Shown: piece by piece, positions 1-64,000 of the stretch | Layout: every line of letters begins with the position of its first letter | Position numbering within the stretch: the stretch's first letter is position 1 | Assembly: GCA_024276605.1 (NCBI GenBank) | Contig: JAJRWX010000044.1 | Span: 1-64,000 of the forward strand | Direction of reading: 5' to 3' | DNA from: Planctomycetota bacterium | GTDB lineage: Bacteria > Planctomycetota > Phycisphaerae > UBA1845 | DNA: 64,000 bases | Made by a program: the position numbers and the translations under genes | The notes under the pieces: model-generated | The model's database searches: none | What the model was told of the DNA's origin: nothing | Seen by the model: the letters and a program-made list of their open reading frames with translations, nothing else

Positions 1-165
1 ACAGCTAAGAATTCGGGTGGCATGGGTAAGTCCCGATGTATCCCGACTATACGTCGGGATACATCGGGACTTACCCGTGTAGCTCCGGTGGCCACCACGG
101 GCAAAAAAAGCCTTGCCCATGCCACCCTCGATGAACCCGAATAATAAGCTGTGACACAGCACTAG
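1..165. mobile_element. TAGTGC-family MITE, copy A (left end cut by window)
   Basis: The right end reads AATAAGCTGTGACACAGCACTAG, the inverse of the left ends of other copies (TAGTGCTTTGTCACAGCT). Inside lie two 24-bp arms that are exact reverse complements (24-47 and 53-76) around a 5-base loop, then a GGGTGGCATGGG...CCCATGCCACCC pair. It is nearly identical to the copy at 35446-35622. It has no coding capacity and was probably moved by a transposase acting in trans. Confidence 0.75.
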
Positions 166-442
166 TGCATGTGCTCGTTCGTACTAAACAACTAAACGAT
201 AGCCTTCTAAAAGACGGATCGTCCACCCCCGACCGCACTCAGTATATTCGTGTAAGCGTTTTACTCCACTTTATCATATACCTATAGGGCGACTTTGCCT
301 GTGATTTTCCTAGGAACTTCAAGGAATATATTCGCCAGATCAGCCATCACCCGCTACTATAGACGCATGATAATATGATCACGAAGCAGCGTCCAAACCT
401 TGTTCCATCGACCATTGAGACGCACTTATCGCCGGGATAAAC
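166..442. other. Intergenic region upstream of trmB
   Basis: About 280 bases between the MITE and trmB. I see no convincing gene, RNA or terminator here. It should contain the trmB promoter, but I could not pick a reliable -35/-10 pair. Confidence 0.4.
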
Positions 443-1069
443 ATGCCTCTCGAACCCAAAGCCGTCACAATTAGCGATATCGCCGTTGAGCCGCCGCCGG
501 AAGCTACCATGGTCGATCCCATGGCATGGTATGATACGCCCGGCCCGTGGGAAATGGAGATTGGCTGTGGAAAAGGTGGCTTTCTGCTCAGTCGCGCACG
601 GGCAAACCCCCACATTCGCATGCTCGGCATTGAATGGGCTAGCAAATATTACCGAAGCACTGTCGATCGTATGGCCCGCTGGCAGTTAACCAACGTCCGG
701 GTCATGCGTACAGATGCCAAAATATTTGTTATGCGGCACCTTCCGCCGCAATGTCTAGACGCGCTGCACATCTATCACCCGGACCCCTGGCCCAAGAAAC
801 GTCACCACAAGCGAAGACTCATCCAACATGATTTTGCGAACACGGTACTCACGCTACTCAAACCCGGCGCTCTCTGGCTCTTGCAAACCGACCACCAAGA
901 ATACGCTGAGCAAATCCAAGCGGTGCTGGGTTTACGAAGCGATCTTACGCAACTATTTGACCAATCCATAGCCGACGTTGCCGGCCCGGAGTGGCAGGGA
1001 ACAAATTTTCAAATCAAATATACCCAACAAGATCAACCTATCCATCATTTCGCTTTCAGACGAAAATAA
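443..1069 (+). CDS. trmB: tRNA (guanine-N7-)-methyltransferase TrmB
   Basis: SAM-dependent methyltransferase that forms m7G46 in the variable loop of tRNAs. The 208-residue protein has the SAM-binding motif EIGCGKGG (about residues 39-46), the acidic strand end GIEWASKYY, and the TrmB signature HPDPWPKKRHHKRR (about 112-125) that contacts tRNA. The C-terminal region LLQTDHQEYAE is also family-like. The N-terminus is short compared with proteobacterial TrmB, which is common. The ATG at 443 is the first in frame, and the fold starts close behind it. The gene appears monocistronic, with repeats on both sides. Confidence 0.93.
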   Translation: MPLEPKAVTISDIAVEPPPEATMVDPMAWYDTPGPWEMEIGCGKGGFLLSRARANPHIRMLGIEWASKYYRSTVDRMARWQLTNVRVMRTDAKIFVMRHLPPQCLDALHIYHPDPWPKKRHHKRRLIQHDFANTVLTLLKPGALWLLQTDHQEYAEQIQAVLGLRSDLTQLFDQSIADVAGPEWQGTNFQIKYTQQDQPIHHFAFRRK

Positions 1070-1076
1070 CGCACGC

Positions 1077-1151
1077 CGTCATTCCCACGAAGGTAGGAAT
1101 CGTGCGCTGGCGCCCTATCCTTTGCCTACTGGTAAAGGGTGGGGGACGGAT
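1077..1151. repeat. Single hairpin end of the CCCATCCTTTGCC family, next to a TCATTCCC palindrome
   Basis: 1077-1099 is a CGTCATTCCC...GGAAT palindrome, also seen at 8847 and 9187. 1110-1151 is one end of the hairpin-ended family: CTATCCTTTGCC TAC TGGTAAAGGGTGGGGGACGGAT. It has no partner in inverse orientation nearby, so it is probably a remnant. Confidence 0.6.
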
Positions 1152-1210
1152 CATGTTTCGGACACTGCGTAGGACGGATCGTTCTGTGCTTTACACCCGA
1201 ATGATCACCT

Positions 1211-1326
1211 GATCCGAGCCGGTAGCACCCGGTGTCTTCGGATGGTCTCACACGCCGTAAATGTACTACGTGCTCGCAGTATATGGCATTATGAAGACAC
1301 GGGTCGCTCGCGCTCGCCGCTCGGAT
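1211..1326. mobile_element. Inverted-repeat element, CCGAGCGGCGAGCG family
   Basis: The left end GATCCGAGCCGGTAGC...GTGTCTTC (1211-1239) is the imperfect inverse of the right end GAAGACACGGGTCGC...CCGCTCGGAT (1293-1326). The same pair occurs at 30488-30596. It is short, non-coding and probably a MITE or paired REP. Confidence 0.6.
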
Positions 1327-1462
1327 TTGACCATCATTCCCTCCATGTTTACGGGCCGGCAGCGATTCGTGACGCCAATGGTTAATGACTATAGAATATA
1401 ACGGCGACGAAGACATTCGCTCATGGGTATCACAAAGCGTATAGCAGAAGGATGCGTTTCAT

Positions 1463-1864
1463 ATGACAGATTCAATGGACCAAAAGCAAACCGTGCTCTT
1501 AGTGGACGATCATCCTCAAAACCTCGAACTACTCGCGGTATATATGGAAGGCATCCCCGAAGTGCGTGTCTTAACGGCAACCAACGGACTCGAAGCCATC
1601 ACGGTGGTTGAACAGGAGTCGCCAGATTTGATTTTACTTGACATTATGATGCCCAAAATTTCAGGCTTTGAAGTATGCAAAAGACTCAAGAGCGATCCCG
1701 CGACGCGCGATATCGTGATTGTCATGGTCACGGCACTAAACGAACCGGGCGATGTGGAGCGGGCAGCGGAGTGCGGCGCTGATGATTACGTCACCAAACC
1801 GATCGATCGCGAGGCGTTGACCGAACTTGTGCGTAATTTACTAGCTACAAAAGCACAATCGTAA
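1463..1864 (+). CDS. Stand-alone response-regulator receiver (CheY-like)
   Basis: A 133-residue single receiver domain without an output domain. Acidic pair D15/D16, phospho-acceptor D60 (LLDIMMP), switch T90 (VTAL) and K112 (TKP) are all present, so it should be phosphorylatable. It is likely to act through a protein partner, as CheY, Spo0F or DivK do. Start: an AGAAGGA ribosome site lies about 10 bases before the ATG at 1463. A second in-frame ATG sits four codons later. No histidine kinase is adjacent, so the partner is unknown. Confidence 0.88.
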   Translation: MTDSMDQKQTVLLVDDHPQNLELLAVYMEGIPEVRVLTATNGLEAITVVEQESPDLILLDIMMPKISGFEVCKRLKSDPATRDIVIVMVTALNEPGDVERAAECGADDYVTKPIDREALTELVRNLLATKAQS

Positions 1865-1874
1865 CATCGCAGCC

Positions 1875-1951
1875 GGGTAGGGCGGGTTTTACCCGCCTTT
1901 TACCCACCTCTACGTGTGCGCCGAAGCTGCGGCGGGTGAAACCCGCCCTAC
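1875..1951. repeat. Inverted repeat GGTAGGGCGGGTTT with terminator-like inner hairpin
   Basis: 14-base arms GGTAGGGCGGGTTT and AAACCCGCCCTACC are exact inverses. The left part itself folds (GGCGGGT TTT ACCCGCC, followed by TTTTA) and could terminate the receiver gene upstream. Similar GGTAGG/ACCCG palindromes recur near 40290-40330 and 47755. Confidence 0.55.
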
Positions 1952-2003
1952 CTTAATTTCCATCAGATGATGTCGTACAAGTGTCATGGAATAAGCCAGC
2001 GCG

Positions 2004-2471
2004 TCACATTTGATCCCAACTCCAAATTGTCATTTGTGTGGTCTTATCGAGTGTACAGCCGCTGACTTTAAGGGTTAACAAAATCCGGCCTCGGTGATGG
2101 GCTTCGTGTGAAACGAAATAAGCGAGTGTGGTGAAGATGCCTTTTTTGAATCCACGACGTTTGGGTTGATTGTTTAATGCCCCCGTGAGCAGCGCCTCAA
2201 TGCCCTTGGTCGATGCTTTCATAGCTTTGCGAAGCTGGGCCTTGGTAGGTACGGATTTCGTCTCGAACACCGACAAACCTTCAGCTAAGTCTTTCGCCCG
2301 TTTTTGAAGATGCCAAACGCGGTTGTTGTGCATGTGTGCGAACTCACCGGCTACGCCGCGCCCACCGCGTTTGGATAATGTCTGCAACATGCCCTCATCA
2401 GTAATCTTGTCGATGAGCAGCATGTTAATCCTATGATTGGTCTGCCAAGCCTCTATAAGTTCTTTTTGCAT
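2004..2471 (-). CDS. DinB-family putative metal-dependent protein
   Basis: A 155-residue four-helix-bundle type protein of the DinB/YfiT group. The expected metal-ligand histidines are visible in the motifs HMHNNRVW (about residue 47) and HEAHHRGR (about residue 127). The family includes thiol-dependent S-transferases and many members of unknown reaction, so I give no substrate. The start ATG is two bases from the stop of the upstream DCC gene, so the two are probably co-transcribed and translationally coupled. Confidence 0.8.
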   Translation of the reverse strand: MQKELIEAWQTNHRINMLLIDKITDEGMLQTLSKRGGRGVAGEFAHMHNNRVWHLQKRAKDLAEGLSVFETKSVPTKAQLRKAMKASTKGIEALLTGALNNQPKRRGFKKGIFTTLAYFVSHEAHHRGRILLTLKVSGCTLDKTTQMTIWSWDQM

Positions 2472-2473
2472 GG

Positions 2474-2905
2474 TTACTCGACTTGTTCGATGTCTGTCTC
2501 ACGTTTACGTACCGGCATGATCGAGCATGCTTCCTTGCACCCGAATAAGCGGCTCAATAGGTGACGGTTTCGGCTAACGGTTGCATAGACCCACTCCGCC
2601 ACCCATATAACACATGGCACCCAAAGAAATAGTCCTACAGGGAATAGTAACGGCATACGCACACAAAGAAATCTTAGCGCCCGGGCGCCTCTAAGCACGC
2701 GGCCTGTCGGTGTGATGCAGTGAATCGCTTCGAGCAATTGCTCACGCGAAAGCTGGGGGGCGATGAGCTTGGCTTTGGGATGAGACAAAGGCACCAAGCT
2801 CACCACATTAAACCAATCAAGCCAGGTCAACACGCGCATCTGAAAAGTGCATAACGGACAACCATCGTCGTACAGTAGCATATTTGACTGAGCTTGATTC
2901 AACAT
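2474..2905 (-). CDS. DCC-family thiol-disulfide oxidoreductase-like protein (DUF393)
   Basis: 143 residues. The N-terminal motif YDDGCPLC (about 12-19) is the CxxC-type redox motif of the DCC/DUF393 group. LTWLDWF and the later PTGRVLRGARAL block (the usual 'G...G..A' stretch of the family) support it. A hydrophobic segment around residues 84-110 (PLLFPVGLFLWVPCVIWVAEWV) suggests membrane association. A CGGAG ribosome site precedes the ATG. It lies directly upstream of the DinB gene. The substrate is unknown. Confidence 0.82.
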   Translation of the reverse strand: MLNQAQSNMLLYDDGCPLCTFQMRVLTWLDWFNVVSLVPLSHPKAKLIAPQLSREQLLEAIHCITPTGRVLRGARALRFLCVRMPLLFPVGLFLWVPCVIWVAEWVYATVSRNRHLLSRLFGCKEACSIMPVRKRETDIEQVE

Positions 2906-2980
2906 GTAACTCCGTTACGGTATAAGCTTGTTGGGCATGGCCCAATGCCCCGTCCACCAAAACTTACGTGACAACTTATC

Positions 2981-4894
2981 TTACTGATCTTCTGCTGGTT
3001 TTTCCAGATCGCGCAGGCTGACTTCTATATCCATGGCCCCGGAGGTGATAAGGGCGGTTTGTTTGTGTAGTTGCATACGGACGACTTTGCCGGTTCTTTT
3101 TAGGGGTAACATGAAGACTTCGTCCCCCGGCGCCAGGGTGTTAATCCACTTTGTCCAGCCATCGAATTTTTCTTGCGACCGTTTCAAATCTTGTTGAGAA
3201 GCCTCGAACTTATCGCGTTGCTGCTTGGCCTGTATGGCTGCGTCGCGGGCGTCTTTTCTCGCTAATTCGGCTTTGCGCCTGGATGCCAACGTACCTTCAA
3301 TAGCCTGACTCAAGGCCCGCGTTTGATCGTCTAAATAACTTTTCGCCCGCTGAATCATACGCTTGGACATGCCCAGCCGTTGAGCGATGATAAGGGCGTT
3401 GCTATTACCGGGTTCACCCAATCGCAAGCGATAGGTGGGTCTTAATGTATGTGGATCAAACTCTACCGAAGCGTTATCGACCCGCTCCGACGTAAAAGCT
3501 ACTGCTTTGAGGGCGGATAAGTGGGTAGTAATGAGTGCTTTCACACCGCGCGTTAATAACTCCGTCACCACCGCTCGACCGATCGCCGCACCTTCGTCCG
3601 GGTCGGTTCCTGCGCCCAGTTCATCGATCAATACCAACGAGCGGCTATGACTACTTTGTAACATGCTCAAGATGTTAGACAGGTGACCGCTGAATGTACT
3701 CAGCGATGATTGCAGGCTTTGCTCGTCGCCGACATCAATACAAATATGATCAAACATAGGCATGCGCGAACCCTCGCCCACAGGGATAGGCAAACCGCAC
3801 TGTGTCATCACAGCTAGTAATCCGACGGTTTTTAGTGTCACCGTCTTGCCACCCGTGTTGGGACCGGTGATAATAAGCACATCGAAATCGTCACCTAGCC
3901 GTACATCTATGGGTACAACCTCTTGCGCCTTTTCACCATGTTCAGCTTGCTGCTCGAACAATTCCATCAGTAGCGGATGCCTGGCTTCGTGCAGGTCCAT
4001 CACGCCCTGCTCATCAATGTCAGGGCATATGCCATCACGCTTTTTCGCATAGCGGCATTTCGCACCAATCAAATCGATCACACCCACCGCTCGAAGGGTA
4101 GCTAAGATCAATTTGGCGTTGACTTGAATATGTCTCGTGAGCAGGCGAAGAATCTGGGTGATCTCCTTGCTCTCCTCATCGCGTAGGCGCACGATCGTAT
4201 TGTTGAGTTGCACCACTTCAGCCGGTTCAACAAATAGCGTGGCTCCTGTGTCTGATGTGCGGTGAATGATGCCGGGGATGCGTCCGCGATATTGGGCTTT
4301 GAGTGGAAGCACTGTACGATCAGCGTGCAGGGTCGCCCCGCCGTATTGCAACATCTTGGTAAGCGAAGTCTGTTTGAGTAGTCGATCGAACACTTTTTTG
4401 ACGCGGTCTTTGGTTTCTTCGATAGTACGTCGGATGGAGGCAAGTTTGGGCGTGGCATAATCTCGAACCTGTCCGCGTGCGTCGATAGACTCGTTAATCA
4501 CCGAGGCAATCGCGCTTAAATCCTCCACACGCCGGCCCACCCGTTTGAGCAGATCAACATCTTCCCCCAACCCGGTCAACCATTGTCGCAAGGCGGAGGT
4601 TACTGTCAGCGTTTCTGCAATGTCCGCTAACTCGGGCGCTTCAAGTGGCAGGGGAGACATCGACACTCTCACCTGCTCGCGCACGTCATGTACACCAGCC
4701 ATAGGTGGATAACCGTAATCCTCGACCACATGCATCATCTGCTCAACCTGACCCAGCCACTCACGAATCAGGGCGATTTTATGCGTCGGTGTCAACGAGT
4801 GGACCAGTCGTTTACCTAAAGGTGTGGCACAATAGGTGGCGATTAGCTCGCGTACGGCCTGAAATTCAAGTTTTACTAGTACCGTTTCGTCCAT
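2981..4894 (-). CDS. mutS2: MutS2-type ATPase lacking the Smr domain
   Basis: A MutS2 homologue, a family acting in recombination control and in ribosome-collision rescue. Seen: the N-terminal MutS2 core (LEFQAVRELIATYCATPLGK), Walker A GPNTGGKT, the Q/D-loop region, signature-like STFSGHLSNI, and Walker B LVLIDELGAGTDPDEGAAIG. A long coiled coil follows (AELARKDARDAAIQAKQQRDKFE). The protein ends after the KOW-like segment, so the C-terminal Smr nuclease domain of Bacillus-type MutS2 (about 780 residues) is missing; this one has about 637. I chose the ATG at 4894 (MDETVLVKLEF) because homology starts there; the frame is open to an ATG at 4966. Confidence 0.88.
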   Translation of the reverse strand: MDETVLVKLEFQAVRELIATYCATPLGKRLVHSLTPTHKIALIREWLGQVEQMMHVVEDYGYPPMAGVHDVREQVRVSMSPLPLEAPELADIAETLTVTSALRQWLTGLGEDVDLLKRVGRRVEDLSAIASVINESIDARGQVRDYATPKLASIRRTIEETKDRVKKVFDRLLKQTSLTKMLQYGGATLHADRTVLPLKAQYRGRIPGIIHRTSDTGATLFVEPAEVVQLNNTIVRLRDEESKEITQILRLLTRHIQVNAKLILATLRAVGVIDLIGAKCRYAKKRDGICPDIDEQGVMDLHEARHPLLMELFEQQAEHGEKAQEVVPIDVRLGDDFDVLIITGPNTGGKTVTLKTVGLLAVMTQCGLPIPVGEGSRMPMFDHICIDVGDEQSLQSSLSTFSGHLSNILSMLQSSHSRSLVLIDELGAGTDPDEGAAIGRAVVTELLTRGVKALITTHLSALKAVAFTSERVDNASVEFDPHTLRPTYRLRLGEPGNSNALIIAQRLGMSKRMIQRAKSYLDDQTRALSQAIEGTLASRRKAELARKDARDAAIQAKQQRDKFEASQQDLKRSQEKFDGWTKWINTLAPGDEVFMLPLKRTGKVVRMQLHKQTALITSGAMDIEVSLRDLEKPAEDQ

Positions 4895-5117
4895 AAATAG
4901 CTCTGAAATTACACCCACCAAACTCGGTTCTTTGCCATTATGTCCGAAAAAAGACAATTCGTGCAAATATTCACAAATGGTGGCACAGGTACATCGTCCG
5001 ATTCTATGACAAGATTATCCATGCTTTTCATGACAATGCGCCTATAATGCACAGTTGGGTGGGCTACCCAACGTTGGGCAACGGCAAAGGGTGAATAGTG
5101 ATGAAGGCACATGGGTC

Positions 5118-6260
5118 ATGAACATGCCACTAAAGAGAACAACACAACACATTTATGGGGCATCGCTCGTACTGCTCACTTCCTTAGCTTTATGGTCCGC
5201 GCCAACGGCTAACGCGCAGCTGGCGCAGCATTACCGCGTAACCGATCTCAAGGCTTTGGAGAAAGCGTTCATCAAAGTGGCTGAAACCGTTCGGCCTTCG
5301 GTGGTGGCTATTCGCACATTTATTGTAAACGATCCAACAAATATAGACATGCGTTTTCCAGGCATCAGCATTAGCCAGGGCAGCGGTTTTGTCATAGATG
5401 AGGATGGCTATATCGCTACCAATCGCCACGTTTTGGAAGAAGCCAACCATTTCACCATTACGCTGCACAATGGATTGCAGTATTCGGCGAAGCTGGTGGA
5501 GTCTGATCCGCGAAATGACCTGGCAGTATTGAAAATAGACGTCGAAGGCTTAACACCTGTCACCTGGGCTAAAAGCGACGCGATTAAAGTCGGCCAGTGG
5601 ACCGTAGCCGTAGGTAATCCTTTCGGCCTGGCTAACCATGCAGGCCGACCGTCGGTTACGTTCGGAACGGTTAGCGCTCTGGGTCGTAACATGACTTCGC
5701 GTCTTGCGAACAACCCTGACATTCAATATTACGGCAATCTCATTGAAACCTCGTCTACGATCAATCCCGGAAGTAGCGGCGGTCCATTGTTCAATATCGA
5801 TGGCCAAATGATTGGTGTGGTCACTGCCATCGAGACCAGTTCGGGTGTCAGTGAAGGTGCCGGTTTTGCGATTCCCGCCAATGAAAACATCCACCGCGTT
5901 ATCTCGACATTGAAAAAAGGTGAAATGCCACGGTATGGGTTTATGGGTATCTCACTGAATAACACCAGGGCCCGGACAGTCTCAAAAATGGTGGTCAAAT
6001 CTCGCACCTACAGAGGCGCCGAGATAGGATCCATCACTGCTGAAGACGGGCCGGCTGCCCAAGCGGGGTTAAAACCACGCGATGTGATCATCGAGGTCAA
6101 CGGGCAGGCCGTGGAAGATTCCGACCATCTCGTTCGATTAGTCAGCTTTTCTATGGTGGGCACTAAGGTAGACATCACCTACATACGACACAACGTCAAA
6201 CGCAAAACCACTGTCACGTTGGCTGATCGCTATAAGATGCTCGGGGTGGAGATGCCGTAG
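5118..6260 (+). CDS. Periplasmic HtrA/DegP-type serine protease with PDZ domain
   Basis: A trypsin-fold (S1C) protease for envelope protein quality control. An N-terminal signal peptide precedes the Ala-rich cleavage region ANAQLA. The catalytic triad is intact: H104 (TNRHV), D134 (NDLAVL), S220 (NPGSSGGPLF). The last roughly 100 residues form one PDZ domain (GPAAQAGLKPRDVIIEVNG). One PDZ places it with DegS/HtrA-like types rather than two-PDZ DegP. ATG 5118 was chosen: GAAGG lies 11 bases upstream, and the longer reading back to 5055 would put charged residues before the signal peptide. A perfect TATAAT lies at 5043-5048. Confidence 0.92.
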   Translation: MNMPLKRTTQHIYGASLVLLTSLALWSAPTANAQLAQHYRVTDLKALEKAFIKVAETVRPSVVAIRTFIVNDPTNIDMRFPGISISQGSGFVIDEDGYIATNRHVLEEANHFTITLHNGLQYSAKLVESDPRNDLAVLKIDVEGLTPVTWAKSDAIKVGQWTVAVGNPFGLANHAGRPSVTFGTVSALGRNMTSRLANNPDIQYYGNLIETSSTINPGSSGGPLFNIDGQMIGVVTAIETSSGVSEGAGFAIPANENIHRVISTLKKGEMPRYGFMGISLNNTRARTVSKMVVKSRTYRGAEIGSITAEDGPAAQAGLKPRDVIIEVNGQAVEDSDHLVRLVSFSMVGTKVDITYIRHNVKRKTTVTLADRYKMLGVEMP

Positions 6261-6350
6261 CGGATTACCAATCCAATTGCGGCTTTCATCGTCATCAATA
6301 TTTGAAGACAACGCACATACAAAATCGCCATGACGAGCACTACACTAACA

Positions 6351-6372
6351 TTCGTTTGTTAGCCCAAACGAA
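6351..6372. terminator. Short hairpin between convergent genes
   Basis: TTCGTTTG and CAAACGAA form an 8-bp stem between the convergent protease and lipoprotein genes. No long T run follows on either strand, so termination activity is uncertain. Confidence 0.35.
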
Positions 6373-6392
6373 CCTTAGTAAATCGGTAATCG

Positions 6393-7175
6393 TTAGCGAT
6401 TGGGAAAGTATAGAATGCTGCCAGCGGCGAATCCGACACTGTCAATGTGCCCCATGACCGGCGGAGTTTGATCCACCAGCACGTGTGCGTGCATTCTCGA
6501 TCCATGGTGCGTCAGCGTGCCTTCGTGTCTCTCAGCAAGAAAACCAGCCAGCTTCGCTGAAGATCGTACCCATGATTTTTGAAAGGGTGGACGCAGTTTT
6601 GTATCAGTACGTCCATGCGACGTGGCCATCGGACAAGCACCTGCAACAACATGCAACTCGAGGTTAAGCATTGTTCCTGATACCATGAAGGGAACAGGAT
6701 GTTGAAGGTCAAATCCAGCGTCTCGCGCAGCTTGTACAAGAAACTTCTCTGCTGAAGAAGCGGACACATCCTTATCGATGGGAATCTCTCGCCACCGGTC
6801 GATTCGAGCTGCCGTGAGCATCGTCGCACGATCATCACTTGTAGCACCTTGTGTTGTGATAGCTGCACCATGCTCATCCACACGCGATTGCCATATGTCC
6901 CCGTCCACAACGAGAACCTCTCCCGACAGCCCTTCAAGTGCTCCAACGGCGATCATCCCGTTGGCTCCGTCAAAACGGGTCAACCCTACATGTCCCTCTG
7001 TACGCCCTTCGCGTAGTGCTTCCTGCATTGACCCCCAACAATCCACCACATAACGCTCTGACTTCGCCGTACAACCAGTCATAGCAGGTATAATGGGGAC
7101 TAATCCCATGACGATTGCATTGATCACGTGCTTCATCACTGGAACACCAGATACTGTGGTTGTCCGATTTTTCAC
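6393..7175 (-). CDS. Acetolactate-decarboxylase-like lipoprotein
   Basis: 260 residues. The N-terminus is a lipoprotein signal with lipobox MTGC (Cys34), so an exported, lipid-anchored protein is predicted. The rest resembles alpha-acetolactate decarboxylase: HVGLTRFDGANGMIAVGALEGL matches the 'GD.GLGTF...DGEM' N-domain and EVLVVDGDIWQ the following strands. Near the end, H229 and H231 (HAH) and H243 (GHID) fit the zinc site HxH...GH, though the last spacing is one residue longer than in the classical enzyme. Known decarboxylases make acetoin in the cytoplasm or after secretion; a lipoprotein form is unusual. The start is a GTG with GGAAAG 9 bases upstream; an internal ATG 13 codons later is the alternative. 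Confidence 0.65.
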   Translation of the reverse strand: MKNRTTTVSGVPVMKHVINAIVMGLVPIIPAMTGCTAKSERYVVDCWGSMQEALREGRTEGHVGLTRFDGANGMIAVGALEGLSGEVLVVDGDIWQSRVDEHGAAITTQGATSDDRATMLTAARIDRWREIPIDKDVSASSAEKFLVQAARDAGFDLQHPVPFMVSGTMLNLELHVVAGACPMATSHGRTDTKLRPPFQKSWVRSSAKLAGFLAERHEGTLTHHGSRMHAHVLVDQTPPVMGHIDSVGFAAGSILYFPNR

Positions 7176-7460
7176 GGTTAGATTCTTTCCAATTATAGTT
7201 TTATTCTACCGAGCTCACTCACTTGACGTATGCCATTGGTTCCTTAATCGAATGAATGAGAGTGCTAAGGTATTAATTTTGTTGCTTGGTGTCCAGGATA
7301 TTCGTGAGTCATTCGGCTTGTTTTATCGTTATCAAAGTACTCATACCTGGAAAATTGTGCTCGTAGCCTTGGCGGTCAGGCACGGGAATTGTATGATGCC
7401 AGAGCGTCCCCAGAGATGGGGTTTGGCTGACAATCTAATCGCATCAAGAGGTATCTTACC

Positions 7461-8402
7461 ATGAAACGAGCAAAACTTACCATCATCGGTGCCGGCAATG
7501 TCGGCGCTAGCTGTGCATTCTGGGCTGCCACCAAAGAACTCGGCGACATTGTGTTGATCGACATCCCGGATTTTGCGGATAAAACCGCCGGCAAAGCGCT
7601 GGACTTGGCCCAATGTGGGCCGATCGATCGATTCGACAGTTGCATCACCGGCACGTCGGACTACCAGCAGGCCAAAGACAGCGACGTGGTGATTATTACT
7701 GCAGGGTTGCCGCGTAAACCGGGCATGAGCCGAGACGATCTTATCGAGAAAAATGTAAGCATCGTGGGTTCGGTCGCTGAGCAGATTAGTAAAGTTGCCC
7801 CCAACGCCGTGCTCATTGTGGTCTCCAATCCGCTAGATGCCATGGTCTATACCGCCTGGAAAAAGAGCGGATTCCCCACCAACCGCGTGGTCGGACAGGC
7901 CGGTTGCCTCGACATTGCCCGTTATCGCACGTTTATCGCCATGGAACTGGGATGCAGCGTAGAAGACATCACCGCACTTTTGATGGGTGGTCATGGCGAC
8001 GATATGGTTCCCCTGCCACGCTATACCAGCGTCTCAGGCATTCCCGTTACTCAGCTCATCCCGGCAGAAAAGCTTGATGCCATCATCCAGCGGGCCAAGA
8101 TGGGTGGCGGTGAACTCGTCAAGCTCATGGGTACCAGTGCTTACTACGCCCCGGCTGCCGGCAGTGTACAAATGGCCGAGGCGATCATCAAAGATAAAAA
8201 ACGCATTCTACCCTGCGCCGCATTCTGCAAGGAGGAATACGGTGTTGGCGGTCACTTTGTAGGTGTACCGGCTATGTTGGGTGCAGGCGGTGTCGAAAAA
8301 ATCTTCGAAGTACAGCTCGACGAGAATGAGCGGAAACTACTTGATACCAGTGTCGCTCATGTCAAAGAGCTGGTGCAGATTGCCAGTGGTTTTATGGGGT
8401 AG
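7461..8402 (+). CDS. mdh: Malate dehydrogenase (LDH-like type)
   Basis: NAD-dependent oxidation of malate to oxaloacetate in the TCA cycle. The 313-residue protein shows the N-terminal Rossmann motif IGAGNVGASCA, the acidic NAD-ribose contact LIDIP, substrate loop GLPRKPGMSRDDL (the Arg pair marks malate over lactate), and catalytic His in MGGHGDDMVP. VSNPLDAMVYTAWK and the ILPCAAF block are also typical. The length is standard for the homotetrameric LDH-like MDH group. An AAGAGGT ribosome site precedes the ATG. It appears to be a single-gene unit, with a TTTAGCC/GGCTAAA hairpin downstream. Confidence 0.95.
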   Translation: MKRAKLTIIGAGNVGASCAFWAATKELGDIVLIDIPDFADKTAGKALDLAQCGPIDRFDSCITGTSDYQQAKDSDVVIITAGLPRKPGMSRDDLIEKNVSIVGSVAEQISKVAPNAVLIVVSNPLDAMVYTAWKKSGFPTNRVVGQAGCLDIARYRTFIAMELGCSVEDITALLMGGHGDDMVPLPRYTSVSGIPVTQLIPAEKLDAIIQRAKMGGGELVKLMGTSAYYAPAAGSVQMAEAIIKDKKRILPCAAFCKEEYGVGGHFVGVPAMLGAGGVEKIFEVQLDENERKLLDTSVAHVKELVQIASGFMG

Positions 8403-8421
8403 AACCTTGCCATGATGATTC

Positions 8422-8448
8422 GCACCGATCCGTTGGCTTTAGCCCGCG
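8422..8448. terminator. Hairpin after mdh
   Basis: GGCTTTAGCC CGCGAA GGCTAAAGTCC forms a stable stem just past the mdh stop. No T tract follows; it may terminate by other means or be another small palindromic repeat. Confidence 0.4.
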
Positions 8449-8498
8449 AAGGCTAAAGTCCGCGGCTCGCTTAGCGAAATGCGGATCGGATAATATGA

Positions 8499-8780
8499 CT
8501 AAGGCGACTCGCTTTTCTTGAACTTGTTCTTGGCGCACCCGGACCCACGGTAGGCTTTGCGTTTCTCGGCGTACTCTTGCGGTGTGAGTTCTCCTAAGTC
8601 TATGGCATCGGGATTCTCAGCGATCTTAACTAGGAATGGAATACACCAGCCGCACCCCGTACCCGCATTCAGACATTCCGTCATACGGCTAGCCTGACTA
8701 GGGCGACGACGCTTGGCGAAGTTGATGAGCTTTCGCAGGGAGACGTGGTAGCAATAGCAAATGTTGTCGTCGAGATTCAT
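8499..8780 (-). CDS. BFD-like [2Fe-2S]-binding protein
   Basis: A small protein of about 93 residues with the bacterioferritin-associated-ferredoxin fold pattern: C8-x-C10 (CYC) and C43-x2-C46 (CGWC), spaced as in BFD domains that carry a [2Fe-2S] cluster. Such domains serve in iron release from bacterioferritin or as electron-transfer modules of larger enzymes. The C-terminal Lys-rich tail (GCAKNKFKKSE) is not part of the fold. No bacterioferritin is nearby. I chose the ATG at 8780 because the fold begins right after it; an upstream ATG at 8822 adds 14 residues. Neither has a clear ribosome site. Confidence 0.72.
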   Translation of the reverse strand: MNLDDNICYCYHVSLRKLINFAKRRRPSQASRMTECLNAGTGCGWCIPFLVKIAENPDAIDLGELTPQEYAEKRKAYRGSGCAKNKFKKSESP

Positions 8781-8835
8781 GTTCAATGCATTGTAGCGGT
8801 GGAAGCCTGCGATGTCTCGCATTGATGGCTACACG

Positions 8836-9225
8836 AATCGTCCATCGTCATTCCCGCCAAGGCGGGGACAATGGCTTGTTGATACGATGGGCGGCCCATC
8901 TCGTTTCGATGTGGGGGAGTCGATGATGGCGGGTACCCCATCCTTTGGGTACTCCCAAAGGGTGGGGGACGGATATTGTGTCGAAAGGTACCGCAAGTGT
9001 CACGGTCATTGCACGGACTATCCTTCCCCCACCCTTTGCCGGTAGGCAAAGGATGGGGCACCCGCGCTAGAAAGTGAGCTTCTACAGATTCGCCATATCT
9101 TCGTAAGTGAGTGGGCATGACGTTGAGCGTATATCATCGACTCCCCCAGGTCCAAAAAGAAGGATCTGGGCCCCCCAGTCGTCCATCGTCATTCCCGCAA
9201 AGACGGGAACGATGTCTTGTTGAAA
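8836..9225. mobile_element. Three-layer nest of palindromic elements
   Basis: Outer layer: a direct repeat of about 45 bases (CGTCCATCGTCATTCCCG...TTGTTGA) at 8838-8885 and 9179-9225. Middle layer: GGTGGCCCA-type hairpin ends in inverse orientation at 8889-8927 and 9134-9175, with family-specific interior near 9080-9130. Inner layer: CCCATCCTT-type hairpin ends at 8931-8974 and 9020-9063. Nothing here codes for protein. Confidence 0.7.
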
Positions 9226-9295
9226 CAGTTCATTCCAGCGGAAACTGTCGTGCTTACCCTTGCCAAGTCGGCTTGTTAACAGTCCAATGTCGGCT

Positions 9296-11032
9296 ATGAA
9301 CTGGACACAATATTTTATTCCGACGTCAAAAGAGATTCCTGCGGATGCCGCCGTTCCCTCTCACCAGTTGATGATCCGAGCCGGGTTGATTCGCCAAGTG
9401 GGTGCCGGGGCATACACTTACCTACCTCTGGGTTATCGTTCGCTTCGTAAAGTTGAAGCTATTGTACGTGATGAAATGAACTGCGCCGGCGCGCTCGAAC
9501 TTCTCATGCCGGCCCTTCACCCGATTGAATGGTGGGAGAAGACCGGACGTGTAGAGGCTATGGGTGATGTGCTGCTACGTCTTCACGGTAGCGGAGACGA
9601 TTGGCGCACGCGCACCGTGCTAGGGCCTACGCACGAGGAAGTCATTACCGAAATCGCCAAAGCGTATATCAATAGCTATAAGCAATTACCCGTCTCGCTT
9701 TATCAGATTCAAACCAAGTTTCGCGGTGAAGCGCGTCCCAAAAGCGGCGTGCTGCGTACGCGTGAATTCCTCATGAAAGATGCCTACTCCTTCCACGCTT
9801 GCAAGGAAGGACCGGGCGGGTTGGATGAAACGTATCAAAAGATGTACGACGCCTATTGTATGATTTTTTCTCGGGCGGGTATTCCGTACATACCGGTAGA
9901 AGCGGATTCCGGTGCCATCGGGGGCGATGCTTCGCACGAATTTATGGTCCCCACGGACGCCGGCGAAGACTATCTCGTGCAAAGCGAAGATGGCACCTAT
10001 GCGGCGAATCTCGAACGGGCGGAAATTCATCCGCTCGAAGATGTCGGAGGCGAGGCTACGAAACCATTGGACGAAGTGCATACGCCGGGGATGACCACGA
10101 TTGACGAGGTGTCAACTTTTCTCAAGTGTCAACCATGCGGCATGATAAAAACCATTATCTACGAAGTAGAGGGTGAGCCGTTGGTAGCCTTGGTGCGCGG
10201 TGACCATGAGGTCAATGAGGCCAAGCTGGCTAGAGCTGCGGGCGTAACGAGCGTTACAGCGGCAGAGCCTGATCTGATTAAAAAGCTAACAGGCGCAGAG
10301 GTAGGCTTCGCCGGTCCGGTTGGTCTTAAAGCCAGGATGATCGTGGACCAAGCCGTGACACTCATGCACGATGCGGTCACCGGGGCCAACAAAACGGATT
10401 ATCACATCACCGGGGTTAATCCTGGACGGGACTTCGAGATAAAAGAATCCGCGGACGTGCGGACTGCGGTCGAAGGTGATCGTGCAGCGAACGGTTCACC
10501 GCTGGTGTTCAAAAAATGCATTGAGGTTGGCCACGTTTTCAAACTGGGTACGAAATACTCTGATTCGATGGAGGCGAAATATCTCGATAATAACGGCAAA
10601 CCGCAGTCTTTGATTATGGGTTGTTACGGGATCGGTCTAAACCGCATCATGGCTGCGGCGATTGAAGCCCATCACGACGAAAATGGTATCACCTGGCCCA
10701 TGGCGATCGCGCCGTTCGAGGTGGTCATATGTGCGTTGGATATGCGCGTGGACGAAGTCACATCACTTTCCAACAAACTGCACGATGAGATGACGGCGGC
10801 TGGAATCGATGTGCTACTGGACGATCGAGACGCTCGACCGGGCTTTAAGTTTAAGGATGCCGAGCTGATCGGGTTCCCTATTCGGATTACGGTGGGTAAA
10901 CGAGGCTTAGCTGATGGTATCGTCGAAGTCCTCTTGCGCCGCTCGGGTGAAGTCCATAAAATCACCCCTAACGAAGTCGTTGCCTTTGTGACGAAGCAAA
11001 TTGAAGAGGCGATGAAAAACGAACGCACATGA
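9296..11032 (+). CDS. proS: Prolyl-tRNA synthetase (bacterial type)
   Basis: Class II synthetase charging tRNA-Pro. It aligns from MNWTQYFIPTSKEIPADA with the usual N-terminus. Seen: motif 1 region (AGLIRQVGAGAYTYLPLG), motif 2 FRGEARPKSGVLRTREFLMKDAYSFH, an INS editing domain of about 170 residues in the middle (contains ALVRGDHEVNEAKL), motif 3 GLNRIMAA, and the anticodon-binding domain (LDDRDARPGFKFKDAELIGFP). It has about 578 residues, normal for the family. ATG 9296 was chosen by homology; ATG 9287 and 9260 are in frame, and none has a strong ribosome site. Confidence 0.96.
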   Translation: MNWTQYFIPTSKEIPADAAVPSHQLMIRAGLIRQVGAGAYTYLPLGYRSLRKVEAIVRDEMNCAGALELLMPALHPIEWWEKTGRVEAMGDVLLRLHGSGDDWRTRTVLGPTHEEVITEIAKAYINSYKQLPVSLYQIQTKFRGEARPKSGVLRTREFLMKDAYSFHACKEGPGGLDETYQKMYDAYCMIFSRAGIPYIPVEADSGAIGGDASHEFMVPTDAGEDYLVQSEDGTYAANLERAEIHPLEDVGGEATKPLDEVHTPGMTTIDEVSTFLKCQPCGMIKTIIYEVEGEPLVALVRGDHEVNEAKLARAAGVTSVTAAEPDLIKKLTGAEVGFAGPVGLKARMIVDQAVTLMHDAVTGANKTDYHITGVNPGRDFEIKESADVRTAVEGDRAANGSPLVFKKCIEVGHVFKLGTKYSDSMEAKYLDNNGKPQSLIMGCYGIGLNRIMAAAIEAHHDENGITWPMAIAPFEVVICALDMRVDEVTSLSNKLHDEMTAAGIDVLLDDRDARPGFKFKDAELIGFPIRITVGKRGLADGIVEVLLRRSGEVHKITPNEVVAFVTKQIEEAMKNERT

Positions 11033-11053
11033 TAAAAAGAAACGAGTTTTCCT

Positions 11054-12052
11054 ATGAAAACGAAACAACTATTACCTATAGACCCGCTCGCTCGTTTCCA
11101 GGAAATATACGATGCACTCCAGGCTGATCGTCGGTGGTGGCGCGATACGTCTCCACTTCGATATGCCGCTATATCTGCAATCACTTGCCCGGGGCCTGCG
11201 GATAAAGTAGCGGCGTCCATTCGGAAAATTACTGAGAACCTTAGGAAAGAATCCGGTTTTGTAGGCCAACTTAGTCGCAGCCTACAGTTTATCATTGCTT
11301 CCATGTTATTAGGCTACGGCGATACAGCCCGTGCTTTTCTCCAAGAAGTAAAACGTGTTCGTTCAGTGTTTCGCACGGAGGGCATTCGTCGGGCTGCTGT
11401 ATACGAAACGATGACCATACTGATCCTGAGAACACAAGCGCAGCAGAAACCTATCACTATCAATAGCGTCAAGAGACTTAAAGACATCTACGAAGAAATG
11501 AAAGCCCATCATTGGTGGCTTACCGGACCTGAAGATTTACCCGTCTGTGCTATTTTGTGCGGACAAGATCATTCCGTGCAGCAAATCACCCAAAAGAGTG
11601 AAGACATTTACCAGGCACTTGCAAAGAAAAAACACCGCAAAGGCGATACGTTACAGGCTACAGCGAACATCCTATCCATGGTGCCGGACAACGCAGCGAA
11701 GATTGCCAAACGGTTCGTCGAATTGGCTGAGGGATTCCGAAAAAGTGGTGTATCGATCTGGCAAAGTGACTATGACGAACTGGCGATCCTCACATTCTTA
11801 AATCATTCGACAAGACGCATTGTGGATAACGTATTGACGCATCGAGAAACGATGAAGGCGCTCAAGCCTAAACCGGGACGCTCGCTTACGTTTAGCTTGG
11901 CCGCTAGTACCACGTTTGTAGCGCTGGCCCAAACGGATAAGACGTTGCAATCCGTCGCCGATATGAAATTGTTGATGGATATGCAAGCGATTATCCATGC
12001 GCAACAAGCGGCAGCGGCGGCAGCAGCAGCCTCAGCGGCGGCGGCTAGTTAA
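11054..12052 (+). CDS. DUF4003-like protein with polyalanine tail
   Basis: 332 residues, mostly alpha-helical by composition. The arrangement AVYETMTILILRTQ...YEEMKAHHWWLTGPEDLPVCAILCG...YQALAKKKHRKGDTLQATANILSM matches what I recall of DUF4003, a family best known from Firmicutes with no assigned reaction. The last roughly 20 residues are almost all alanine and serine (QQAAAAAAAASAAAAS), probably a disordered tail. It starts 21 bases after proS and could be co-transcribed with it. No signal peptide. Confidence 0.6.
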   Translation: MKTKQLLPIDPLARFQEIYDALQADRRWWRDTSPLRYAAISAITCPGPADKVAASIRKITENLRKESGFVGQLSRSLQFIIASMLLGYGDTARAFLQEVKRVRSVFRTEGIRRAAVYETMTILILRTQAQQKPITINSVKRLKDIYEEMKAHHWWLTGPEDLPVCAILCGQDHSVQQITQKSEDIYQALAKKKHRKGDTLQATANILSMVPDNAAKIAKRFVELAEGFRKSGVSIWQSDYDELAILTFLNHSTRRIVDNVLTHRETMKALKPKPGRSLTFSLAASTTFVALAQTDKTLQSVADMKLLMDMQAIIHAQQAAAAAAAASAAAAS

Positions 12053-12243
12053 CCTAAAAGGTATTGGACCTCCGTACCCATTTCGTTCCTTTTCACACAG
12101 CACTCGATGGTGGCAAATATGGTCCGCCTTCGCGCGAATTTACTTATATTTGGCAGAATATGGGCTGCACGCTATGGTACGTCGTGTCGGGCTGACACAT
12201 AAGCGTGCGTGGCACAACAACAACTATTTTCTGAGGGCAACCA

Positions 12244-14031
12244 ATGCACATACACCAAAACAAATTGATGAAATGTTTCCGTCATAGCGTAGCCATCTTG
12301 GCAATCATCATTTTCACCCCACCGGCATGGTCATCGACCAAGGATCGGATTGGCGAGAAACTTGCCGACGTTAAGGTTACCACACTGGATGGCCAAGCCG
12401 TCAATCTGCTGGATTATCATACGGGAAAGATGTTTGTCATTGCTTATACCGGCGTTGGCTGCCCCATCGCGGGACGTTACGCGCCCAGGCTGGAGCAATT
12501 ACTAAAAGATTATGGTAAGGATGGATTGCATATCATCGGGATCAACGCCAACCCACAAGACACGGCTGACAAGGTGCGCGACGACATTAAAGAACTGGGT
12601 ATTACATTCCCTGTTTTGCTCGACCACCATCAACAGCTTACGCGACAGCTCGACGCCAAGACGACCACCGTCGTTTTCCTTGTAGATAAAGCAGGCGTGA
12701 TTCGTTACCGAGGGATGATAGACAACCAATATGTTCTGGGCGCGCAGCGTCACAAGGCTAGTCGTAAATATCTGGAGAAAGCCATTCGCTCAGTCATGAA
12801 ATCAAAACCTGTCGAGGTTACGCGCACGGCTGCACCGGGGTGTGTCATCACGAGAATCGCGCCTGAGTCGACGTCGGAACGGATCACCTACTCGTCACAT
12901 ATTAAACGTATCATCCAGGATAATTGTGTGGCTTGTCATCGTCCTAAGCAGGTTGGGCCGTTTTCTCTCACCTCCTATGAATCTGTGCGAGGTTGGTCAG
13001 CTATGATCCATTCGGTCATTATGGATCGACGCATGCCTCCGTGGAACGCAGCGCCTGAGTTTGACGGAACTTTTGTCAACGAGCGACGATTACCGGAAAA
13101 AGACAAGCAAGCCCTGTTGGATTGGATCGCGAATGACATGCCGCGTGGTCATGAAGAGGAAGACCCACCGGACAAAAAGTTCTCTCGATTATGGCGCATT
13201 GGTAAACCGGACAAAGTGTACACGGTGAAGAAGGGATTCAGCGTGCCGGCTGAAGGCGTGGTGGAGTATCAATATTTTAGTATTCCAACCAAATTCAAAA
13301 AGGACAAATGGATTCAGGCGATGGAAGCTCGCGCCGGTGCAGCCGACGTGGTTCACCACATTTTAGCCTTCATCGTGGACCCCAACGGGCCAAGAACACA
13401 AAATAGTAAACTCGGATTAGAAGACGGGTATCTCTGTGCCTCGGTACCCGGTGATACGCCGTCGATTTTTCCTAAGGGACGAGCCAAGAAATTGCCCGCG
13501 GGGCATACAATCGTGCTTCAAGTGCATTACACAACCAACGGAAAAAAGCGTAAAGACAAATGTAAACTGGCTATGGTGTTTAGTGACGATCCGGTTGAAG
13601 AGGAAGTACGCACACGCGGCATTTATAACCTGACCTTCAAGATTCCGCCGGGTGATCCGGATTACGAGGTTCGATCGGAGCATACCTTCAAAGAAGACAC
13701 GCAAATTCTAGGTTTATATCCACACATGCACTTTCGTGGTAAGTCATGGAAGTATGTAGCCCACTATCCCGATGACACAAAGAAGACACTTCTTGATGTA
13801 CCTCGTTTTGATTACAACTGGCAGGAGTCGTACATCCTGAATAAACCGATCACCTTACCGAAGGGAACCAAGCTGGAGTGCATCGCACATTTCGATAATT
13901 CCGACAAGAATTTGGTTAATCCCGATCCCACGGAGGAAGTGAAATTCGGTGAACAGTCTTGGGAAGAAATGATGATAGGATACGTAGACTACATCACCCT
14001 GGCTGACGGTGGTTCACAAGGGACTGATTAG
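12244..14031 (+). CDS. Exported redoxin / c-type heme / copper monooxygenase-like fusion protein
   Basis: 595 residues. A signal peptide (AILAIIIFTPPAWSS) is followed by three parts. (1) A peroxiredoxin/AhpC-like domain, about residues 30-185, with GVGCPIAGRYAP; there is only one Cys, so it is not a thioredoxin CxxC. (2) A mono-heme segment with CVACH (C228, H232) and the distal MPPW motif typical of planctomycete cytochrome domains. (3) A C-terminal region like the copper type II ascorbate-dependent (PHM/DBH) monooxygenases, with HHILAF, QVHYTT, HMHFRGK and HFDNS as candidate copper ligands. It probably works in the periplasm as a redox enzyme; the substrate is unknown. GAGGG lies 6 bases before the ATG. 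Confidence 0.78.
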   Translation: MHIHQNKLMKCFRHSVAILAIIIFTPPAWSSTKDRIGEKLADVKVTTLDGQAVNLLDYHTGKMFVIAYTGVGCPIAGRYAPRLEQLLKDYGKDGLHIIGINANPQDTADKVRDDIKELGITFPVLLDHHQQLTRQLDAKTTTVVFLVDKAGVIRYRGMIDNQYVLGAQRHKASRKYLEKAIRSVMKSKPVEVTRTAAPGCVITRIAPESTSERITYSSHIKRIIQDNCVACHRPKQVGPFSLTSYESVRGWSAMIHSVIMDRRMPPWNAAPEFDGTFVNERRLPEKDKQALLDWIANDMPRGHEEEDPPDKKFSRLWRIGKPDKVYTVKKGFSVPAEGVVEYQYFSIPTKFKKDKWIQAMEARAGAADVVHHILAFIVDPNGPRTQNSKLGLEDGYLCASVPGDTPSIFPKGRAKKLPAGHTIVLQVHYTTNGKKRKDKCKLAMVFSDDPVEEEVRTRGIYNLTFKIPPGDPDYEVRSEHTFKEDTQILGLYPHMHFRGKSWKYVAHYPDDTKKTLLDVPRFDYNWQESYILNKPITLPKGTKLECIAHFDNSDKNLVNPDPTEEVKFGEQSWEEMMIGYVDYITLADGGSQGTD

Positions 14032-14070
14032 ACGAACCTGCCTATTCGTCGAATCGCACACAAAAAGTAT

Positions 14071-14113
14071 ATCATCGACTCCCCCAGGTCCAAAAAGAAG
14101 GCCCTGGCCACTA
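14071..14113 (-). repeat. Single GGTGGCCCA-type hairpin end
   Basis: ATCATCGACTCCCCC then AGGTCC/GGCCCT stem sequence as in the paired elements at 8889-9175 and 46510-46709, but with no inverse partner nearby. It lies at, and just overlaps, the 3' end of the HD-domain gene on the minus strand, whose last codons read through it. Confidence 0.6.
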
Positions 14114-14719
14114 GGTCGCGCAACAGGTGACTGTAAAACGCACCTGTACAGTTATTAACGTCTCTAACCCAATATCAGCGGCGATGCTTTGTATCGCGGA
14201 AATGCAGTGAGTCACATGTTCGGGTAGCGGGATACCCAATAGCTGCGCTCCTTCGTGAATATCCTCACGAGACACAGCCGCGGCGAAGCTTCGCTGCTTG
14301 AGTTTTTTTATTACGCTCTTCGATGTCATGCCCGCCAATTGAGAGGGACGCACCAAAGCTGCCGCGTAGATAAAACCGGATAGTTCATCAACGGCGAAAA
14401 GTGTCTTACGAATGGGTCTATCACGCGGAAAGTCTTCAAGGTTCCACGGTGTGTGGGACATAATAGCGCCGATGACCTCCTCATCACAGCCACCCGCACG
14501 CAGAATTTTCGCACCCTCGTGGGTATGGTCAGCCGGATCAGGCCAGCGTTCGTAATCAAAATCGTGGAGCAACCCAGCCAACCCCCACAACGACTCGTCC
14601 TCATCAAAGAGCCTGGCGTAAAACACCATAGAAGCTTCCACGCACTGCGCGTGACGAATCAGTGCGGGATTTTTCGTGTATTCGTTAAGGATTTCCCAAG
14701 CTTGACTACGATCCATCAT
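14111..14719 (-). CDS. HD-domain (HDIG-type) putative hydrolase
   Basis: A protein of about 202 residues with the HD metal-binding pattern: H24 (IRHAQCVEAS), the HD pair in LLHDFDYERWP, H in DHTHEGAKIL, and the later SHTP. This resembles HDIG-type phosphohydrolases of small size whose substrates are often nucleotides; no substrate can be named. A GAGGAAAA ribosome site precedes the tandem ATG ATG start. The C-terminus (VQVRFTVTCCAT) ends in the repeat at 14071-14113, so the native tail may have been altered by that insertion. Confidence 0.8.
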   Translation of the reverse strand: MMDRSQAWEILNEYTKNPALIRHAQCVEASMVFYARLFDEDESLWGLAGLLHDFDYERWPDPADHTHEGAKILRAGGCDEEVIGAIMSHTPWNLEDFPRDRPIRKTLFAVDELSGFIYAAALVRPSQLAGMTSKSVIKKLKQRSFAAAVSREDIHEGAQLLGIPLPEHVTHCISAIQSIAADIGLETLITVQVRFTVTCCAT

Positions 14720-14845
14720 GTTTTTTCCTCGCTGAGGAAATGTGGTTTATCATAGGTGCCGAGTTTTTGACTCTACGCACAGGACGGATACCATCATAAG
14801 CCTGTGACTGTGGGTGTCCACGTATCCTCGTTAGGGAGGTAACTG

Positions 14846-15901
14846 TTGTCTGATCTCACGCGAGCCACATTCGGCGCTGAAGAACTTTCCGTCGTCCTTA
14901 GTCACTATGATGCGGGTATTGTGGAATCGGTCACACCGTTTCCGCGAGGCTCGCGTAAAAGCCCGAAGGTCGGTATTGTCGCTGAAAAGGGTAAGTACTT
15001 ACTCAAGCGCCGCGCAGGTGGCAAAGCCGTACCCGATCGTGTGCGCTTTGCACACCGTGTACAAACCCATCTAGCCGACGTCGGATTCCCGCTCGCCAAA
15101 ATTATCCGTACACGCGATACGCAGCAAACCTACGTCCAGATACGTGAGCATATCTACGAATTGTTTGAGTTCGTAGCCGGTCAACCTTACGAACGAAGTG
15201 AAGAAGAAGCACGTGAAGCCGGTATCACCCTCGCACGCTTTCATGAAGCGATGAATGGTATGACGATTGCCAAATCGCTGGCCGTGCCGACGGGAGACTA
15301 CCATGACTCCACCCGCATTCGCTCCAGACTATTTGGTCTCGGCTCCACGTTAAGCTCGCATGATAGCTTTAGCGGAGACGAAGCGGAATTAGCCTCATTG
15401 GTACAATTTTTACTTGCCGCCTACGACGAAGCGGCTGAAGCCGTCAATACGCAAGGGTATAACACACTACCGGAATCGATCGTGCATGGCGATTGGCATC
15501 CCGGCAATCTTCTGTATCGCAAAAAACGTGTCCTGGCAGTGATCGATTTCGACGCCGCCCGGAGATCGCGTAGCGTCATCGATATAGCCAACGGGCTGTT
15601 ACAATTTTCGATCGTAGCCAAAGGTGACCCAGCTGGCTGGCCCGACCACGTGGATACGGTTCGATTCGCCGCGTTTCTTGAGGCCTATAACACACACATG
15701 CCCCTGTCCGACTTGCAACGTGCCTGCATACCACAGCTTATGATCGAAGCCATTATTTCCGAATGTGTATTGCCTATCTATCAAACCGGCTCGATGGGAC
15801 AGTGGGCCGGTTTTCGCGTACTGAAAATGGTGCGTCGCAAGGTACGTTGGCTGGGGGAACACGGGGCGAAATTGGTGGGCAGCGACGCAGAAGGCGTGTA
15901 G
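14846..15901 (+). CDS. Phosphotransferase of the aminoglycoside-kinase/CotS-like family
   Basis: 351 residues with the APH kinase-like fold. The ATP-lobe lysine is in GKYLLKRRA, the catalytic loop is VHGDWHPGNLLY, and the metal-binding Asp is in VLAVIDFDAA. Members phosphorylate small molecules such as homoserine, choline, fructosamines or aminoglycosides; the substrate cannot be told here. The start is TTG, decided by a strong AGGGAGGT ribosome site 6 bases upstream; there is no better ATG. It is divergent from the HD hydrolase, the two starts being separated by about 125 bases. Confidence 0.85.
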   Translation: MSDLTRATFGAEELSVVLSHYDAGIVESVTPFPRGSRKSPKVGIVAEKGKYLLKRRAGGKAVPDRVRFAHRVQTHLADVGFPLAKIIRTRDTQQTYVQIREHIYELFEFVAGQPYERSEEEAREAGITLARFHEAMNGMTIAKSLAVPTGDYHDSTRIRSRLFGLGSTLSSHDSFSGDEAELASLVQFLLAAYDEAAEAVNTQGYNTLPESIVHGDWHPGNLLYRKKRVLAVIDFDAARRSRSVIDIANGLLQFSIVAKGDPAGWPDHVDTVRFAAFLEAYNTHMPLSDLQRACIPQLMIEAIISECVLPIYQTGSMGQWAGFRVLKMVRRKVRWLGEHGAKLVGSDAEGV

Positions 15902-15948
15902 ACCTAAGCCTGTGACAGTATCGGCGGGATGGACACGCCGAACCGTGG

Positions 15949-16046
15949 TCAGAGCCGTATGACGCCAGCCTGCGGTCTATATGAGTGAACATGGCCACCT
16001 GCACCCACATGCCGGTACGTCACCAGGCTTGCGCCAGGTGCTCTGA
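15949..16046. mobile_element. AGAGCC-family paired palindromic element
   Basis: The left end GTCAGAGCCGTATGACGCCAG is the imperfect inverse of the right end CACCAGGCTTGCGCCAGGTGCTCTGAC. The same pair occurs at 39906-40020 and 43668-43768, with a lone end near 30309. Non-coding. Confidence 0.65.
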
Positions 16047-16136
16047 CATGGCCCGCCTAACCTGTCTTGCACCCAATAAATCGGGTTGCTCATTTCCAGG
16101 CTGGCATAGGCATCGAATGTTTGCTATCATGCACGC

Positions 16137-16502
16137 GTGCAAAATGAACCTGCCGCCCAATTCGCCGTGGAACTCGCCCGGATCGCTAGTGACAGCAAAT
16201 CCGAAGATGTGATCGTGTTAGATCTACGCGGTATTAGCCCGGTAACGGATTATGTCGTGATCGGTACGGGCACTTCAGATCGACAAATGAGGGCCGTAGC
16301 TGAACGGGTCATCGATTACGCGAAAAAAGTCGGCGAAAGACCCTACGGACATTGCGGACAAAACAGTGCCACGTGGATCATTGTCGATTTCGTGAACGTG
16401 GTCTTCCATGTCTTCGCACGTCCGCATCGCGCCTATTACGACCTGGAACTTCTCTGGGGTGACGCCCCACGCTTGACCTGGACGCGTAGCGAGTCGGCTT
16501 GA
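16137..16502 (+). CDS. rsfS: Ribosomal silencing factor RsfS
   Basis: 121 residues. RsfS/Iojap binds ribosomal protein L14 and blocks subunit joining when nutrients are low. The protein covers the whole fold: DVIVLDLRGISPVTDYVVIGTGTSDRQM at the front and GHCGQNSATWIIVDFVNVVFHVFARPHRAYYDLELLWGDAP at the back (the family's 'W...D.g...vHvf....R..Y.LE.lW' pattern). The start is a GTG at 16137, giving the same N-terminus as other RsfS proteins. The usual neighbour nadD is not present. Confidence 0.94.
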   Translation: MQNEPAAQFAVELARIASDSKSEDVIVLDLRGISPVTDYVVIGTGTSDRQMRAVAERVIDYAKKVGERPYGHCGQNSATWIIVDFVNVVFHVFARPHRAYYDLELLWGDAPRLTWTRSESA

Positions 16503-16528
16503 ACATCGGCTATTGATCGCCGATGTGA

Positions 16529-16832
16529 TCGGGTCCGTGACACTTCCGGCGGCTTCAGGACCGTCCCTCGTTGCAGCCTGAAAGGCTGACCGATAGTAGC
16601 CGTGGGCAAGTCCGCCGCAGGTGGACGCCGCTCACGGTAAACCCAACATGCGTTCCATTCGACCCTGCAGGGGTCGCACACATCTCGCAGAATAGACGAC
16701 CCTTTCAGGGTCGAGCGTCTTGGTGTTGGAGCAATCCGGTGGCGGCGTCCGCCTGAGGCGGACTTGCCACCGGCTACTCCAGAGCAGGCCTTCGGCCTGC
16801 AACAACTGCCGCCGATTCTGCCACAGACCCGA
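16529..16832. mobile_element. Large fold-back (inverted-repeat) element
   Basis: The left half (TCGGGTCCGTGACAC...CGGCGGC, then GTTGCAGCCTGAAAGGCTG, AGTAGCCG, GGCAAGTCCGCCGCAGG) is the imperfect inverse of the right half (reading inward: TCGGGTCTGTGGCAG...CGGCGGC, GTTGCAGGCCGAAGGCCTG, AGTAGCCGG, GGCAAGTCCGCCTCAGG) over about 110 bases. Each half holds two smaller palindromes. It lies between rsfS and argS and has no coding potential. Confidence 0.7.
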
Positions 16833-16960
16833 TGTGATCTATCCGCATCCTAACAAGTCGAAAACTTAACCATAGCCGACGACGATTGTCGAAATGCTGC
16901 TCGGCGTTTATAAGAATCCGCAGATAATGTATTTGCTTTTGATATTGAGGACGTTATGGC

Positions 16961-18766
16961 ATGAAGTCAATCCTAACCATCTTATCTACGCGCGTATTAG
17001 CGTCACTCCATGCCATCGGTGCTGAAGGTGATCCACTCATTCGGCCATCCACCGATGATAAATTTGGGGACTACCAATCGAACTGTGCGATGGGCCTGGC
17101 TAAAAAACTCGGACAAAAACCACGTGACTTAGCCGCACGCATCGTCGAGCACTTAGATGTGGATGATATTTGTGACAAAGTCGAAATCGCAGGACCGGGC
17201 TTTCTTAACTTTCATCTCAAGCCGCCATTTTTAGCGAAGTGCCTGCAAGACATCCCCGCGCTACCGCAGGACGCAGAGGCTGACCGCCTGGGCATAGCAC
17301 CGGCTACACCAACGGAAACCGTTGTGGTGGATATGTCCAGTCCGAATCTAGCTAAGGAAATGCACGTTGGTCATTTGCGGAGTACGGTCATCGGCGATGC
17401 GGTAGCCCGCGTGCTCGAATTCGCCGGCCATGAAGTCATTCGTGAGAACCACGTCGGCGATTGGGGCACACAATTCGGTATGCTCGTAGCTTATTTACGT
17501 CGAGAAAACCCGGCTATCGCAGACCATCCGGAGTCACTCGTCATTAGCGATCTCGAATCGTTTTACATCGCGGCGAAAAAACGCTTCGACACGGACGAGA
17601 CATTCAAAACCGAGTCCCGTGAAACCGTCGTAGCCCTGCAACAAGGAGACCCCCAGACGCGGGTCATCTGGCAGGCTTTCTGCCAGGAATCGTTGCGTCA
17701 CTGTCATGACATCTACGATCGTCTCCAGGTGAAACTTATCGATCGCGGGGAAAGCTTCTACACCGATAAAATGGAATCCGTCGTCGCCACCCTCGACGCT
17801 ATGCGAGAAAAAGACCCGCAGGGATTTATCCGTGACAGTGACGGTGCGCTGTGTGTTTTTCTGGACGGATTCAACACCCGCGACGGTGAGCCGTTACCAC
17901 TGATCGTTCGAAAATCAGACGGCGGCTTTAACTATGCCACGTCAGACTTAGCCACCATCCTCCACCGCGTGGAATCGCTCAAGGCTACGCGTATCATTTA
18001 TGTCGTTGGCATCCCACAAAAACAGCACTTTGCTATGGTGTTTTCCGCCGTACGCAAGCTAGGTTGGGCCGGTCCGGACATCTCTCTCGAACATCTCGGC
18101 TTTGGCAGCATGCTCTCCAAGACGGGGCAACCCTTCAAAACACGCGTTGGTGGTACGGTCAAACTTAAAGACCTGCTCAACGAAGCCGTCGCCCGTGCCA
18201 GAAGCGTGCTTACGCAAACCACGCCGGAGGATCAGCCGCAAAACCGATCGGCTATGACCTCCGATCAGGCGGATGCCATTGCCGAGACCATTGGCCTAGC
18301 TGCGGTGAAGTATTTTGATCTATCACACGCACTCAGCAGTGATTACAAATTCGACCTGGACATGATGGTTTCGATGGAAGGCAATACGGCTCCCTATATG
18401 CTCTATGCCTACGCGCGAATTCGCTCGATAGGCCGGAAAGCCGACGTCGATTGGTCGTCACTACCGACAGATGTGCCTATCATATTGGAACACCCCACTG
18501 AGATGGCACTAGCCAAGAAGGTTCTACAATTTGCCGAGGTCTACGACCTACTCGTTCGAGACCTGCGACTCAACGTGCTCACCGATTATTTGTACGAGCT
18601 AGCCAAAACGTTCAGCCGATTTTACGACAAAAAACACGGCGTACGCATCATTGACGCCCCTGAGGAATCCGTGCGTCTCTCCCGCCTGCGACTATGTGAT
18701 GTCACCGCGAGAACGCTCAAGTTGGGACTTCACTTGCTAGGTATTGAAACCGTCGAGCAGATGTAA
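16961..18766 (+). CDS. argS: Arginyl-tRNA synthetase
   Basis: Class I synthetase for Arg. It has the N-terminal Add1 domain (DDKFGDYQSNCAMGLAKKLG), HIGH-box equivalent HVGHLRST within SSPNLAKEMHVGHLRS, the catalytic core with ENHVGDWGTQFGML, a degenerate KMSKS region MLSKTGQPFKTRVGG (many ArgS lack the canonical Lys), and the DALR anticodon-binding domain at the C-terminus (RLRLCDVTARTLKLGLHLLGI). 601 residues is near the family norm. GAGGACG lies upstream of ATG 16961. The aligned N-terminus supports this start. Confidence 0.96.
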   Translation: MKSILTILSTRVLASLHAIGAEGDPLIRPSTDDKFGDYQSNCAMGLAKKLGQKPRDLAARIVEHLDVDDICDKVEIAGPGFLNFHLKPPFLAKCLQDIPALPQDAEADRLGIAPATPTETVVVDMSSPNLAKEMHVGHLRSTVIGDAVARVLEFAGHEVIRENHVGDWGTQFGMLVAYLRRENPAIADHPESLVISDLESFYIAAKKRFDTDETFKTESRETVVALQQGDPQTRVIWQAFCQESLRHCHDIYDRLQVKLIDRGESFYTDKMESVVATLDAMREKDPQGFIRDSDGALCVFLDGFNTRDGEPLPLIVRKSDGGFNYATSDLATILHRVESLKATRIIYVVGIPQKQHFAMVFSAVRKLGWAGPDISLEHLGFGSMLSKTGQPFKTRVGGTVKLKDLLNEAVARARSVLTQTTPEDQPQNRSAMTSDQADAIAETIGLAAVKYFDLSHALSSDYKFDLDMMVSMEGNTAPYMLYAYARIRSIGRKADVDWSSLPTDVPIILEHPTEMALAKKVLQFAEVYDLLVRDLRLNVLTDYLYELAKTFSRFYDKKHGVRIIDAPEESVRLSRLRLCDVTARTLKLGLHLLGIETVEQM

Positions 18767-18900
18767 AAAAATGTTGATTTCTGAACGATGCGCATTAAAA
18801 TACTCCCTACCGAAAGCAGCGTGTATCGTGTGACAAGCAAACGCCTTCCGCACGCCTCTGTTGAGCAGTCGTGTGGCATGGCCTTAGCGAATCACAGGTT

Positions 18901-18940
18901 GTGTGGCATGCCCAAGCCCCTAGGCGCGGGCATGTTGGGT
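18901..18940 (+). repeat. REP sequence, left flank of RAYT
   Basis: GTGTGGCATGCCCAAGCC...GGCGCGGGCATGTTGGG contains a GGCATGCCC half and a CGCGGGCATG half. A degenerate GTGTGGCATGGCC copy precedes it at 18872. Its inverse lies at 19771-19806 beyond the transposase remnant, and further inverse copies are at 20891-20925 and 22551-22585. Confidence 0.7.
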
Positions 18941-18982
18941 CCAACAGCAATATAACATCATCTCTCCATAAGGGATGCCATC

Positions 18983-19578
18983 ATGGAATCGTTATCACAT
19001 CACAAACACATAAAACAAAAGACGTGCCGACGATACAACATAATCGGCGACGCACATGCACTGACCTTTAGCTGCTATAAACGACAGCCATTCCTCGCAC
19101 GGGATCGCGCTCGTACTTGGCTGGTCGAATCGCTCGACACAGCCCGAAAGAAACACACATTTGATCTTTGGGCATATGTATTGATGCCTGAGCATGTTCA
19201 TTTGCTGATATTTCCGACGACGGATGATTACTCGATCAGCGCAATACTGACTGATATTAAACTACCTGTCACACGCAAGGCACTAAAATATATTCGCACG
19301 CACCGCAGTCCCTGTGCATCATGCGAGACGAACAGCCAAACGGTAAGATTGCTCATCGCTTCTGGCAACGAGGGGGTGGGTACGATCGCAATCTTATACA
19401 GCCCAAAACAGTTCACGCGACCATCGATTACATTCATGCGAACCCCGTACAACGAGTACTTGTCGACGCAGCGGATGATTGGTATTGGTCAAGTGCACGG
19501 TATTTCACGGGTCGAACAGACTTGCCACTCGTGCCGGATGTCGACAGCATACCCGTGCTTGGGCCTATGGCCCGCTAA
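18983..19578 (+). pseudogene. REP-associated tyrosine transposase (RAYT, TnpA_REP-like), frameshifted
   Basis: Two overlapping frames together make a RAYT. The first (from ATG 18983) reads KQKTCRRYNIIGDAHALTFSCYKRQPFLA and then AYVLMPEHVHLLIFP, where HVH is the HUH metal motif. The second frame holds HRFWQRGGGYDRNL, where Tyr fits the catalytic position, then IDYIHANPVQRVLV and DWYWSSARYF, all typical of the family. The switch from frame 2 to frame 1 occurs around 19290-19325. No slippery sequence stands out, so I call it a pseudogene, though a programmed shift cannot be excluded. RAYTs process REP hairpins as single-stranded DNA. Confidence 0.82.
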
Positions 19579-19598
19579 GCAGGTGTGTAATCCCCAAG

Positions 19599-19682
19599 CG
19601 ATTGTGTGGTATACCTTTGCATATGTGTGGCATGTCTTTGCACATGTGTGGCATGTCTTTGCACATGTGTGGCATGCCTAAG
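19599..19682 (+). repeat. Four tandem 21-base repeats
   Basis: Units begin at 19599, 19620, 19641 and 19662. The two middle units read CATATGTGTGGCATGTCTTTG and CACATGTGTGGCATGTCTTTG; the outer ones are degenerate. Each carries TGTGGCATG, the left half of the REP at 18901, so they look like amplified REP halves. Confidence 0.7.
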
Positions 19683-19770
19683 CGAAGCGCAGGCATGTAA
19701 GTACGGAATCGAATAAGAGCAAATGGAGTGTGCTAATGGTGACTCGGGTACTGGGATCAATATCACGTCA

Positions 19771-19806
19771 AACATGCCCGCGCCTGACGGCTTGGGCATG
19801 CCACCC
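19771..19806 (-). repeat. REP sequence, right flank of RAYT
   Basis: AACATGCCCGCGCCTGACGG then CTTGGGCATGCCACCC: the inverse of the REP at 18901-18940. Together they bracket the transposase remnant in inverted orientation, the usual RAYT/REP arrangement. Confidence 0.7.
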
Positions 19807-19899
19807 ATGGCAATGCTACCCGTCACAGCCAAGCAGTTTTTGTCAATATGATACTTTCGACATTTTATCTACTGTTCAATTCATCACTGGAGACATGTC

Positions 19900-20649
19900 A
19901 TGCCTATAAGTCCATCATACAATACCTTAGCCAAGCTGATCACAATATCTGTGTTATGGATTCTTTCAGGTTGTGCAGGGCACAATGTAAAGTACATCGC
20001 ATTTGTGAAAAACAAGTTTCCGCCCGCTGATAGAGCCATTTCGACAAGTGGGAGTTATGAAGAAGCCAAAATATTTTTCGAGAGGGCCTTACTACCCCAC
20101 AACACAACTCGTCGGAAGTGTGAACTTAGGTTTCGTGCTCTGCGATGTCTCACCGATCAATTGGGTTCGGAAGATTACATATTAATCGGAGAGGTGTTTG
20201 GAGGTGGAAACGCTTATGCAAATCAGGCTACCCTGACAAAGGTCTTTTGCGAGAAAGCCGCTAAGAACGGTGGGAATGTTGTGATGATTTTTCGTAGATC
20301 TACTGTCCAGCAACCTTACAGCTATACCCTTCCCGGCTACTCGATTACAAATACGAATGCATCAGTCTACAATCACGGTAATTATGCTACAGGATATGGA
20401 AGTAGTCAGACTACATATACACCCAGTCAGACATATTCGGGGGTTCACTACAAGCCGACAGCGAATGGTCTTGTATTCAGACATATACCTGGCGCTGGTG
20501 CTAATCGTAAATCTCTTCTAGAACTTGACGACCAATCCTTAGAGCGTGTACTCAAGTATGCCGAAGCTGTTGTGCAGAATAAGAAATTGACATGGAATGA
20601 GGCTCGGAAACAAATCGATAGCTTCGTCACCTCCGAAAAATCAAGATGA
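19900..20649 (+). CDS. Hypothetical lipoprotein
   Basis: 249 residues. The N-terminal signal ends in lipobox LSGC (Cys25), so a lipid-anchored envelope protein is predicted. The middle (LGSEDYILIGEVFGGGNAYANQATLTKVFCEKAAKNGGNVVMIFRRST) has the alternating pattern of small lipoproteins that handle 'gene-number' sets of outer-membrane stress proteins, but I do not recognise a family. A Tyr/Ser/Thr-rich stretch (YSYTLPGYSITNTNASVYNHG) follows. GGAGA lies 8 bases before the ATG. It sits between the RAYT remnant and the Fic cassette, and its AT content is higher than that of the housekeeping genes, so it is probably accessory. Confidence 0.7.
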   Translation: MPISPSYNTLAKLITISVLWILSGCAGHNVKYIAFVKNKFPPADRAISTSGSYEEAKIFFERALLPHNTTRRKCELRFRALRCLTDQLGSEDYILIGEVFGGGNAYANQATLTKVFCEKAAKNGGNVVMIFRRSTVQQPYSYTLPGYSITNTNASVYNHGNYATGYGSSQTTYTPSQTYSGVHYKPTANGLVFRHIPGAGANRKSLLELDDQSLERVLKYAEAVVQNKKLTWNEARKQIDSFVTSEKSR

Positions 20650-20686
20650 CCGGGATCAAGATTCTGCCGGGCGGAAAAGGAGTCAG

Positions 20687-20925
20687 GCGGGGTGTTCTTC
20701 TTTTTGGACCTGGGGGAGTCGATGATATGCGCCCAGTGCCATACCCACGCACCTATGCCTATATGACGAACCGAATGTTCACTTTTGAATGATCCGCAAC
20801 TGACGATGCCTTAACTTTCATTCCCGATGTGATAAGCCTCCGATCATCGACTCCCCCACCTCCAAAGGAGATGGGCCACCCGACAATATCATGCCCGCGC
20901 CTTCGGCTTGGGCATGACACCCGGC
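20687..20925. mobile_element. Hairpin-ended element, left copy flanking fic
   Basis: Ends 20687-20726 (left arm degenerate, TTCTTTTTGGACCTGGGGGAGTCGATGAT) and 20844-20883 (ATCATCGACTCCCCC ACCTCC AAA GGAGAT GGGCCACCC) are inverse. A REP inverse follows at 20891-20925. From about 20696 to 20885 it matches 22336-22525 base for base with only a few differences and no gaps (constant offset of 1640). Confidence 0.75.
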
Positions 20926-21159
20926 GTTATACCATGTTACGACAAATAAACCGTGAAGTGGTTCAGCCGGACCGAGTGCAGCAAGTGCCCGCGCTACGGC
21001 TCCACCGAAGTGTCGTCCACCGTGGTCCGGTGAATCGGCAGCGTAGCTCGTGTTTCAGCTATCACTCACCCGCTCGGGACCACACAAGAGGCTGATTGGC
21101 TACTTGACGCGTCAATAAGCTACTAATAGGCTACTCTGCGAGATAGGCGGTGATTGATC
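20926..21159. other. Intergenic region upstream of fic
   Basis: About 230 bases rich in GC and purine-poor tracts, containing CCGAAGTGTCGTCCACCGTGG-like local palindromes. No gene is evident. AGGCGG at 21145-21150 is the ribosome site for the Fic gene. Confidence 0.4.
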
Positions 21160-22233
21160 GTGTTCACACTCAGGCCAGAACGATTACGAGACCTTTCGTT
21201 GCCGATGGGCACCGGCTGGCTGCTCGCCGATTGCATGGAGGCGCGCGGCAAGCAAGAGCTGTGGATGCGGCAGAAACCCGAAGCCATCAAGGCGCTTCGC
21301 GAGCTAGCCATCATCCAGAGCGTCGAATCGTCCAACCGCATCGAGGGCGTGACGGTTGCCTCGGACCGTCTGCGACCGCTGGTACTGGGACGAGCCAAGC
21401 CACGCGACCGTTCGGAGGAGGAGTTGGCCGGGTATCGCCGTGCATTGGAGTGGATTTTTACCCGCAAGCGCAAGGTCGTCGTCACGCCAGCTGTTATTCA
21501 GCATCAGCATAAGCTCGCCCAGCAGGGAGCTGGAGATGCCGGGAAGCTCAAGACGCGCGACAATGAGATCATCGAAATACTGCCGACCGGCGAACGGCGC
21601 GTCCGTTTCAAGCCGACCTCCGCCAAGGACACACCGAAGGTGCTGGCAGAGCTGTGTAGCTCATACGAGCAGATTTGCTCGGAGGAATCGCTACCGCCGC
21701 TGCTGTCGATCGCAACGTTTGTGTTTGATATGCTGTGCGTCCACCCGTTCCGCGACGGCAACGGGCGAGTGTCGCGCCTGGTGACGGTGCTGTTGTTGCA
21801 ACAACATGGATTTCAGGTCGGCAGGTTCATCAGCCTGGAACGGTTAACTGAACAGCGAAAAGAGGACTACTACGCCGTGTTGGAGCGGTGCTCCGAAGGC
21901 TGGCGGGAGGGCAGGAACGAAATTGTCCCGTGGTGGAACTTCTTTCTCGGGGTTCTGCGGAGCGCGTACGGAGCGTTTGAAGAACAGGTCACATCGTCTG
22001 GACTGCGACGTGGTAAGACTGAGTTAGTACGACAGGTGGTGCTTGGGCAACCGGACTCATTCACACTGGCGGACATGGCCACTCAAGTTCCTGCCGCCAG
22101 CCCGCAGTTGATCAAGAAAGTGCTGGCGACCCTGAAGAAAGAAGGCCGAGTGCAAGTCGTTGGCCGCGGACGCGGAGCATACTGGCGCGTGATTCAGAAG
22201 ACGGAAAAGGTGTCAGGAAGAATTATTGTTTGA
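21160..22233 (+). CDS. Fic-domain protein (putative AMPylase) with built-in inhibitory motif
   Basis: 357 residues. The Fic core has the full active-site motif HPFRDGNGR (catalytic H195), and the N-terminal helix carries SSNRIEG, the inhibitory (S/T)xxxE(G/N) motif with E62, so this is a class II, self-inhibited Fic protein. A Fic N-terminal domain precedes the core. The last roughly 80 residues look like a winged helix (FTLADMATQVPAASPQLIKKVLATLKKEGRVQVVGRGRGAYW). Such proteins AMPylate protein targets; the target is unknown. GTG 21160 was chosen because AGGCGG is 9 bases upstream; a TTG at 21154 is too close to that site. The higher GC and the flanking direct repeats suggest acquisition. 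Confidence 0.88.
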   Translation: MFTLRPERLRDLSLPMGTGWLLADCMEARGKQELWMRQKPEAIKALRELAIIQSVESSNRIEGVTVASDRLRPLVLGRAKPRDRSEEELAGYRRALEWIFTRKRKVVVTPAVIQHQHKLAQQGAGDAGKLKTRDNEIIEILPTGERRVRFKPTSAKDTPKVLAELCSSYEQICSEESLPPLLSIATFVFDMLCVHPFRDGNGRVSRLVTVLLLQQHGFQVGRFISLERLTEQRKEDYYAVLERCSEGWREGRNEIVPWWNFFLGVLRSAYGAFEEQVTSSGLRRGKTELVRQVVLGQPDSFTLADMATQVPAASPQLIKKVLATLKKEGRVQVVGRGRGAYWRVIQKTEKVSGRIIV

Positions 22234-22322
22234 ATAGACCATATTCTAGAGTGGGTTGTCTGTTAGAGTGTCGTTACTATGTCACATTCACGTGCCAAGT
22301 GCTTTGGAATATGCCACGACTT

Positions 22323-22585
22323 GGGTGGCCCAGGCCCTTCTTTTTGGACCTGGGGAAGACGATGATATACGCCCAGTGCCATGCCCACGCACCTATGCCT
22401 ATATGACGAACCGAATGTTCACTTTTGAATGATCCACAGCTGACGATGCCTTAACTTTCATTCCCGATGTGATAAGCCTCCGATCATCGACTCCCCCACC
22501 TCCAAAGGAGGTGGGCCACCCGACTGGGGGAGACGATGATATACGCCCAACATCATGCCCGCGCCTTCGGCTTGGGCATGGCACC
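22323..22585. mobile_element. Hairpin-ended element, right copy flanking fic
   Basis: Ends 22323-22366 (GGGTGGCCC AGGCCCTTCTTTTTGGACCT...) and 22484-22523 are inverse to each other; the interior equals that of the copy at 20687. After 22523 it has an extra 26 or so bases (CTGGGGGAGACGATGATATACGCCCA), a partial repeat of its own left end, and then the same REP inverse found after the left copy. Confidence 0.75.
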
Positions 22586-22630
22586 CGGCTTGGGCATGGC
22601 ACACGGCGCCAGGTCATGACGCACGCGCGT

Positions 22631-22663
22631 AAAAAAACTCCCCGCCGCACATGGCAGGGAGTT
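22631..22663 (-). terminator. Rho-independent terminator of rplM-rpsI
   Basis: On the minus strand: AACTCCCTGCC, a short loop, GGCGGGGAGTT, then seven T. It lies about 30 bases after the rpsI stop, ideal for ending the ribosomal operon. Confidence 0.85.
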
Positions 22664-22692
22664 GAAAATTGTAACTACTGAGTAGTACGCGT

Positions 22693-23199
22693 TTATCGCT
22701 TGGAGAACTGGAATCTACGACGCGCACCACGCTGACCGTATTTTTTACGTTCCACGCGACGGGCATCCCGCGTGAGCAGGTTGTTATCACGTAGCGAAGG
22801 CAGATAGTCACCGTTGGTGTTCAAGAGTGCTCTGGAGAGTCCCAACAGAATGGCGCCGGCTTGCCCCGTCGTTCCGCCACCGCCCACATTGACGAACACG
22901 TCAAATGATTTAGCTGTGTCGGTCGCTACCAGCGGCTGACGGACGCTACGACGATCTTGGTCCAAGCAGAAAAAATCTTCTACTTTTCGTTTATTGATCA
23001 CAAACTTGCCGTCACCCGGTTTAATACGAACCCGGGCTACCGAACTTTTACGCCGACCGGTTCCCCAAACGTAAGGGTTGTTCACCTTACTTTTCTTGCG
23101 CGTCTGCGCTGTAGAAGTAACGGGAGCCGCCGCAGCTTGCGGCACAACCGTTGGAGGTGGAATCACAGGTTCCGGATTAGGATTAGGTGTATCTGTCAC
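22693..23199 (-). CDS. rpsI: 30S ribosomal protein S9 with N-terminal extension
   Basis: The last roughly 128 residues are a full S9: WGTGRRKSSVARVRIKPGDGKFVINKR, GGGTTGQAGAILLGLSRALL, and the C-terminal KKYGQRGARRRFQFSKR that reaches the P-site tRNA. In front is a tail of about 40 residues rich in Pro, Ala and Thr (TPNPNPEPVIPPPTVVPQAAAAPV), absent from E. coli S9 and probably disordered. The start is a GTG with GAAGGAAG upstream, 18 bases after rplM. The extension is encoded without interruption and preceded by the only good ribosome site, so I think it is real. Confidence 0.95.
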   Translation of the reverse strand: MTDTPNPNPEPVIPPPTVVPQAAAAPVTSTAQTRKKSKVNNPYVWGTGRRKSSVARVRIKPGDGKFVINKRKVEDFFCLDQDRRSVRQPLVATDTAKSFDVFVNVGGGGTTGQAGAILLGLSRALLNTNGDYLPSLRDNNLLTRDARRVERKKYGQRGARRRFQFSKR

Positions 23200-23217
23200 A
23201 GCGCTTCCTTCATAGGT

Positions 23218-23661
23218 CTAAAACGTAAACGGCTGAGGTTGTTGGGCCGTGTGTGGATGTTCGTCCGTTGGATATACTTTTAGTTTTTTGAGCATGTTTC
23301 GACCGATGGCATTTTTTGGCAACATGCGACGCACAGCCTCCATCACAATGCGCTCCGGATGACGATCGAGCACGCGCTCAAACGGAATCTCTTTATAGCC
23401 ACCGGGATGGTACGAATACCGAGGATATATCATAGTCTCGGCCTTGCGACCGGTAACTCTGATTTTGGGGGCGTTAGTGACGACAATGAAATCGCCGGTA
23501 TCCACATGCGGTGTATAGGTAGGCTTATGCTTACCCATTAACACCGTGGCTATTTTCGTGGCTAACCGACCCAAAATTTGATCCGTCGCATCGACATGAT
23601 ACCACTTGGGATCAATCGTGGTCGCCTTCGCCAAATAACTAGACTGCCTACAACTCGACAT
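23218..23661 (-). CDS. rplM: 50S ribosomal protein L13
   Basis: 147 residues, an early 50S assembly protein. It shows KWYHVDATDQILGRLATKIATVLMGKHKPTYTPHVDTGDFIVVTNA, the GRKAETMIYPRYSYHPGGYKEIPFERVLDRHPERIVMEAVRRMLPKN block and the ending HPHTAQQP, all standard L13. A GGAAGTG ribosome site precedes the ATG. It is the first gene of the rplM-rpsI operon, the same order as in most bacteria. Confidence 0.97.
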   Translation of the reverse strand: MSSCRQSSYLAKATTIDPKWYHVDATDQILGRLATKIATVLMGKHKPTYTPHVDTGDFIVVTNAPKIRVTGRKAETMIYPRYSYHPGGYKEIPFERVLDRHPERIVMEAVRRMLPKNAIGRNMLKKLKVYPTDEHPHTAQQPQPFTF

Positions 23662-23755
23662 CGCTTATCACTTCCAAACCTAAAACTAAAAACACAACAA
23701 TCGAGCCGCGTAACATAGTCCATTTAGCGGTATCGTCAACCCCCAACAGCCAATC

Positions 23756-24751
23756 TCAGTTGCGACTCTCGAAGATATTCGCCAGCCCCCCAATGACCGA
23801 GCCTTCACCCTTACCGGATGGTCCTATGTTAGCCAATACGCGTCCGGCAAGACGGGTGAACGGTAGAGATTGTAACCATACCGTCCCCGGCCCACGCAAC
23901 GTGGCCATAAAGATGCCCTCACCACCAAAAACAGCGTTTTTGATACCGCCAGTCATGGCAATGTCATAATCCACGCTGGGCTGAAGGGCGACTAAACAGC
24001 CGGTATCCAGCCGCAGCGTTTCCTCCGCCTCCAGTTCCATGCGATGAATCGTCCCTCCGGCGTGGATGAATGCCAGTCCATCGCCACGAAGCCGTTGCAG
24101 GATGAACCCCTCCCCGCCGAATAGACCGGCGAGAATTTTCTTCTGAAAAGCGATACCAATCTCCACACCCTTAGCCGCACACAAAAAGGCGTCCTTCTGG
24201 CAGATTAACTCACCACCAACCTCATCCAGATGGACCGGAATAATTTTCCCAGGGTATGGGGCAGCGAAGGCGACCCGTTCTCGCTTTTTCGAGACGGCGC
24301 CGAACGTCGTAAGAAACAGTGATTCACCGGTGACCATACGCTTACCGGCGTCGAAGAGTTTGCCCAGGAAACCCTGCTCTTTACTGGGATCACCGAAGAC
24401 CGTCTGCATCTGAATGCCTTCGGTCATGTACATCATCCCCCCCGCCTCAGCGATGACGACCTCATCAGGATCGAGCGTAACCTCAACAAACTGCATGTCA
24501 TCGCCGTACAACTCGTAATCAATCACATCCGCGCGAGTGGTTTTACCACGGCGTGGTGGCGGTGCAGGTTGGTTCGTGCTCACCCCTAAGGCTACGACAT
24601 GTCGTGCCTCGGTCCATTCCGAAACGCTAGGCCCCCAAACTAACGTACGCGGGCCATCACCCGACCGAACCGCTTGCATAATCGCATCGCGCGACACCGG
24701 CCCGACAGTCTCACCGTTTTGTACGTAATACCAGCTTCCTTCGGTTGTCAT
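23756..24751 (-). CDS. GYF_2 domain plus AIM24/TIGR00266-like protein
   Basis: 331 residues. The N-terminal 50 ([25 protein letters not shown]...[14 protein letters not shown]) form a GYF_2 domain, a small module common in Planctomycetes. A linker leads to the AIM24-like beta-sandwich ([33 protein letters not shown]...), which contains the family's [24 protein letters not shown] and the closing PFTRLAGRV. The function of the bacterial family is not settled. AAGGAG lies 9 bases before the ATG. The gene order continues leftward from the hotdog gene and could be one transcript. Confidence 0.85.
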
Positions 24752-24812
24752 TGGCTCATACTCCTTACTTGACTGAGGTTTGACACAACAATCTGCCCGG
24801 CCTCAGATCGTC

Positions 24813-25259
24813 TTACCTAACATGTTTCGGCGTAGACTCCAATCGCATGTACGTTACCTGGGCGACGGCAACGCGCCTATGCTCGGTGTCGAACAGGTCC
24901 ACCCCAACAGGGCACAGCGTCTTGCCGAGCTTGATGACCTTAGCCTCAGCCATGACGTCCGTCAGACAGGGTGCGAGAAAACGGATGTTCATATCGGTGG
25001 TGGTCAGGGCCTGATCCGGACCGGTCATGGTCATAATGGCAAAACAAGCGATGCTATCAGCCATAGTCATCAGTAACCCGCCGTGCAGAGAGGCATAGAC
25101 CCCATCGTATTTTTTCTCCCTCGGCATAGTCGCTCGACAATATCCTTCAGCGTATTCGTCGATGCTCAAGTGAAGTGTTTCGACAATGGGGATATGTCGA
25201 ATACGCGACCAGATAGCCTGGAACTGCGCAGCGTCGAATGGGGGTGATTCAGATGGCAC
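24813..25259 (-). CDS. PaaI-like hotdog-fold thioesterase
   Basis: 148 residues. The hotdog helix and active-site strand are seen in YASLHGGLLMTMADSIACFAIM, followed by TTTDMNIRFLAPCLTD, matching the PaaI/YbgC-related acyl-CoA thioesterases. The likely role is hydrolysis of a CoA thioester, with the acyl group unknown. The start is a GTG with GGAGAG 8 bases upstream. Confidence 0.82.
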   Translation of the reverse strand: MPSESPPFDAAQFQAIWSRIRHIPIVETLHLSIDEYAEGYCRATMPREKKYDGVYASLHGGLLMTMADSIACFAIMTMTGPDQALTTTDMNIRFLAPCLTDVMAEAKVIKLGKTLCPVGVDLFDTEHRRVAVAQVTYMRLESTPKHVR

Positions 25260-25507
25260 TACAATTTCTCTCCATAACGGTTATATGACGGTGTCATCAT
25301 CTCAACAGGCGCTGAGTATAAGTAGCGATGCAACGACGTCAAAAAATGTATGTGCATTGGTGTAACAACATGCATCGCCGAGTGGCTCTTATTATATTTT
25401 TCTTGACTTGCCAGCACTCAATCTGGCTGGGTGAGTTTTGAGTCATAGTCGGGTGGCCCAGGTCAGGACATGGGACACACAACGGCGAAGAGTGATACTC
25501 GGTGTGA
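25260..25507. other. Intergenic region between hotdog and cysteine synthase genes
   Basis: About 250 bases. A short CCCAGGTCAGGACATGGG-like palindrome is present near 25450-25470; otherwise I see no gene or RNA. Confidence 0.35.
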
Positions 25508-26878
25508 TTATGACTCGCTGTCACCTTTCGTCTCAAACCCTTTCCTCACCCACTCTCCAATCCCTCCTTTCAGGCTACGCACATTGCGATAGCCCAGGGA
25601 TTTCAAATACAACGTCCAATGCTTGGAGAATTTACCGATACCGCAGACCATGATGATGGGGGCGTCGCGGTTCTCGGGGAACTCGTCGGTGCGGTCGGGG
25701 ATTTCTTCCATCGGGATATTCACCGAGCCTTCGATGAACTTGTCGGTGAACATGTCGTTAGGACGAACGTCTACGAGTAATGGTTTCGCTGATTCACTAT
25801 CCTGCAATAGCTTCTGCAACTGGTTAACTCGAATCGAATCGTGCGGGTTCTTGAGATTTTCCATCATGCTGGAAAGAAATAAATCGTTCTCGCTCGGCCC
25901 GCTGCTGTCACCCTTACTATCCGGCGGGCAAATAGCCGGGAAGTAGCGCTGCACCGATGAGGCATATTTGAATACATTGTCAGGAAAAATGATCACTACC
26001 AGCGTGCCCGGCTCATCGGGAATCGTCTTGAGCGCCCCGGCTAGCGCCATGCCGGAACTCGGCCCGGCGATAATGCTCTCCTCGCGATTAAGTCTCAAGC
26101 ATAAATCAAACGACTCCCGGTTGGTTACCTCAATGGTCTTATCGTAGCTTTCCGGCTGAAACAATTCAGTCTGCTGCAATTGTCGCAAACTACGCACACC
26201 GGGAATATCGTGACCGTCTTCCGGATGAACGCCGATCACCTGCACCTGCTCATCTTGCTCTTTAAGAAACTTACCCGTACCCGTAATCGTACCACAGGTT
26301 CCAAGGCCGGCGACAAAGTGCGTCACTTTACCCTCGGTCTGTCGCCAGATTTCCGGCCCGGTGGTTTTGTAATGACCGTCGGGATTCGCCTGATTTTTGT
26401 ACTGGTTCAGCAATACATATTCCGGCTGGGTTTCTGCCGTCTCCATGGCATTGGCAATAGCCCCTTCCGGCGCACCCGGCGCAGGACATAGCGTGTCATC
26501 CAACTCGACCACATCCGTACCGAAAAACTTCAACACCGTTCTCTTTTCCAGCGGGATGGCTAATGATAAAGGTGTGCGCAGGGGGTAGCCTTTGGCATTA
26601 CCCATCATAATGAGGCCCATACCGGTATTACCCGACGTGGCTTCAACGAGCTTTTTACCCGGCCCTAACACACCCCGCGCCTCAGCGTCGAGTATCATGT
26701 TAGCCGCGACCCGGTCTTTCACCGCACCGAAGGGGTTATACCACTCCAGCTTGGCGTAGACCTGTGCATGTTTGAAGGCTGCGACCTTATGGAGTCGCAC
26801 TAACGGGGTTGGGTTTTCCTCACTCGACAATAGTCCGAGAATCGAGTCGTATATTCGCAATGTATGATTGTTGCTCAT
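25508..26878 (-). CDS. Cysteine synthase fused to a rhodanese domain
   Basis: 456 residues. The first roughly 310 are a PLP-dependent O-acetylserine sulfhydrylase-like enzyme: the PLP lysine in NPFGAVKDRVA, EATSGNTGMGL for substrate binding, and GTCGTITGTGKFL for the PLP phosphate. The C-terminal roughly 110 are a rhodanese domain (LLVDVRPNDMFTDKFIEGSVNIP) with the catalytic loop CGIGKFS. The fusion could hand persulfide sulfur directly to cysteine formation. The gene is divergent from the sulfite/nitrite reductase, which would make sulfide. It could instead be a cystathionine beta-synthase-like enzyme. Confidence 0.87.
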   Translation of the reverse strand: MSNNHTLRIYDSILGLLSSEENPTPLVRLHKVAAFKHAQVYAKLEWYNPFGAVKDRVAANMILDAEARGVLGPGKKLVEATSGNTGMGLIMMGNAKGYPLRTPLSLAIPLEKRTVLKFFGTDVVELDDTLCPAPGAPEGAIANAMETAETQPEYVLLNQYKNQANPDGHYKTTGPEIWRQTEGKVTHFVAGLGTCGTITGTGKFLKEQDEQVQVIGVHPEDGHDIPGVRSLRQLQQTELFQPESYDKTIEVTNRESFDLCLRLNREESIIAGPSSGMALAGALKTIPDEPGTLVVIIFPDNVFKYASSVQRYFPAICPPDSKGDSSGPSENDLFLSSMMENLKNPHDSIRVNQLQKLLQDSESAKPLLVDVRPNDMFTDKFIEGSVNIPMEEIPDRTDEFPENRDAPIIMVCGIGKFSKHWTLYLKSLGYRNVRSLKGGIGEWVRKGFETKGDSES

Positions 26879-27043
26879 AACCCCAGACTATACCTCAACA
26901 ACCAAGGGATTTCCATCACAAGCACCACCTGATGTGGGCCGATCACTCGCATATCATTGATTACGGAGGGTCTATTTGATACACTAAAAGGGGCTGCAAA
27001 AGAGTTGCAACTTCGCCACGTCGCCTGCCGGAGCGATAATAGT

Positions 27044-29311
27044 ATGAAAACAAGCAACACACTTTGGAAAGATCGACTCAACGGCCAGCTGCCACCACAA
27101 ATGGCTGAGGAGATCGATACCTTTGAAACTGAAATCGAACTGCGCCGCCAGGGAAAACTCGACGAGGTCATCTTCGCCGAAACCAGGCTACGCCGCGGCG
27201 CTTATGGCCAGCGTTACGACAACGGCCAGCGTTATGACGGCCACGAAACTCGGACCTTAGCTTACGCGGCGGATAAGAACACCAAAGGCGTTAACACGGT
27301 TTGGGATGCGCCGGGTATGCTGCGTATCAAAATACCCTATGGTGGGATTAACCCTAAACAACTGGAGGTTATGGCTGAGCTGGCAGAGGAATACTCCGAC
27401 GGCATAGCCCATGTGACCACGCGGCAGGATTTCCAACTTCACTTCATCCACATCGACGACACCCCGACGATCATGCGGCGCCTAGCCGCCGTGGACATCA
27501 CCACCCGCGAAGCCTGCGGCAACTCCGTGCGAAATATCACCGGCTGTCCATACGCCGGCGTGTGTCCGGATGAGAAGTTCGATATTACGCCCTATGCCCA
27601 GGCACTCATGCAGTTTCTATTAGGTCATCCCGATGCACAGAATTTTGGCCGAAAGGTCAAACCGACGTTTAGCGGTTGTGGTCAACATGCCTGCGGTCTG
27701 ACCGCGATGCACGATCTTGGCTACACGGCCCAGACAAGAATGGTCGACGGAAAAGAGCAACGGGGTTTCTGCTTTGTCGTCGGCGGTGGACTCGGTGCCG
27801 TCCCCTTCCAGGCCAAGGTCTTTGACGAGTTCCTTCCAATGGAAGAAATGCTACCTATGGCCCAGGCTATCGCCAGAGTATTCGGGCGTCATGGTGAGAA
27901 AAAAAACCGTTCCCGCGCACGATTAAAATTCCTCGTGAAACAATGGGGTATCGACAAATTTAAGCAAGAGGTTCTAGCAGAACGTGCCAAGCTGCCACAC
28001 GACCCACGATGGACGGAGTTCCTCAGCAGCATTGATAGCGATATAGAAAAACCACTCAAACCGCCCAGTGATCTTCCGGCGCTTAACGGCAACGAAAAAA
28101 TAAACCGGTGGCTAAAGACCAATGTTAGACCACAACGCCAACCAGGATACTCAACGGTCACGGTCGCCCTACCGCTCGGCGATCTAACCGCTGACCAGCT
28201 TCGCTCATTGGCTGATATTCTTCGTACATTTACCACGGGAACCATGCGCACGACGGTCGAGCAAAATTTCGTCATACGTTGGATTAGCAACGCCGATCTT
28301 CCAGAGGTGTTCGAGGCATTAAGCGCGGTGGGCTTAGGCGAAGCGGGAGCGTGTAACATACTCGATATTGTCGCCTGTCCGGGTACGGACACCTGCAAGC
28401 TGGGTATCTCATCCTCTCGTGGATTAGCCGCGCAGCTTCGCAAAAAGCTTCACGAGAAATGTTTCGAGCTGGACGAAGTCATTCAGAACTTGCATGTGAA
28501 GGTTAGTGGTTGTTTCAATAGTTGCGGCCAGCATCACGTCGCGGACATCGGCTTTTACGGCGTGAATCGCACCGTCAATGGTTATCAAGTTCCACACTTC
28601 CAAGTAGTGCTCGGTGGCCAGTGGGAAAATAACGCCGGTTCTTATGGGATGCCCATCATAGCTATTGCATCTAAACGCATTCCCGACGCCCTCGATCGCA
28701 TCACAGACCACTATCTGCGTTTACGAGAGGAGAACGAATCTTTCCAATCGTTCGTGAAGCGCATTGGTAAGGCGACGATTCGTCAACAACTCCACGATCT
28801 CACGCAGAACGCACCCGCTTACGAGCAAGACCCCACTTTTTATACCGACTGGTATGACCCGCGAGAATACAGCACGGGAGATATTGGCAAAGGCGAGTGC
28901 GCCGGAGAAGTCGTCACAGCCTATCAATTTGCTATGACCGACGCCGAGCGAATGGTTTTCGAAGCCCAAATACATCTGGAGGAAAACAAGGCCCAAAAGG
29001 CGGGTAGCGAGGCGTATGCTTCCATGCTCAAAGCAGCTAAGGCCATTGTTCAAATGAGATATGACGACGTATCCAATGATGCTGAAGAAATTGTCGAAGA
29101 ATTCCGCGAGCGCTATTACGATACCAAGTTGATTTTCGATCCCTACGCCGGCGGAAAATTCGCCAATTACTTTTTCGCCGCTCACGATAAAGCAGAACAG
29201 CCTTACACGGAGGAATCTGCCAGGCACACGATAGAAGAAGCCCAACTCTTTATCGAAGCGATCCACGCCTGCTACAACCGCATGCGTCAAGAAGGGCTGT
29301 CACAGACGTAG
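27044..29311 (+). CDS. Siroheme nitrite/sulfite reductase with helical C-terminal extension
   Basis: 755 residues. Two ferredoxin-like/reductase repeats. The siroheme-[4Fe-4S] ligands are clear: CPGTDTC (C-x5-C) and SGCFNSC (C-x3-C), with GQHHVADIGFYG after. The N-half holds TTRQDFQLHFIH and CGNSVRNITGCPYAG. It reduces sulfite to sulfide or nitrite to ammonia with six electrons; the cysteine synthase next door favours sulfite, but the sequence does not decide. From about residue 626 there is an extra helical region (AERMVFEAQIHLEENKAQKAGSEAYASMLKAAKAIVQ...FIEAIHACYNRM) that looks HEPN-like. GGAG lies 10 bases before ATG 27044; the frame is open to 26957. Confidence 0.9.
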   Translation: MKTSNTLWKDRLNGQLPPQMAEEIDTFETEIELRRQGKLDEVIFAETRLRRGAYGQRYDNGQRYDGHETRTLAYAADKNTKGVNTVWDAPGMLRIKIPYGGINPKQLEVMAELAEEYSDGIAHVTTRQDFQLHFIHIDDTPTIMRRLAAVDITTREACGNSVRNITGCPYAGVCPDEKFDITPYAQALMQFLLGHPDAQNFGRKVKPTFSGCGQHACGLTAMHDLGYTAQTRMVDGKEQRGFCFVVGGGLGAVPFQAKVFDEFLPMEEMLPMAQAIARVFGRHGEKKNRSRARLKFLVKQWGIDKFKQEVLAERAKLPHDPRWTEFLSSIDSDIEKPLKPPSDLPALNGNEKINRWLKTNVRPQRQPGYSTVTVALPLGDLTADQLRSLADILRTFTTGTMRTTVEQNFVIRWISNADLPEVFEALSAVGLGEAGACNILDIVACPGTDTCKLGISSSRGLAAQLRKKLHEKCFELDEVIQNLHVKVSGCFNSCGQHHVADIGFYGVNRTVNGYQVPHFQVVLGGQWENNAGSYGMPIIAIASKRIPDALDRITDHYLRLREENESFQSFVKRIGKATIRQQLHDLTQNAPAYEQDPTFYTDWYDPREYSTGDIGKGECAGEVVTAYQFAMTDAERMVFEAQIHLEENKAQKAGSEAYASMLKAAKAIVQMRYDDVSNDAEEIVEEFRERYYDTKLIFDPYAGGKFANYFFAAHDKAEQPYTEESARHTIEEAQLFIEAIHACYNRMRQEGLSQT

Positions 29312-29332
29312 GGAAACGGTTACATTTGTGGC

Positions 29333-29441
29333 TAGTGCTTTGTCACAGCTAAGAATTCGAGTTCCGTGTGCCCGATCAGAGCCGCGACCGTGAGGGAGCG
29401 GACATCGCCAACCCGAACATTAAGCTGTGACACAGCAATAG
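29333..29441. mobile_element. TAGTGC-family MITE, short copy C
   Basis: Left TAGTGCTTTGTCACAGCTAAGA and right TTAAGCTGTGACACAGCAATAG are inverse. At 109 bp it is shorter than copies A and B and carries CAGAGCCGCGACCGTGAGGGAGCGG instead of the palindromic core. It sits between the reductase and the next gene of the probable operon. Confidence 0.75.
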
Positions 29442-29457
29442 GAGTTATAGCGAAAAA

Positions 29458-30036
29458 ATGGAATTACAGCATGTCAATGTGAAGATGTTTGTGGACGGCC
29501 CGATGAACGTCGATGCGGAACGTTTCATCGAAATTTTTCACGCCTGGATCAAAGACCATGCACTCGACGGTCTGCTTATCGACGTAGCTGATTACCGTCA
29601 CGTCCCCGCCGGGCCGGGTGTCATGCTCATTGGCCTGGAGGGTGACTACAACATGGATCACACCGGCGAGCGCTGGGGGCTTCGCTACAACCGCAAAGCC
29701 GCACTCGATGGAACCAACGAAGACCGTTTCCGCCAGGCCGTCAACGCTGCTGCGAAAGCCTGCCATTTATTGGAAGAAACACTAGCTTCGGAAGGTCCGC
29801 TTACATTTAGTCGGCAAGAGTTTGAACTTTGTATCAACGACCGAGCCATCGCTCCCAATACCTCAGAAACGCTTAGTGCCTGTCAACCGGACATAGAAAG
29901 TTTTCTCAGCAACCTACTAGGTCACCATGATTTCACCATCGACCACAATCCCGACCCGCGCAGCTTGTTCCGCTTCTCTATAAAATCTGCTAAACTCTTC
30001 GACCTCAAAAAACTCGCATCAGACCTCACCCAATAA
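29458..30036 (+). CDS. Conserved-looking hypothetical protein after the siroheme reductase
   Basis: 192 residues with no signal peptide. VADYRHVPAGPGVMLIGLEGDYNMDHTGERWGLRYNRK is a compact, probably conserved core. Its context and the same orientation as the reductase 147 bases upstream suggest a role in sulfur or nitrogen assimilation, but I do not recognise a catalytic motif. The start ATG lies 17 bases after the MITE, so the MITE may have replaced the original upstream region. Confidence 0.7.
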   Translation: MELQHVNVKMFVDGPMNVDAERFIEIFHAWIKDHALDGLLIDVADYRHVPAGPGVMLIGLEGDYNMDHTGERWGLRYNRKAALDGTNEDRFRQAVNAAAKACHLLEETLASEGPLTFSRQEFELCINDRAIAPNTSETLSACQPDIESFLSNLLGHHDFTIDHNPDPRSLFRFSIKSAKLFDLKKLASDLTQ

Positions 30037-30077
30037 TTAACCGCGCACCATAGCGCCACTGGGCAGGCGGGTGGCCC

Positions 30078-30188
30078 CAATGCTGTTGACTTAACGCGGT
30101 GAATCGTAGCGCAGGCTTCTAGCCTGCTTTATGATCGCGGACTGAGCAGGCAAGATGCCTGCGGTACAAACCTAAGTCAACAGCATTG
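30078..30188. mobile_element. MITE with 16-bp terminal inverted repeats and 11-bp target duplication
   Basis: Ends CAATGCTGTTGACTTA and TAAGTCAACAGCATTG are exact inverses. The 11 bases GCGGGTGGCCC lie directly outside on both sides (30067-30077 and 30189-30199). The interior has AGGCTTCTAGCCT and GCAGGCAAGATGCCTGC palindromes and no gene. It inserted into the first arm of the hairpin end at 30191. Confidence 0.8.
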
Positions 30189-30190
30189 GC

Positions 30191-30473
30191 GGGTGGCCCA
30201 GGTCCTTCTTTTTGGACCTGGGGGAGCCGATGATTTCAGTAAGTGTCATTTCCTCGTCACTTTTCATCCACAAACCATAGGCACACGCGATCGCCTGGAA
30301 TGCCAAATCAGAGCCGCACGGCGCCAGCCTGCGGACCAGCTGGGTGCCCCATCCTTGGGGTACTCCCCAAGGGTGGGGGAAGGATCGTGCGTCGAAAGGT
30401 GTAGTAAGTGTCATTATTTTGGCACGTCTCATCCTTCCCCCACTCTTTGCCAGTAGGCAAAGGATGGTGCACC
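30191..30473. mobile_element. Cluster of hairpin-ended elements
   Basis: 30191-30234 is a GGTGGCCCA-type end (stem AGGTCC/GGACCT). 30342-30385 and 30431-30473 are inverse CCCATCCTT-type ends whose stems read CCTTGGGG/CCCCAAGG and CTTTGCC/GGCAAAG; the interior TGCGTCGAAAGGTG...AAGTGTCAT matches the element at 8931-9063. A lone AGAGCC end lies near 30309. Confidence 0.65.
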
Positions 30474-30487
30474 ATGACCCGCACCAA

Positions 30488-30596
30488 ATCCGAGCGGCGA
30501 GCGCCAGCGACCCGTGTCTTCAACACATCGTAATCACCCGACACATTTCAATGTGCGTGCATATCCAATAACACGGGTCGCGCTCGCCGCTCGGAT
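30488..30596. mobile_element. CCGAGCGGCGAGCG-family inverted-repeat element
   Basis: The left end ATCCGAGCGGCGAGCG..AGCGACCCGTGT (30488-30517) and right end ACACGGGTCGCGCTCGCCGCTCGGAT (30571-30596) are near-perfect inverses. Same family as 1211-1326. Confidence 0.65.
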
Positions 30597-30754
30597 AATG
30601 CGTTTTCCAGGTCATTGGCGAAAAGACGGCAAAAGTTGCGCTACGAGTCGGCACAATTATCGTCATCACGACAAGATCGGTCAGTCGATACTACCATATC
30701 TTGGGGCGATTGCTGGAGATAACCACATAATAGCGGATTTGGAGACCATCGGCC

Positions 30755-31471
30755 ATGATTTGGAAAGAATCGAAGAATTCACTTGACGTTGGGGCTTTGT
30801 TAGGCCATACTATACACCGAACAGATGCAAAACACGCCGCTAAGCCTGTGGTTCAAGCGGTGTTGGAAATGACGAAGATGTCCATGGCAGTGACACAACC
30901 AAACGGTACAAGCTATAGCGACATGCCCTTGTGCGTGTTCGGCCCCGGTGGCGACTATCGCAGTGCACTCATCGCAAAGCCAATCGTAGCCGGTCAACCA
31001 AAACGCAGCAAGCTTAGCCGGGTGGCTTTTCCCGCTCTTCCTAGTGCCACATCACAGACATTTCGTGCATCGCTAAGTTGGTTCGCCAAGTTGGCATCAC
31101 TGTTTACATCAGCCAGACAAGACACCGCTCGCGAACGAGCGTTAAAGGAAAAGTTATCGCGTGGCGATTTACCACTGGTCGCATTCGGCCCATTAGGTCT
31201 GCAACCATACACGGAGGATAAACATGGCACGACGCAAGGCAGCGCAAACCGAAGCAGCTCGTTGTTTTACACCACGACAGATCGAAATTCTAACCATGAT
31301 CCGCGACGTACGGCGGACCCTTGGCTATTCCCCGACCTTGCAAGAGATCGCCGACGAACTCGGCATCAGCAAAATCACCGTGTTCGAGCACGTCGAGTTA
31401 CTACTCGAAAAAAACATGCTCACACGTCAGTCGAACAAGGCACGCTCTTTGGACTTGACCGACTTGGTTGA
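30755..31471 (+). CDS. Uncertain open frame overlapping the start of lexA
   Basis: 238 codons. The first roughly 150 (before lexA begins) could be a real protein: the motif (M/L)PL(C/V)xFGPxG appears twice, as DMPLCVFGPGG and DLPLVAFGPLG. The remainder overlaps lexA in another frame and looks like a shadow of it, so either the original 3' end was lost to a frameshift or the frame is not used. No family recognised. Confidence 0.35.
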   Translation: MIWKESKNSLDVGALLGHTIHRTDAKHAAKPVVQAVLEMTKMSMAVTQPNGTSYSDMPLCVFGPGGDYRSALIAKPIVAGQPKRSKLSRVAFPALPSATSQTFRASLSWFAKLASLFTSARQDTARERALKEKLSRGDLPLVAFGPLGLQPYTEDKHGTTQGSANRSSSLFYTTTDRNSNHDPRRTADPWLFPDLARDRRRTRHQQNHRVRARRVTTRKKHAHTSVEQGTLFGLDRLG

Positions 31472-31859
31472 ATTACCTGATGAGCGACCTACACGCGTAC
31501 CGCTGGTTGGGCATATCGCAGCCGGGTTGCCGGTCGAAGCCATCGAAACGCCGGATCATCTCGATTTTGAAGAAATGTTCGATAGACGCTATCCGGTGCG
31601 CGCACTCCGAGTGACCGGCGATAGCATGATCGACGACCACATCTGCGATGGGGACTTTGTGATATACGAAGAGCGCAGTAACGCGAAAAACGGAGATACG
31701 GTCATCGCCCTCGTTGGCGGCGACGAGGCTACGCTCAAACGCTTCTATCGAGAGAAAACACGCATCCGTTTACAACCGGCTAACTCCAAATACAAACCCA
31801 TCTATTCACGCAACGTGAAAATCCTGGGCGTGCTCATCGGTGTGATGCGCCAGTGTTAA
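31224..31859 (+). CDS. lexA: SOS repressor LexA
   Basis: 211 residues. An N-terminal winged helix (LTMIRDVRRTLGYSPTLQEIADELGISKITVFEHVELLLEKNML) is followed by the self-cleavage site A100-G101 (IAAGLPVEA) and the S24 peptidase dyad S134 (GDSM) and K172 (TLKRF). The dyad spacing of 38 is normal. It should cleave itself when stimulated by RecA filaments and de-repress DNA repair genes. GGAGG ends a few bases before the ATG. I could not identify its operator. The recognition helix differs from E. coli, so its box is probably different too. Confidence 0.95.
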   Translation: MARRKAAQTEAARCFTPRQIEILTMIRDVRRTLGYSPTLQEIADELGISKITVFEHVELLLEKNMLTRQSNKARSLDLTDLVELPDERPTRVPLVGHIAAGLPVEAIETPDHLDFEEMFDRRYPVRALRVTGDSMIDDHICDGDFVIYEERSNAKNGDTVIALVGGDEATLKRFYREKTRIRLQPANSKYKPIYSRNVKILGVLIGVMRQC

Positions 31860-31918
31860 AGCGCCATCGCTGCCAATAGCCATCTACCGGGTGAAAGACC
31901 GATTAGGCGGGCTTACGT

Positions 31919-32086
31919 GGAGTGACATGGACAAGCGCCGCGTTGAAGGGGGCGCGGATAATAAGATGCGTATGGAGCGACGCTTGCCCGCGATTTTCCT
32001 CGGTAGCGCCTGCACGGGCAAAAGCCGTAAACAACACCCAGTGGACATTCGACGGTCTGATTCCGCGGCGTTTGTCCATGCCACCC
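31919..32086. mobile_element. Inverted-repeat element, GGGTGGCATGGRCAAACGCC type
   Basis: The left end GGAGTGACATGGACAAGCGC and the right end GCGTTTGTCCATGCCACCC are imperfect inverses. The interior GACGCTTGCCC..TTTTCCTCGGT..GCGCCTGCACGGGCAAA is shared with 57291-57452. No coding capacity. Confidence 0.65.
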
Positions 32087-32513
32087 ACCTGACAATTATG
32101 ACATACACCCCAAACCAACCGGCATCAATTATTATCTTGACCTTAACCACTCAACCTGATAGGATGGACCCTGGTGATTATATAGAATGAGTAGTGCGGA
32201 TCTGGTGGCACGCAGGATAGCTACTTTCCATATCATTAACGGCGAATTCCGCACTGCCAAAAATATGCCATCGTCGGTCGTGTACGTCGATGAGTATCGG
32301 GCATCTGTAAGTCACCGGATTCGTCAGTCTGTAGTGAATGCATGGCCACGTGGTGCCGTATTGAAGTCACTCTTGCAGATGCGTGGGTGGCTATGCTTGT
32401 CCATAAACGGGAGAGGTGACGCGCATCCACCTGCTAAGCGATATATGCGATGCACACACCATTTTGACGAGAAATGACGATACGAGGCGCCGCACCCAAA
32501 TCAGGTGAATGCC
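32087..32513. other. Region without a clear gene before the LuxR-type regulator
   Basis: A 96-codon open frame (32187-32477) is present, but it lacks a ribosome site and recognisable motifs and has the look of chance coding. I leave it unassigned. Confidence 0.35.
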
Positions 32514-32846
32514 ATGACCCGTACGCAACACGCAGCCCTCAAACCGGCTAATCCCATAGCGTCTGGATCAATGTTATCGGATGAGCAGTGGTCATCCATC
32601 GCACAAACCTTAAACATCACACCAAGAGAACAGCAAGTCATCCGAGGCATTTTCGACGGTCTCAACGAGGCTCTCATCGCGGACGAACTAAAGATATCCA
32701 CCCACACAGTCCACACCCACCTGGACCGACTCTATCGCAAACTAAACGTTAGCTGTCGCTGCAACCTCGTCATACGCATCTTCGCTGAGTACATTGCGTT
32801 GTATCCAAACAATGCGCAGGAACGCAGCGCCGGATTGTGTGCTTAA
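32514..32846 (+). CDS. Small LuxR/GerE-type helix-turn-helix regulator
   Basis: A protein of about 110 residues that is nearly all DNA-binding domain: NITPREQQVIRGIFDGLNEALIADELKISTHTVHTHLDRLYRKLNV matches the GerE helix-turn-helix. It has no receiver or ligand-binding domain, so it may be a stand-alone regulator or may respond through a partner. AGGTG lies 6 bases before ATG 32514, which I prefer to the GTG at 32505. No target can be named. Confidence 0.82.
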   Translation: MTRTQHAALKPANPIASGSMLSDEQWSSIAQTLNITPREQQVIRGIFDGLNEALIADELKISTHTVHTHLDRLYRKLNVSCRCNLVIRIFAEYIALYPNNAQERSAGLCA

Positions 32847-33261
32847 TCACCCACCTGCCAGAGCAGCCATTTTTACATAAACCATCCTTACGGCTTCTCA
32901 TAAGCTCCATTCTATGACGTTCAGTGCATATTGGGCACAGTGTGTCGGAAACGAATGTCCCCTATTTAGGCTACGCTGTACAGCCTACAACAAAAAAGGG
33001 ACTATCATTTAGCCGCGCATATTTGGTACCCTGATCTCCGTTGGATCGTTGTCGGTCAGATCATCTCCCTAAGCGGCACGGGCGACTATCCAAGCGTATC
33101 TAACGGAAAGAAGTGAGAGGCAAGGAACGAAGCGCATCATCCAAGTTGAATATCGTTACATAAAAGGCAAATGCTCGGCGATAAGCGTCGCTGGTTGTGC
33201 GTGCCTTGGACTTGGCAGATCATCGATTGCATCTCACATGTCATGAAAGGCGCGTTGCGGC
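32847..33261. other. Intergenic, nothing recognised
   Basis: About 415 bases. I see no open frame with protein character, no terminator with a T run and no known RNA. Confidence 0.4.
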
Positions 33262-33987
33262 ATGAGCGTCGATAGATTGATGAGTTCACGTGGTTACCCA
33301 TGCGACACTAAGCGGAGTATATGGCTTTATATACTTGCTCAGATAGCCGGTGGTGGTGCCATGGCTATGGCGCTTAGTTATCCGCGTTGGGCGTGGCTTG
33401 CGTGGGTAAGTCTATTACCTCTGCTGATCTCCATTCGGTTTCACACCCCGTTCAAGGCCATGCTACACGGCGCCGCCTGGGGGGCGTCGCTATGGGCGGT
33501 CATGCTGCTTTCCACCGTAGCCGAACATACGGCTACTTTAGGTGTAGGCCTATACGCCATCGTAGCTATTTCCTTCTACACTTGGCTGGGCGCTTTAGCC
33601 ACCCGATATGTCGGGTTTCATCCGCTGGTTCTCGGCGTATCATGGATGTTTGTCGAGCTAGCCTTGTCACCGCTCGGCTGGCATGATCGGGTGATGGCTG
33701 ACGTCTACGCTTCGAGCGGTTGGTTATCGCTTATTTCGCATTCGCTAGGCTGCGTGTTTGTGGGGTTTGTGGTGGCGTTTATCACGGCCTCACTTGTTTG
33801 TGCCGCGGTGAGCGTTTGTGCCCCTGCGTCAAAACGAAGGCAACCATCTCATTCGGCCACTACCATTGTTCAATGCCTACGTGGAGACAGCGTTCTCCAA
33901 CAAATTCTGGAACTCGTCGAAGCGGATCCTCGGGCGCCGCCAACGGAATACATAATCAACATCGAAAGATCATCTTTACGGACTTAG
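33262..33987 (+). CDS. Membrane protein resembling the N-terminal half of apolipoprotein N-acyltransferase
   Basis: 241 residues with about five hydrophobic segments in the first 190, e.g. YILAQIAGGGAMAMAL, WLAWVSLLPLLISI, SLWAVMLLSTVA and LVLGVSWMFVELAL. The layout 'LSYPRWAWLAWVSLLPLLISIRF...F..MLHGAAWGASLW' is like the membrane part of Lnt (apolipoprotein N-acyltransferase), but the periplasmic nitrilase-like catalytic domain (Glu-Lys-Cys) is absent; a hydrophilic tail of about 50 residues follows instead. It could be a truncated paralogue or a partner subunit. No signal of a downstream fragment. Confidence 0.55.
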   Translation: MSVDRLMSSRGYPCDTKRSIWLYILAQIAGGGAMAMALSYPRWAWLAWVSLLPLLISIRFHTPFKAMLHGAAWGASLWAVMLLSTVAEHTATLGVGLYAIVAISFYTWLGALATRYVGFHPLVLGVSWMFVELALSPLGWHDRVMADVYASSGWLSLISHSLGCVFVGFVVAFITASLVCAAVSVCAPASKRRQPSHSATTIVQCLRGDSVLQQILELVEADPRAPPTEYIINIERSSLRT

Positions 33988-34131
33988 TGTAAAACCGGAT
34001 TGATCCGGCGACTAAGAGGGACGTGGTAGCTTATTCTAGGTGAAACGGCATTGGTCGTTTGCACTGGATACTACCTACAATAATTAACTTGTGGGCGTTT
34101 ATCCACAAAGATAAATATTAGGAGAAGTGAA

Positions 34132-34773
34132 ATGAATAGAATGCTACTGAGCATGTTCGTAATCGGAATTGTTTCCAGTACTGCCCTTGCGCAACATGCA
34201 ATCCAATGTGATGGAACAGAGTCTACAGGTAGCGGGGCAGTCAGTTGCGACGCAAATACACGTCTATATGCATATCCCGTCACAGCAGTTGCGAGTGACA
34301 TTGAAACAATACAAATCGGCACTGACGATTGCCAAGCGTTTAATTACACAAACATTTGCATGCCTGCCGGATGGACATTCAATGTCATCCCTAACAGTTC
34401 TACTTGTGATACCGTTAAGACGGCACACGGTGACCCGACAAATGGTACCCCTTCAGACACATGCGGGTGTGCCATACAGTTCACCAAAGGTGGTGGTACT
34501 CCTATAGCAGCGGGAGCTTCGTTCATTTTTGGGTTTGATAATAGCAAACCATCCCATGATGTTTCGTGGAAGGCTGTCGACTTAGGAGGGGCGGGATCCA
34601 CCAGTGAAATGTTTGGAATGCCTTCCGGAAATGGCGTCGGACCAGTTCATGGACCGACGAAAGCGTCCCCCATCCCCACTGTGTCCGAGTGGGGAATGGC
34701 GGCTATGGTGCTGTTGGTGCTGGTGACAGGGACTGTTGTGTTCCGTCGTCTATCGGCGCGTCGCTTGGCGTGA
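34132..34773 (+). CDS. Exported protein with IPTL-CTERM sorting signal
   Basis: 213 residues. A signal peptide (LLSMFVIGIVSSTALAQ) precedes a Cys-rich exported domain with about eight cysteines (CDGTESTGSGAVSC, DDCQAF, NIC, STC, DTCGC), likely disulfide-bonded. The end is IPTVSEWGMAAMVLLVLVTG then VVFRRLSARRLA: the IPTL motif, one transmembrane helix and an Arg cluster, the C-terminal sorting signal read by exosortase-like enzymes. No sorting enzyme lies in the window. The ribosome site GGAGAAGTG precedes the ATG. Base composition is more AT-rich than the neighbours. Confidence 0.85.
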   Translation: MNRMLLSMFVIGIVSSTALAQHAIQCDGTESTGSGAVSCDANTRLYAYPVTAVASDIETIQIGTDDCQAFNYTNICMPAGWTFNVIPNSSTCDTVKTAHGDPTNGTPSDTCGCAIQFTKGGGTPIAAGASFIFGFDNSKPSHDVSWKAVDLGGAGSTSEMFGMPSGNGVGPVHGPTKASPIPTVSEWGMAAMVLLVLVTGTVVFRRLSARRLA

Positions 34774-34857
34774 TCATTCTTAATTCACGAAATTCAGCTA
34801 TCTGAGGACCATAACTTTTATGATCCAGGATAGCGGATGAAGTGTAATGACTATAAG

Positions 34858-34894
34858 CCTGGTGGCACACTAATGTGTGCTGCCGGGTTTTTTT
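34858..34894 (+). terminator. Rho-independent terminator
   Basis: A 13-bp stem with a TAAT loop (CCTGGTGGCACAC...GTGTGCTGCCGGG) followed by seven T, 85 bases after the IPTL-CTERM gene. Confidence 0.88.
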
Positions 34895-35048
34895 CTATCT
34901 GGAGCCGCGTTTCGTATATTCCACGACTATCCGAACGCAGGTTTGGTGCCGGATGGGTGCAGGACGATTCAGACAGTCTATGGCTCACCGTCCTTCACCT
35001 TCATACTGCCCACGATAAGACTCATCGCCGGTGAGATGTCACTATAAA

Positions 35049-35224
35049 AGGCGTGCGGCACCCCTAAGTTTTGGCGCGGTCAAAGGGTGCCGCAGCGAGT
35101 GGAAGCTATTTGATTATAGCCGTGCTGATTCACACCAAACGGTTATTTGGATAAGCGTGATCTTCAGGCTGCCCGAGTTCTCATCAGGCCTGCGGAACCC
35201 CAGCCGAGGCATCCGCTGACGCCT
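35049..35224 (+). ncRNA. Candidate structured RNA (unrecognised)
   Basis: AGGCGT (35049-35054) can pair with ACGCCT (35219-35224) to close a domain of about 176 bases. Inside, four hairpins can form in series: GCGGCACCC/GGGTGCCGC (35055-35093, 9 perfect pairs), GCTAT/ATAGC (35105-35120), CCAAA/TTTGG with outer CAC/GTG (about 35131-35159), and CAGGC/GCCTG (about 35165-35192). There is no open frame of note. A strong terminator sits upstream, so it is a separate unit. I compared it by eye with 6S, SRP, tmRNA and common riboswitches and could not match it. Which strand is transcribed is an assumption. Confidence 0.35.
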
Positions 35225-35445
35225 ATTATACCACCGGCTGTGACTTTTTCAAGGCTAACTACCCCATAATAACGCATAACCTTCGATAAAACTTGAAGTT
35301 GCAACGCTAGCCATCGCTCCATAAACGGTGACCTCACACCTTATATAACGACTGATTTCCATCTCAGCCTAACTTGAGCGACCGATAACCCCGCACGTGC
35401 CTATTTCCAACTTGGCCCATGCCCTCGGTCATTCGATAACCCTTC

Positions 35446-35622
35446 TAGTGCTTTGATTAAGGTAGCTCGGTGGGTGGCATGGGTAAGTCCCGATGTATCC
35501 CGACGTAAAGTCGGGATACATCGGGACTTACCCGTGTAGTTCCGGAGGCCGACACGGGCAAAAAAAACGTTGCCCATGCCACCCTGGATGAACCCGAAAA
35601 ATAAGCTGTGATACAGCACTAG
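35446..35622. mobile_element. TAGTGC-family MITE, copy B
   Basis: Left TAGTGCTTTG and right AATAAGCTGTGATACAGCACTAG ends; two exact 24-bp inverse arms (35481-35504 and 35510-35533) with a 5-base loop, then the CCCATGCCACCC segment. Almost identical to 16-165, so at least one of the two moved recently. Confidence 0.8.
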
Positions 35623-35747
35623 GTGTCTTACGCGCTGATCACCCGCTTTTGACATGCGGCTAACGATCTACTGTACCGAGGAATCGACCAAAAAATCCGG
35701 AAGAAACGTACTCCCGGACGCTACAGTTGAGCAGAGCCTGCGTTATG

Positions 35748-35761
35748 TAGAGCTTGCTCTA
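35748..35761. promoter_or_regulatory. Palindrome TAGAGCTTGCTCTA upstream of the HerA-like gene
   Basis: A perfect 14-base palindrome, 20 bases before the HerA-like start. Close variants lie at 43147-43160 and 57611-57624, each upstream of a gene. It could be an operator. Confidence 0.4.
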
Positions 35762-35780
35762 GCCATAGGAAGTGCGAAAA

Positions 35781-37811
35781 ATGAATCCACTCAAAATCGG
35801 CAACGTTGTACACGTGGAAAGCAGCTACGTTGACGTCATCGTCACCGCAGGAAATCTGAACCTGGTACATGAGGAGCAGACCTATCGCGTCGGACAGCTC
35901 GGCTCTTACGTAACCATTCCCATGGACGAGCGCACGCTGGTGGGCTTTGTTATCTCCCTCGGTCGGCAAGACGTCACCACCAACGATGTAGAGCCGCAAC
36001 TCATCATGCGTATGCAACTACTCGGCGAAATCAAAGCCGGAGGGTTCGTGCGCGGTGTCAACGAATATCCCATCGTCGGTGACGATGTCTGGGTGGCTGC
36101 CAGCGGTGATTTTGAATCCATTTTTGGAAGCTTCGACCAATTACTCAGCGGCAGCATACATCCACAAAGTTTCACGCTCGGCACCTTCGCCCTCAATCGA
36201 GATTTCAAGGTTAAAGTATTAGGTACCGAACTATTCTCCAAACACGTCGCGGTGCTAGGCAATAGCGGTAGTGGTAAAAGTGTAACCACGGCGAAAATTT
36301 TACAGGAAGTGTTGGAATTCGATCAGGCGCAAATCGTACTTTTTGATATGCACGGCGAATATCGACAGGCCTTTTCCGACGAGGAAGGCCAAATCAATGC
36401 CAACGTGACCTACCTCGATGCCGATCATCTCGTTTTACCTTATTGGTTATTAAAATACGAAGAACTCGAATCCATCTTCGTGGACCGCTCCAACCCCGCA
36501 GACTTAGCCACACAAATATCATTCTTGCGTAGCGCTTTACTCGAATACAAACAAGATGCGGCCCGTGAATTAGGACTGACAGAAGCGCTCACGCTGGACA
36601 CACCCATCTACTTTTCACTGGAGCAGATCAAAACATATGCAGAAAATCTTAACGAAGCGCGCTACGTGTTAAACGACGACCACCTCGCATTTAGTCAACT
36701 GGCCCTGCGCTCACTCGATCCCAAAGAACAACAGCGTCTCATGCGTACGCAACGCTGCCAGTTCAACCGAGGCAACCCGGAAGGTGAAACATCCCACCCG
36801 CTTTACTTTGGCAAACTGCTCGGATTGATTGACCGTGTCGATACCCTATTCAGCGATCGTCGTTACGAATTTATGTTGCGTCCGCTTGAGCATGGCATGA
36901 AATCGCCTTTTTTCAAGGATTACCTCTCACAGCAGGATTCCGCCGGTCAATCGTCGAGCATCATGAACCATCTGATCAAACTGCTCACCGGTCGCGTCGA
37001 ACCGCGTAGCAATCTGACCATCATCGATATGTCGGGGTTACCCTTTGAAATCGTTGACATCACCGTGGCTGTACTTACAAGACTGCTATTCGATCTGAAC
37101 TTCTGGACCCCCCACAAAGAACGACATCCCATGCTACTCGTTTTAGAGGAAGCCCATAACTATGTTCCCCGTGTGCCGCTGCAAACCAGCTTCGCCAAAA
37201 GCGCGGTGGAGCGCGTGGCTAAGGAAGGTCGAAAATACGGCGTAAGTGCCATGATCGTGTCCCAGCGACCTTCGGAACTTTCCGAAACCGTACTCGCCCA
37301 ATGCAACAGCTTCATCGCCATGCGTTTAAGTAATCCGGAAGACCAGGACTACGTCGCACGGGTCATCAGCGATCATTTCAAAGGCTTGATAGATATGCTC
37401 CCGGTGTTGCGACCCGGCGAGGCCTTTGTCATCGGCGACTCCGTCATTATGCCCATGCGTACCATCGTGCAAATGGCTGACCCGGCACCCAACAGTGGTA
37501 ATATGGACTTCTTCAAAGTGTGGAGTACGGAAAGCCCGAATTACAACATTGACGAGATCATCGAAAACTGGCGTCGGCAGACTCGTTTCCGTGGCGCTGA
37601 CGCGGAAGAAACCACCGCTGTCGAACCAACCTTTGAGACTGATACACCATCACCCGAACCATCGCCCTACCCGGATAAAGACGCACCACCCCCACCCACG
37701 CCGTTGGAGAGGCTCATCGGCAAACGTGGCCCGGCCAAGGCATCACGCTCATCCGATGCAGCAAGTGAAGGTAAAAAGCGAGCGGCGGCAGCGAAGTGGC
37801 GCGGACAGTAA
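35781..37811 (+). CDS. HerA-like ATPase (DUF87/FtsK-superfamily)
   Basis: 676 residues. The N-terminal HerA barrel (IGNVVHVESSYVDVIVTAG...GSYVTIPM) precedes the ATPase: Walker A GNSGSGKSVTT (about residues 160-170), Walker B LLVLEEAHNYVP (about 450), and the later SQRPSELSETVLAQCN motif. The last 80 residues are a Pro- and charge-rich tail (SPEPSPYPDKDAPPPPTP). HerA hexamers pump DNA and usually partner a nuclease such as NurA, or SIR2-like effectors in defence systems; no partner is encoded next to it here. ATG 35781 is preferred: AGGAAG is 8 bases upstream; a GTG at 35772 is the alternative. Confidence 0.88.
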   Translation: MNPLKIGNVVHVESSYVDVIVTAGNLNLVHEEQTYRVGQLGSYVTIPMDERTLVGFVISLGRQDVTTNDVEPQLIMRMQLLGEIKAGGFVRGVNEYPIVGDDVWVAASGDFESIFGSFDQLLSGSIHPQSFTLGTFALNRDFKVKVLGTELFSKHVAVLGNSGSGKSVTTAKILQEVLEFDQAQIVLFDMHGEYRQAFSDEEGQINANVTYLDADHLVLPYWLLKYEELESIFVDRSNPADLATQISFLRSALLEYKQDAARELGLTEALTLDTPIYFSLEQIKTYAENLNEARYVLNDDHLAFSQLALRSLDPKEQQRLMRTQRCQFNRGNPEGETSHPLYFGKLLGLIDRVDTLFSDRRYEFMLRPLEHGMKSPFFKDYLSQQDSAGQSSSIMNHLIKLLTGRVEPRSNLTIIDMSGLPFEIVDITVAVLTRLLFDLNFWTPHKERHPMLLVLEEAHNYVPRVPLQTSFAKSAVERVAKEGRKYGVSAMIVSQRPSELSETVLAQCNSFIAMRLSNPEDQDYVARVISDHFKGLIDMLPVLRPGEAFVIGDSVIMPMRTIVQMADPAPNSGNMDFFKVWSTESPNYNIDEIIENWRRQTRFRGADAEETTAVEPTFETDTPSPEPSPYPDKDAPPPPTPLERLIGKRGPAKASRSSDAASEGKKRAAAAKWRGQ

Positions 37812-37867
37812 AGCCAGCCTGGACCACCATACGAGACCATGAAAAGACGTGATCACGCCCTAGCTAC

Positions 37868-37897
37868 TTGACTTGTCACGGCTACCGTTCGTACCCT
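37868..37897 (+). promoter_or_regulatory. Probable sigma-70 type promoter of rnpB
   Basis: TTGACT, 18 bases, then TACCCT, ending 7 bases before the first base of the RNA. The -35 is good and the -10 moderate. Confidence 0.5.
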
Positions 37898-37904
37898 GAT
37901 GACT

Positions 37905-38311
37905 GGAGCGGGCGAAGGTGATCGCTCGTGGGTCACTGCGTTTTATAACCCATACGCATACGCACGGGAGGAAAGTCCGAACTGGATAGGGCGCGGTGGT
38001 TGGTAACGCCAACCCGGCGCGAGCCGAGGGAAAGTGCCACAGAAAATACACCGCCTACGTCCGGACTCGTCCGGGCCGGTAAGGGTGAAATGGTGCGGTA
38101 AGAGCGCACCGCACGACCGGTGACGGTCGTGGCAGGGCAAACCCCACCGCCAGCAAGCCCAAGTAAGCAGCTATGAGGCGGCCCGCCTCCGGTGCCTGTT
38201 ATGGGCGCCAGGCTGCGGGTAGGGTGCACGAGTCGGCGGGCGACCGTCGGCCTAGAGAAATGATCGCCACCTCGCGTGCGAGGTACGGAATTCGGCTTAT
38301 CCGCCCGCTCC
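37905..38311 (+). ncRNA. rnpB: RNase P RNA, bacterial type A
   Basis: 407 bases, the catalytic RNA that trims the 5' leader of precursor tRNAs. The ends pair as P1 (GGAGCGGGC 37905-37913 with GCCCGCTCC 38303-38311). Conserved blocks are plain: GAGGAAAGTCCGAACT (CR I), GGGAAAGTGCCACAGAAAATA (CR II), GGTAAGGGTGAAATGGTGCGGTAAGAGCGCACCGC (CR III, P10-P12), AGGCAAACCCC-type P15 region, and near the end AGAGAAATGATCGCCACC (CR V) with ATTCGGCTTATCCG. A T-rich tail follows. A minus-strand open frame runs antisense through almost the whole gene. Confidence 0.96.
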
Positions 38312-38883
38312 TTTCTTTTCACGGCTCCCTGCACAGACGATGTGTCATTATTATGACACTTAGATGTAGGAAGGCTGTCTTCTGCGTCGTCGTGCGGAGG
38401 CTCGTCGGGTGGATAGAAGCCGGCGCCGTAAATATCTTCAACCAAACCGCCGAAATGACCGGGTAATGTCTTTTCTTTTGACACTGAAGTTTGATCGGCA
38501 TCCTCTTTCTTTTCTTGTTTGACGGCGCTAGTGTCAGCGCGTCGGCATTCCGCTAAAATTTTCGCCAGGGCCACAAGGTCGGACGTTTCCAGGTCCGATT
38601 CGCCCACAGCTAAGCGTTCGTAGATCATACCCACTAAGAGCAGGTACGTACGCTGATCCCACAAATGGGGTTCTTGCTGAGCTAAGTCGCCGAACAACGA
38701 ATCGAGAATGGCACTGATACTTGCCTGACGGCGGCGGTGCTGCGTGACTGAACGAGACTGCGGCGGTTTGCTATCGGCATGCGCATCTGAGCAAGCCTTT
38801 TCAGGCTTGGTGGCTTGAACCTGCGGCGCTTTCGCTGAGCGTCGGCGGGTCGTAGTCGTTTTGGTACGTCGTGATGTTGTCAT
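37933..38883 (-). CDS. Phage-like protein (DUF3486-like), 3' part antisense to rnpB
   Basis: 316 codons. The first roughly 190 are independent of rnpB: a Lys/Arg/Thr-rich start (RRTKTTTTRRRSAKAP), then a helical part ISAILDSLFGDLAQQEPHLWDQRTYLLLVGMIYERL...DLVALAKILAECRRAD that recalls the C-terminal half of DUF3486, the small-terminase-like protein of Mu-type phages. The last roughly 125 codons, to the first stop at 37933, are read antisense through rnpB and are surely not ancestral. The start is 2 bases after the upstream gene's stop. Probably the decayed 3' end of a phage gene that runs on because rnpB happens to lack stops in this frame. Confidence 0.5.
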   Translation of the reverse strand: MTTSRRTKTTTTRRRSAKAPQVQATKPEKACSDAHADSKPPQSRSVTQHRRRQASISAILDSLFGDLAQQEPHLWDQRTYLLLVGMIYERLAVGESDLETSDLVALAKILAECRRADTSAVKQEKKEDADQTSVSKEKTLPGHFGGLVEDIYGAGFYPPDEPPHDDAEDSLPTSKCHNNDTSSVQGAVKRKERADKPNSVPRTRGGDHFSRPTVARRLVHPTRSLAPITGTGGGPPHSCLLGLAGGGVCPATTVTGRAVRSYRTISPLPARTSPDVGGVFSVALSLGSRRVGVTNHRALSSSDFPPVRMRMGYKTQ

Positions 38884-38885
38884 AA

Positions 38886-39212
38886 TTATTGGCTCGTTTC
38901 ATCCAGTGCGGGATCGCTGATGCAGTGGTCGGCTAACTCCAGGCCTGCAGTGGTGAGTCTAAACCAACGCCGTCGCCATGGGGTTAGACCATTTCCGTTG
39001 TCGAGGTCGGTCTGTACTCTTTGCAGATAGTCTTTTTCGCTTAGATAGTGCAAGTCTCGCTTGACGTGATCGAATTCCAGCATAGGGAACAACGTCAGTA
39101 GACTGCGGAAAAGCGTCTCAGCTTGCAGGGCTGCCGGGTAGACTACTTTCATCGCCACGAGAATCTCGTTGCGCATGCGTTTGATCTGTCGTGTTTTTCG
39201 ACCGTTGGCCAT
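38886..39212 (-). CDS. Small winged-helix protein, Mu-like phage type
   Basis: 108 residues. RMRNEILVAMKVVYPAALQAETLFRSLLTLFPMLEFDHVKRDLHYLSEKDYLQRV has the shape of the wHTH proteins coded between DUF2730 and DUF3486 in Mu-like prophages; WRRRWFRLTTAGLELADH completes the wing. No catalytic residues. It is in one row with the genes on either side, stop to start 2 bases apart on the 3' side. The family name is from memory and needs a profile search. Confidence 0.6.
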   Translation of the reverse strand: MANGRKTRQIKRMRNEILVAMKVVYPAALQAETLFRSLLTLFPMLEFDHVKRDLHYLSEKDYLQRVQTDLDNGNGLTPWRRRWFRLTTAGLELADHCISDPALDETSQ

Positions 39213-39315
39213 CGTATTATCACCTCAACTATTGGCGCCTTTGCGCCGCTTATGAATCTTTTCAAAAATAAAGTTTTCTTGAACCATTGGTTACGTTGAA
39301 AGGCGCTTCATCATT

Positions 39316-39654
39316 TTATGCATCGTTATCTTCGATGGGGGTTGCGCTTTTATGTAATACTGATGCCATGTTGGCTTCCAGTCGGCTGGTGATTTCGCTC
39401 CAATGTTCGATGCGCTTTCGAGCGTGCATACATTCGCGTAGCCATTCTTCCTTGCTGGTGAAATCGCGCTGCCACGCGGCGACTTGACGGCGTAATTCCA
39501 GGGTGGACGCTTCCAGCGATTCCATGCGTCGCATACATGCTTTGTAGTGAAGGGTATGAATATCTCTCATGCTCCGCAGATAAAAAGTGAGCACGGCCAT
39601 AGGGATGACGATGACGGGGGCTAAGATGGAAAGTAATGTGGCAATGGAGTTCAT
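39316..39654 (-). CDS. Small membrane/coiled-coil protein, DUF2730-like
   Basis: 112 residues. One N-terminal transmembrane helix (LLSILAPVIVIPMAVLTFYLRSM) is followed by a coiled coil (ACMRRMESLEASTLELRRQVAAWQRDFTSKEEW). This is the pattern of DUF2730 proteins found ahead of the terminase genes in Mu-like phages. ATG 39654 was chosen: AGGAT lies 6 bases upstream; the frame is open to 39894 but that part lacks protein character. It leads the three-gene phage-like cassette. Confidence 0.6.
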   Translation of the reverse strand: MNSIATLLSILAPVIVIPMAVLTFYLRSMRDIHTLHYKACMRRMESLEASTLELRRQVAAWQRDFTSKEEWLRECMHARKRIEHWSEITSRLEANMASVLHKSATPIEDNDA

Positions 39655-39905
39655 GGCTATATCCTGTTGTTGGTAGGGGTGACCTCTCTCTTCTCGGCGA
39701 TTACGCATATGATCGTTCGACCACGACACCCCTACGTAGAAATAACGTCGCCGGTGATTGGTGAAGGGGTAGCGCAGGAACAAAAATCGTTGATACGGTG
39801 CAGCTAGATGGGTTTCTAGTGATGTGTCGGTGTAAAAAGCCCTGAGGTGTTTGTTCAGGTTAATCGCTGCAGTTGGGTTGTGAGCACTGAGCACACATGT
39901 GTTTG

Positions 39906-40020
39906 TCAGAGCCGTAGGCGCAAGCCTACGGACACGGCCTTCGCAGGCGTAAGACTAAAAACACTTGGGCGACAACGAGCGTTCCGAATGGTCACCAGGC
40001 TTGCGCCGTGGTGCTCTGAT
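39906..40020. mobile_element. AGAGCC-family paired palindromic element
   Basis: Left TCAGAGCCGTAGGCGCAAGCC and right GGCTTGCGCCGTGGTGCTCTGA are inverse. Same family as 15949-16046 and 43668-43768. Confidence 0.7.
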
Positions 40021-40217
40021 TTGGTGAAGTTGGTCGAGCGAACTCTCCCGGTTGGACGTGTCGCGGGACTGTTTTATGGTCCGAGAATGGGTGGAAATTG
40101 ACGGGGGTAATACAGCGTCCTAAACTGGTTGGTGGATTGCGCTTTGCTGTGTGCAAACTGATGGGTGTGGAGCGTTGCAAGTTGGATCGGGTTTTGCTTG
40201 AGGGTTGACGTTGCCAA

Positions 40218-40470
40218 GCCACGGGTAAGCTGCTGCTTACCCATGCCACTCGTTGTGGTTATGTCACGCGGACGCTGATGTGAATCGGGAGACGGGTCGG
40301 TAAAGAACCGGGTGGAACCCGACCTACCTGGATACCCGCCTGCGCGGGTATGACTGATGCGTGGCCGCTTCCTTACGGGCGCGGTTCAGTTGGGGTAGCC
40401 GCTTCCTTACGGGCGCGGTTCGGTAAAGAGCCGCTTCGCATCGGGACGGTTCGGTAAAGAGTCGCTTCGG
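40218..40470. repeat. Mixed palindromes and CCGCTTCCTTACGGGCGCGG repeats
   Basis: 40218-40250 holds ACGGGTAAGC TGCT GCTTACCC. 40290-40340 has GGTCGGTAAAG...ACCCGACCTACC. CCGCTTCCTTACGGGCGCGGTTC recurs at 40364-40386 and 40398-40421, with degenerate copies at 40430 and 40460. Relatives are at 43037-43060 and 43071-43109. There is no gene between 39655 and 40498. Confidence 0.6.
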
Positions 40471-40498
40471 TTCGGGTTGTTTTTGTGCTTGACGTGTT

Positions 40499-41656
40499 AT
40501 GGATGATGCGTTGAGTTTGTGGGAAGAAGAAATCGTTTTTACCATTCGCGGTGCCTCCATGAAACAGGCGACGGCTGGGAATACCGGGTTACATCCGTTG
40601 CGCATGCTCCACATCGGTCCGGCGCTGGGTGAGAGTGGTGTGGGTGCTCAGCTTGCGCAACTAAACCTTTCTATTGAACAAGAACCGAATGTATATCGTG
40701 GGTTGGCGCTGCTTTCGCTAGCGCACAGAGTCTGTGCGGGTGGCGGTCATCGGCGAGATGAAGGACATATTGGACCGGTACGTCCGCGCGTGCTCCCGAC
40801 AAATCGAGATGACATACCGCCCTCGGCTCATCATACAATGAATGATCCTGTACAAACTTCGTTTCTTGGGGTAGTCGTGTGTGTGGATGAATTGGTGACT
40901 GGGGAGTATGAATTCTTCTCTCTCGCTAAGCGCTTCGCCGATTTACACGGGGTCTATGTGTATAGCTGTTGTGGTGACGAGGGTAGTGTTCGACGTGCGG
41001 TGACACTTGGGGCTACCGGGCTACTCACCGATGAGGTATTGACATCACTCAGATTAACTATTGATGAATCCTTGCGCTGCTCGACTGCGGCTGATTCAGC
41101 TACAGGATCGACAATATTGGGGGATGGTGAGCTGCTGCCACAGGAGGCTGAGCAGAAAGATATGACGGTGGATAGCCCTAGTATCGTTAAGTCGGAGGTG
41201 ACGCATTTGACAGCCGACGACGAGGCGGATGTTGATGTCGTGGGATGCCAAGATGAAGACGACTCAGATACGGCGACCGATTCCCAACCTTGCGCTACGG
41301 TTGTAGAAACTGATGAGGTTCTCGTAGAGGATGAGGATGATTTGATTGGGCCTGTACAGGTTCCGTGGGATCGCCGTCCTTCTAGTCCCCTGCGGGCGGC
41401 ACCGCCACAACGATCGGAGCCTACGTCTACGGTGCGCAAGCCGCCGGTTGCGGCACCATCATCAGAAGTGACGGAGTCGGATGACTCCGGCGATAATAGT
41501 CATCATAACGAAGAGCCATCCACTGTAGCTAAGCCAAAACATCAACCGTTGCTGACGCCGGAAGAGTTACGAGCGCTCATAGGTGAACCAGAGAATACGA
41601 CACCGCTAGAAGATCGCCCGCAGGGCGACGATGAAGGCGCCAAGCTGGGAACGTAA
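40499..41656 (+). CDS. Hypothetical protein with degenerate receiver-like core and acidic tail
   Basis: 385 residues. The segment FLGVVVCVDELVTGEYEFFSLAKRFADLHGVYVYSCCGDEGSVRRAVTLGATGLLTDEVL (about 122-182) has the alternating strand/helix rhythm of a response-regulator receiver but not the full acidic pocket, so phosphorylation is doubtful. The second half is acidic and probably disordered (DDEADVDVVGCQDEDDSDTATD, VLVEDEDDLIG). The gene is 6 bases from the diguanylate cyclase that follows, so the two surely share a transcript; a regulatory or scaffolding role for that enzyme is plausible. The GC-rich repeat cluster ends just before the start. Confidence 0.6.
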   Translation: MDDALSLWEEEIVFTIRGASMKQATAGNTGLHPLRMLHIGPALGESGVGAQLAQLNLSIEQEPNVYRGLALLSLAHRVCAGGGHRRDEGHIGPVRPRVLPTNRDDIPPSAHHTMNDPVQTSFLGVVVCVDELVTGEYEFFSLAKRFADLHGVYVYSCCGDEGSVRRAVTLGATGLLTDEVLTSLRLTIDESLRCSTAADSATGSTILGDGELLPQEAEQKDMTVDSPSIVKSEVTHLTADDEADVDVVGCQDEDDSDTATDSQPCATVVETDEVLVEDEDDLIGPVQVPWDRRPSSPLRAAPPQRSEPTSTVRKPPVAAPSSEVTESDDSGDNSHHNEEPSTVAKPKHQPLLTPEELRALIGEPENTTPLEDRPQGDDEGAKLGT

Positions 41657-41662
41657 AGGGTT

Positions 41663-42991
41663 ATGATATCTACGCAGCGCGATACTTTTGATCCACATGT
41701 TCAGGATCGCTTGTTGATTGTCGGTACGCAGTGGGCACCGTCGGGGTTGGTGGATCAGGTACGCAGTCGATTGAGCGATTGGTCCGTGTCGGTTTCTGAT
41801 ACTTATTTGAAGGGTATTGCGGATGTTGCCCGTCAACGCGTGCAGACGATGTTGGTTTACATAGACCCTTCACAGACGCGGTTGTCGCGTGCGATAGCCG
41901 GGTTGCGTGAGGCGGCGGGTGATGAGGCGAAGGTCGTGCTATGTTGCCGTGTACCGGAGGAACCGGCTGCTCGGCAGGCGATGGCTGGGGGCGCGGACGA
42001 TTATCTTATCTTTCCGTTTTTTGGACATGAACTGGAGCAGGCGTTGGGTATCGAATCGGATGGTTCGGAAGTGATGGACCATCTGACGAGCACGGCTGCG
42101 CCGCTGAGAAAATTGGCTGACTTACTGGCTACGATGTCGGATACGCCGAAGGCTATGCTCCATTGTGCGGCTGATGTCATCAAAGAGGCACTGGGTGCGA
42201 CCGGGGCGATGATCGTGGTGGATGGTGCCACGGCGACGGCTGGTGAAACGGTGACCAAGCCGGTATTGAGCGTGCCGCTGGGCCAGGGTGTTGATGAGGC
42301 AGGGCCGAATGGACAGATTGCGGTGAATGCCCGGCCTGAGGGTGCGTATACGCCCGGTGATATGGATGCGCTCACGCATTATGCGCGGATTATTCGTCAT
42401 GTCATCGCGGCAGCGTCACGACAGCGACACTGGCAGCGGTTAGCTGTGACGGATCAGTGTAGCGGTCTGGCGAATCGAAGATATTTATACGAGCGCTTGG
42501 ACGCGATTTTACTTGAGGCCCAGGCCGAGCGTTTTCCGGTGACGGTGTTGTTGTTCGATGTGGACGACTTCAAGAGCTATAACGACAAGTTCGGCCATCA
42601 TGCGGGTGATGCGATCATTCGCGCTATCGGCGATCTTTTTCGAGAGCATTCGCGCGAGCAGGATATTGTCACGCGATACGGCGGGGACGAATTCGCGGTG
42701 GTCTTTTGGGATGCCGAAGGTGCCCGCGAGCCTGGTTCGTCACAACTACATCATGCGCACGCGGTCTTAGATCGCTTCGTTGAATCGCTACGTAACGTGG
42801 ATATTCCCGAAGTCACGGAAAAAGGTGGTGGGAAGATTACTATTAGCGGTGGACTAGCGACGTACCCGTGGGACGGTAGCACGCGCGATGAGCTACTCAA
42901 AAAAGCGGATGATGCACTTCTTAAAGCTAAACGAGCCGGCAAGAACCGGGTGTTCGTGATTGGACAATCGGAAGACGATACGACGGTGTAG
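41663..42991 (+). CDS. Diguanylate cyclase with receiver-like and GAF-like sensor parts
   Basis: 442 residues; makes cyclic di-GMP. Layout: a receiver-like N-terminal part (about 18-128; LLIVGTQW...VLCCRVPEEPAARQAMAGGADDYLIFPF), a GAF-like part (about 145-250), then a GGDEF domain (about 262-440). The active site is intact: RYGGDEFAVVF near residue 340; the feedback I-site RxxD (REQD) is 5 residues ahead, so product inhibition is likely. NKFGHHAGD-type features read as NDKFGHHAGDAIIRAIG. It is transcribed with the upstream acidic protein. A spare sequence of AAAGGG precedes the ATG. Confidence 0.9.
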   Translation: MISTQRDTFDPHVQDRLLIVGTQWAPSGLVDQVRSRLSDWSVSVSDTYLKGIADVARQRVQTMLVYIDPSQTRLSRAIAGLREAAGDEAKVVLCCRVPEEPAARQAMAGGADDYLIFPFFGHELEQALGIESDGSEVMDHLTSTAAPLRKLADLLATMSDTPKAMLHCAADVIKEALGATGAMIVVDGATATAGETVTKPVLSVPLGQGVDEAGPNGQIAVNARPEGAYTPGDMDALTHYARIIRHVIAAASRQRHWQRLAVTDQCSGLANRRYLYERLDAILLEAQAERFPVTVLLFDVDDFKSYNDKFGHHAGDAIIRAIGDLFREHSREQDIVTRYGGDEFAVVFWDAEGAREPGSSQLHHAHAVLDRFVESLRNVDIPEVTEKGGGKITISGGLATYPWDGSTRDELLKKADDALLKAKRAGKNRVFVIGQSEDDTTV

Positions 42992-43036
42992 GTGAGATTC
43001 GTGACAATTCGATATAAGAGTTGGCCTATTCAAGAG

Positions 43037-43109
43037 GCCGCTTCCTGACGGGCGCGGTTCGGAAGTAAGAGACCGCTTCCTGACCCTGATTTGCATCGGG
43101 ATGGTTCGG
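43037..43109. repeat. CCGCTTCCTGACGGGCGCGG repeats
   Basis: Two copies, at 43037-43060 and (interrupted) 43071-43109, related to those at 40364-40421. Confidence 0.55.
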
Positions 43110-43146
43110 ATTTGGGTTGATCGTGACATTTCGACGTTACACATCT

Positions 43147-43225
43147 TAGAGCAAGCTCTATTTTTATGTAGTGGTCAAAACCCATTTTTTCCCGGGAGAT
43201 TTTCTCAGCAAGGCGATACACAAAA
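43147..43225. repeat. Dispersed repeat with palindrome TAGAGCAAGCTCTA
   Basis: The 14-base palindrome is at 43147-43160. The whole stretch is an imperfect inverse copy of 57545-57624 (shared blocks TGTATCG, AATCTC.CGG, TTTGACC.CTACATAAAAATAGAG). It lies 38-117 bases before the small membrane protein gene. Confidence 0.55.
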
Positions 43226-43263
43226 ACGTAGGATGCTAAAGGTATTTATGTAAGGAGCATGTG

Positions 43264-43533
43264 ATGAACAGACTAAGTGTTCGGGCGTTTGCCATGACGG
43301 CAGGGTTGCTATGGGGGGCGGCGCTATTTTTTATGACGTGGTGGGTGATCGCGTTGAATGAGAACGCCACGGTACTGAATTGGTTGAGCGCGTTTTATCG
43401 TGGGTATGATGTTTCACCGGTGGGTAGTTTGATCGGTCTCGCTTGGGCGCTGCCTGATGGTGCCATCTGCGGGGCATTTTTTGCCTGGCTATATAACCGG
43501 CTGATTCCAAAACTCCATCCACAACACACGTAA
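43264..43533 (+). CDS. Small holin-like membrane protein
   Basis: 89 residues with two transmembrane helices: MTAGLLWGAALFFMTWWVIAL and VGSLIGLAWALPDGAICGAFFAWLYN. GYDVSPVGSLIGLAWALPDGAICGAFFAWLYN is the pattern of a small family often labelled 'bacteriophage holin', although chromosomal members in Planctomycetes are not tied to phage. Role unknown. AAGGAG is 5 bases before ATG 43264. Confidence 0.7.
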   Translation: MNRLSVRAFAMTAGLLWGAALFFMTWWVIALNENATVLNWLSAFYRGYDVSPVGSLIGLAWALPDGAICGAFFAWLYNRLIPKLHPQHT

Positions 43534-43667
43534 GCGTACTACTATACTTACGGTTTTGTTTGCACATTCACGGACGTTACCGGCGATTGTGATGAGTTAC
43601 TTGATCGTCCGGTAATTCGATCTGCTCGAACAAGGTTCACTATCTAGAACATGTTGCGGCGCTCATC

Positions 43668-43768
43668 ATCAGAGCCGTTGGCGCGAGCCTACGGACATGT
43701 TCTGCGGGACATGTCCATGCCACGATGCGATCCACGTTGTCACCAGGCTGGCGCCAGGTGCTCTGATG
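43668..43768. mobile_element. AGAGCC-family paired palindromic element
   Basis: Left ATCAGAGCCGTTGGCGCGAGCC and right CACCAGGCTGGCGCCAGGTGCTCTGAT ends in inverse orientation; inner CATGTTCTGCGGGACATG palindrome. Confidence 0.7.
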
Positions 43769-43894
43769 ACAGCTCATCCGCAAAAGAGTAGGTATGCACT
43801 CTATGATTCGATGCCATTTGTTGTTATGGGCGTGGTCCGGAAAAAGGAGCCACTTCCTGATCCCGATGTGCATCGGAACTTTTCCCCGTGTTGT

Positions 43895-43976
43895 TCTTGA
43901 GACCGCCACGGGCAAAAAAAGCCTTGCCCATGCCACCCACGATGAACATGAAAAATAAGCTGCGACAAAGCATTAG
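43895..43976. mobile_element. TAGTGC-family MITE, right end only (copy E)
   Basis: GCCACGGGCAAAAAAAGCC then CCCATGCCACCC and the end AATAAGCTGCGACAAAGCATTAG match the right half of copies A and B. The left half is missing. Confidence 0.65.
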
Positions 43977-44002
43977 GTATCGGTCCTTCGGATAAGGGCG
44001 TA

Positions 44003-46453
44003 ATGGGCCGATCTATAGGCTATATGACACCACACACACCCTCACCATCCAAATTGACACCCGAAGTGCAGGAACGGTCACAGCGTGCCCCGTCACAGAC
44101 GGAAACCTTGCAGATGCAACCGTCACAAAGGGGTGGCTCGGGACAACTCGACAACCCATGTTCATCAGACATTCTTCACGGGCAAGCTGAGGCTTGCCCA
44201 TGCCACCCATCCGTGCATGTATGTTCGACAACTAGTACGGCGCAAACGGCTATCTTGTGGACGTTTGCGACAACTTTATTTGTTAGTGCGACGTTGCTTT
44301 TTTTGGTTCAGCCTATGGTGGGTAAGATGATCTTACCGCTGTTTGGCGGGACACCGGCGACGTGGAATACCTGCATGTTGTTCTTCCAAACGGTGCTGTT
44401 AGCCGGGTATGCTTATAGTCATGTCACGACGGCGCTATTGGGTATAAGGAATCAAGCTGTTGCGCATCTGGTGGTTATTTGTCTACCGTTGTTAGTCTTG
44501 CCGATTGTGATAAGCCATGCAGATGCGCCACCGGCTAATGTGCACCCGGTGGGTTGGTTGTTGCTAAAATTATTGATGGTGGTGGGTCTGCCCTTTTTTG
44601 TGGTGTCAACCACGGGGCCATTGCTGCAAAAGTGGTTTGCCGGTAGTGGGCATCCAGCGGCGAAAGACCCGTATTTTTTGTATGGGGCTAGTAATGCGGG
44701 GAGTCTGCTTGCGCTATTGGCTTATCCGCTCATGCTTGAACCGCTGATGGCACTGACAGCGCAGAGTCAGATGTGGCAGGGTGGTTATGGCGTGCTCCTG
44801 GTATTGATTGTGGTATGCGCTTGGTTGGTCATGCGACGACAGACAGTGATGGCCAATGGTAATGCAGGAGTGAGTCGTGAGAGGATCGCCGGTGAAACGG
44901 TGATCGTATGGCGCGAGCGGGTTTTTTGGATTTTTGCGGCGTTTGTGCCATCCAGTTTGATGCTTGGGGTGACGACGCATATCACGAGTAACTTAGCGCC
45001 GATACCGCTATTGTGGGTGCTCCCCCTGGCTTTGTATTTGTTGACTTTTGTGATTGTGTTTTCGCGTAAGCCGATCATCTCGCAGGCGCGGGCGGCGAGG
45101 TTGATGCCGTTTTTGTTGATTCCGTTGGTGGTGTTTACGTTTGTAGAATTTCCGAAGTTACAATGGATGACTATTGCGATTCATCTGGCTGCATTTTTTG
45201 TGGCTGCGTTGGTTTGTCACGGTCGATTAGCGGCGAGTCGACCGTCTGCTCGTCATTTGACGGAGTTTTATCTTTGGATGTCGTTTGGTGGCGTGTTGGG
45301 TGGCGTGTTTAATGCGTTGGTAACGCCGTCGATCTTTTCCGGCATTGTGGAATATCCCTTGGCGGTCATGTTTGCTTGTTTGTTGTTGCCCAAGTTGGCG
45401 GCTAGCGATCATGAGGGTAGATTCGACTTCAAGGATGTGACACAACCTTTGCTGTTGGTGGGGCTGGCTGTTGGATTAATATATGGCTTACGTAGTGCGA
45501 CGGAAACGCCTGTTTGGGCTGTCTGGTTTGTACTATTTGCCCCGTTGGCGATGGTGTGCTTTGCGTTCAAAGATAGGCCGGTTCGTTTTGCATTGGGGCT
45601 TGGGGTGTTTTTCGCGACGTTGGCTACGTATCGCTCGATGGAACAAGGCCAACCGATGGAGGCCTGTCGTAACTTTTTCGGTGTGAAGCGCGTGGTTGCG
45701 GAATCTGATGGTGGTATGCACAAGCTCATACATGGGACGACCAACCACGGGATGCAATTTACGGATGACGCGCGTCGGGGGGAACCTTTGGCGTATTTTC
45801 ATCGTCGTGGGCCTTTGGGGGATGTGTTTAACACGATCGCGCCGACGCAACCCAATACGCGGGTAGGCATTATTGGGTTAGGGGCTGGAGCGATTGCGGC
45901 TTATGCTCAGGCTGGGCAGGCTTTTCGGTTTTATGAGATCGACCCGGATGTGGAGCGTATTGCGCGTGACCCGAATTATTTTACTTATCTTTCGGATTGT
46001 AAGGGTGCGTGTGATGTGGTGTTGGGTGACGGTCGATTAATGATGGAGCACGAGGCGGATGATTCGTTTGATATGCTGATACTGGATGCGTTCAGTTCGG
46101 ATGCCATTCCGGCACATTTGTTGACGCGCGAAGCGCTGCAATTGTATTTGAAAAAACTTAAACCTTACGGTGTGATGGCATTTCATGTATCGAATCGGTA
46201 TCTAGATTTAATCCCTTTACTCGCACGTCTAGCCAATGATGCAAGCATGGTCGGTCTGAGTAAACAAGATGCGGTGGATGCGGCTGATCCTGACAATGTA
46301 GGTCGGTTGTCTGCGGAATATGTTGTGATGGCCCGCACGAAGGACAGGCTGGAGCCATTGATGGCCATGGGACGTTGGCGGTCTTTGCGCAGCGCTCGAA
46401 AGGTTAAGCTGTGGACGGATCAGCGGACGAGTATTCTTAGTCTGTTGCGCTGA
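44003..46453 (+). CDS. Multi-pass membrane protein fused to a spermidine-synthase-like domain
   Basis: 816 residues. About 12 transmembrane helices (e.g. FATTLFVSATLLFLVQPMVG, LMVVGLPFFVVSTTGPLL, VPSSLMLGVTTHITSNLAPI) precede a Rossmann domain like spermidine synthase (VGIIGLGAGAIAAYAQ, YEIDPDVERIA, VLGDGRLMM, LDAFSSDAIPAHLLT). This fused type is widespread in Planctomycetes; its reaction is not established, and the polyamine-site residues should be checked before naming one. The first roughly 85 residues are odd: they include translated repeat DNA (see 44177-44209). A downstream GTG near 44212 could be the true start, but I see no ribosome site there. Confidence 0.85.
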   Translation: MGRSIGYMTPHTPSPSKLTPEVQERSQRAPSQTETLQMQPSQRGGSGQLDNPCSSDILHGQAEACPCHPSVHVCSTTSTAQTAILWTFATTLFVSATLLFLVQPMVGKMILPLFGGTPATWNTCMLFFQTVLLAGYAYSHVTTALLGIRNQAVAHLVVICLPLLVLPIVISHADAPPANVHPVGWLLLKLLMVVGLPFFVVSTTGPLLQKWFAGSGHPAAKDPYFLYGASNAGSLLALLAYPLMLEPLMALTAQSQMWQGGYGVLLVLIVVCAWLVMRRQTVMANGNAGVSRERIAGETVIVWRERVFWIFAAFVPSSLMLGVTTHITSNLAPIPLLWVLPLALYLLTFVIVFSRKPIISQARAARLMPFLLIPLVVFTFVEFPKLQWMTIAIHLAAFFVAALVCHGRLAASRPSARHLTEFYLWMSFGGVLGGVFNALVTPSIFSGIVEYPLAVMFACLLLPKLAASDHEGRFDFKDVTQPLLLVGLAVGLIYGLRSATETPVWAVWFVLFAPLAMVCFAFKDRPVRFALGLGVFFATLATYRSMEQGQPMEACRNFFGVKRVVAESDGGMHKLIHGTTNHGMQFTDDARRGEPLAYFHRRGPLGDVFNTIAPTQPNTRVGIIGLGAGAIAAYAQAGQAFRFYEIDPDVERIARDPNYFTYLSDCKGACDVVLGDGRLMMEHEADDSFDMLILDAFSSDAIPAHLLTREALQLYLKKLKPYGVMAFHVSNRYLDLIPLLARLANDASMVGLSKQDAVDAADPDNVGRLSAEYVVMARTKDRLEPLMAMGRWRSLRSARKVKLWTDQRTSILSLLR
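44177..44209. repeat. GGGCAAGC/GCTTGCCC palindrome inside a coding region
   Basis: CACGGGCAAGC TGAG GCTTGCCCATGCCACCC, the common intergenic palindrome of this genome, here translated as HGQAEACPCHP in the N-terminal part of the membrane protein. Confidence 0.7.
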
Positions 46454-46509
46454 TCGACGCTTGGTATGTGGATATCTAGCGCGAAGGCTGGACATTGCCC
46501 GACGATGAC

Positions 46510-46709
46510 GGGTGGCCCATCTCGTTTCGAGGTGGGGGAGTCGATGATCGAAGTTTAATCAACTCGTAAAAAACGTCAGACATCGTCGACCGGAGATCGT
46601 CAGAAATCACGATTACCTGTTTCGTCATATCTGTGTAGGTGCGTGGGCATGGCACTGAGTGCGCATCATCGACTCCCCCAGGTCCAAAAAGAAGGACCTG
46701 GGTCACCCC
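46510..46709. mobile_element. Hairpin-ended element (GGTGGCCCA family)
   Basis: Left 46510-46548 (stem ATCTC GTTT CGAGGT) and right 46665-46709 (stem AGGTCC/GGACCT) are inverse over the conserved parts GGGTGGCCC and GGGGGAGTCGATGAT. The interior holds the family block reading, inverse, CAGTGCCATGCCCACGCACC...ATATGACGAA, shared with 20727-20790. Confidence 0.75.
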
Positions 46710-46759
46710 GTTCTTGATAACGAGATGGGCTACAGGGCCACAACGTATCATGCTGTAGT

Positions 46760-47569
46760 TCAAGCCACTTGGTGCAAATGAACGTCTCGTTGAGGGTAGG
46801 GGATGGTGATGTGTTCCGCGTCGAACTTTAATTTTACGGTTTCGGTCACATCACAGAGCACACCCCAGTAGTCTGACGTTTTAACCCACGGTCTTACCAC
46901 GAAATTGACGCTGTTATCCGCAAGTTCAGAGACGGCAATGGTCGGTGCAGGATCCTTCAGCACGCGTTCGTCTTGGGTAAGGATGCCTTCGAGAACCTCT
47001 TTGGCTTGTTTAATATCGTCGCCGTAACCGATCCCGAAAACCATATCAATCCGTCTTGTGTCGTTTGCGGAATAGTTCGTGATCGTTCCGCTGGTGATTG
47101 CGGCGTTAGGGACAATCACGCGTTTGTTGTCCGGTGTTTTCATAATAGTGGCGAAGACTTGGACCTCCTCCACGGTCCCACTCACACCGCCGGCTTCGAC
47201 GTAATCTCCCGCTTTGAAGGGGCGGAAGATAATGACCATGACACCGGAAGCGAAGTTGGCCAGCGAGCTTTGAAGTGCGAAGCCGATGGCTAATCCGGCT
47301 GCGCCCACGACAGCGACAAATGAAGTTGTGGGGACGCCGAGCTGTTGGATTGCGGAGATCACAACCAAAGTCATTAACAAAGCGAATGTCAGGTTGGTTG
47401 CGAATCCAATCAGCGTTGATTCGACTTTTGCCTTGTGCATGACCCGGCGTACCACGCCGGTGAGGATTCTAGCTACGATCCAACCCACGACGAGGGTAGC
47501 GAGTGACTTCAGTACAATGGGGCCGTATTGCGTTAGCCATAATTGAATTCGTTCAGCAATTTGTTCCAT
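46760..47569 (-). CDS. Small-conductance mechanosensitive channel (MscS family)
   Basis: About 269 residues. Three transmembrane helices: residues about 12-35 and 55-80, then the pore helix TM3 with the Gly/Ala pattern VGAAGLAIGFALQSSLANFASGVMVI. Then comes the beta domain FRPFKAGDYVEAGGVSGTVEEVQVFATIMKTPDNKRVIVPNAAI and the alpha/beta cytoplasmic cage. Opens under membrane tension to release solutes in hypo-osmotic shock. ATG 47569 was chosen: AAGGAGA is 8 bases upstream, and the frame's longer reading (to 47632) has no such site. Confidence 0.93.
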   Translation of the reverse strand: MEQIAERIQLWLTQYGPIVLKSLATLVVGWIVARILTGVVRRVMHKAKVESTLIGFATNLTFALLMTLVVISAIQQLGVPTTSFVAVVGAAGLAIGFALQSSLANFASGVMVIIFRPFKAGDYVEAGGVSGTVEEVQVFATIMKTPDNKRVIVPNAAITSGTITNYSANDTRRIDMVFGIGYGDDIKQAKEVLEGILTQDERVLKDPAPTIAVSELADNSVNFVVRPWVKTSDYWGVLCDVTETVKLKFDAEHITIPYPQRDVHLHQVA

Positions 47570-47782
47570 CGAATCTATCTCCTTGTGCGTTAGACCATTT
47601 CGGCGAACGACGCGCCGCGTTTTGGAATGCAAGTTATTGTATCATAAGGCTGATAGGGGCTTGAGGAAATAATCCCGGCTTGACGCATCTTGACTTGAGT
47701 CAATACCGATCGACACGGTGGATAAGCCGATAGCGTGATCGGTTATCGCTAGCGTCGGGTAAAACCGACCTACCTGGATTGG

Positions 47783-48514
47783 CTAGGTGTGGAGTTCATG
47801 CTTTTTTATTCTTCGGTGACGTGTGAGCCATAGGCCGCCACAGGTTCTTGTAATCCAATAGGCGGCGAGAAGCACGCCTCGGATGGTGCCACTTATTTTA
47901 CTGGGGCCGCGGGGCCTTTTTCGGTATGAGACGGGCAGTTCGCATATGCGAAGGCCTAATTCTACCGCGCGAATCTGCATTTCAATGGTCCAGCCGTATG
48001 CGCGGTCCTGCATGTTAATCACATCGAGTGAGGTGCGACGGATCGCACGAAACGGGCCGAGATCGCTATAAGCATAACGCCAACCAAGTTTGATGATGAC
48101 TGGAAACATGGCATTAGCGAATCGTTGGGGGAAGGTCATAGAGCCTGGCTGTCGCAAATGTGGCACACGGGTGCCGACGACGAAGTCATAGGTGTCATCG
48201 AGAATGGGTGCGCAAAGATCGGGCAGAAGCGTCGGGTCGTCGCTAAGATCAGCGTCGAGAAAAACCACGACCGTCATGTCATCTGCCAGCGCTCGCATAC
48301 CGGCGTAACAGGCAGCGCCATATCCACGCTGCGGTTCGTATACCCAAGTCGCGCCGGCTTGTTCAACGATTTGACGTGTGTCGTCGGTAGAACCATTGTC
48401 GCAGACGAGCACTTGCCCCGGATACATCTGTTGGAGCATGGGGAGCAGCTCACGAAGACTTTGGGCTTCGTTTAGCGAGGGAATGATAACCGCCATGGAA
48501 GTCAGATCAGGCAA
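47783..48514 (-). CDS. Glycosyltransferase family 2
   Basis: 243 residues. A GT-A fold: VIIPSLNEAQSLRELLP, CDNGSTDDTRQI, and the metal-binding DxD in VVFLDADLSDDP; YKR-type loop RYAYSDLGPFRAIRR. This is the dolichol-phosphate-mannose/UDP-glucose-like subgroup working on lipid or polysaccharide precursors at the inner face of the membrane. The C-terminus has a weakly hydrophobic part (GVLLAAYWITRTCGG). The start is TTG 48514 with GGAAC close upstream; ATG 48496 is the alternative. It follows the MBL gene with a 14-base gap. Confidence 0.88.
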   Translation of the reverse strand: MPDLTSMAVIIPSLNEAQSLRELLPMLQQMYPGQVLVCDNGSTDDTRQIVEQAGATWVYEPQRGYGAACYAGMRALADDMTVVVFLDADLSDDPTLLPDLCAPILDDTYDFVVGTRVPHLRQPGSMTFPQRFANAMFPVIIKLGWRYAYSDLGPFRAIRRTSLDVINMQDRAYGWTIEMQIRAVELGLRICELPVSYRKRPRGPSKISGTIRGVLLAAYWITRTCGGLWLTRHRRIKKHELHT

Positions 48515-48528
48515 CGCAGTTCCGAAAA

Positions 48529-49191
48529 TTAAATGCCGTGCAAAATGAAAGGATTCGTTCTACGTTCGTGACCAATCGTCGTATCAGGGCCGTGGCCTGA
48601 AATAACGCGGGTGTCGTCGGGTAGGGTCATAAGATTCGCATGGATGTTTCGCATCAGAGAATCCCCGTCGCTATGAGGGAAATCAACACGACCTACGCTA
48701 CCGGCAAAGAGTGCATCGCCTACGATAGCCGTCTCCAGCGCGGCGCAATAGAGTGTGCGCCCTCCGGGAGAGTGGCCTGATGTATCGAGAATTGTCCAGG
48801 AGGATTCGCCAAGGGTGAGTGTTTTGCCGGGGGGTAGGTCGAGCGGATCGGTAACATCGGTCTTAAAGCCGGCCCCCATCAAGCCGGAGAGGTTTTCCAT
48901 GGGGTCGGACAGGGCTTGCCACTCCTGCTTGGCCAGATAGACGGGTAGTGAATCGAACGCACTTCTCACCTCGTCAATACCTCCGATGTGATCTGCGTGA
49001 GCATGGGTAAGTACAATAGCTTGCGGTTTGAGATCATGCTCACGGATATGTTGAATCATCTGCGGCGCTTGCGGAGGTAGACCGGGATCAATCATCCAAC
49101 ACGGCCCACCGTCTTGAAAATAAATAATCAAGCCATTTTGGGCATAAACGGGATCATTGGTTACGTGAACGTGTAAAGAAGTTTTAGTCAT
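48529..49191 (-). CDS. Metallo-beta-lactamase-fold hydrolase (glyoxalase-II-like)
   Basis: 220 residues. The MBL zinc motif THAHADHIGG (HxHxDH) plus DTSGHSPGG, IVGDALFAGSVGRVDFP and ISGHGPDTTIGHE give the full set of ligands. The order matches glyoxalase-II-like thioester hydrolases, including the persulfide dioxygenase relatives; the substrate is not decided. It is the first gene of a pair with the glycosyltransferase. Confidence 0.88.
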   Translation of the reverse strand: MTKTSLHVHVTNDPVYAQNGLIIYFQDGGPCWMIDPGLPPQAPQMIQHIREHDLKPQAIVLTHAHADHIGGIDEVRSAFDSLPVYLAKQEWQALSDPMENLSGLMGAGFKTDVTDPLDLPPGKTLTLGESSWTILDTSGHSPGGRTLYCAALETAIVGDALFAGSVGRVDFPHSDGDSLMRNIHANLMTLPDDTRVISGHGPDTTIGHERRTNPFILHGI

Positions 49192-49575
49192 GGGGTTTCA
49201 TCGAAATTATCATAAGATCATCCAATACGGACACGTCCGCACTGTCATCAAAGCCGGGGAGTGTACCGGAGATCATCGCCCTACGGAACAGGAATGCGCT
49301 ACACATCGCATCTACGCATCGCAACTAGCGCTATTTACGACGATATTTGGGTACTCCACATCTTCGATTATAGCCGGTTTTATTGCCTGGGACCACCTCA
49401 TCATGAATAGTCAATAAACGCACAAGCCAGGCGCTGCTGCGTACTATTATTAGCCATCGTGGCTGACATTTGATCTACCACCATGGGAGCGCCTACAATT
49501 TGCGTTGCTCGGGTCGAAGTGTATTTCCTCTAACGCACTACACGTGTTAGAATGCCCGAGAGGGGAGAGATGAAC
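49192..49575. other. Intergenic, nothing recognised
   Basis: About 380 bases upstream of both a leftward and a rightward gene, so it must hold two promoters. A 75-codon frame (49190-49417) lacks support. No repeat of the families above is present. Confidence 0.35.
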
Positions 49576-49842
49576 ATGATTGATACGATTGATGCATTGC
49601 AACAGCACCAGTTAGTGATTCTGCGACGTTTGAGAAAAAGTCCTCTGACGGAGTTTGAACTTGCTCTAGAGATAGCTGCCCATTCGGGATATACACCGGA
49701 TCAGTGCGAAGAGAACATGGTGGCTTGGTTAACGGAGTTGCGCGACGAAGGTTTGATCTGGTCCGGCGCTCTCACCAACGAACACGGGCAAAGTATGCTC
49801 GCGGCTGCACTGACCAATCGTGGCAAGGAATTGGTCTGTTAG
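49576..49842 (+). CDS. Small winged-helix-like protein
   Basis: 88 residues. IDALQQHQLVILRRLRKSPLTEFELALEIAAHSGYTPDQCEENMVAWLTELRDEGLIWSG reads as a winged helix: three helices and a wing, with LTNRGKELV at the end as in MarR/PadR-like folds. No known family. GGGGAG is 8 bases before ATG 49576 (an ATG at 49570 is too close). A clear terminator follows at 49901. Confidence 0.65.
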   Translation: MIDTIDALQQHQLVILRRLRKSPLTEFELALEIAAHSGYTPDQCEENMVAWLTELRDEGLIWSGALTNEHGQSMLAAALTNRGKELVC

Positions 49843-49900
49843 TCTATGTGACCGTTTCCTGCAGCTACCGGCCATTCATTGAAATGAAAATCCCTCCATG

Positions 49901-49929
49901 GGGCGATGAGCTAATCATCGCCCTTTTTA
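49901..49929 (+). terminator. Rho-independent terminator
   Basis: GGGCGATGA GCTAA TCATCGCCC followed by TTTTTAT: 9-bp stem, 5-base loop. Confidence 0.85.
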
Positions 49930-50090
49930 TTGCGCTGACATGACTGTGACAATCATCTACAACAATCGACAGCTCATATCCATCAAATACTTGTAGGTTT
50001 GCATGGCACTAGGTAGTATGCCATCGGAGCGTCGCCGCTACAAGCACTTGCGTTCGGTGCATTAAGCTATCTAAATTCGGATAATCCGCC

Positions 50091-51035
50091 ATGAATGTTG
50101 TCGAGATCGATCACATTACGAAAACCTTCTCAGGGCACAGGGCTGTTGATGGTTTGTCATTGACCGTACCTGAAGGGTCCATATACGGGTTCATCGGGCC
50201 TAATGGATCAGGTAAGAGTACCACGCTACGTATGATCATGCGCATCTATTACCCTGATACCGGCAGTGGAAAAATTCTCGTTCTTGGCCAACATGTGCAC
50301 GGGGCCGCCAATGATCGCATAGGTTATCTGCCGGAAGAGCGCGGGCTGTATAAGAAAATGAAGGTGCGCGATGCGCTACGCTTTTATGCTGAAATTCAAG
50401 GGATGCGTGACTATAAAAGTGCGATACGGCATTGGCTTGAGCGTATGGAATTAAGCGATTGGGCGGATAAGAAAATTGAGACTTTGTCCAAAGGGATGGC
50501 CCAGAAGATTCAATTCATCTCCGCGGTGATCGCCAAACCTTCGCTTGTTATTTTGGATGAACCTTTCAGTGGGCTTGATCCGGTGAATATGGATGTACTG
50601 CGTGAAGCCGTGCTCGAATTGCGGCGTGAGGGATCGACCATCATATTCTCTACACATGACATGGGAGTCGCTGAGAAAATGTGCGATTACATTTTCATGA
50701 TTTTCAAGGGTAAAAAAGTCCTGGACGGTACGCTGGATACCCTGAAAGATGAGTACGGTCAAGATACCATTCGCGTGATCCTACCCGATCATAACGGTAA
50801 TTTAAGTGATATGGAGCATGTCGAAAAAGTGACGGATTTTGGACGCACGCAAGAATTACGCATTGTTCCTGGAACGGATAGTCAACAAATTTTAGCAGCA
50901 CTGATGCAACGTGGACGCATCACACACTTTGAACTAACGCGACCGTCGCTGCATGATATTTTTGTACGTATCGCCGGGCCTGAGGCGCAGCAAGTGCAAC
51001 CGCCGGTAGCGCTAGAGGAGGTGCACCATGCATAA
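50091..51035 (+). CDS. ABC transporter ATP-binding protein (NatA/CcmA-like)
   Basis: 314 residues. Walker A GPNGSGKST, signature LSKGMAQKIQF, Walker B LVILDEPFSGLDP, and the H-loop FSTHDM are intact. The C-terminal region (DTIRVILPDHNGNL...FELTRPSLHDIFVRIAG) is the DUF4162-like end of NatA-type ATPases. It powers the permease that overlaps it by 8 bases. It is an exporter type; the substrate (sodium for true NatAB) is not provable here. Confidence 0.93.
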   Translation: MNVVEIDHITKTFSGHRAVDGLSLTVPEGSIYGFIGPNGSGKSTTLRMIMRIYYPDTGSGKILVLGQHVHGAANDRIGYLPEERGLYKKMKVRDALRFYAEIQGMRDYKSAIRHWLERMELSDWADKKIETLSKGMAQKIQFISAVIAKPSLVILDEPFSGLDPVNMDVLREAVLELRREGSTIIFSTHDMGVAEKMCDYIFMIFKGKKVLDGTLDTLKDEYGQDTIRVILPDHNGNLSDMEHVEKVTDFGRTQELRIVPGTDSQQILAALMQRGRITHFELTRPSLHDIFVRIAGPEAQQVQPPVALEEVHHA

Positions 51036-52350
51036 AACATTTGTCATCGCCATGAGAGAATATCAAGCCGCCGTGCGTACCAAGACCTTTATCATCACCC
51101 TGGTGCTCATGCCTGTGATGATGGGCGGTGGTGTAGGTGTGCAATTTCTGCTTCACGATAAGGTTGATACCAAAGATAAACATATCGCCATTGTCGATTT
51201 AACGGGACAATTGTATGAGTCTATCAACGGTGCAGCTCAGGAACGTAATGAGCATGAGATATTTCGTGAAGAAGATGATACACAAAAACAAATCCTACCG
51301 CGTTATATGATCGAACAAGTCAAGCCGACGACGACTGAGCGTGATGAACTGCTCTTTTCCTTATCCGAGCGCGTCCGTAACGAAGAGATACTGGGCTTTG
51401 TCATAATCGAGCCGGATTCGATTGAAAACTCCGATCCTAACCCGATGAGACAAGCTTTGTCCTATTACTCCAACAGTCCGACCTATGACGATGTGTTGAA
51501 ATGGATCGATGATCCTATCAACGAGCAAATTCAAATTCGTCGCATGATAAAAGCCAACCTGGATGCGGACATTGTGATGCGGGCCACGCAAAAACACCGC
51601 ATGGCTAACTTGGGCTTGGTGGAAAAAGATGAGGACGGCCACATTACAAAAGCCCAACAAACAAACGAAGTGGCTAACATACTCGTGCCTTTGGGTATGA
51701 TGATGCTGATGTTTATGACCATTATGATCGGTGCGCAGCCATTGGTTCACAGTGTGCTCGAAGAAAAGATGCAGCGCATTTCGGAAGTGCTGCTGGGTTC
51801 GGTTCCGCCCTTTCAATTGATGATGGGCAAATTGTTAGGTATGGTCGGTGTCTCAATGACTATTGGCACGATTTATCTGATTGGCTCGGCGGTGGCTATT
51901 CATTATGCCGGGTATGGTGAGATGTTTCCCGCGCATATCGTCTGGTGGTTCCTTGTATTTCAGGGGCTAGCGGTGCTTATGTTCGGCTCATTGTTTATCG
52001 CCGTCGGTGCGGCAGTTAGCGACTTAAAGGAAGCGAATAACGTGATGACACCGATGACGCTGGTCATGGTCGCGCCAATGTTTGTATGGATGAACGTGGT
52101 ACGCGAACCTTCGTCCATGTTTTCCACCGTGCTCTCTTTGATTCCCCCGGTCACACCGATGCTGATGACCATTCGACAGGCGGTACCTCCCGGCGTGCCG
52201 GTGTGGCAGCCTCTGGTAGGTGTGGTGCTCATGCTTATCACGACGGTCGGGTGTGTATTTATTGCGGGGCGTATATTCCGTATTGGTATTCTTACGCAAG
52301 GCAAAGCCCCGAGTTTTCGCGAGGCCATGAGCTGGGTCGCGCGCGGATAG
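51028..52350 (+). CDS. ABC-2 type transporter permease (NatB-like)
   Basis: 440 residues. One N-terminal transmembrane helix (TFIITLVLMPVMMGGGVGVQF), a large extracytoplasmic domain (about residues 45-225), then five or six helices, starting with VANILVPLGMMMLMFMTIMIG and then the EEKMQRISEVLLGSVPPFQLMMGKLLG loop that is diagnostic of this permease type. It overlaps the ATPase gene by 8 bases, so the two are translated together. Membrane topology fits NatB/YhaP. Confidence 0.92.
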   Translation: MHKTFVIAMREYQAAVRTKTFIITLVLMPVMMGGGVGVQFLLHDKVDTKDKHIAIVDLTGQLYESINGAAQERNEHEIFREEDDTQKQILPRYMIEQVKPTTTERDELLFSLSERVRNEEILGFVIIEPDSIENSDPNPMRQALSYYSNSPTYDDVLKWIDDPINEQIQIRRMIKANLDADIVMRATQKHRMANLGLVEKDEDGHITKAQQTNEVANILVPLGMMMLMFMTIMIGAQPLVHSVLEEKMQRISEVLLGSVPPFQLMMGKLLGMVGVSMTIGTIYLIGSAVAIHYAGYGEMFPAHIVWWFLVFQGLAVLMFGSLFIAVGAAVSDLKEANNVMTPMTLVMVAPMFVWMNVVREPSSMFSTVLSLIPPVTPMLMTIRQAVPPGVPVWQPLVGVVLMLITTVGCVFIAGRIFRIGILTQGKAPSFREAMSWVARG

Positions 52351-52362
52351 CACTTTCGAAGA

Positions 52363-52396
52363 ACACGGGTAAGCTGTTGCTTACCCATGCTACCCA
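52363..52396. repeat. ACGGGTAAGC/GCTTACCC palindrome
   Basis: ACACGGGTAAGC TGTT GCTTACCCATGCTACCC after the permease gene. It may double as a transcription stop; there is no T run. Confidence 0.55.
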
Positions 52397-52487
52397 ACGC
52401 CGTGCAGGCGGGAATGCTATACCCCATTGGATAAGTATGATATCCTTAGCGTGGAGAGGTTTGGGCCGATAGCCGATATGCGCCTGT

Positions 52488-53519
52488 ATGACACCGCAAT
52501 CGTCTTCAGCCTCGCCATCACATAAGACACCCTCTGCCGAAGGTCATGGCCAATCGGGCAACCGCTCATCCAGCCAGTGCCTGGTGGTCATGTACCACTA
52601 CGTTCGCGATACCGAACCGTTCTCTTCTCACGGGATTAGTGGTCTAACCACCCGTTTGTTTCGCCAACAGTTAGACACACTCTGCGCACACTTTGAACCA
52701 ATCGATTGGCCAACGTTTTACGCTTGGACCAAGGGTAAAGCTGACATTGGACCCCGGTCATTCCTGGTTACTTTTGATGACGGGCTAAAGGATCATGTAC
52801 AAACGGTCACTCCGATACTCCATGAGTATGGATTGCGTGGCGTGTTTTTTGTTTCAGGTCAGCCGCTGGCTTCGCAGATGATGCTTACGGCGCACATGCT
52901 CCATCTGCTATTAGCACACCTTGGTGAAACTCATTTGCAACAAGCGCTGCGGAGCTATCTCAAGCAGCATGCCCCGGAGCGCGATTGGTGGGCCACGTTG
53001 GACTGCGTCAAAGCGGTAAACATGTACCACTACGAATCGGTATCGCGTGCACATTTGAAATACTTCGTGAACGTTGCACTTCCCGTAGAACTCACGCGCC
53101 ATGCGCTGGAGAATATTTTTCAAGCGCATATAGGCTCACCCAGGCGATGGTCGCAACATTGGTATTTGAGTTGGGATGATCTCTCAGCCATGCAATCCGA
53201 GGGGCACACGATCGGCGGGCACGGCTTTTCACATAACCCGCTGGCAGGCATGTCACTGCCAGATCAATGGCACGATATCAAGCGATCAGCCAGACTGCTT
53301 CACGATGGGCTGGGGGCAGACCAAAGACCATTCTCGTATCCATTTGGTAGTTTTACCCAAGCCACAACTGACCTCGTTCAACAGGCCGGATTTGCACAAG
53401 CGTTTTCAACAAATCGCAGTTTGGTGGCCAGCAACGCTGGGTTGTTTGATCTACCCCGTGTGGATACCATCGACGTAGACGCAGTCATTCACGAGATCGA
53501 TCTATGCCAAACGCACTAG
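52488..53519 (+). CDS. Polysaccharide deacetylase (NodB-homology) family protein
   Basis: 343 residues. MYHYVRDTEPFSSHGISGLTTRLFRQQLDTL and SFLVTFDDGLKDHVQTVTPILHEYGLRGVFFVSG carry the catalytic DD pair; IGGHGFSHNPLAG holds the metal histidines (HxxxH as HGFSH). SYPFGSFTQATTDLVQQAGF is the family's motif 3. It removes N- or O-acetyl groups from polysaccharides or related chains. A middle insertion of about 100 residues (LTAHMLHLLLAHLGETH...) is unlike chitin deacetylases. There is no signal peptide, so it is probably cytoplasmic. It overlaps the methyltransferase gene by 16 bases. Confidence 0.88.
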   Translation: MTPQSSSASPSHKTPSAEGHGQSGNRSSSQCLVVMYHYVRDTEPFSSHGISGLTTRLFRQQLDTLCAHFEPIDWPTFYAWTKGKADIGPRSFLVTFDDGLKDHVQTVTPILHEYGLRGVFFVSGQPLASQMMLTAHMLHLLLAHLGETHLQQALRSYLKQHAPERDWWATLDCVKAVNMYHYESVSRAHLKYFVNVALPVELTRHALENIFQAHIGSPRRWSQHWYLSWDDLSAMQSEGHTIGGHGFSHNPLAGMSLPDQWHDIKRSARLLHDGLGADQRPFSYPFGSFTQATTDLVQQAGFAQAFSTNRSLVASNAGLFDLPRVDTIDVDAVIHEIDLCQTH

Positions 53520-54475
53520 CTAGTTCACCCAAGGGTACACAAGCACCGTCTACATTAGATACTTTACGCCGGTATCTGAACGTATACTGGCTAAGACCGG
53601 AGAATGCGTTTTGGATGACGTTGCGTAGTGAAACACTCGCACAGTGCGCGATGGCAAGCCCTTCGCTTGACATCTGTTGCGGGGATGGCTTGTTTAGCTT
53701 TTTGCACTGCGGGGGCGTGCTGGACGAATCATTTGATGTCTTTACAACCGTTGGCCGGCTCAACGACGTGACGCAAGCTCATGCCGATATGTTCGACGTC
53801 ATCAGCGGCGCATATCAGCCTCCTATGATCACGCAACCTGGTCAATCGATAGACGTGGGGGCTGATTTGAAAACCGCACTTCTTACCAAGGCCCGCGCAC
53901 TGTCTTTTTACCGAAAACTTGTACAACATAATGCCAATGAGGTTTTGCCGTTTGGTGATGATACTTTTCAAAGCGTTTACTGTAACGCGGCTTATTGGAT
54001 CGACCATATCGATCTTTTTCTGCGCGAACTTAAACGCATAACCCATCCCCACGGTCGCATCGTTTTGCAGGTTAAGTTAGCGTGCATGCAGCGGTATACG
54101 CTAAGCACCTTCCGAGATCAACTCGGTGATAAGTTTTTGGATATCATCGGGCGGGGTCGATTAGATACCTGGCCTACGCTGGCAGACCGCGCCGGTTGGG
54201 AACAGCGTTTTGCGCAAGCCGGACTATGCCTTGAGGATGAACGCCCTTTCATTACACGCACCCACGCGCAGATATGGGACGTTGGCCTGCGTCCGATAGC
54301 CCCGATGCTAGTGAAGATGGCTAATGGGCTTGAACCGGCGTCGCGTTTGTCGATTAAAAAGGATTGGGTAGATTTGTTTTGTGAGTTGCTGGCCCCGTTT
54401 TGCGATGCGCAGTTGGACCTGTTCACACAGTCAACCGAACCGGCTGAAATTCAATATATGTTGCGCCCTGCATGA
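53504..54475 (+). CDS. SAM-dependent methyltransferase-like protein
   Basis: 323 residues. Class I Rossmann pattern: DICCGDGLFSFL as motif I, NEVLPFGDDTFQSVYCNAAYWIDHIDLFLRELKRITHPHGRIVLQ as motifs IV-VI, including the LPF.D..F pattern. A long insertion sits between motif I and the rest. The substrate is unknown; the overlap with the deacetylase suggests both modify one sugar-containing chain. The C-terminal helical part (about 240-323) has no known domain. Confidence 0.8.
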   Translation: MPNALASSPKGTQAPSTLDTLRRYLNVYWLRPENAFWMTLRSETLAQCAMASPSLDICCGDGLFSFLHCGGVLDESFDVFTTVGRLNDVTQAHADMFDVISGAYQPPMITQPGQSIDVGADLKTALLTKARALSFYRKLVQHNANEVLPFGDDTFQSVYCNAAYWIDHIDLFLRELKRITHPHGRIVLQVKLACMQRYTLSTFRDQLGDKFLDIIGRGRLDTWPTLADRAGWEQRFAQAGLCLEDERPFITRTHAQIWDVGLRPIAPMLVKMANGLEPASRLSIKKDWVDLFCELLAPFCDAQLDLFTQSTEPAEIQYMLRPA

Positions 54476-54635
54476 CATTTGATGCTGATCTGATCTCCGG
54501 TTGCTACATATCGAACGGTAAGAATGCGCAAAGACATTCGACAAGTTATCATACAGCTACGCCTGCGAAACGTTGGATCAAAAAGAAGTAGCTTATTGCT
54601 TACCACAACTTACTAACCTGCCGACAACTAAAGTT

Positions 54636-57233
54636 ATGGGATGTTGCCCAACGACACGACCGGTCCGCGCGCAGGTAGGCATCGGACATATAGCAACATG
54701 CGTGGGGATGATCTTCACGGCGGGGTTATTATCCTGCGGGCCGTCATCTGCTACCATCGACGAGGCGTGTATAGGCATTGAATGCGCGGTTGGTGAAGTA
54801 TGCGTCGAGGGGTTGTGTATACTGGACGACAACGCGCCTGGGTGCAGCACAGACCTTGATTGTGCCGACGGATGGCGGTGCGAAGACGGCGCATGTTTAC
54901 CGCCCCAGGAAAATACCGACGACTGTACTGATCTGATTTGCGAGCCGGGTTTTCTGTGTGTAGGCGGTAGCTGCATCGCAGAAGATGAACTCATCACCTG
55001 CACCACTGATACCGATTGCCCCGTCGATAGCTCCTGTATAAATAGCATTTGTCAGCCAAGTCCGGCTGGTGCTCTAGCCATTGAAAACCCCAACGTCGCC
55101 TTTGCCGCATTGGTTGTGGGCGACGCCTATCCACTCATCGCACCGGCACCGTCCAACTTGCCCGACGAAACCGTAGATGCTCTAGCCGATGACATGAATG
55201 CGACCACGCCCCCCGATAACACAGGCACGACAGATACAACCACGGCACAAAAACCGGCACCGTCTACATGCACCTGTACGTGGCGTGTCGAACCTGATTC
55301 GGCTGGTATATTCGATATACCGGACAGTTGCCAAGCGACGTTGAGTTCGACATCAGCCGGTCGATTCACACTTTCTGTTGATGTCACTTGCGATGCCTTC
55401 TTTGAAACATTCTCGCAGGCAGCGGAAGCTTTTGACCCACCAACACCCTGTGAAGTTGACGATGATTGCGCCAGTGTGGAATTTTGTAACGAGAATATAT
55501 GCGTAGCCAGGACCGGACCGGTCGCACGCATTTTGTCGGATCGATCAAGAACACCGTTCGTAGTTGAATATTCACTTCGATTGGAGGATAGAGTCGGCCA
55601 ACCTATTTTCGAGGGTGTGACGCGGGAGCAGTTTCGCATATTCGAAGATGGTATCGAAATAGATTATGCAGAGACGGGGTATTCCATTGCACCGGCTCCC
55701 AATTTACCCCTCAAGCTTTTTCTTGTGCTCGATTACACACAATCAATGCAGGCAGCCGGCGCCATCGAAGCCATGAGTGATGCGGCTAAAACGTTCATCC
55801 TGGGCGATCAATTCACCGCTACGCACGATATTGGCTTAATAGAATTCCATGATCGCACGGATGAGGGGTCGGGGTTTGGGTTGGTGCAAGCACTCACCAG
55901 CGCAAACGATGCCGGGAAAACAACGTTAGCCGGCGCCGTACCGAGTCAAGGATCATTAGAAGCCGGTGCCAGCCGGGTGTGGGATGCCGTCAATTTGGCA
56001 CTAAGTAAATTGAACGCCATCGAACGTCAGCCCGGCGAAGCGCGGGCTATCGTTTTTCTCACGGACGGTATCGACACATCGAGCGATACATTACCCTCAG
56101 CCATTCTCGACGATGCGCAAACTGCGGATATTTTGCTCTATCCCATCGGCTTTGGTGATACAACCGACAACGAAACATTACTGATGTCATTAGCTGATAG
56201 TACGGGGGGGCGTTATCTGCCCGCCTCGGATGCCGCATCATTGACGAACGTATTCAGTGACTTAGCTGATGACCTGCGCGGGCATTGGACGCTGCGCTAT
56301 GTGACGCAAAAAAATACCGGCACGACCACCGCACGGATAGATTTTACGCACCAAGGTGAAACCACGACGTTTTCGTCCGAGGTGAATGTCGCTGCCCTGG
56401 CGAGTGATCCGAATAAGATGATCGTACAGGTGCTCGAAAAGCAATTTGACGCGGCTTTATCACGTACCAATTTTGAACTTCAGGCCGCCTATGTCCCGCG
56501 CAACATCAGCCAGTTTCGATTTTTTGTCGCTCAAAGCGCACCGATATTAACCCTACCGACCAAAGACGGCCTGACAATGCCGAGCGCGGGGTGGCGATTG
56601 GAAAATATCGGATCGGATACTTTTGCGCTGATCGGCCCTGCCGGTTTGGAACTCGGCTCATATGGAACCATCGGCACGATTAGCGTGGCTGGTAATGCCG
56701 ACCAGCTTCAAGTGACACACGACGATTCGATTTACGCAAACTTGGCACAACCCAAAACGACAACATTTGAAGGCGAAGTATTCATCGCTCCGCCACGACT
56801 GGCCATTGTACTTTCCGATCCAGTAGGTGGGAGAATTTTGAGAACCCCCGACCGCCTGGCCTATGAACAAGGCGAATCGGTCACATTAATCGCCGTATCG
56901 TCCGGCGATTACGCGTTTGATAAATGGGAGGGCGCAGCTTCAGGAAGTGACCCCTCCGTCACCGTGACCATGGACGCTGACAAATCGGTGACAGCTACCT
57001 TCTTCCCGCCACGAACGATCACCGTCGTCGTCACGCCGGTCGGTGCGGGCACCGTAACCCTGAATCCCAATAAAACGACATTCCGACATGGTGACATCGT
57101 CGAACTCACCGCGACTCCTATTAGCAGCACTTTTGCCTCCTGGAGCGGCGGCGCATCCGGTACGAGTACTACAATCACCGTCACCATGGACGGCGATAAG
57201 ACTGTGACAGCTACGTTTACAGTATCGCCGTAA
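54636..57233 (+). CDS. Large Cys-rich VWA lipoprotein with InlB-type C-terminal repeats
   Basis: 865 residues. Lipobox LLSC (Cys34) gives a lipoprotein. Next is a Cys-rich part with repeated GxxCxxGxC motifs (GIECAVGEVCVEGLC, DGWRCEDGACL, EPGFLCVGGSC), then a linker, a VWA domain with MIDAS DYTQSM (about residue 366) and FLTDGIDTSSD, and two InlB B-repeat-like units at the end (FDKWEGAASGSDPSVTVTMDADKSVTATF; FASWSGGASGTSTTITVTMDGDKTVTATF). It should be a surface adhesive or binding protein. ATG 54636 gives the best signal peptide; TTG 54573 is also open. Confidence 0.8.
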   Translation: MGCCPTTRPVRAQVGIGHIATCVGMIFTAGLLSCGPSSATIDEACIGIECAVGEVCVEGLCILDDNAPGCSTDLDCADGWRCEDGACLPPQENTDDCTDLICEPGFLCVGGSCIAEDELITCTTDTDCPVDSSCINSICQPSPAGALAIENPNVAFAALVVGDAYPLIAPAPSNLPDETVDALADDMNATTPPDNTGTTDTTTAQKPAPSTCTCTWRVEPDSAGIFDIPDSCQATLSSTSAGRFTLSVDVTCDAFFETFSQAAEAFDPPTPCEVDDDCASVEFCNENICVARTGPVARILSDRSRTPFVVEYSLRLEDRVGQPIFEGVTREQFRIFEDGIEIDYAETGYSIAPAPNLPLKLFLVLDYTQSMQAAGAIEAMSDAAKTFILGDQFTATHDIGLIEFHDRTDEGSGFGLVQALTSANDAGKTTLAGAVPSQGSLEAGASRVWDAVNLALSKLNAIERQPGEARAIVFLTDGIDTSSDTLPSAILDDAQTADILLYPIGFGDTTDNETLLMSLADSTGGRYLPASDAASLTNVFSDLADDLRGHWTLRYVTQKNTGTTTARIDFTHQGETTTFSSEVNVAALASDPNKMIVQVLEKQFDAALSRTNFELQAAYVPRNISQFRFFVAQSAPILTLPTKDGLTMPSAGWRLENIGSDTFALIGPAGLELGSYGTIGTISVAGNADQLQVTHDDSIYANLAQPKTTTFEGEVFIAPPRLAIVLSDPVGGRILRTPDRLAYEQGESVTLIAVSSGDYAFDKWEGAASGSDPSVTVTMDADKSVTATFFPPRTITVVVTPVGAGTVTLNPNKTTFRHGDIVELTATPISSTFASWSGGASGTSTTITVTMDGDKTVTATFTVSP

Positions 57234-57264
57234 GCGTTTACATACATCTTTTCAACATGATTGT

Positions 57265-57452
57265 TAGTGCTATGTCACAGCTAAAAATCAGGGTGGCAAG
57301 CATCGCGGCGAAGACGTCTCGAATTCAGAAGAGTTGTCTGGGGCGACGCTTGCCCATGCTTTTCCTCGGTTGCGCCTGCACGGGCAAACGCCGTGAGTAG
57401 CATCCATTGGGCATTCGACAGCCCGATGCCGCGGCGTTTGCCCATGCCACCC
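57265..57452. mobile_element. TAGTGC-family end (copy D) with GGGTGGCA-type inverted repeat
   Basis: TAGTGCTATGTCACAGCT at 57265 is a left end. 57291-57452 is an inverted-repeat unit (GGGTGGCAAGC...GCCGCGGCGTTTGCCCATGCCACCC) sharing its interior with 31919-32086. The right TAGTGC end is missing. Confidence 0.65.
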
Positions 57453-57544
57453 AACCGCTAATGTTGTTTTGCACCTCCGTCTATCCAATTCAGTAGCTTC
57501 GCTTGCAGATTTCTTTCGTTACGTCTACGTTACAGCATCCCGCG

Positions 57545-57624
57545 TGATGGTGTATCGTTTGATTGCGGCAATCTCTCGGAAATCATGGGGATTTGACCGC
57601 TACATAAAAATAGAGTTTGCTCTA
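57545..57624. repeat. Dispersed repeat with palindrome TAGAGTTTGCTCTA
   Basis: Inverse relative of 43147-43225. The palindrome at 57611-57624 lies 36 bases before the MFS start. Confidence 0.55.
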
Positions 57625-57659
57625 AAGCAACGCACTGTTGCATTGATTGGAGTTTACGA

Positions 57660-59057
57660 TTGGATCTTCTTGGCATCCGGACGCTTCCGTTTCTTTCTCG
57701 CCGCAATTTTTACTACGAATTCAAGCATCTTCTTCCCTGGAGCGTTTTAGCAGGTCTGGTCGAAGGTCAGTTTGCCAGCGTCGTCGTTGCTAAAAGTTTT
57801 CACGGCAGCCCCTTGCTCATCGCCATCGCGACCGCCACCCCCATTGCCGCACTGACCTTTAGCCTGCTGTGGGGTATGCTCTGCGTGGGGCGGCCAAAAA
57901 TTCGTCTGGCTATGATTTTCGCAGCAGGCACCGCCCTGTGCGCGGGCACCACCGGCGCGATCCCCGCCTCACCCAACGGCGCTATTTGGTTTCTCTGTCA
58001 GATGGCCGCCGCTCAAATTCTCCTAGCCGGGGTCGTTACCGTCCGCTCAGCCATCTGGAAATCTAACTACCCAAAACACATGCGTGGGCAAATTACGGCT
58101 AAGCTCCAGGCACTGCGATTCGTCATTACCGTCACCACGGTGCTCATGGCCTCAGCGCTCTGCGACCACAACCCGTCTGCCTATCGAATTGTCTATCCCA
58201 TAGCCGGTGCGCTGGGGATGTTCGGCGTGATTCTCCTGCCACGACTACACATCCGAGGGGAACGCGCGGAAATTCGCAGCCACCGAAAGCCCGGTAGCGA
58301 GAGAATACCTCGCGAAGGCATGATTGAACCGTTTAGCCTGACCGCGTTGATATCACCGGGCCAAGTGTTCGGTCATATGTATAAAATCCTGCGTTTGGAT
58401 CGGCGCTTTCGACATTACTGCGTCGCTCAATTGCTCACAGGCATCGCCAATTTAATGACTGTATCACTCGCAGCGACGATCATCACGCGAAACTTGGACA
58501 TGGACCCCGCTTGGGACTTTTGGGTATGCACAGCCATCATTGTCGCTATACCAAGATTGGCCATGCTCGGCAGCCTGCGACGTTGGGGCCGATTGTTTGA
58601 TCGCGTGGGCGTTGTGCGCTTCCGCGTGGTCAACGTAATCATGTGGACGACTTCGCTGGTGTTCGGGCTTATCGCTAGTTTGATCGCCGTAGACATGACA
58701 CCCTTCGGCAGTACGCAATCGCTGATCGCTATTATCTTCTTTGCACTCCGTGCACTGGCCCAGGGGATGGGCTATGCGGGCGGCGCGTTGGCATGGAATC
58801 TTGGTCATTTACATTTCGCCAAACCGGAAGAAGCGGAAATGTACATGGGCATCCACGTGTCACTTACCGGCCTGCGCGGCATCATCGCTCCGCTGGGCGG
58901 CATTTGGTTATGGCATAACGCCGGTTGGAGCGCCTGGTCCGTCTGGTTGGTGGCGATTCTATTCTCACTATTGAGTCTGCTGGTCTTCTACAAAATGGCC
59001 CGGCAAGAAATGGCTATTGACGCAACCCACCCGTTTGGTGGTGAAACCCATCACTGA
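57660..59057 (+). CDS. Major facilitator superfamily-like membrane protein
   Basis: 465 residues with about 11-12 hydrophobic segments (WSVLAGLVEGQFASVVVA, LLIAIATATPIAALTFSLLWG, FLCQMAAAQILLAGVVTV). The loop MRGQITAKLQALRFVITV between two helices resembles the MFS cytoplasmic A-motif region, and the RHYCVAQLLTGIANLMTVSLAATII stretch begins the second half. Substrate unknown. The start is a TTG with GGAG 7 bases upstream. The gene meets the amidohydrolase tail to tail; the stops overlap by 7 bases. Confidence 0.82.
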   Translation: MDLLGIRTLPFLSRRNFYYEFKHLLPWSVLAGLVEGQFASVVVAKSFHGSPLLIAIATATPIAALTFSLLWGMLCVGRPKIRLAMIFAAGTALCAGTTGAIPASPNGAIWFLCQMAAAQILLAGVVTVRSAIWKSNYPKHMRGQITAKLQALRFVITVTTVLMASALCDHNPSAYRIVYPIAGALGMFGVILLPRLHIRGERAEIRSHRKPGSERIPREGMIEPFSLTALISPGQVFGHMYKILRLDRRFRHYCVAQLLTGIANLMTVSLAATIITRNLDMDPAWDFWVCTAIIVAIPRLAMLGSLRRWGRLFDRVGVVRFRVVNVIMWTTSLVFGLIASLIAVDMTPFGSTQSLIAIIFFALRALAQGMGYAGGALAWNLGHLHFAKPEEAEMYMGIHVSLTGLRGIIAPLGGIWLWHNAGWSAWSVWLVAILFSLLSLLVFYKMARQEMAIDATHPFGGETHH

Positions 59058-60274
59058 TGCACGTTCGCAACCTCTCCGGCTGCATACACCGCCATCGGCG
59101 CTATCCCCTCATTAAAAATGCCTGCCCATTCTCTCACATGGCTATTTGGTAAGGCCATCACGGCTAGGTCCGCTGACTTACCCGGTGTCAGCGAACCAAC
59201 TTGATCAATTCTGCCCAGCGCCTTAGCCCCATTGATTGTCCCCATTTCCATTAGCAATTGTGGATCGACACCGTCTCGATGGCGCAAACACTGCAACTCC
59301 TCCAGCACAGATAGCGTCGGGTTCGAGGCTAGACTGTCAGCACCTATAGCTACATTCACACCAGCGCGCAACATAGCTCGATACCGATGCGGCTGGTGCC
59401 CGAACGCTTCATGCGTTCTAGGACAATAAGCGACGCTGGACTGCGACTGGGCTAGCTTGTTTATGTCATCGTCACAAACATAATTGGCATGTGCGACTAC
59501 GGTTCGAGACGTGAGCAACCCGGTTGTTAACGCAAGGTCGATCGGCTGACTCGATGGTGACTCCATGTTGTCATCCCAAACGCCCAACTCAGCCAAGTGC
59601 TGCCGAAACGGACCGCGATGTTGCAATGTGAACTCCGCCTCGGCTAATGTCTCTGCTATATGCATACACAATGGTATGCGTAACGTCGCAGTTTTTTCGG
59701 CACACGCGGCCATCACTTCCGGGTCTACGGTATAAGGTGCGTGTGGAGAAACACCCACGCGCATTCGCGATGAACCCGGATAGGGTTTTGTCGCGGCTAA
59801 TAGTTTGTTACGCCATTGATCGCGCATTTTCCCGATCGCAATAATCTCACCAAAGGACACGCCACACAAAGGCGATTGCGCCAGGATAGGCCGAATCCAA
59901 TCCGGCTCGCGCGTAATATCCCCTACGCACGTTACGCCGCAAGCGAGCGACTGCTCAATCCCCAACCGCACGGAAGCCTGCAACTGCTCTTTGGTGGATA
60001 ATTCCGCACGAATGATACGCACAAGTCGCTTTAACCAATCGGTAAAATCGTCCGTGGGTGCAACCTTGCCACACAGTGACGATAGTTCCAAATGAGTATG
60101 CGCATTGACGAACCCCGGACAAATCACCGCGTCCCCATAATCGATCAAATCATTATCGATGGGACGATCAGCCGCATGACCAAGCGACACGATGCATCCT
60201 TGCTCGATGTGCACAAACCCGTTTTCTATGACGGGCGCGTTGACGGGAACCACAAATCGGGAGAATAGTAGCAT
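59051..60274 (-). CDS. Amidohydrolase (cytosine-deaminase/chlorohydrolase-like)
   Basis: About 407 residues. Metal-dependent TIM-barrel hydrolase: HxH as FVNAHTHLELSS, later SPHAPYTVDPEVM, CMHIAETLAEAEF, and the Asp motif ALGADSLASNPTLSVLEEL. A standard small beta domain flanks the barrel (front MLLFSRFVVPVNAPVIENGFVHI, end GKSADLAVMALPN). The subgroup includes aminodeoxyfutalosine deaminase and related nucleoside deaminases; the exact substrate is not shown. The start is 4 bases past the GNAT gene's stop, so the two are coupled. Confidence 0.87.
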   Translation of the reverse strand: MLLFSRFVVPVNAPVIENGFVHIEQGCIVSLGHAADRPIDNDLIDYGDAVICPGFVNAHTHLELSSLCGKVAPTDDFTDWLKRLVRIIRAELSTKEQLQASVRLGIEQSLACGVTCVGDITREPDWIRPILAQSPLCGVSFGEIIAIGKMRDQWRNKLLAATKPYPGSSRMRVGVSPHAPYTVDPEVMAACAEKTATLRIPLCMHIAETLAEAEFTLQHRGPFRQHLAELGVWDDNMESPSSQPIDLALTTGLLTSRTVVAHANYVCDDDINKLAQSQSSVAYCPRTHEAFGHQPHRYRAMLRAGVNVAIGADSLASNPTLSVLEELQCLRHRDGVDPQLLMEMGTINGAKALGRIDQVGSLTPGKSADLAVMALPNSHVREWAGIFNEGIAPMAVYAAGEVANVHQ

Positions 60275-60278
60275 GAGA

Positions 60279-61052
60279 TTATGTCTGCGCTGGACGATGA
60301 AACTCGACGAACTCCCCTTGCACTTCAAAGCCCGCTCGCTTGTGTAGCTCGATCATAGGACTGTTCACTTCAAGCTGCGTGCATATCGTGCGCAGGGCTA
60401 ATCTCTTTGCCAACGTCAATACATGTGTTAGCAGCGCAGGCTCCACGACCGATGCCTCCGTGTGATCAGTCACATGAAAATCCATCACGCAGGCAATATC
60501 CCCCACCTGATATAACGAACATCGCCCCATAGCCTTGTTATCAATCATAGCGATAAAGGCATCATAAGCCGGGTCATCCATGCGCGACTCGGCGGCTTGC
60601 ACATGCAAAGCTGGATCACCACTGTGTTCACTATCGGGTTCATGCAACACTATCTCACGAAACGCTTTACGCATGGCCCTGGCCGGGATGACACGGACGT
60701 TTTGAGGTACATCCAACTCCCCCCACTGCGTCAACTGCATGGCATGAAAAGTTTGCCGTGCAAAACCTTTTTCATGTAGAAACGCAGCCAACCTATCGAT
60801 CGGCTGTCCCCAGGCTGGTGCCCAGCGATGGCAGGTTAGCTTGCACTCCACAAACCAGGCCTCGGCTTGCACATATATCGTTTCCAGCGCAACGTCATCA
60901 TCCACCACCACTTCTCGAAACTGATTGGCCTGGGGGAGGGTTGGGAAATCCGTTGCGTAGTAACAGATACCGTGGTCCAGCGTTTGTTTATCGCTCACCT
61001 GAAGGCAATACGCCTGCGTCACACGAAGTAGCGAACTAATCGTAGACGACAT
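60279..61052 (-). CDS. GNAT-fold N-acetyltransferase-like protein
   Basis: 257 residues. The second half is the GNAT fold: DDPAYDAFIAMIDNKAMGRCSLYQVGDIACVMDFHVTDHTEASVVEPALLTHVLTLAKRLALRTICTQLEVNSPMIELHKRAGFEVQGEFVEF. The acetyl-CoA loop is weak (the V...R..G.G.A motif reads DHTEASVV), so catalysis should be checked. The N-terminal half (about 120 residues) may be a second, degenerate GNAT unit. It is third in the gatC-gatA-GNAT-amidohydrolase row. Confidence 0.8.
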   Translation of the reverse strand: MSSTISSLLRVTQAYCLQVSDKQTLDHGICYYATDFPTLPQANQFREVVVDDDVALETIYVQAEAWFVECKLTCHRWAPAWGQPIDRLAAFLHEKGFARQTFHAMQLTQWGELDVPQNVRVIPARAMRKAFREIVLHEPDSEHSGDPALHVQAAESRMDDPAYDAFIAMIDNKAMGRCSLYQVGDIACVMDFHVTDHTEASVVEPALLTHVLTLAKRLALRTICTQLEVNSPMIELHKRAGFEVQGEFVEFHRPAQT

Positions 61053-61065
61053 AAGGTAATCCCAC

Positions 61066-62523
61066 TCAATCGGTAGCGATGGCCGGTGTTTGCAGATGAT
61101 ATGACGTCATTTGTTGATACTGATAGGCTATGGATAACATCTTCTGGTCACTCAACGGCGGTCCCATCAGTTGCCATCCTATCGGTAAACCAGCCGCATC
61201 AAAACCGCACGGTAAACTTATCGCACACAAACCGGCTAAGTTAGCAAACACGGTATACATGTCTGAAAGATACATGGCCAGGGGGTCTTCGACTTTTTCG
61301 CCAACGGTAAATGCCGTAGTCGGTGCAACAGGTAATGTGATCACATCACATCGTTGGAATGCCGAGTCGAAATCTTCTTTGATCAGCCGACGAACTTTGA
61401 GCGCCCTTAAATAATATGCATCGTAATAGCCACTCGATAACACATAGGTTCCCATCATGATGCGACGTTTGACTTCCATGCCAAATCCTTCGCCTCGGCT
61501 CGACGCATACATATCCGCCAAATCACCGGGCTGTGGCGTGCGATAACCATAATGTACGCCGTCGTATCTCGCCAAGTTGCTGGAAGCCTCAGCCATAGCG
61601 ATGATGTAATAAGATGCGATGGCATACTTCATGTGCGGTAACTCGACGGATACGATCTCGCACCCTGCCTCTCGCATCTTTTCGATGGCCGCTTCGACGG
61701 ATTGTCGCACGTCGTCGGATAAACCCTCTGCGAAACACGCCTCACACACACCCACACGCCGACCATCCAAAGTCTGATCTAATAACGTGGAATACGCAGG
61801 CACTTCTTCCTTTATCGACGTAGAGTCTCGATCGTCATGACCAGTTATGACCTCAAGCATGAGTGCCGCATCTTCGACACTTGTCGTAAAGGGACCGATC
61901 TGATCCAAACTACTGCCATACGCGACCAGTCCATAGCGCGATACACGGCCATAGCTTGGCTTTAAGCCGACTACGCCACAAAAAGAAGCAGGCTGACGAA
62001 TGGACCCGCCGGTATCGCTACCTAACGAAGCTGGAACCATGCGTGAAGCCACCGCCACCGCCGGTCCACCGGAAGAACCGCCGGCGACACGCTGTTGATC
62101 CCAAGGGTTTCGTGTGCCGCCGTGCGTGGAAAATTCGGTGCTGCTGCCCATAGCGAACTCATCAAGATTCGCCTTACCCACGATCACGGCATCTGCGTCC
62201 ATTAAGCGATCGATGACGAACGCGTTGAACTGTGATACGTACGATTCGAGCATGCCAGAGCCGCAAGTCGTGCGCATGAACTTGGTGCAGATATTATCTT
62301 TCACGACAATGGGAACACCGGCTAACTTGCCTAACGGCTGCCCGTTGTCTCGTTTATGGTCCATGCGTGACGCATCAGCGAGGGCGCGTTCTTCGTCGAA
62401 ATCCACTATGGCGTTCACCGCACCATCTCGGCTCCGGATTCGCTTAATACAATCACCCACCACGTCAACGGCGTGGGATGATCCACTACGAACGAGCGTG
62501 GCTGTATCCATCACATCACCCAT
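61066..62523 (-). CDS. gatA: Aspartyl/glutamyl-tRNA amidotransferase subunit A
   Basis: 485 residues; the glutaminase/amidase subunit of GatCAB, which converts mischarged Glu-tRNA-Gln (or Asp-tRNA-Asn) to the right product. Amidase-signature triad: K75 (VVKDN), cis-Ser S150 (GGSSGG), nucleophile S174 (DTGGSIRQPAS). The whole sequence aligns with GatA, including the C-terminal PTTAFTVGEK and SLPCGFDAAGLPIGWQL. 12 bases after gatC; gatB is not in the window. Confidence 0.96.
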   Translation of the reverse strand: MGDVMDTATLVRSGSSHAVDVVGDCIKRIRSRDGAVNAIVDFDEERALADASRMDHKRDNGQPLGKLAGVPIVVKDNICTKFMRTTCGSGMLESYVSQFNAFVIDRLMDADAVIVGKANLDEFAMGSSTEFSTHGGTRNPWDQQRVAGGSSGGPAVAVASRMVPASLGSDTGGSIRQPASFCGVVGLKPSYGRVSRYGLVAYGSSLDQIGPFTTSVEDAALMLEVITGHDDRDSTSIKEEVPAYSTLLDQTLDGRRVGVCEACFAEGLSDDVRQSVEAAIEKMREAGCEIVSVELPHMKYAIASYYIIAMAEASSNLARYDGVHYGYRTPQPGDLADMYASSRGEGFGMEVKRRIMMGTYVLSSGYYDAYYLRALKVRRLIKEDFDSAFQRCDVITLPVAPTTAFTVGEKVEDPLAMYLSDMYTVFANLAGLCAISLPCGFDAAGLPIGWQLMGPPLSDQKMLSIAYQYQQMTSYHLQTPAIATD

Positions 62524-62535
62524 GACTATCGCTCG

Positions 62536-62841
62536 CTACGCACTTTCCTGATCCAGCACCTTTGGGACGGCAAAATAACCGCGTTGGGCCTGCGGCGCGT
62601 TCGCCAGCGCTTGTTCGGAAGTCAACGATGGACGGGCCACATCCTCGCGAAGCACATTCGTGACCGGCAGTCCATGCGTTAGTGGTTCAACATTTTCTAT
62701 ATTGACTTCGTTTAATAAATCAACGTAATCAATCATTCGCGCCAACTGATCCACATAACGCTGTACTTCGTCTTCGCCTACGTGCAGTCGAGCTAGCGTT
62801 GCAACCCGGCGCACCATGTCAGCGTCTATTGAATTAGCCAT
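62536..62841 (-). CDS. gatC: Aspartyl/glutamyl-tRNA amidotransferase subunit C
   Basis: 101 residues. It stabilises GatA-GatB. DADMVRRVATLARLHVGEDEVQRYVDQLARMIDYVDLLNEVNIENVEPLTHGLPVTNVLREDVARPSL is a complete GatC. GAGGTGG precedes the ATG. First gene of the row with gatA. Confidence 0.94.
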   Translation of the reverse strand: MANSIDADMVRRVATLARLHVGEDEVQRYVDQLARMIDYVDLLNEVNIENVEPLTHGLPVTNVLREDVARPSLTSEQALANAPQAQRGYFAVPKVLDQESA

Positions 62842-62894
62842 ACGTTACCCACCTCATATACGATCATTCGGTTTGAGCTTATGGTCGCGCGAGA

Positions 62895-63269
62895 TCATAG
62901 CTTACGCTTGGCGGCACCGATAGCCAAACATAACCATCCGAGCATCATCAGTAATCCCCCCATCGGCGTGACAGGCCCAAGCCAGCGCCAACCGGCTAGA
63001 CTCAAGCCGTACAAACTACCGGAGAAAAACAAGATCCCAATCAACATGAACCACGCCGACGCGATGACCATCTTCGTAGGCTGAATCGACAAAAACCACG
63101 CAATCCCCAACAAGGCTAACGCATGATACATCTGATAGCGCACTCCTACTTCAAATGTCACCAGTGCGGAGTCGGCGATGCGACCCTTGAGGCCATGCGC
63201 CCCAAACGCCCCTAACCCCACCGCTAACATGCCATTCATAGAAGCGACAATAACCCATCGTCGGGACAT
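62895..63269 (-). CDS. DUF423 family small membrane protein
   Basis: 124 residues with four transmembrane helices. MNGMLAVGLGAFGAHGLKGR, VRYQMYHALALLGIAWFL and GILFFSGSLYGLSLAGWRWLGPVTPMGGLLMMLGWLCLAIGA match the DUF423 (YwdK-like) family. Function unknown. It lies 21 bases after the FxsA gene. Confidence 0.92.
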   Translation of the reverse strand: MSRRWVIVASMNGMLAVGLGAFGAHGLKGRIADSALVTFEVGVRYQMYHALALLGIAWFLSIQPTKMVIASAWFMLIGILFFSGSLYGLSLAGWRWLGPVTPMGGLLMMLGWLCLAIGAAKRKL

Positions 63270-63290
63270 ATTAAATCTCCAGCAATATCG

Positions 63291-63764
63291 CTAGGGCAAA
63301 GACGTCGTCGAATCGTTCGCATCACGACTCGTTCCTTCCACATCCACAAATATATCGTCGTTCATACCGTCATGACCCGCATCTGCATCGTATCTCATCG
63401 TTACTATGCGATCGGAAAAAAAGCGATGCAAGCGACGCTTCACGATCGAACGGATGTACGGTACGAGTAGCGCAAAGCCGCAAAGGTCGGTGAGCACTCC
63501 CGGTGTCACGAGTACAACGCCGGCGACGAAGATCAGCAACGCATCCACGATAGCATCAGCCGGTACATGCCCTTCGGCCATCTCACGTTGCAACGTAGAC
63601 AAAGCACGCATTCCCTCCCGGCGCGCCAGCCAAGCACCTACTATACCGGTCACAATGACCAATGCCAGGGTTGCACTCCACGAAAAAGCATCCGCTAGGC
63701 GCAGTAGGATAGCCAGTTCAACAAAAGGAACGATCGTCAGCAGTAGTAGAAGTTGTAAGAACAT
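63291..63764 (-). CDS. FxsA family membrane protein
   Basis: 157 residues. IVPFVELAILLRLADAFSWSATLALVIVTGIVGAWLARREGMRALSTLQREMAEGHVPADAIVDALLIFVAGVVLVTPGVLTDLCGFALLVP is the FxsA pattern, with four membrane segments and the conserved P..E and DA..I..AG..L..PG motifs. E. coli FxsA interferes with phage T7 exclusion by F plasmids; the normal role is unclear. The acidic tail (DADAGHDGMNDDIFVDVEG) is lineage-specific. Confidence 0.92.
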   Translation of the reverse strand: MFLQLLLLLTIVPFVELAILLRLADAFSWSATLALVIVTGIVGAWLARREGMRALSTLQREMAEGHVPADAIVDALLIFVAGVVLVTPGVLTDLCGFALLVPYIRSIVKRRLHRFFSDRIVTMRYDADAGHDGMNDDIFVDVEGTSRDANDSTTSLP

Positions 63765-64000
63765 CCTATATCGTATTCTTGCTAATTATGTCGCGGCGTT
63801 TTACGAAACCATCACCTATCACCCAAGTCTTAGTATGATAGCTCTGGATTGTCCATCTTACGCGAAGAAATCGCATCACGCTTGCGCGATGTGACAATTT
63901 TAGGGTTTGACCAACTCGTAAACGTAGTAGGAAACGAAACAATCACCAAGCCAGGGAATCGTGCGAAGCAGTGCACCCAACCTTCGCAATACGGCTCCAC
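63765..64000. other. End of window, no gene recognised
   Basis: About 235 bases upstream of the FxsA gene. A plus-strand frame here is antisense to that gene at its start and looks like chance. The FxsA promoter should be in this stretch. Confidence 0.3.

Follow-up and report, generated by a model that had tools for sequence, protein, structure and literature searches.

The minus strand of a gap between two protein genes of a Planctomycetota bacterium carries what is, judged from its sequence, a stand-alone small RNA (sRNA) gene with a predicted transcript. It lies at positions 35252 to 35044 of the window, by which we mean the whole 64,000-nucleotide stretch of contig JAJRWX010000044.1 that was analysed; the genome of the window is called G000 below. 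We put a probability of about 0.7 on the reading that the product is a trans-acting sRNA that works without Hfq and tunes carbon storage through the phaA mRNA in part of the order that carries it. The sRNA apparently represents a new family of a known kind, the trans-encoded base-pairing sRNAs.

The gap extends over about 1 kb, from the end of an IPTL gene at 34773 to the ATG of a HerA-type ATPase gene at 35781; the upstream gene matches IPTL-CTERM and the downstream gene DUF87. A terminator-like site is found at 34855-34890, in agreement with an earlier sequence-only reading of this DNA, which had described a 1-kb gene-free gap behind a terminator. On the minus strand, the predicted promoter (35225-35252) comprises TTGAAA (35252-35247), a 16-nt spacer and TATAAT (35230-35225), with a TG before the -10 box. 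It matches the consensus at 11 of 12 positions and is the sole promoter-like site in 34700-35850, which by itself proves nothing because shuffled versions of the region give 1.4 such sites on average. The predicted transcript of ~174 nt (35044-35217, minus strand), whose start was placed from the -10 box and whose end was placed from the U-tract, begins with a 5' domain (35107-35217) that varies among genera in sequence and length. The seed GCUUCCACUCGCUGCGGC follows (35089-35106), conserved in the alignment and complementary to sites upstream of phaA; the 5' half is single-stranded, and the 3' half doubles as the 5' arm of the terminator stem. The terminator hairpin (35051-35096) has a 13-pair stem with one bulged C and holds ACCGCGCC (35073-35080) in its large apical loop. 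It is followed by a CUUUU tail (35046-35050), and the alignment has a U-tract at the equivalent place. The conserved minus-strand part therefore reads GCUUCCACUCGCUGCGGCACCC-UUUGACCGCGCCAA-...-GGGGUGCCGCACGCCUUUU, that is, a stem, a loop of ~20 nt and then a U-tract, the build of an intrinsic terminator.

Comparison with relatives supports the assignment of a stand-alone gene with a sigma-70-type promoter, an intrinsic terminator and the distribution described below, and we infer that the gene is transcribed. Promoters matching at least 9 of 12 positions lie 50-180 nt before the hairpin in 58 of 83 relatives. Markov-shuffled upstream DNA gave a mean of 3.65 and a maximum of 6 over 20 sets, and the opposite strand gave 2 of 83. 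One clade of 23 aligned sequences shares a TATACT -10 box located 81-90 nt before the hairpin. The predicted length of the RNA ranges over ~130-175 nt across clades. Upstream of the seed the sequences are rich in A; of the five positions that lie 17-21 nt ahead of the hairpin, four have 52-67% A.

These features correct the sequence-only reading, which had proposed a new structured RNA on the plus strand at 35049-35224, with four consecutive hairpins closed by AGGCGT/ACGCCT. There is an RNA gene at nearly these coordinates, and it is found across the order; the strand and the shape had been misread, as the promoter and the U-tract sit on the minus strand, in the window and in relatives alike. 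The nine perfect pairs reported for the first hairpin are real (GCGGCACCC/GGGTGCCGC, 35055-35063 / 35085-35093). Approximately 65 bases (35040-35107), covering this hairpin and its flank, match relatives at 85-95%; past bases 81-100 of the query, the remainder of the interval has no match, not even in the other genomes of the genus. Beyond the genus, conservation is confined to the terminator hairpin and the single-stranded CUUCCACUC that precedes it. The expected conservation of the stems in close relatives thus holds for hairpin 1, fails for the outer stem and is partial for the others, one of which seems to be kept in the genus: a hairpin with arms 35127-35136 and 35155-35162 is predicted, by eye, in all three genus genomes despite sequence changes, which may mean that the 5' domain is still partly structured at this place. 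The 23 aligned sequences of the clade with the TATACT box showed no shared structure apart from the terminator. AGGCGT (35224-35219 on the minus strand) comes after the -10 box and ahead of the predicted start, so that this half of the proposed closing stem would not be transcribed. What speaks for a plus-strand RNA is the good fold of 35049-35224 (z -1.99; 8 of 200 shuffles equally good), and the minus-strand transcript folds slightly better (-64.3 kcal/mol, z -2.46, 5 of 200 shuffles equal). With no plus-strand promoter-like site in 34700-35850 and with conservation lacking in the outer stem and over the greater part of the interval, we regard the structure as first proposed as extremely improbable.

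The window also holds two 111-bp MITE-like elements, at 16-126 and 35473-35583, which are identical at 101 of 111 bases and have terminal inverted repeats GGTGGCATGGG...CCCATGCCACC and an inner palindrome. Their 11-base end has six further matches in the window with at most one mismatch (10 in total, 1.46 expected).

The terminator stem is paired in 99.7% of 871 alignment cells (67 sequences), with a double-sided change in only 2 cells. ACCGCGCC is invariant in the alignment. Such invariant columns are partly a product of selection, because the pattern used to fetch the sequences contained part of the stem and GGCGCGGT of the loop. Could the hairpin simply be the terminator or 3' UTR of a short peptide gene? 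A 32-codon ORF does fit within the transcript of the window, and in three loci divergent copies of the hairpin come after a small ORF. A comparable ORF is absent from the other two genomes of the genus, and loop length varies by non-multiples of three, so that we consider a peptide gene very unlikely. In the three loci concerned (L053, L055 and L058), the divergent copies are located 72-79 nt after a small ORF carrying ...VTAYF..GRL...; the ORF of L053 has no Pfam match, and the downstream gene of L055 and L058 resembles, by eye, a LuxR-type response regulator.

Of 114 genomes from the order, 101 have a match to a covariance model of the 3' part of the sRNA, four of them with two copies. Among good genomes (completeness of 90% or more and contamination of 5% or less) the sRNA is present in 63 of 65. 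In the family of the window, 42 of 51 genomes have a match. The only match of G034 is divergent and adjoins a small ORF, and that of G037 runs into the edge of its contig. From 392 genomes sampled across the phylum, the model returned the genome of the window and one weak match (28 bits), i.e. 1 of 391 others; weak homologs may be missed in this sample because 13 candidates per genome were scored, as compared with 46 per genome in the order. These model searches do not demand the stem and loop letters of the fetching pattern. A pattern scan gave 87 records, and 74 of the 80 named ones that were listed are titled Planctomycetota or a subgroup thereof, mostly Phycisphaerae. The order bearing the sRNA is probably GTDB UBA1845 of the class Phycisphaerae, which a 2024 genome survey presents as an order with families such as FEN-1342 (PMC11266412).

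Neighbouring genes depend on the clade: over 86 loci, with at least one genome counted twice, a HerA-type gene is found at 14 and another group of genes at 20, which fits a stand-alone gene. Viral contigs (viral_contigs) contained no exact match to the pattern. Four loci do not enter the counts for the alignment, the neighbourhoods and the promoters. Three of them are pattern matches in Salinisphaerales, Mycolicibacterium and Microbacterium (L062, L074 and L096) that were taken as chance; the fourth, L132, has a hairpin of the same kind with a U-tract and a promoter-like site, carries a different seed and is perhaps a diverged homolog. Two further loci (L044 and L126) are cut by contig ends. 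The sRNA was also found in L101, titled Alphaproteobacteria in what looks like a misclassification, and in L104, titled Chloroflexi. Both genomes of one genus of the family (G022 and G023) are without the sRNA by the covariance model, a possible loss.

The claim that the RNA belongs to no known family has held. At gathering score, Rfam 15 matched only RNase P RNA in the window (37905-38315), and none of six sRNA loci (five from relatives and that of the window's genome) had a match; a search of 1,101 bases at E<=5 returned nothing over the sRNA. The RNase P RNA is of class A and scores 293 bits. 6S RNA (RF00013), bacterial SRP RNA (RF00169) and tmRNA were each considered and rejected. The sRNA matches neither RF00013 nor RF00169; 6S RNA was found elsewhere in 30 of 50 relatives (15 over the cut-off), all 11 of 11 genomes have SRP RNA as a gene of its own, and 10 of 11 have a separate tmRNA gene above the cut-off. 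G000 yielded no 6S RNA and only sub-threshold tmRNA matches, so for this genome the exclusion of these two families rests on its relatives and on the absent Rfam match. Its genuine SRP RNA is a separate gene (G000:C47:78844-78941), and the partial likeness to the SRP apical motif remarked on earlier was therefore due to chance. A decoy of the CsrB/RsmZ type was rejected because the core consensus lacks GGA; the 73 upstream domains contain 78 GGA motifs, as against 96.75 in mononucleotide shuffles (range 76-117). An Hfq-dependent sRNA was likewise set aside, as PF17209 was found in 0 of 40 genomes by a search that was positive in 5 of 14 known genomes used as a control. Pairing of the seed, loop and tail with E. 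coli 16S, 23S and 5S rRNA was matched by 3 of 30 shuffles at best, with exact matches of at most 9 nt; the 6S, SRP and tmRNA of relatives gave the same figure of 3 of 30 at best, and none stands out. In the literature covered, which excludes most subscription journals and preprints, we found no description of this sRNA or of any other regulatory RNA from Phycisphaerae.

A candidate partner for the seed emerged from the sequence search of the family, which also gave second matches, of at least 16 bases, to the complement of the sRNA, one of them before a thiolase gene of G000. The same site is present before the thiolase in both other genomes of the genus. The thiolase scores above the cut-off of acetyl-CoA C-acyltransferase (TIGR01930) and below that of the PhaA equivalog, and we call it phaA because of its surroundings, those of a polyhydroxyalkanoate (PHA) cluster: a class III PhaC lies downstream (TIGR01836 above cut-off in G000 and G015), reductase genes (FabG/PhaB-like) come after PhaC, and a PhaR-like gene (TIGR01848 below cut-off) is divergent. 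In G000 and G045, the ORF ahead of phaA in the same orientation resembles a phasin, although no family match reached its cut-off, and the site may therefore be intercistronic in these two genomes.

We scored the leaders of 51 phaA orthologs (at least 52% identity) for sites out of 18, counting wobble pairs half, a weighting that slightly favours wobble-type sites. Sites of at least 15/18 precede phaA in 14 of the 51, from nine genera; all belong to the family of the window (14 of 44, and 0 of 7 outside it), and 7 of 44 orthologs have a site once the 7 discovery genomes are excluded. Shuffled 18-mers placed a mean of 0.046 leaders at 15 or above, with a maximum of 7 in 500 trials, and the best score among control leaders (19 read from 36 less similar thiolases) was 13. 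Across 30 phaA loci (123,679 nt), 17 sites of at least 14.5/18 lie in sense and 1 in antisense. The site, CCGCAGCGAGUGGAAGC, ends 21-46 nt from the phaA start codon. Predicted duplexes of the G000 seed with five site-bearing leaders reach -27.7 to -31.9 kcal/mol, compared with averages of -16.3 to -17.9 for shuffled leaders; the siteless leaders of G046 and G029 do no better than shuffles. The complement of the loop ACCGCGCC has no sense site and one antisense site in the phaA loci. Of the genome-wide 16-nt matches to the seed complement, 40 loci were inspected; many of these are coding-like or do not sit at a recognisable gene start, as with a peptidase-like gene that contains the match in four genomes belonging to one genus, and such matches were set aside as likely chance.

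The pairing partners appear to have changed together. Twelve genomes combine a strong site with a detected sRNA, and in every one of them the 16 internal positions of the site pair with the genome's own sRNA through Watson-Crick or wobble pairs. In G039, a C-to-U change in the sRNA is matched by a G-to-A change in the target. The 15 sites scoring at least 14.5 differ internally from the consensus by 13 changes that keep a wobble pair (11 A>G, 2 C>T), 2 G>A changes and 2 transversions; these counts are not independent, because sister genomes share some changes and the score favours wobble a little. Both transversions belong to the weak site of G024. One G>A change is the compensated one of G039 and the other is in G019, where the sRNA was undetected and the common form of the sRNA would not pair. 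G019 and G017 (81% and 87% complete, respectively) both have the site with no sRNA detected. Comparison among genomes shows complementarity that has been kept by wobble pairs and by one compensatory change.

In the mechanism that we propose, the single-stranded stretch before the terminator would act as a toehold, from which pairing could extend into GCUGCGG of the 5' terminator arm, for a total of 16-18 uninterrupted base pairs with the site upstream of phaA. A seed that extends into the 5' arm would explain why the arm itself is fixed, and not just its pairing. The duplex would abut the ribosome-binding region of phaA, most likely lowering translation or stability, and for that reason we take repression to be somewhat likelier than activation. 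No consistent exposure or masking of the start region upon binding was seen in silico, and either sign of regulation would be compatible with this. Given that Hfq was found in none of the 40 genomes, the sRNA would act alone or with another chaperone; long G+C-rich duplexes can act without one. The binding of phaA mRNA is our inference from the pairing, and phaA cannot be the sole reason for the conservation of the sRNA: 37 of 51 orthologs have no site of at least 15 and most of these genomes carry the sRNA, so that other targets must exist. In genomes whose phaA lacks a site, such targets would account for the unchanged seed.

The shared motif could also be explained without any pairing between RNAs, if the 17-mer were a DNA operator at which one regulator, for instance of PHA genes, binds both at phaA and inside the sRNA gene. 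The two loci do contain an identical double-stranded motif, the phaA sites sit, by eye, where the promoter region could be, and drifting binding specificity could produce the parallel change of G039. The inside of a terminator at the 3' end of a gene would be an odd place for an operator, the sites favour the sense strand by 17 to 1, and the 13 wobble-keeping differences are the bias expected for RNA pairing and not for an operator, though sister genomes share some of the changes. On balance we consider an operator unlikely. Slightly less unlikely, in our view, is that the sRNA mainly binds a protein, as a decoy or as the scaffold of a ribonucleoprotein, via its invariant hairpin and loop, with the pairing to phaA as a local addition in some genera. 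The conservation of the stem and of ACCGCGCC goes far past the needs of a terminator and past the range of the phaA sites, and the failure to find Hfq agrees with this reading too. Wherever the 5' arm pairs with a target, however, that pairing is enough to account for its invariance, and the single-stranded CUUCCAC, which was outside the fetching pattern, is nearly as conserved; the CsrA-type motif GGA is also not enriched in the 5' domains. A trans-acting sRNA that pairs with phaA is the reading we retain.

Some sites beyond the phaA leaders may point to a broader role. Candidate sites free of mismatches lie further along the locus in G016, G024 and G045, 1.6-2.2 kb after the start of phaA and, in G016, 133 nt before a phaC-like ORF; G029, G036 and G040 have a candidate site in the region where a penicillin-binding-protein gene starts. 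We tentatively raise the idea, to which we give odds well short of even, of a master sRNA, present throughout the order, that governs carbon storage and growth, needs no Hfq and has its seed built into its own terminator, whose stem would be opened by pairing. One 17-nt code would be reused before phaA (nine genera), further down the PHA cluster (the first three genomes) and at the start of the penicillin-binding-protein gene (the other three), and would link PHA synthesis with cell-wall growth.

Several known RNAs offer points of comparison. Like 6S RNA (RF00013), the new sRNA is a single-copy stand-alone RNA of similar length, and the two are distinct, since relatives such as G041 possess both as separate genes. 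In Hfq-poor bacteria, such as Staphylococcus with its Rsa RNAs, seeds lie in loops or next to a G+C-rich terminator and pair over long stretches without Hfq; the Rsa RNAs have another seed motif and belong to another phylum. A parallel in function is MmgR of Sinorhizobium meliloti (alpha-r8 family), which a published review describes as a trans-encoded sRNA that controls polyhydroxybutyrate (PHB) storage post-transcriptionally (PMC8401924). Both would thus be trans-encoded sRNAs acting on PHA/PHB storage, a role that is predicted for the one described here. According to the same review, MmgR is a 77-nt, Hfq-dependent, alphaproteobacterial RNA that affects the phasins PhaP1 and PhaP2 (PMC8401924), whereas the new sRNA is ~130-175 nt long, has its predicted partner upstream of phaA, has no Rfam match and comes from genomes in which Hfq was not found. 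The review also mentions ArrF of Azotobacter vinelandii, an sRNA reported to bind the 5' UTR of the mRNA of phbR, a PHB gene (PMC8401924). As far as it is described there, ArrF is under iron control (Fur) and is a positive regulator of phbR, and so differs from the new sRNA in control, target and phylum.

With this work, an sRNA of the Phycisphaerae has an order-wide covariance model, a promoter, genomes negative for Hfq and a concrete predicted target that is backed by covariation between the two RNAs. The prediction is one of post-transcriptional control of the synthesis of PHA, a bioplastic, at its first enzyme. The use of sRNAs by bacteria without Hfq becomes directly testable with a reporter pair. 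If true, the more tentative idea of a master sRNA would concern bacteria whose post-transcriptional regulation is practically unknown.
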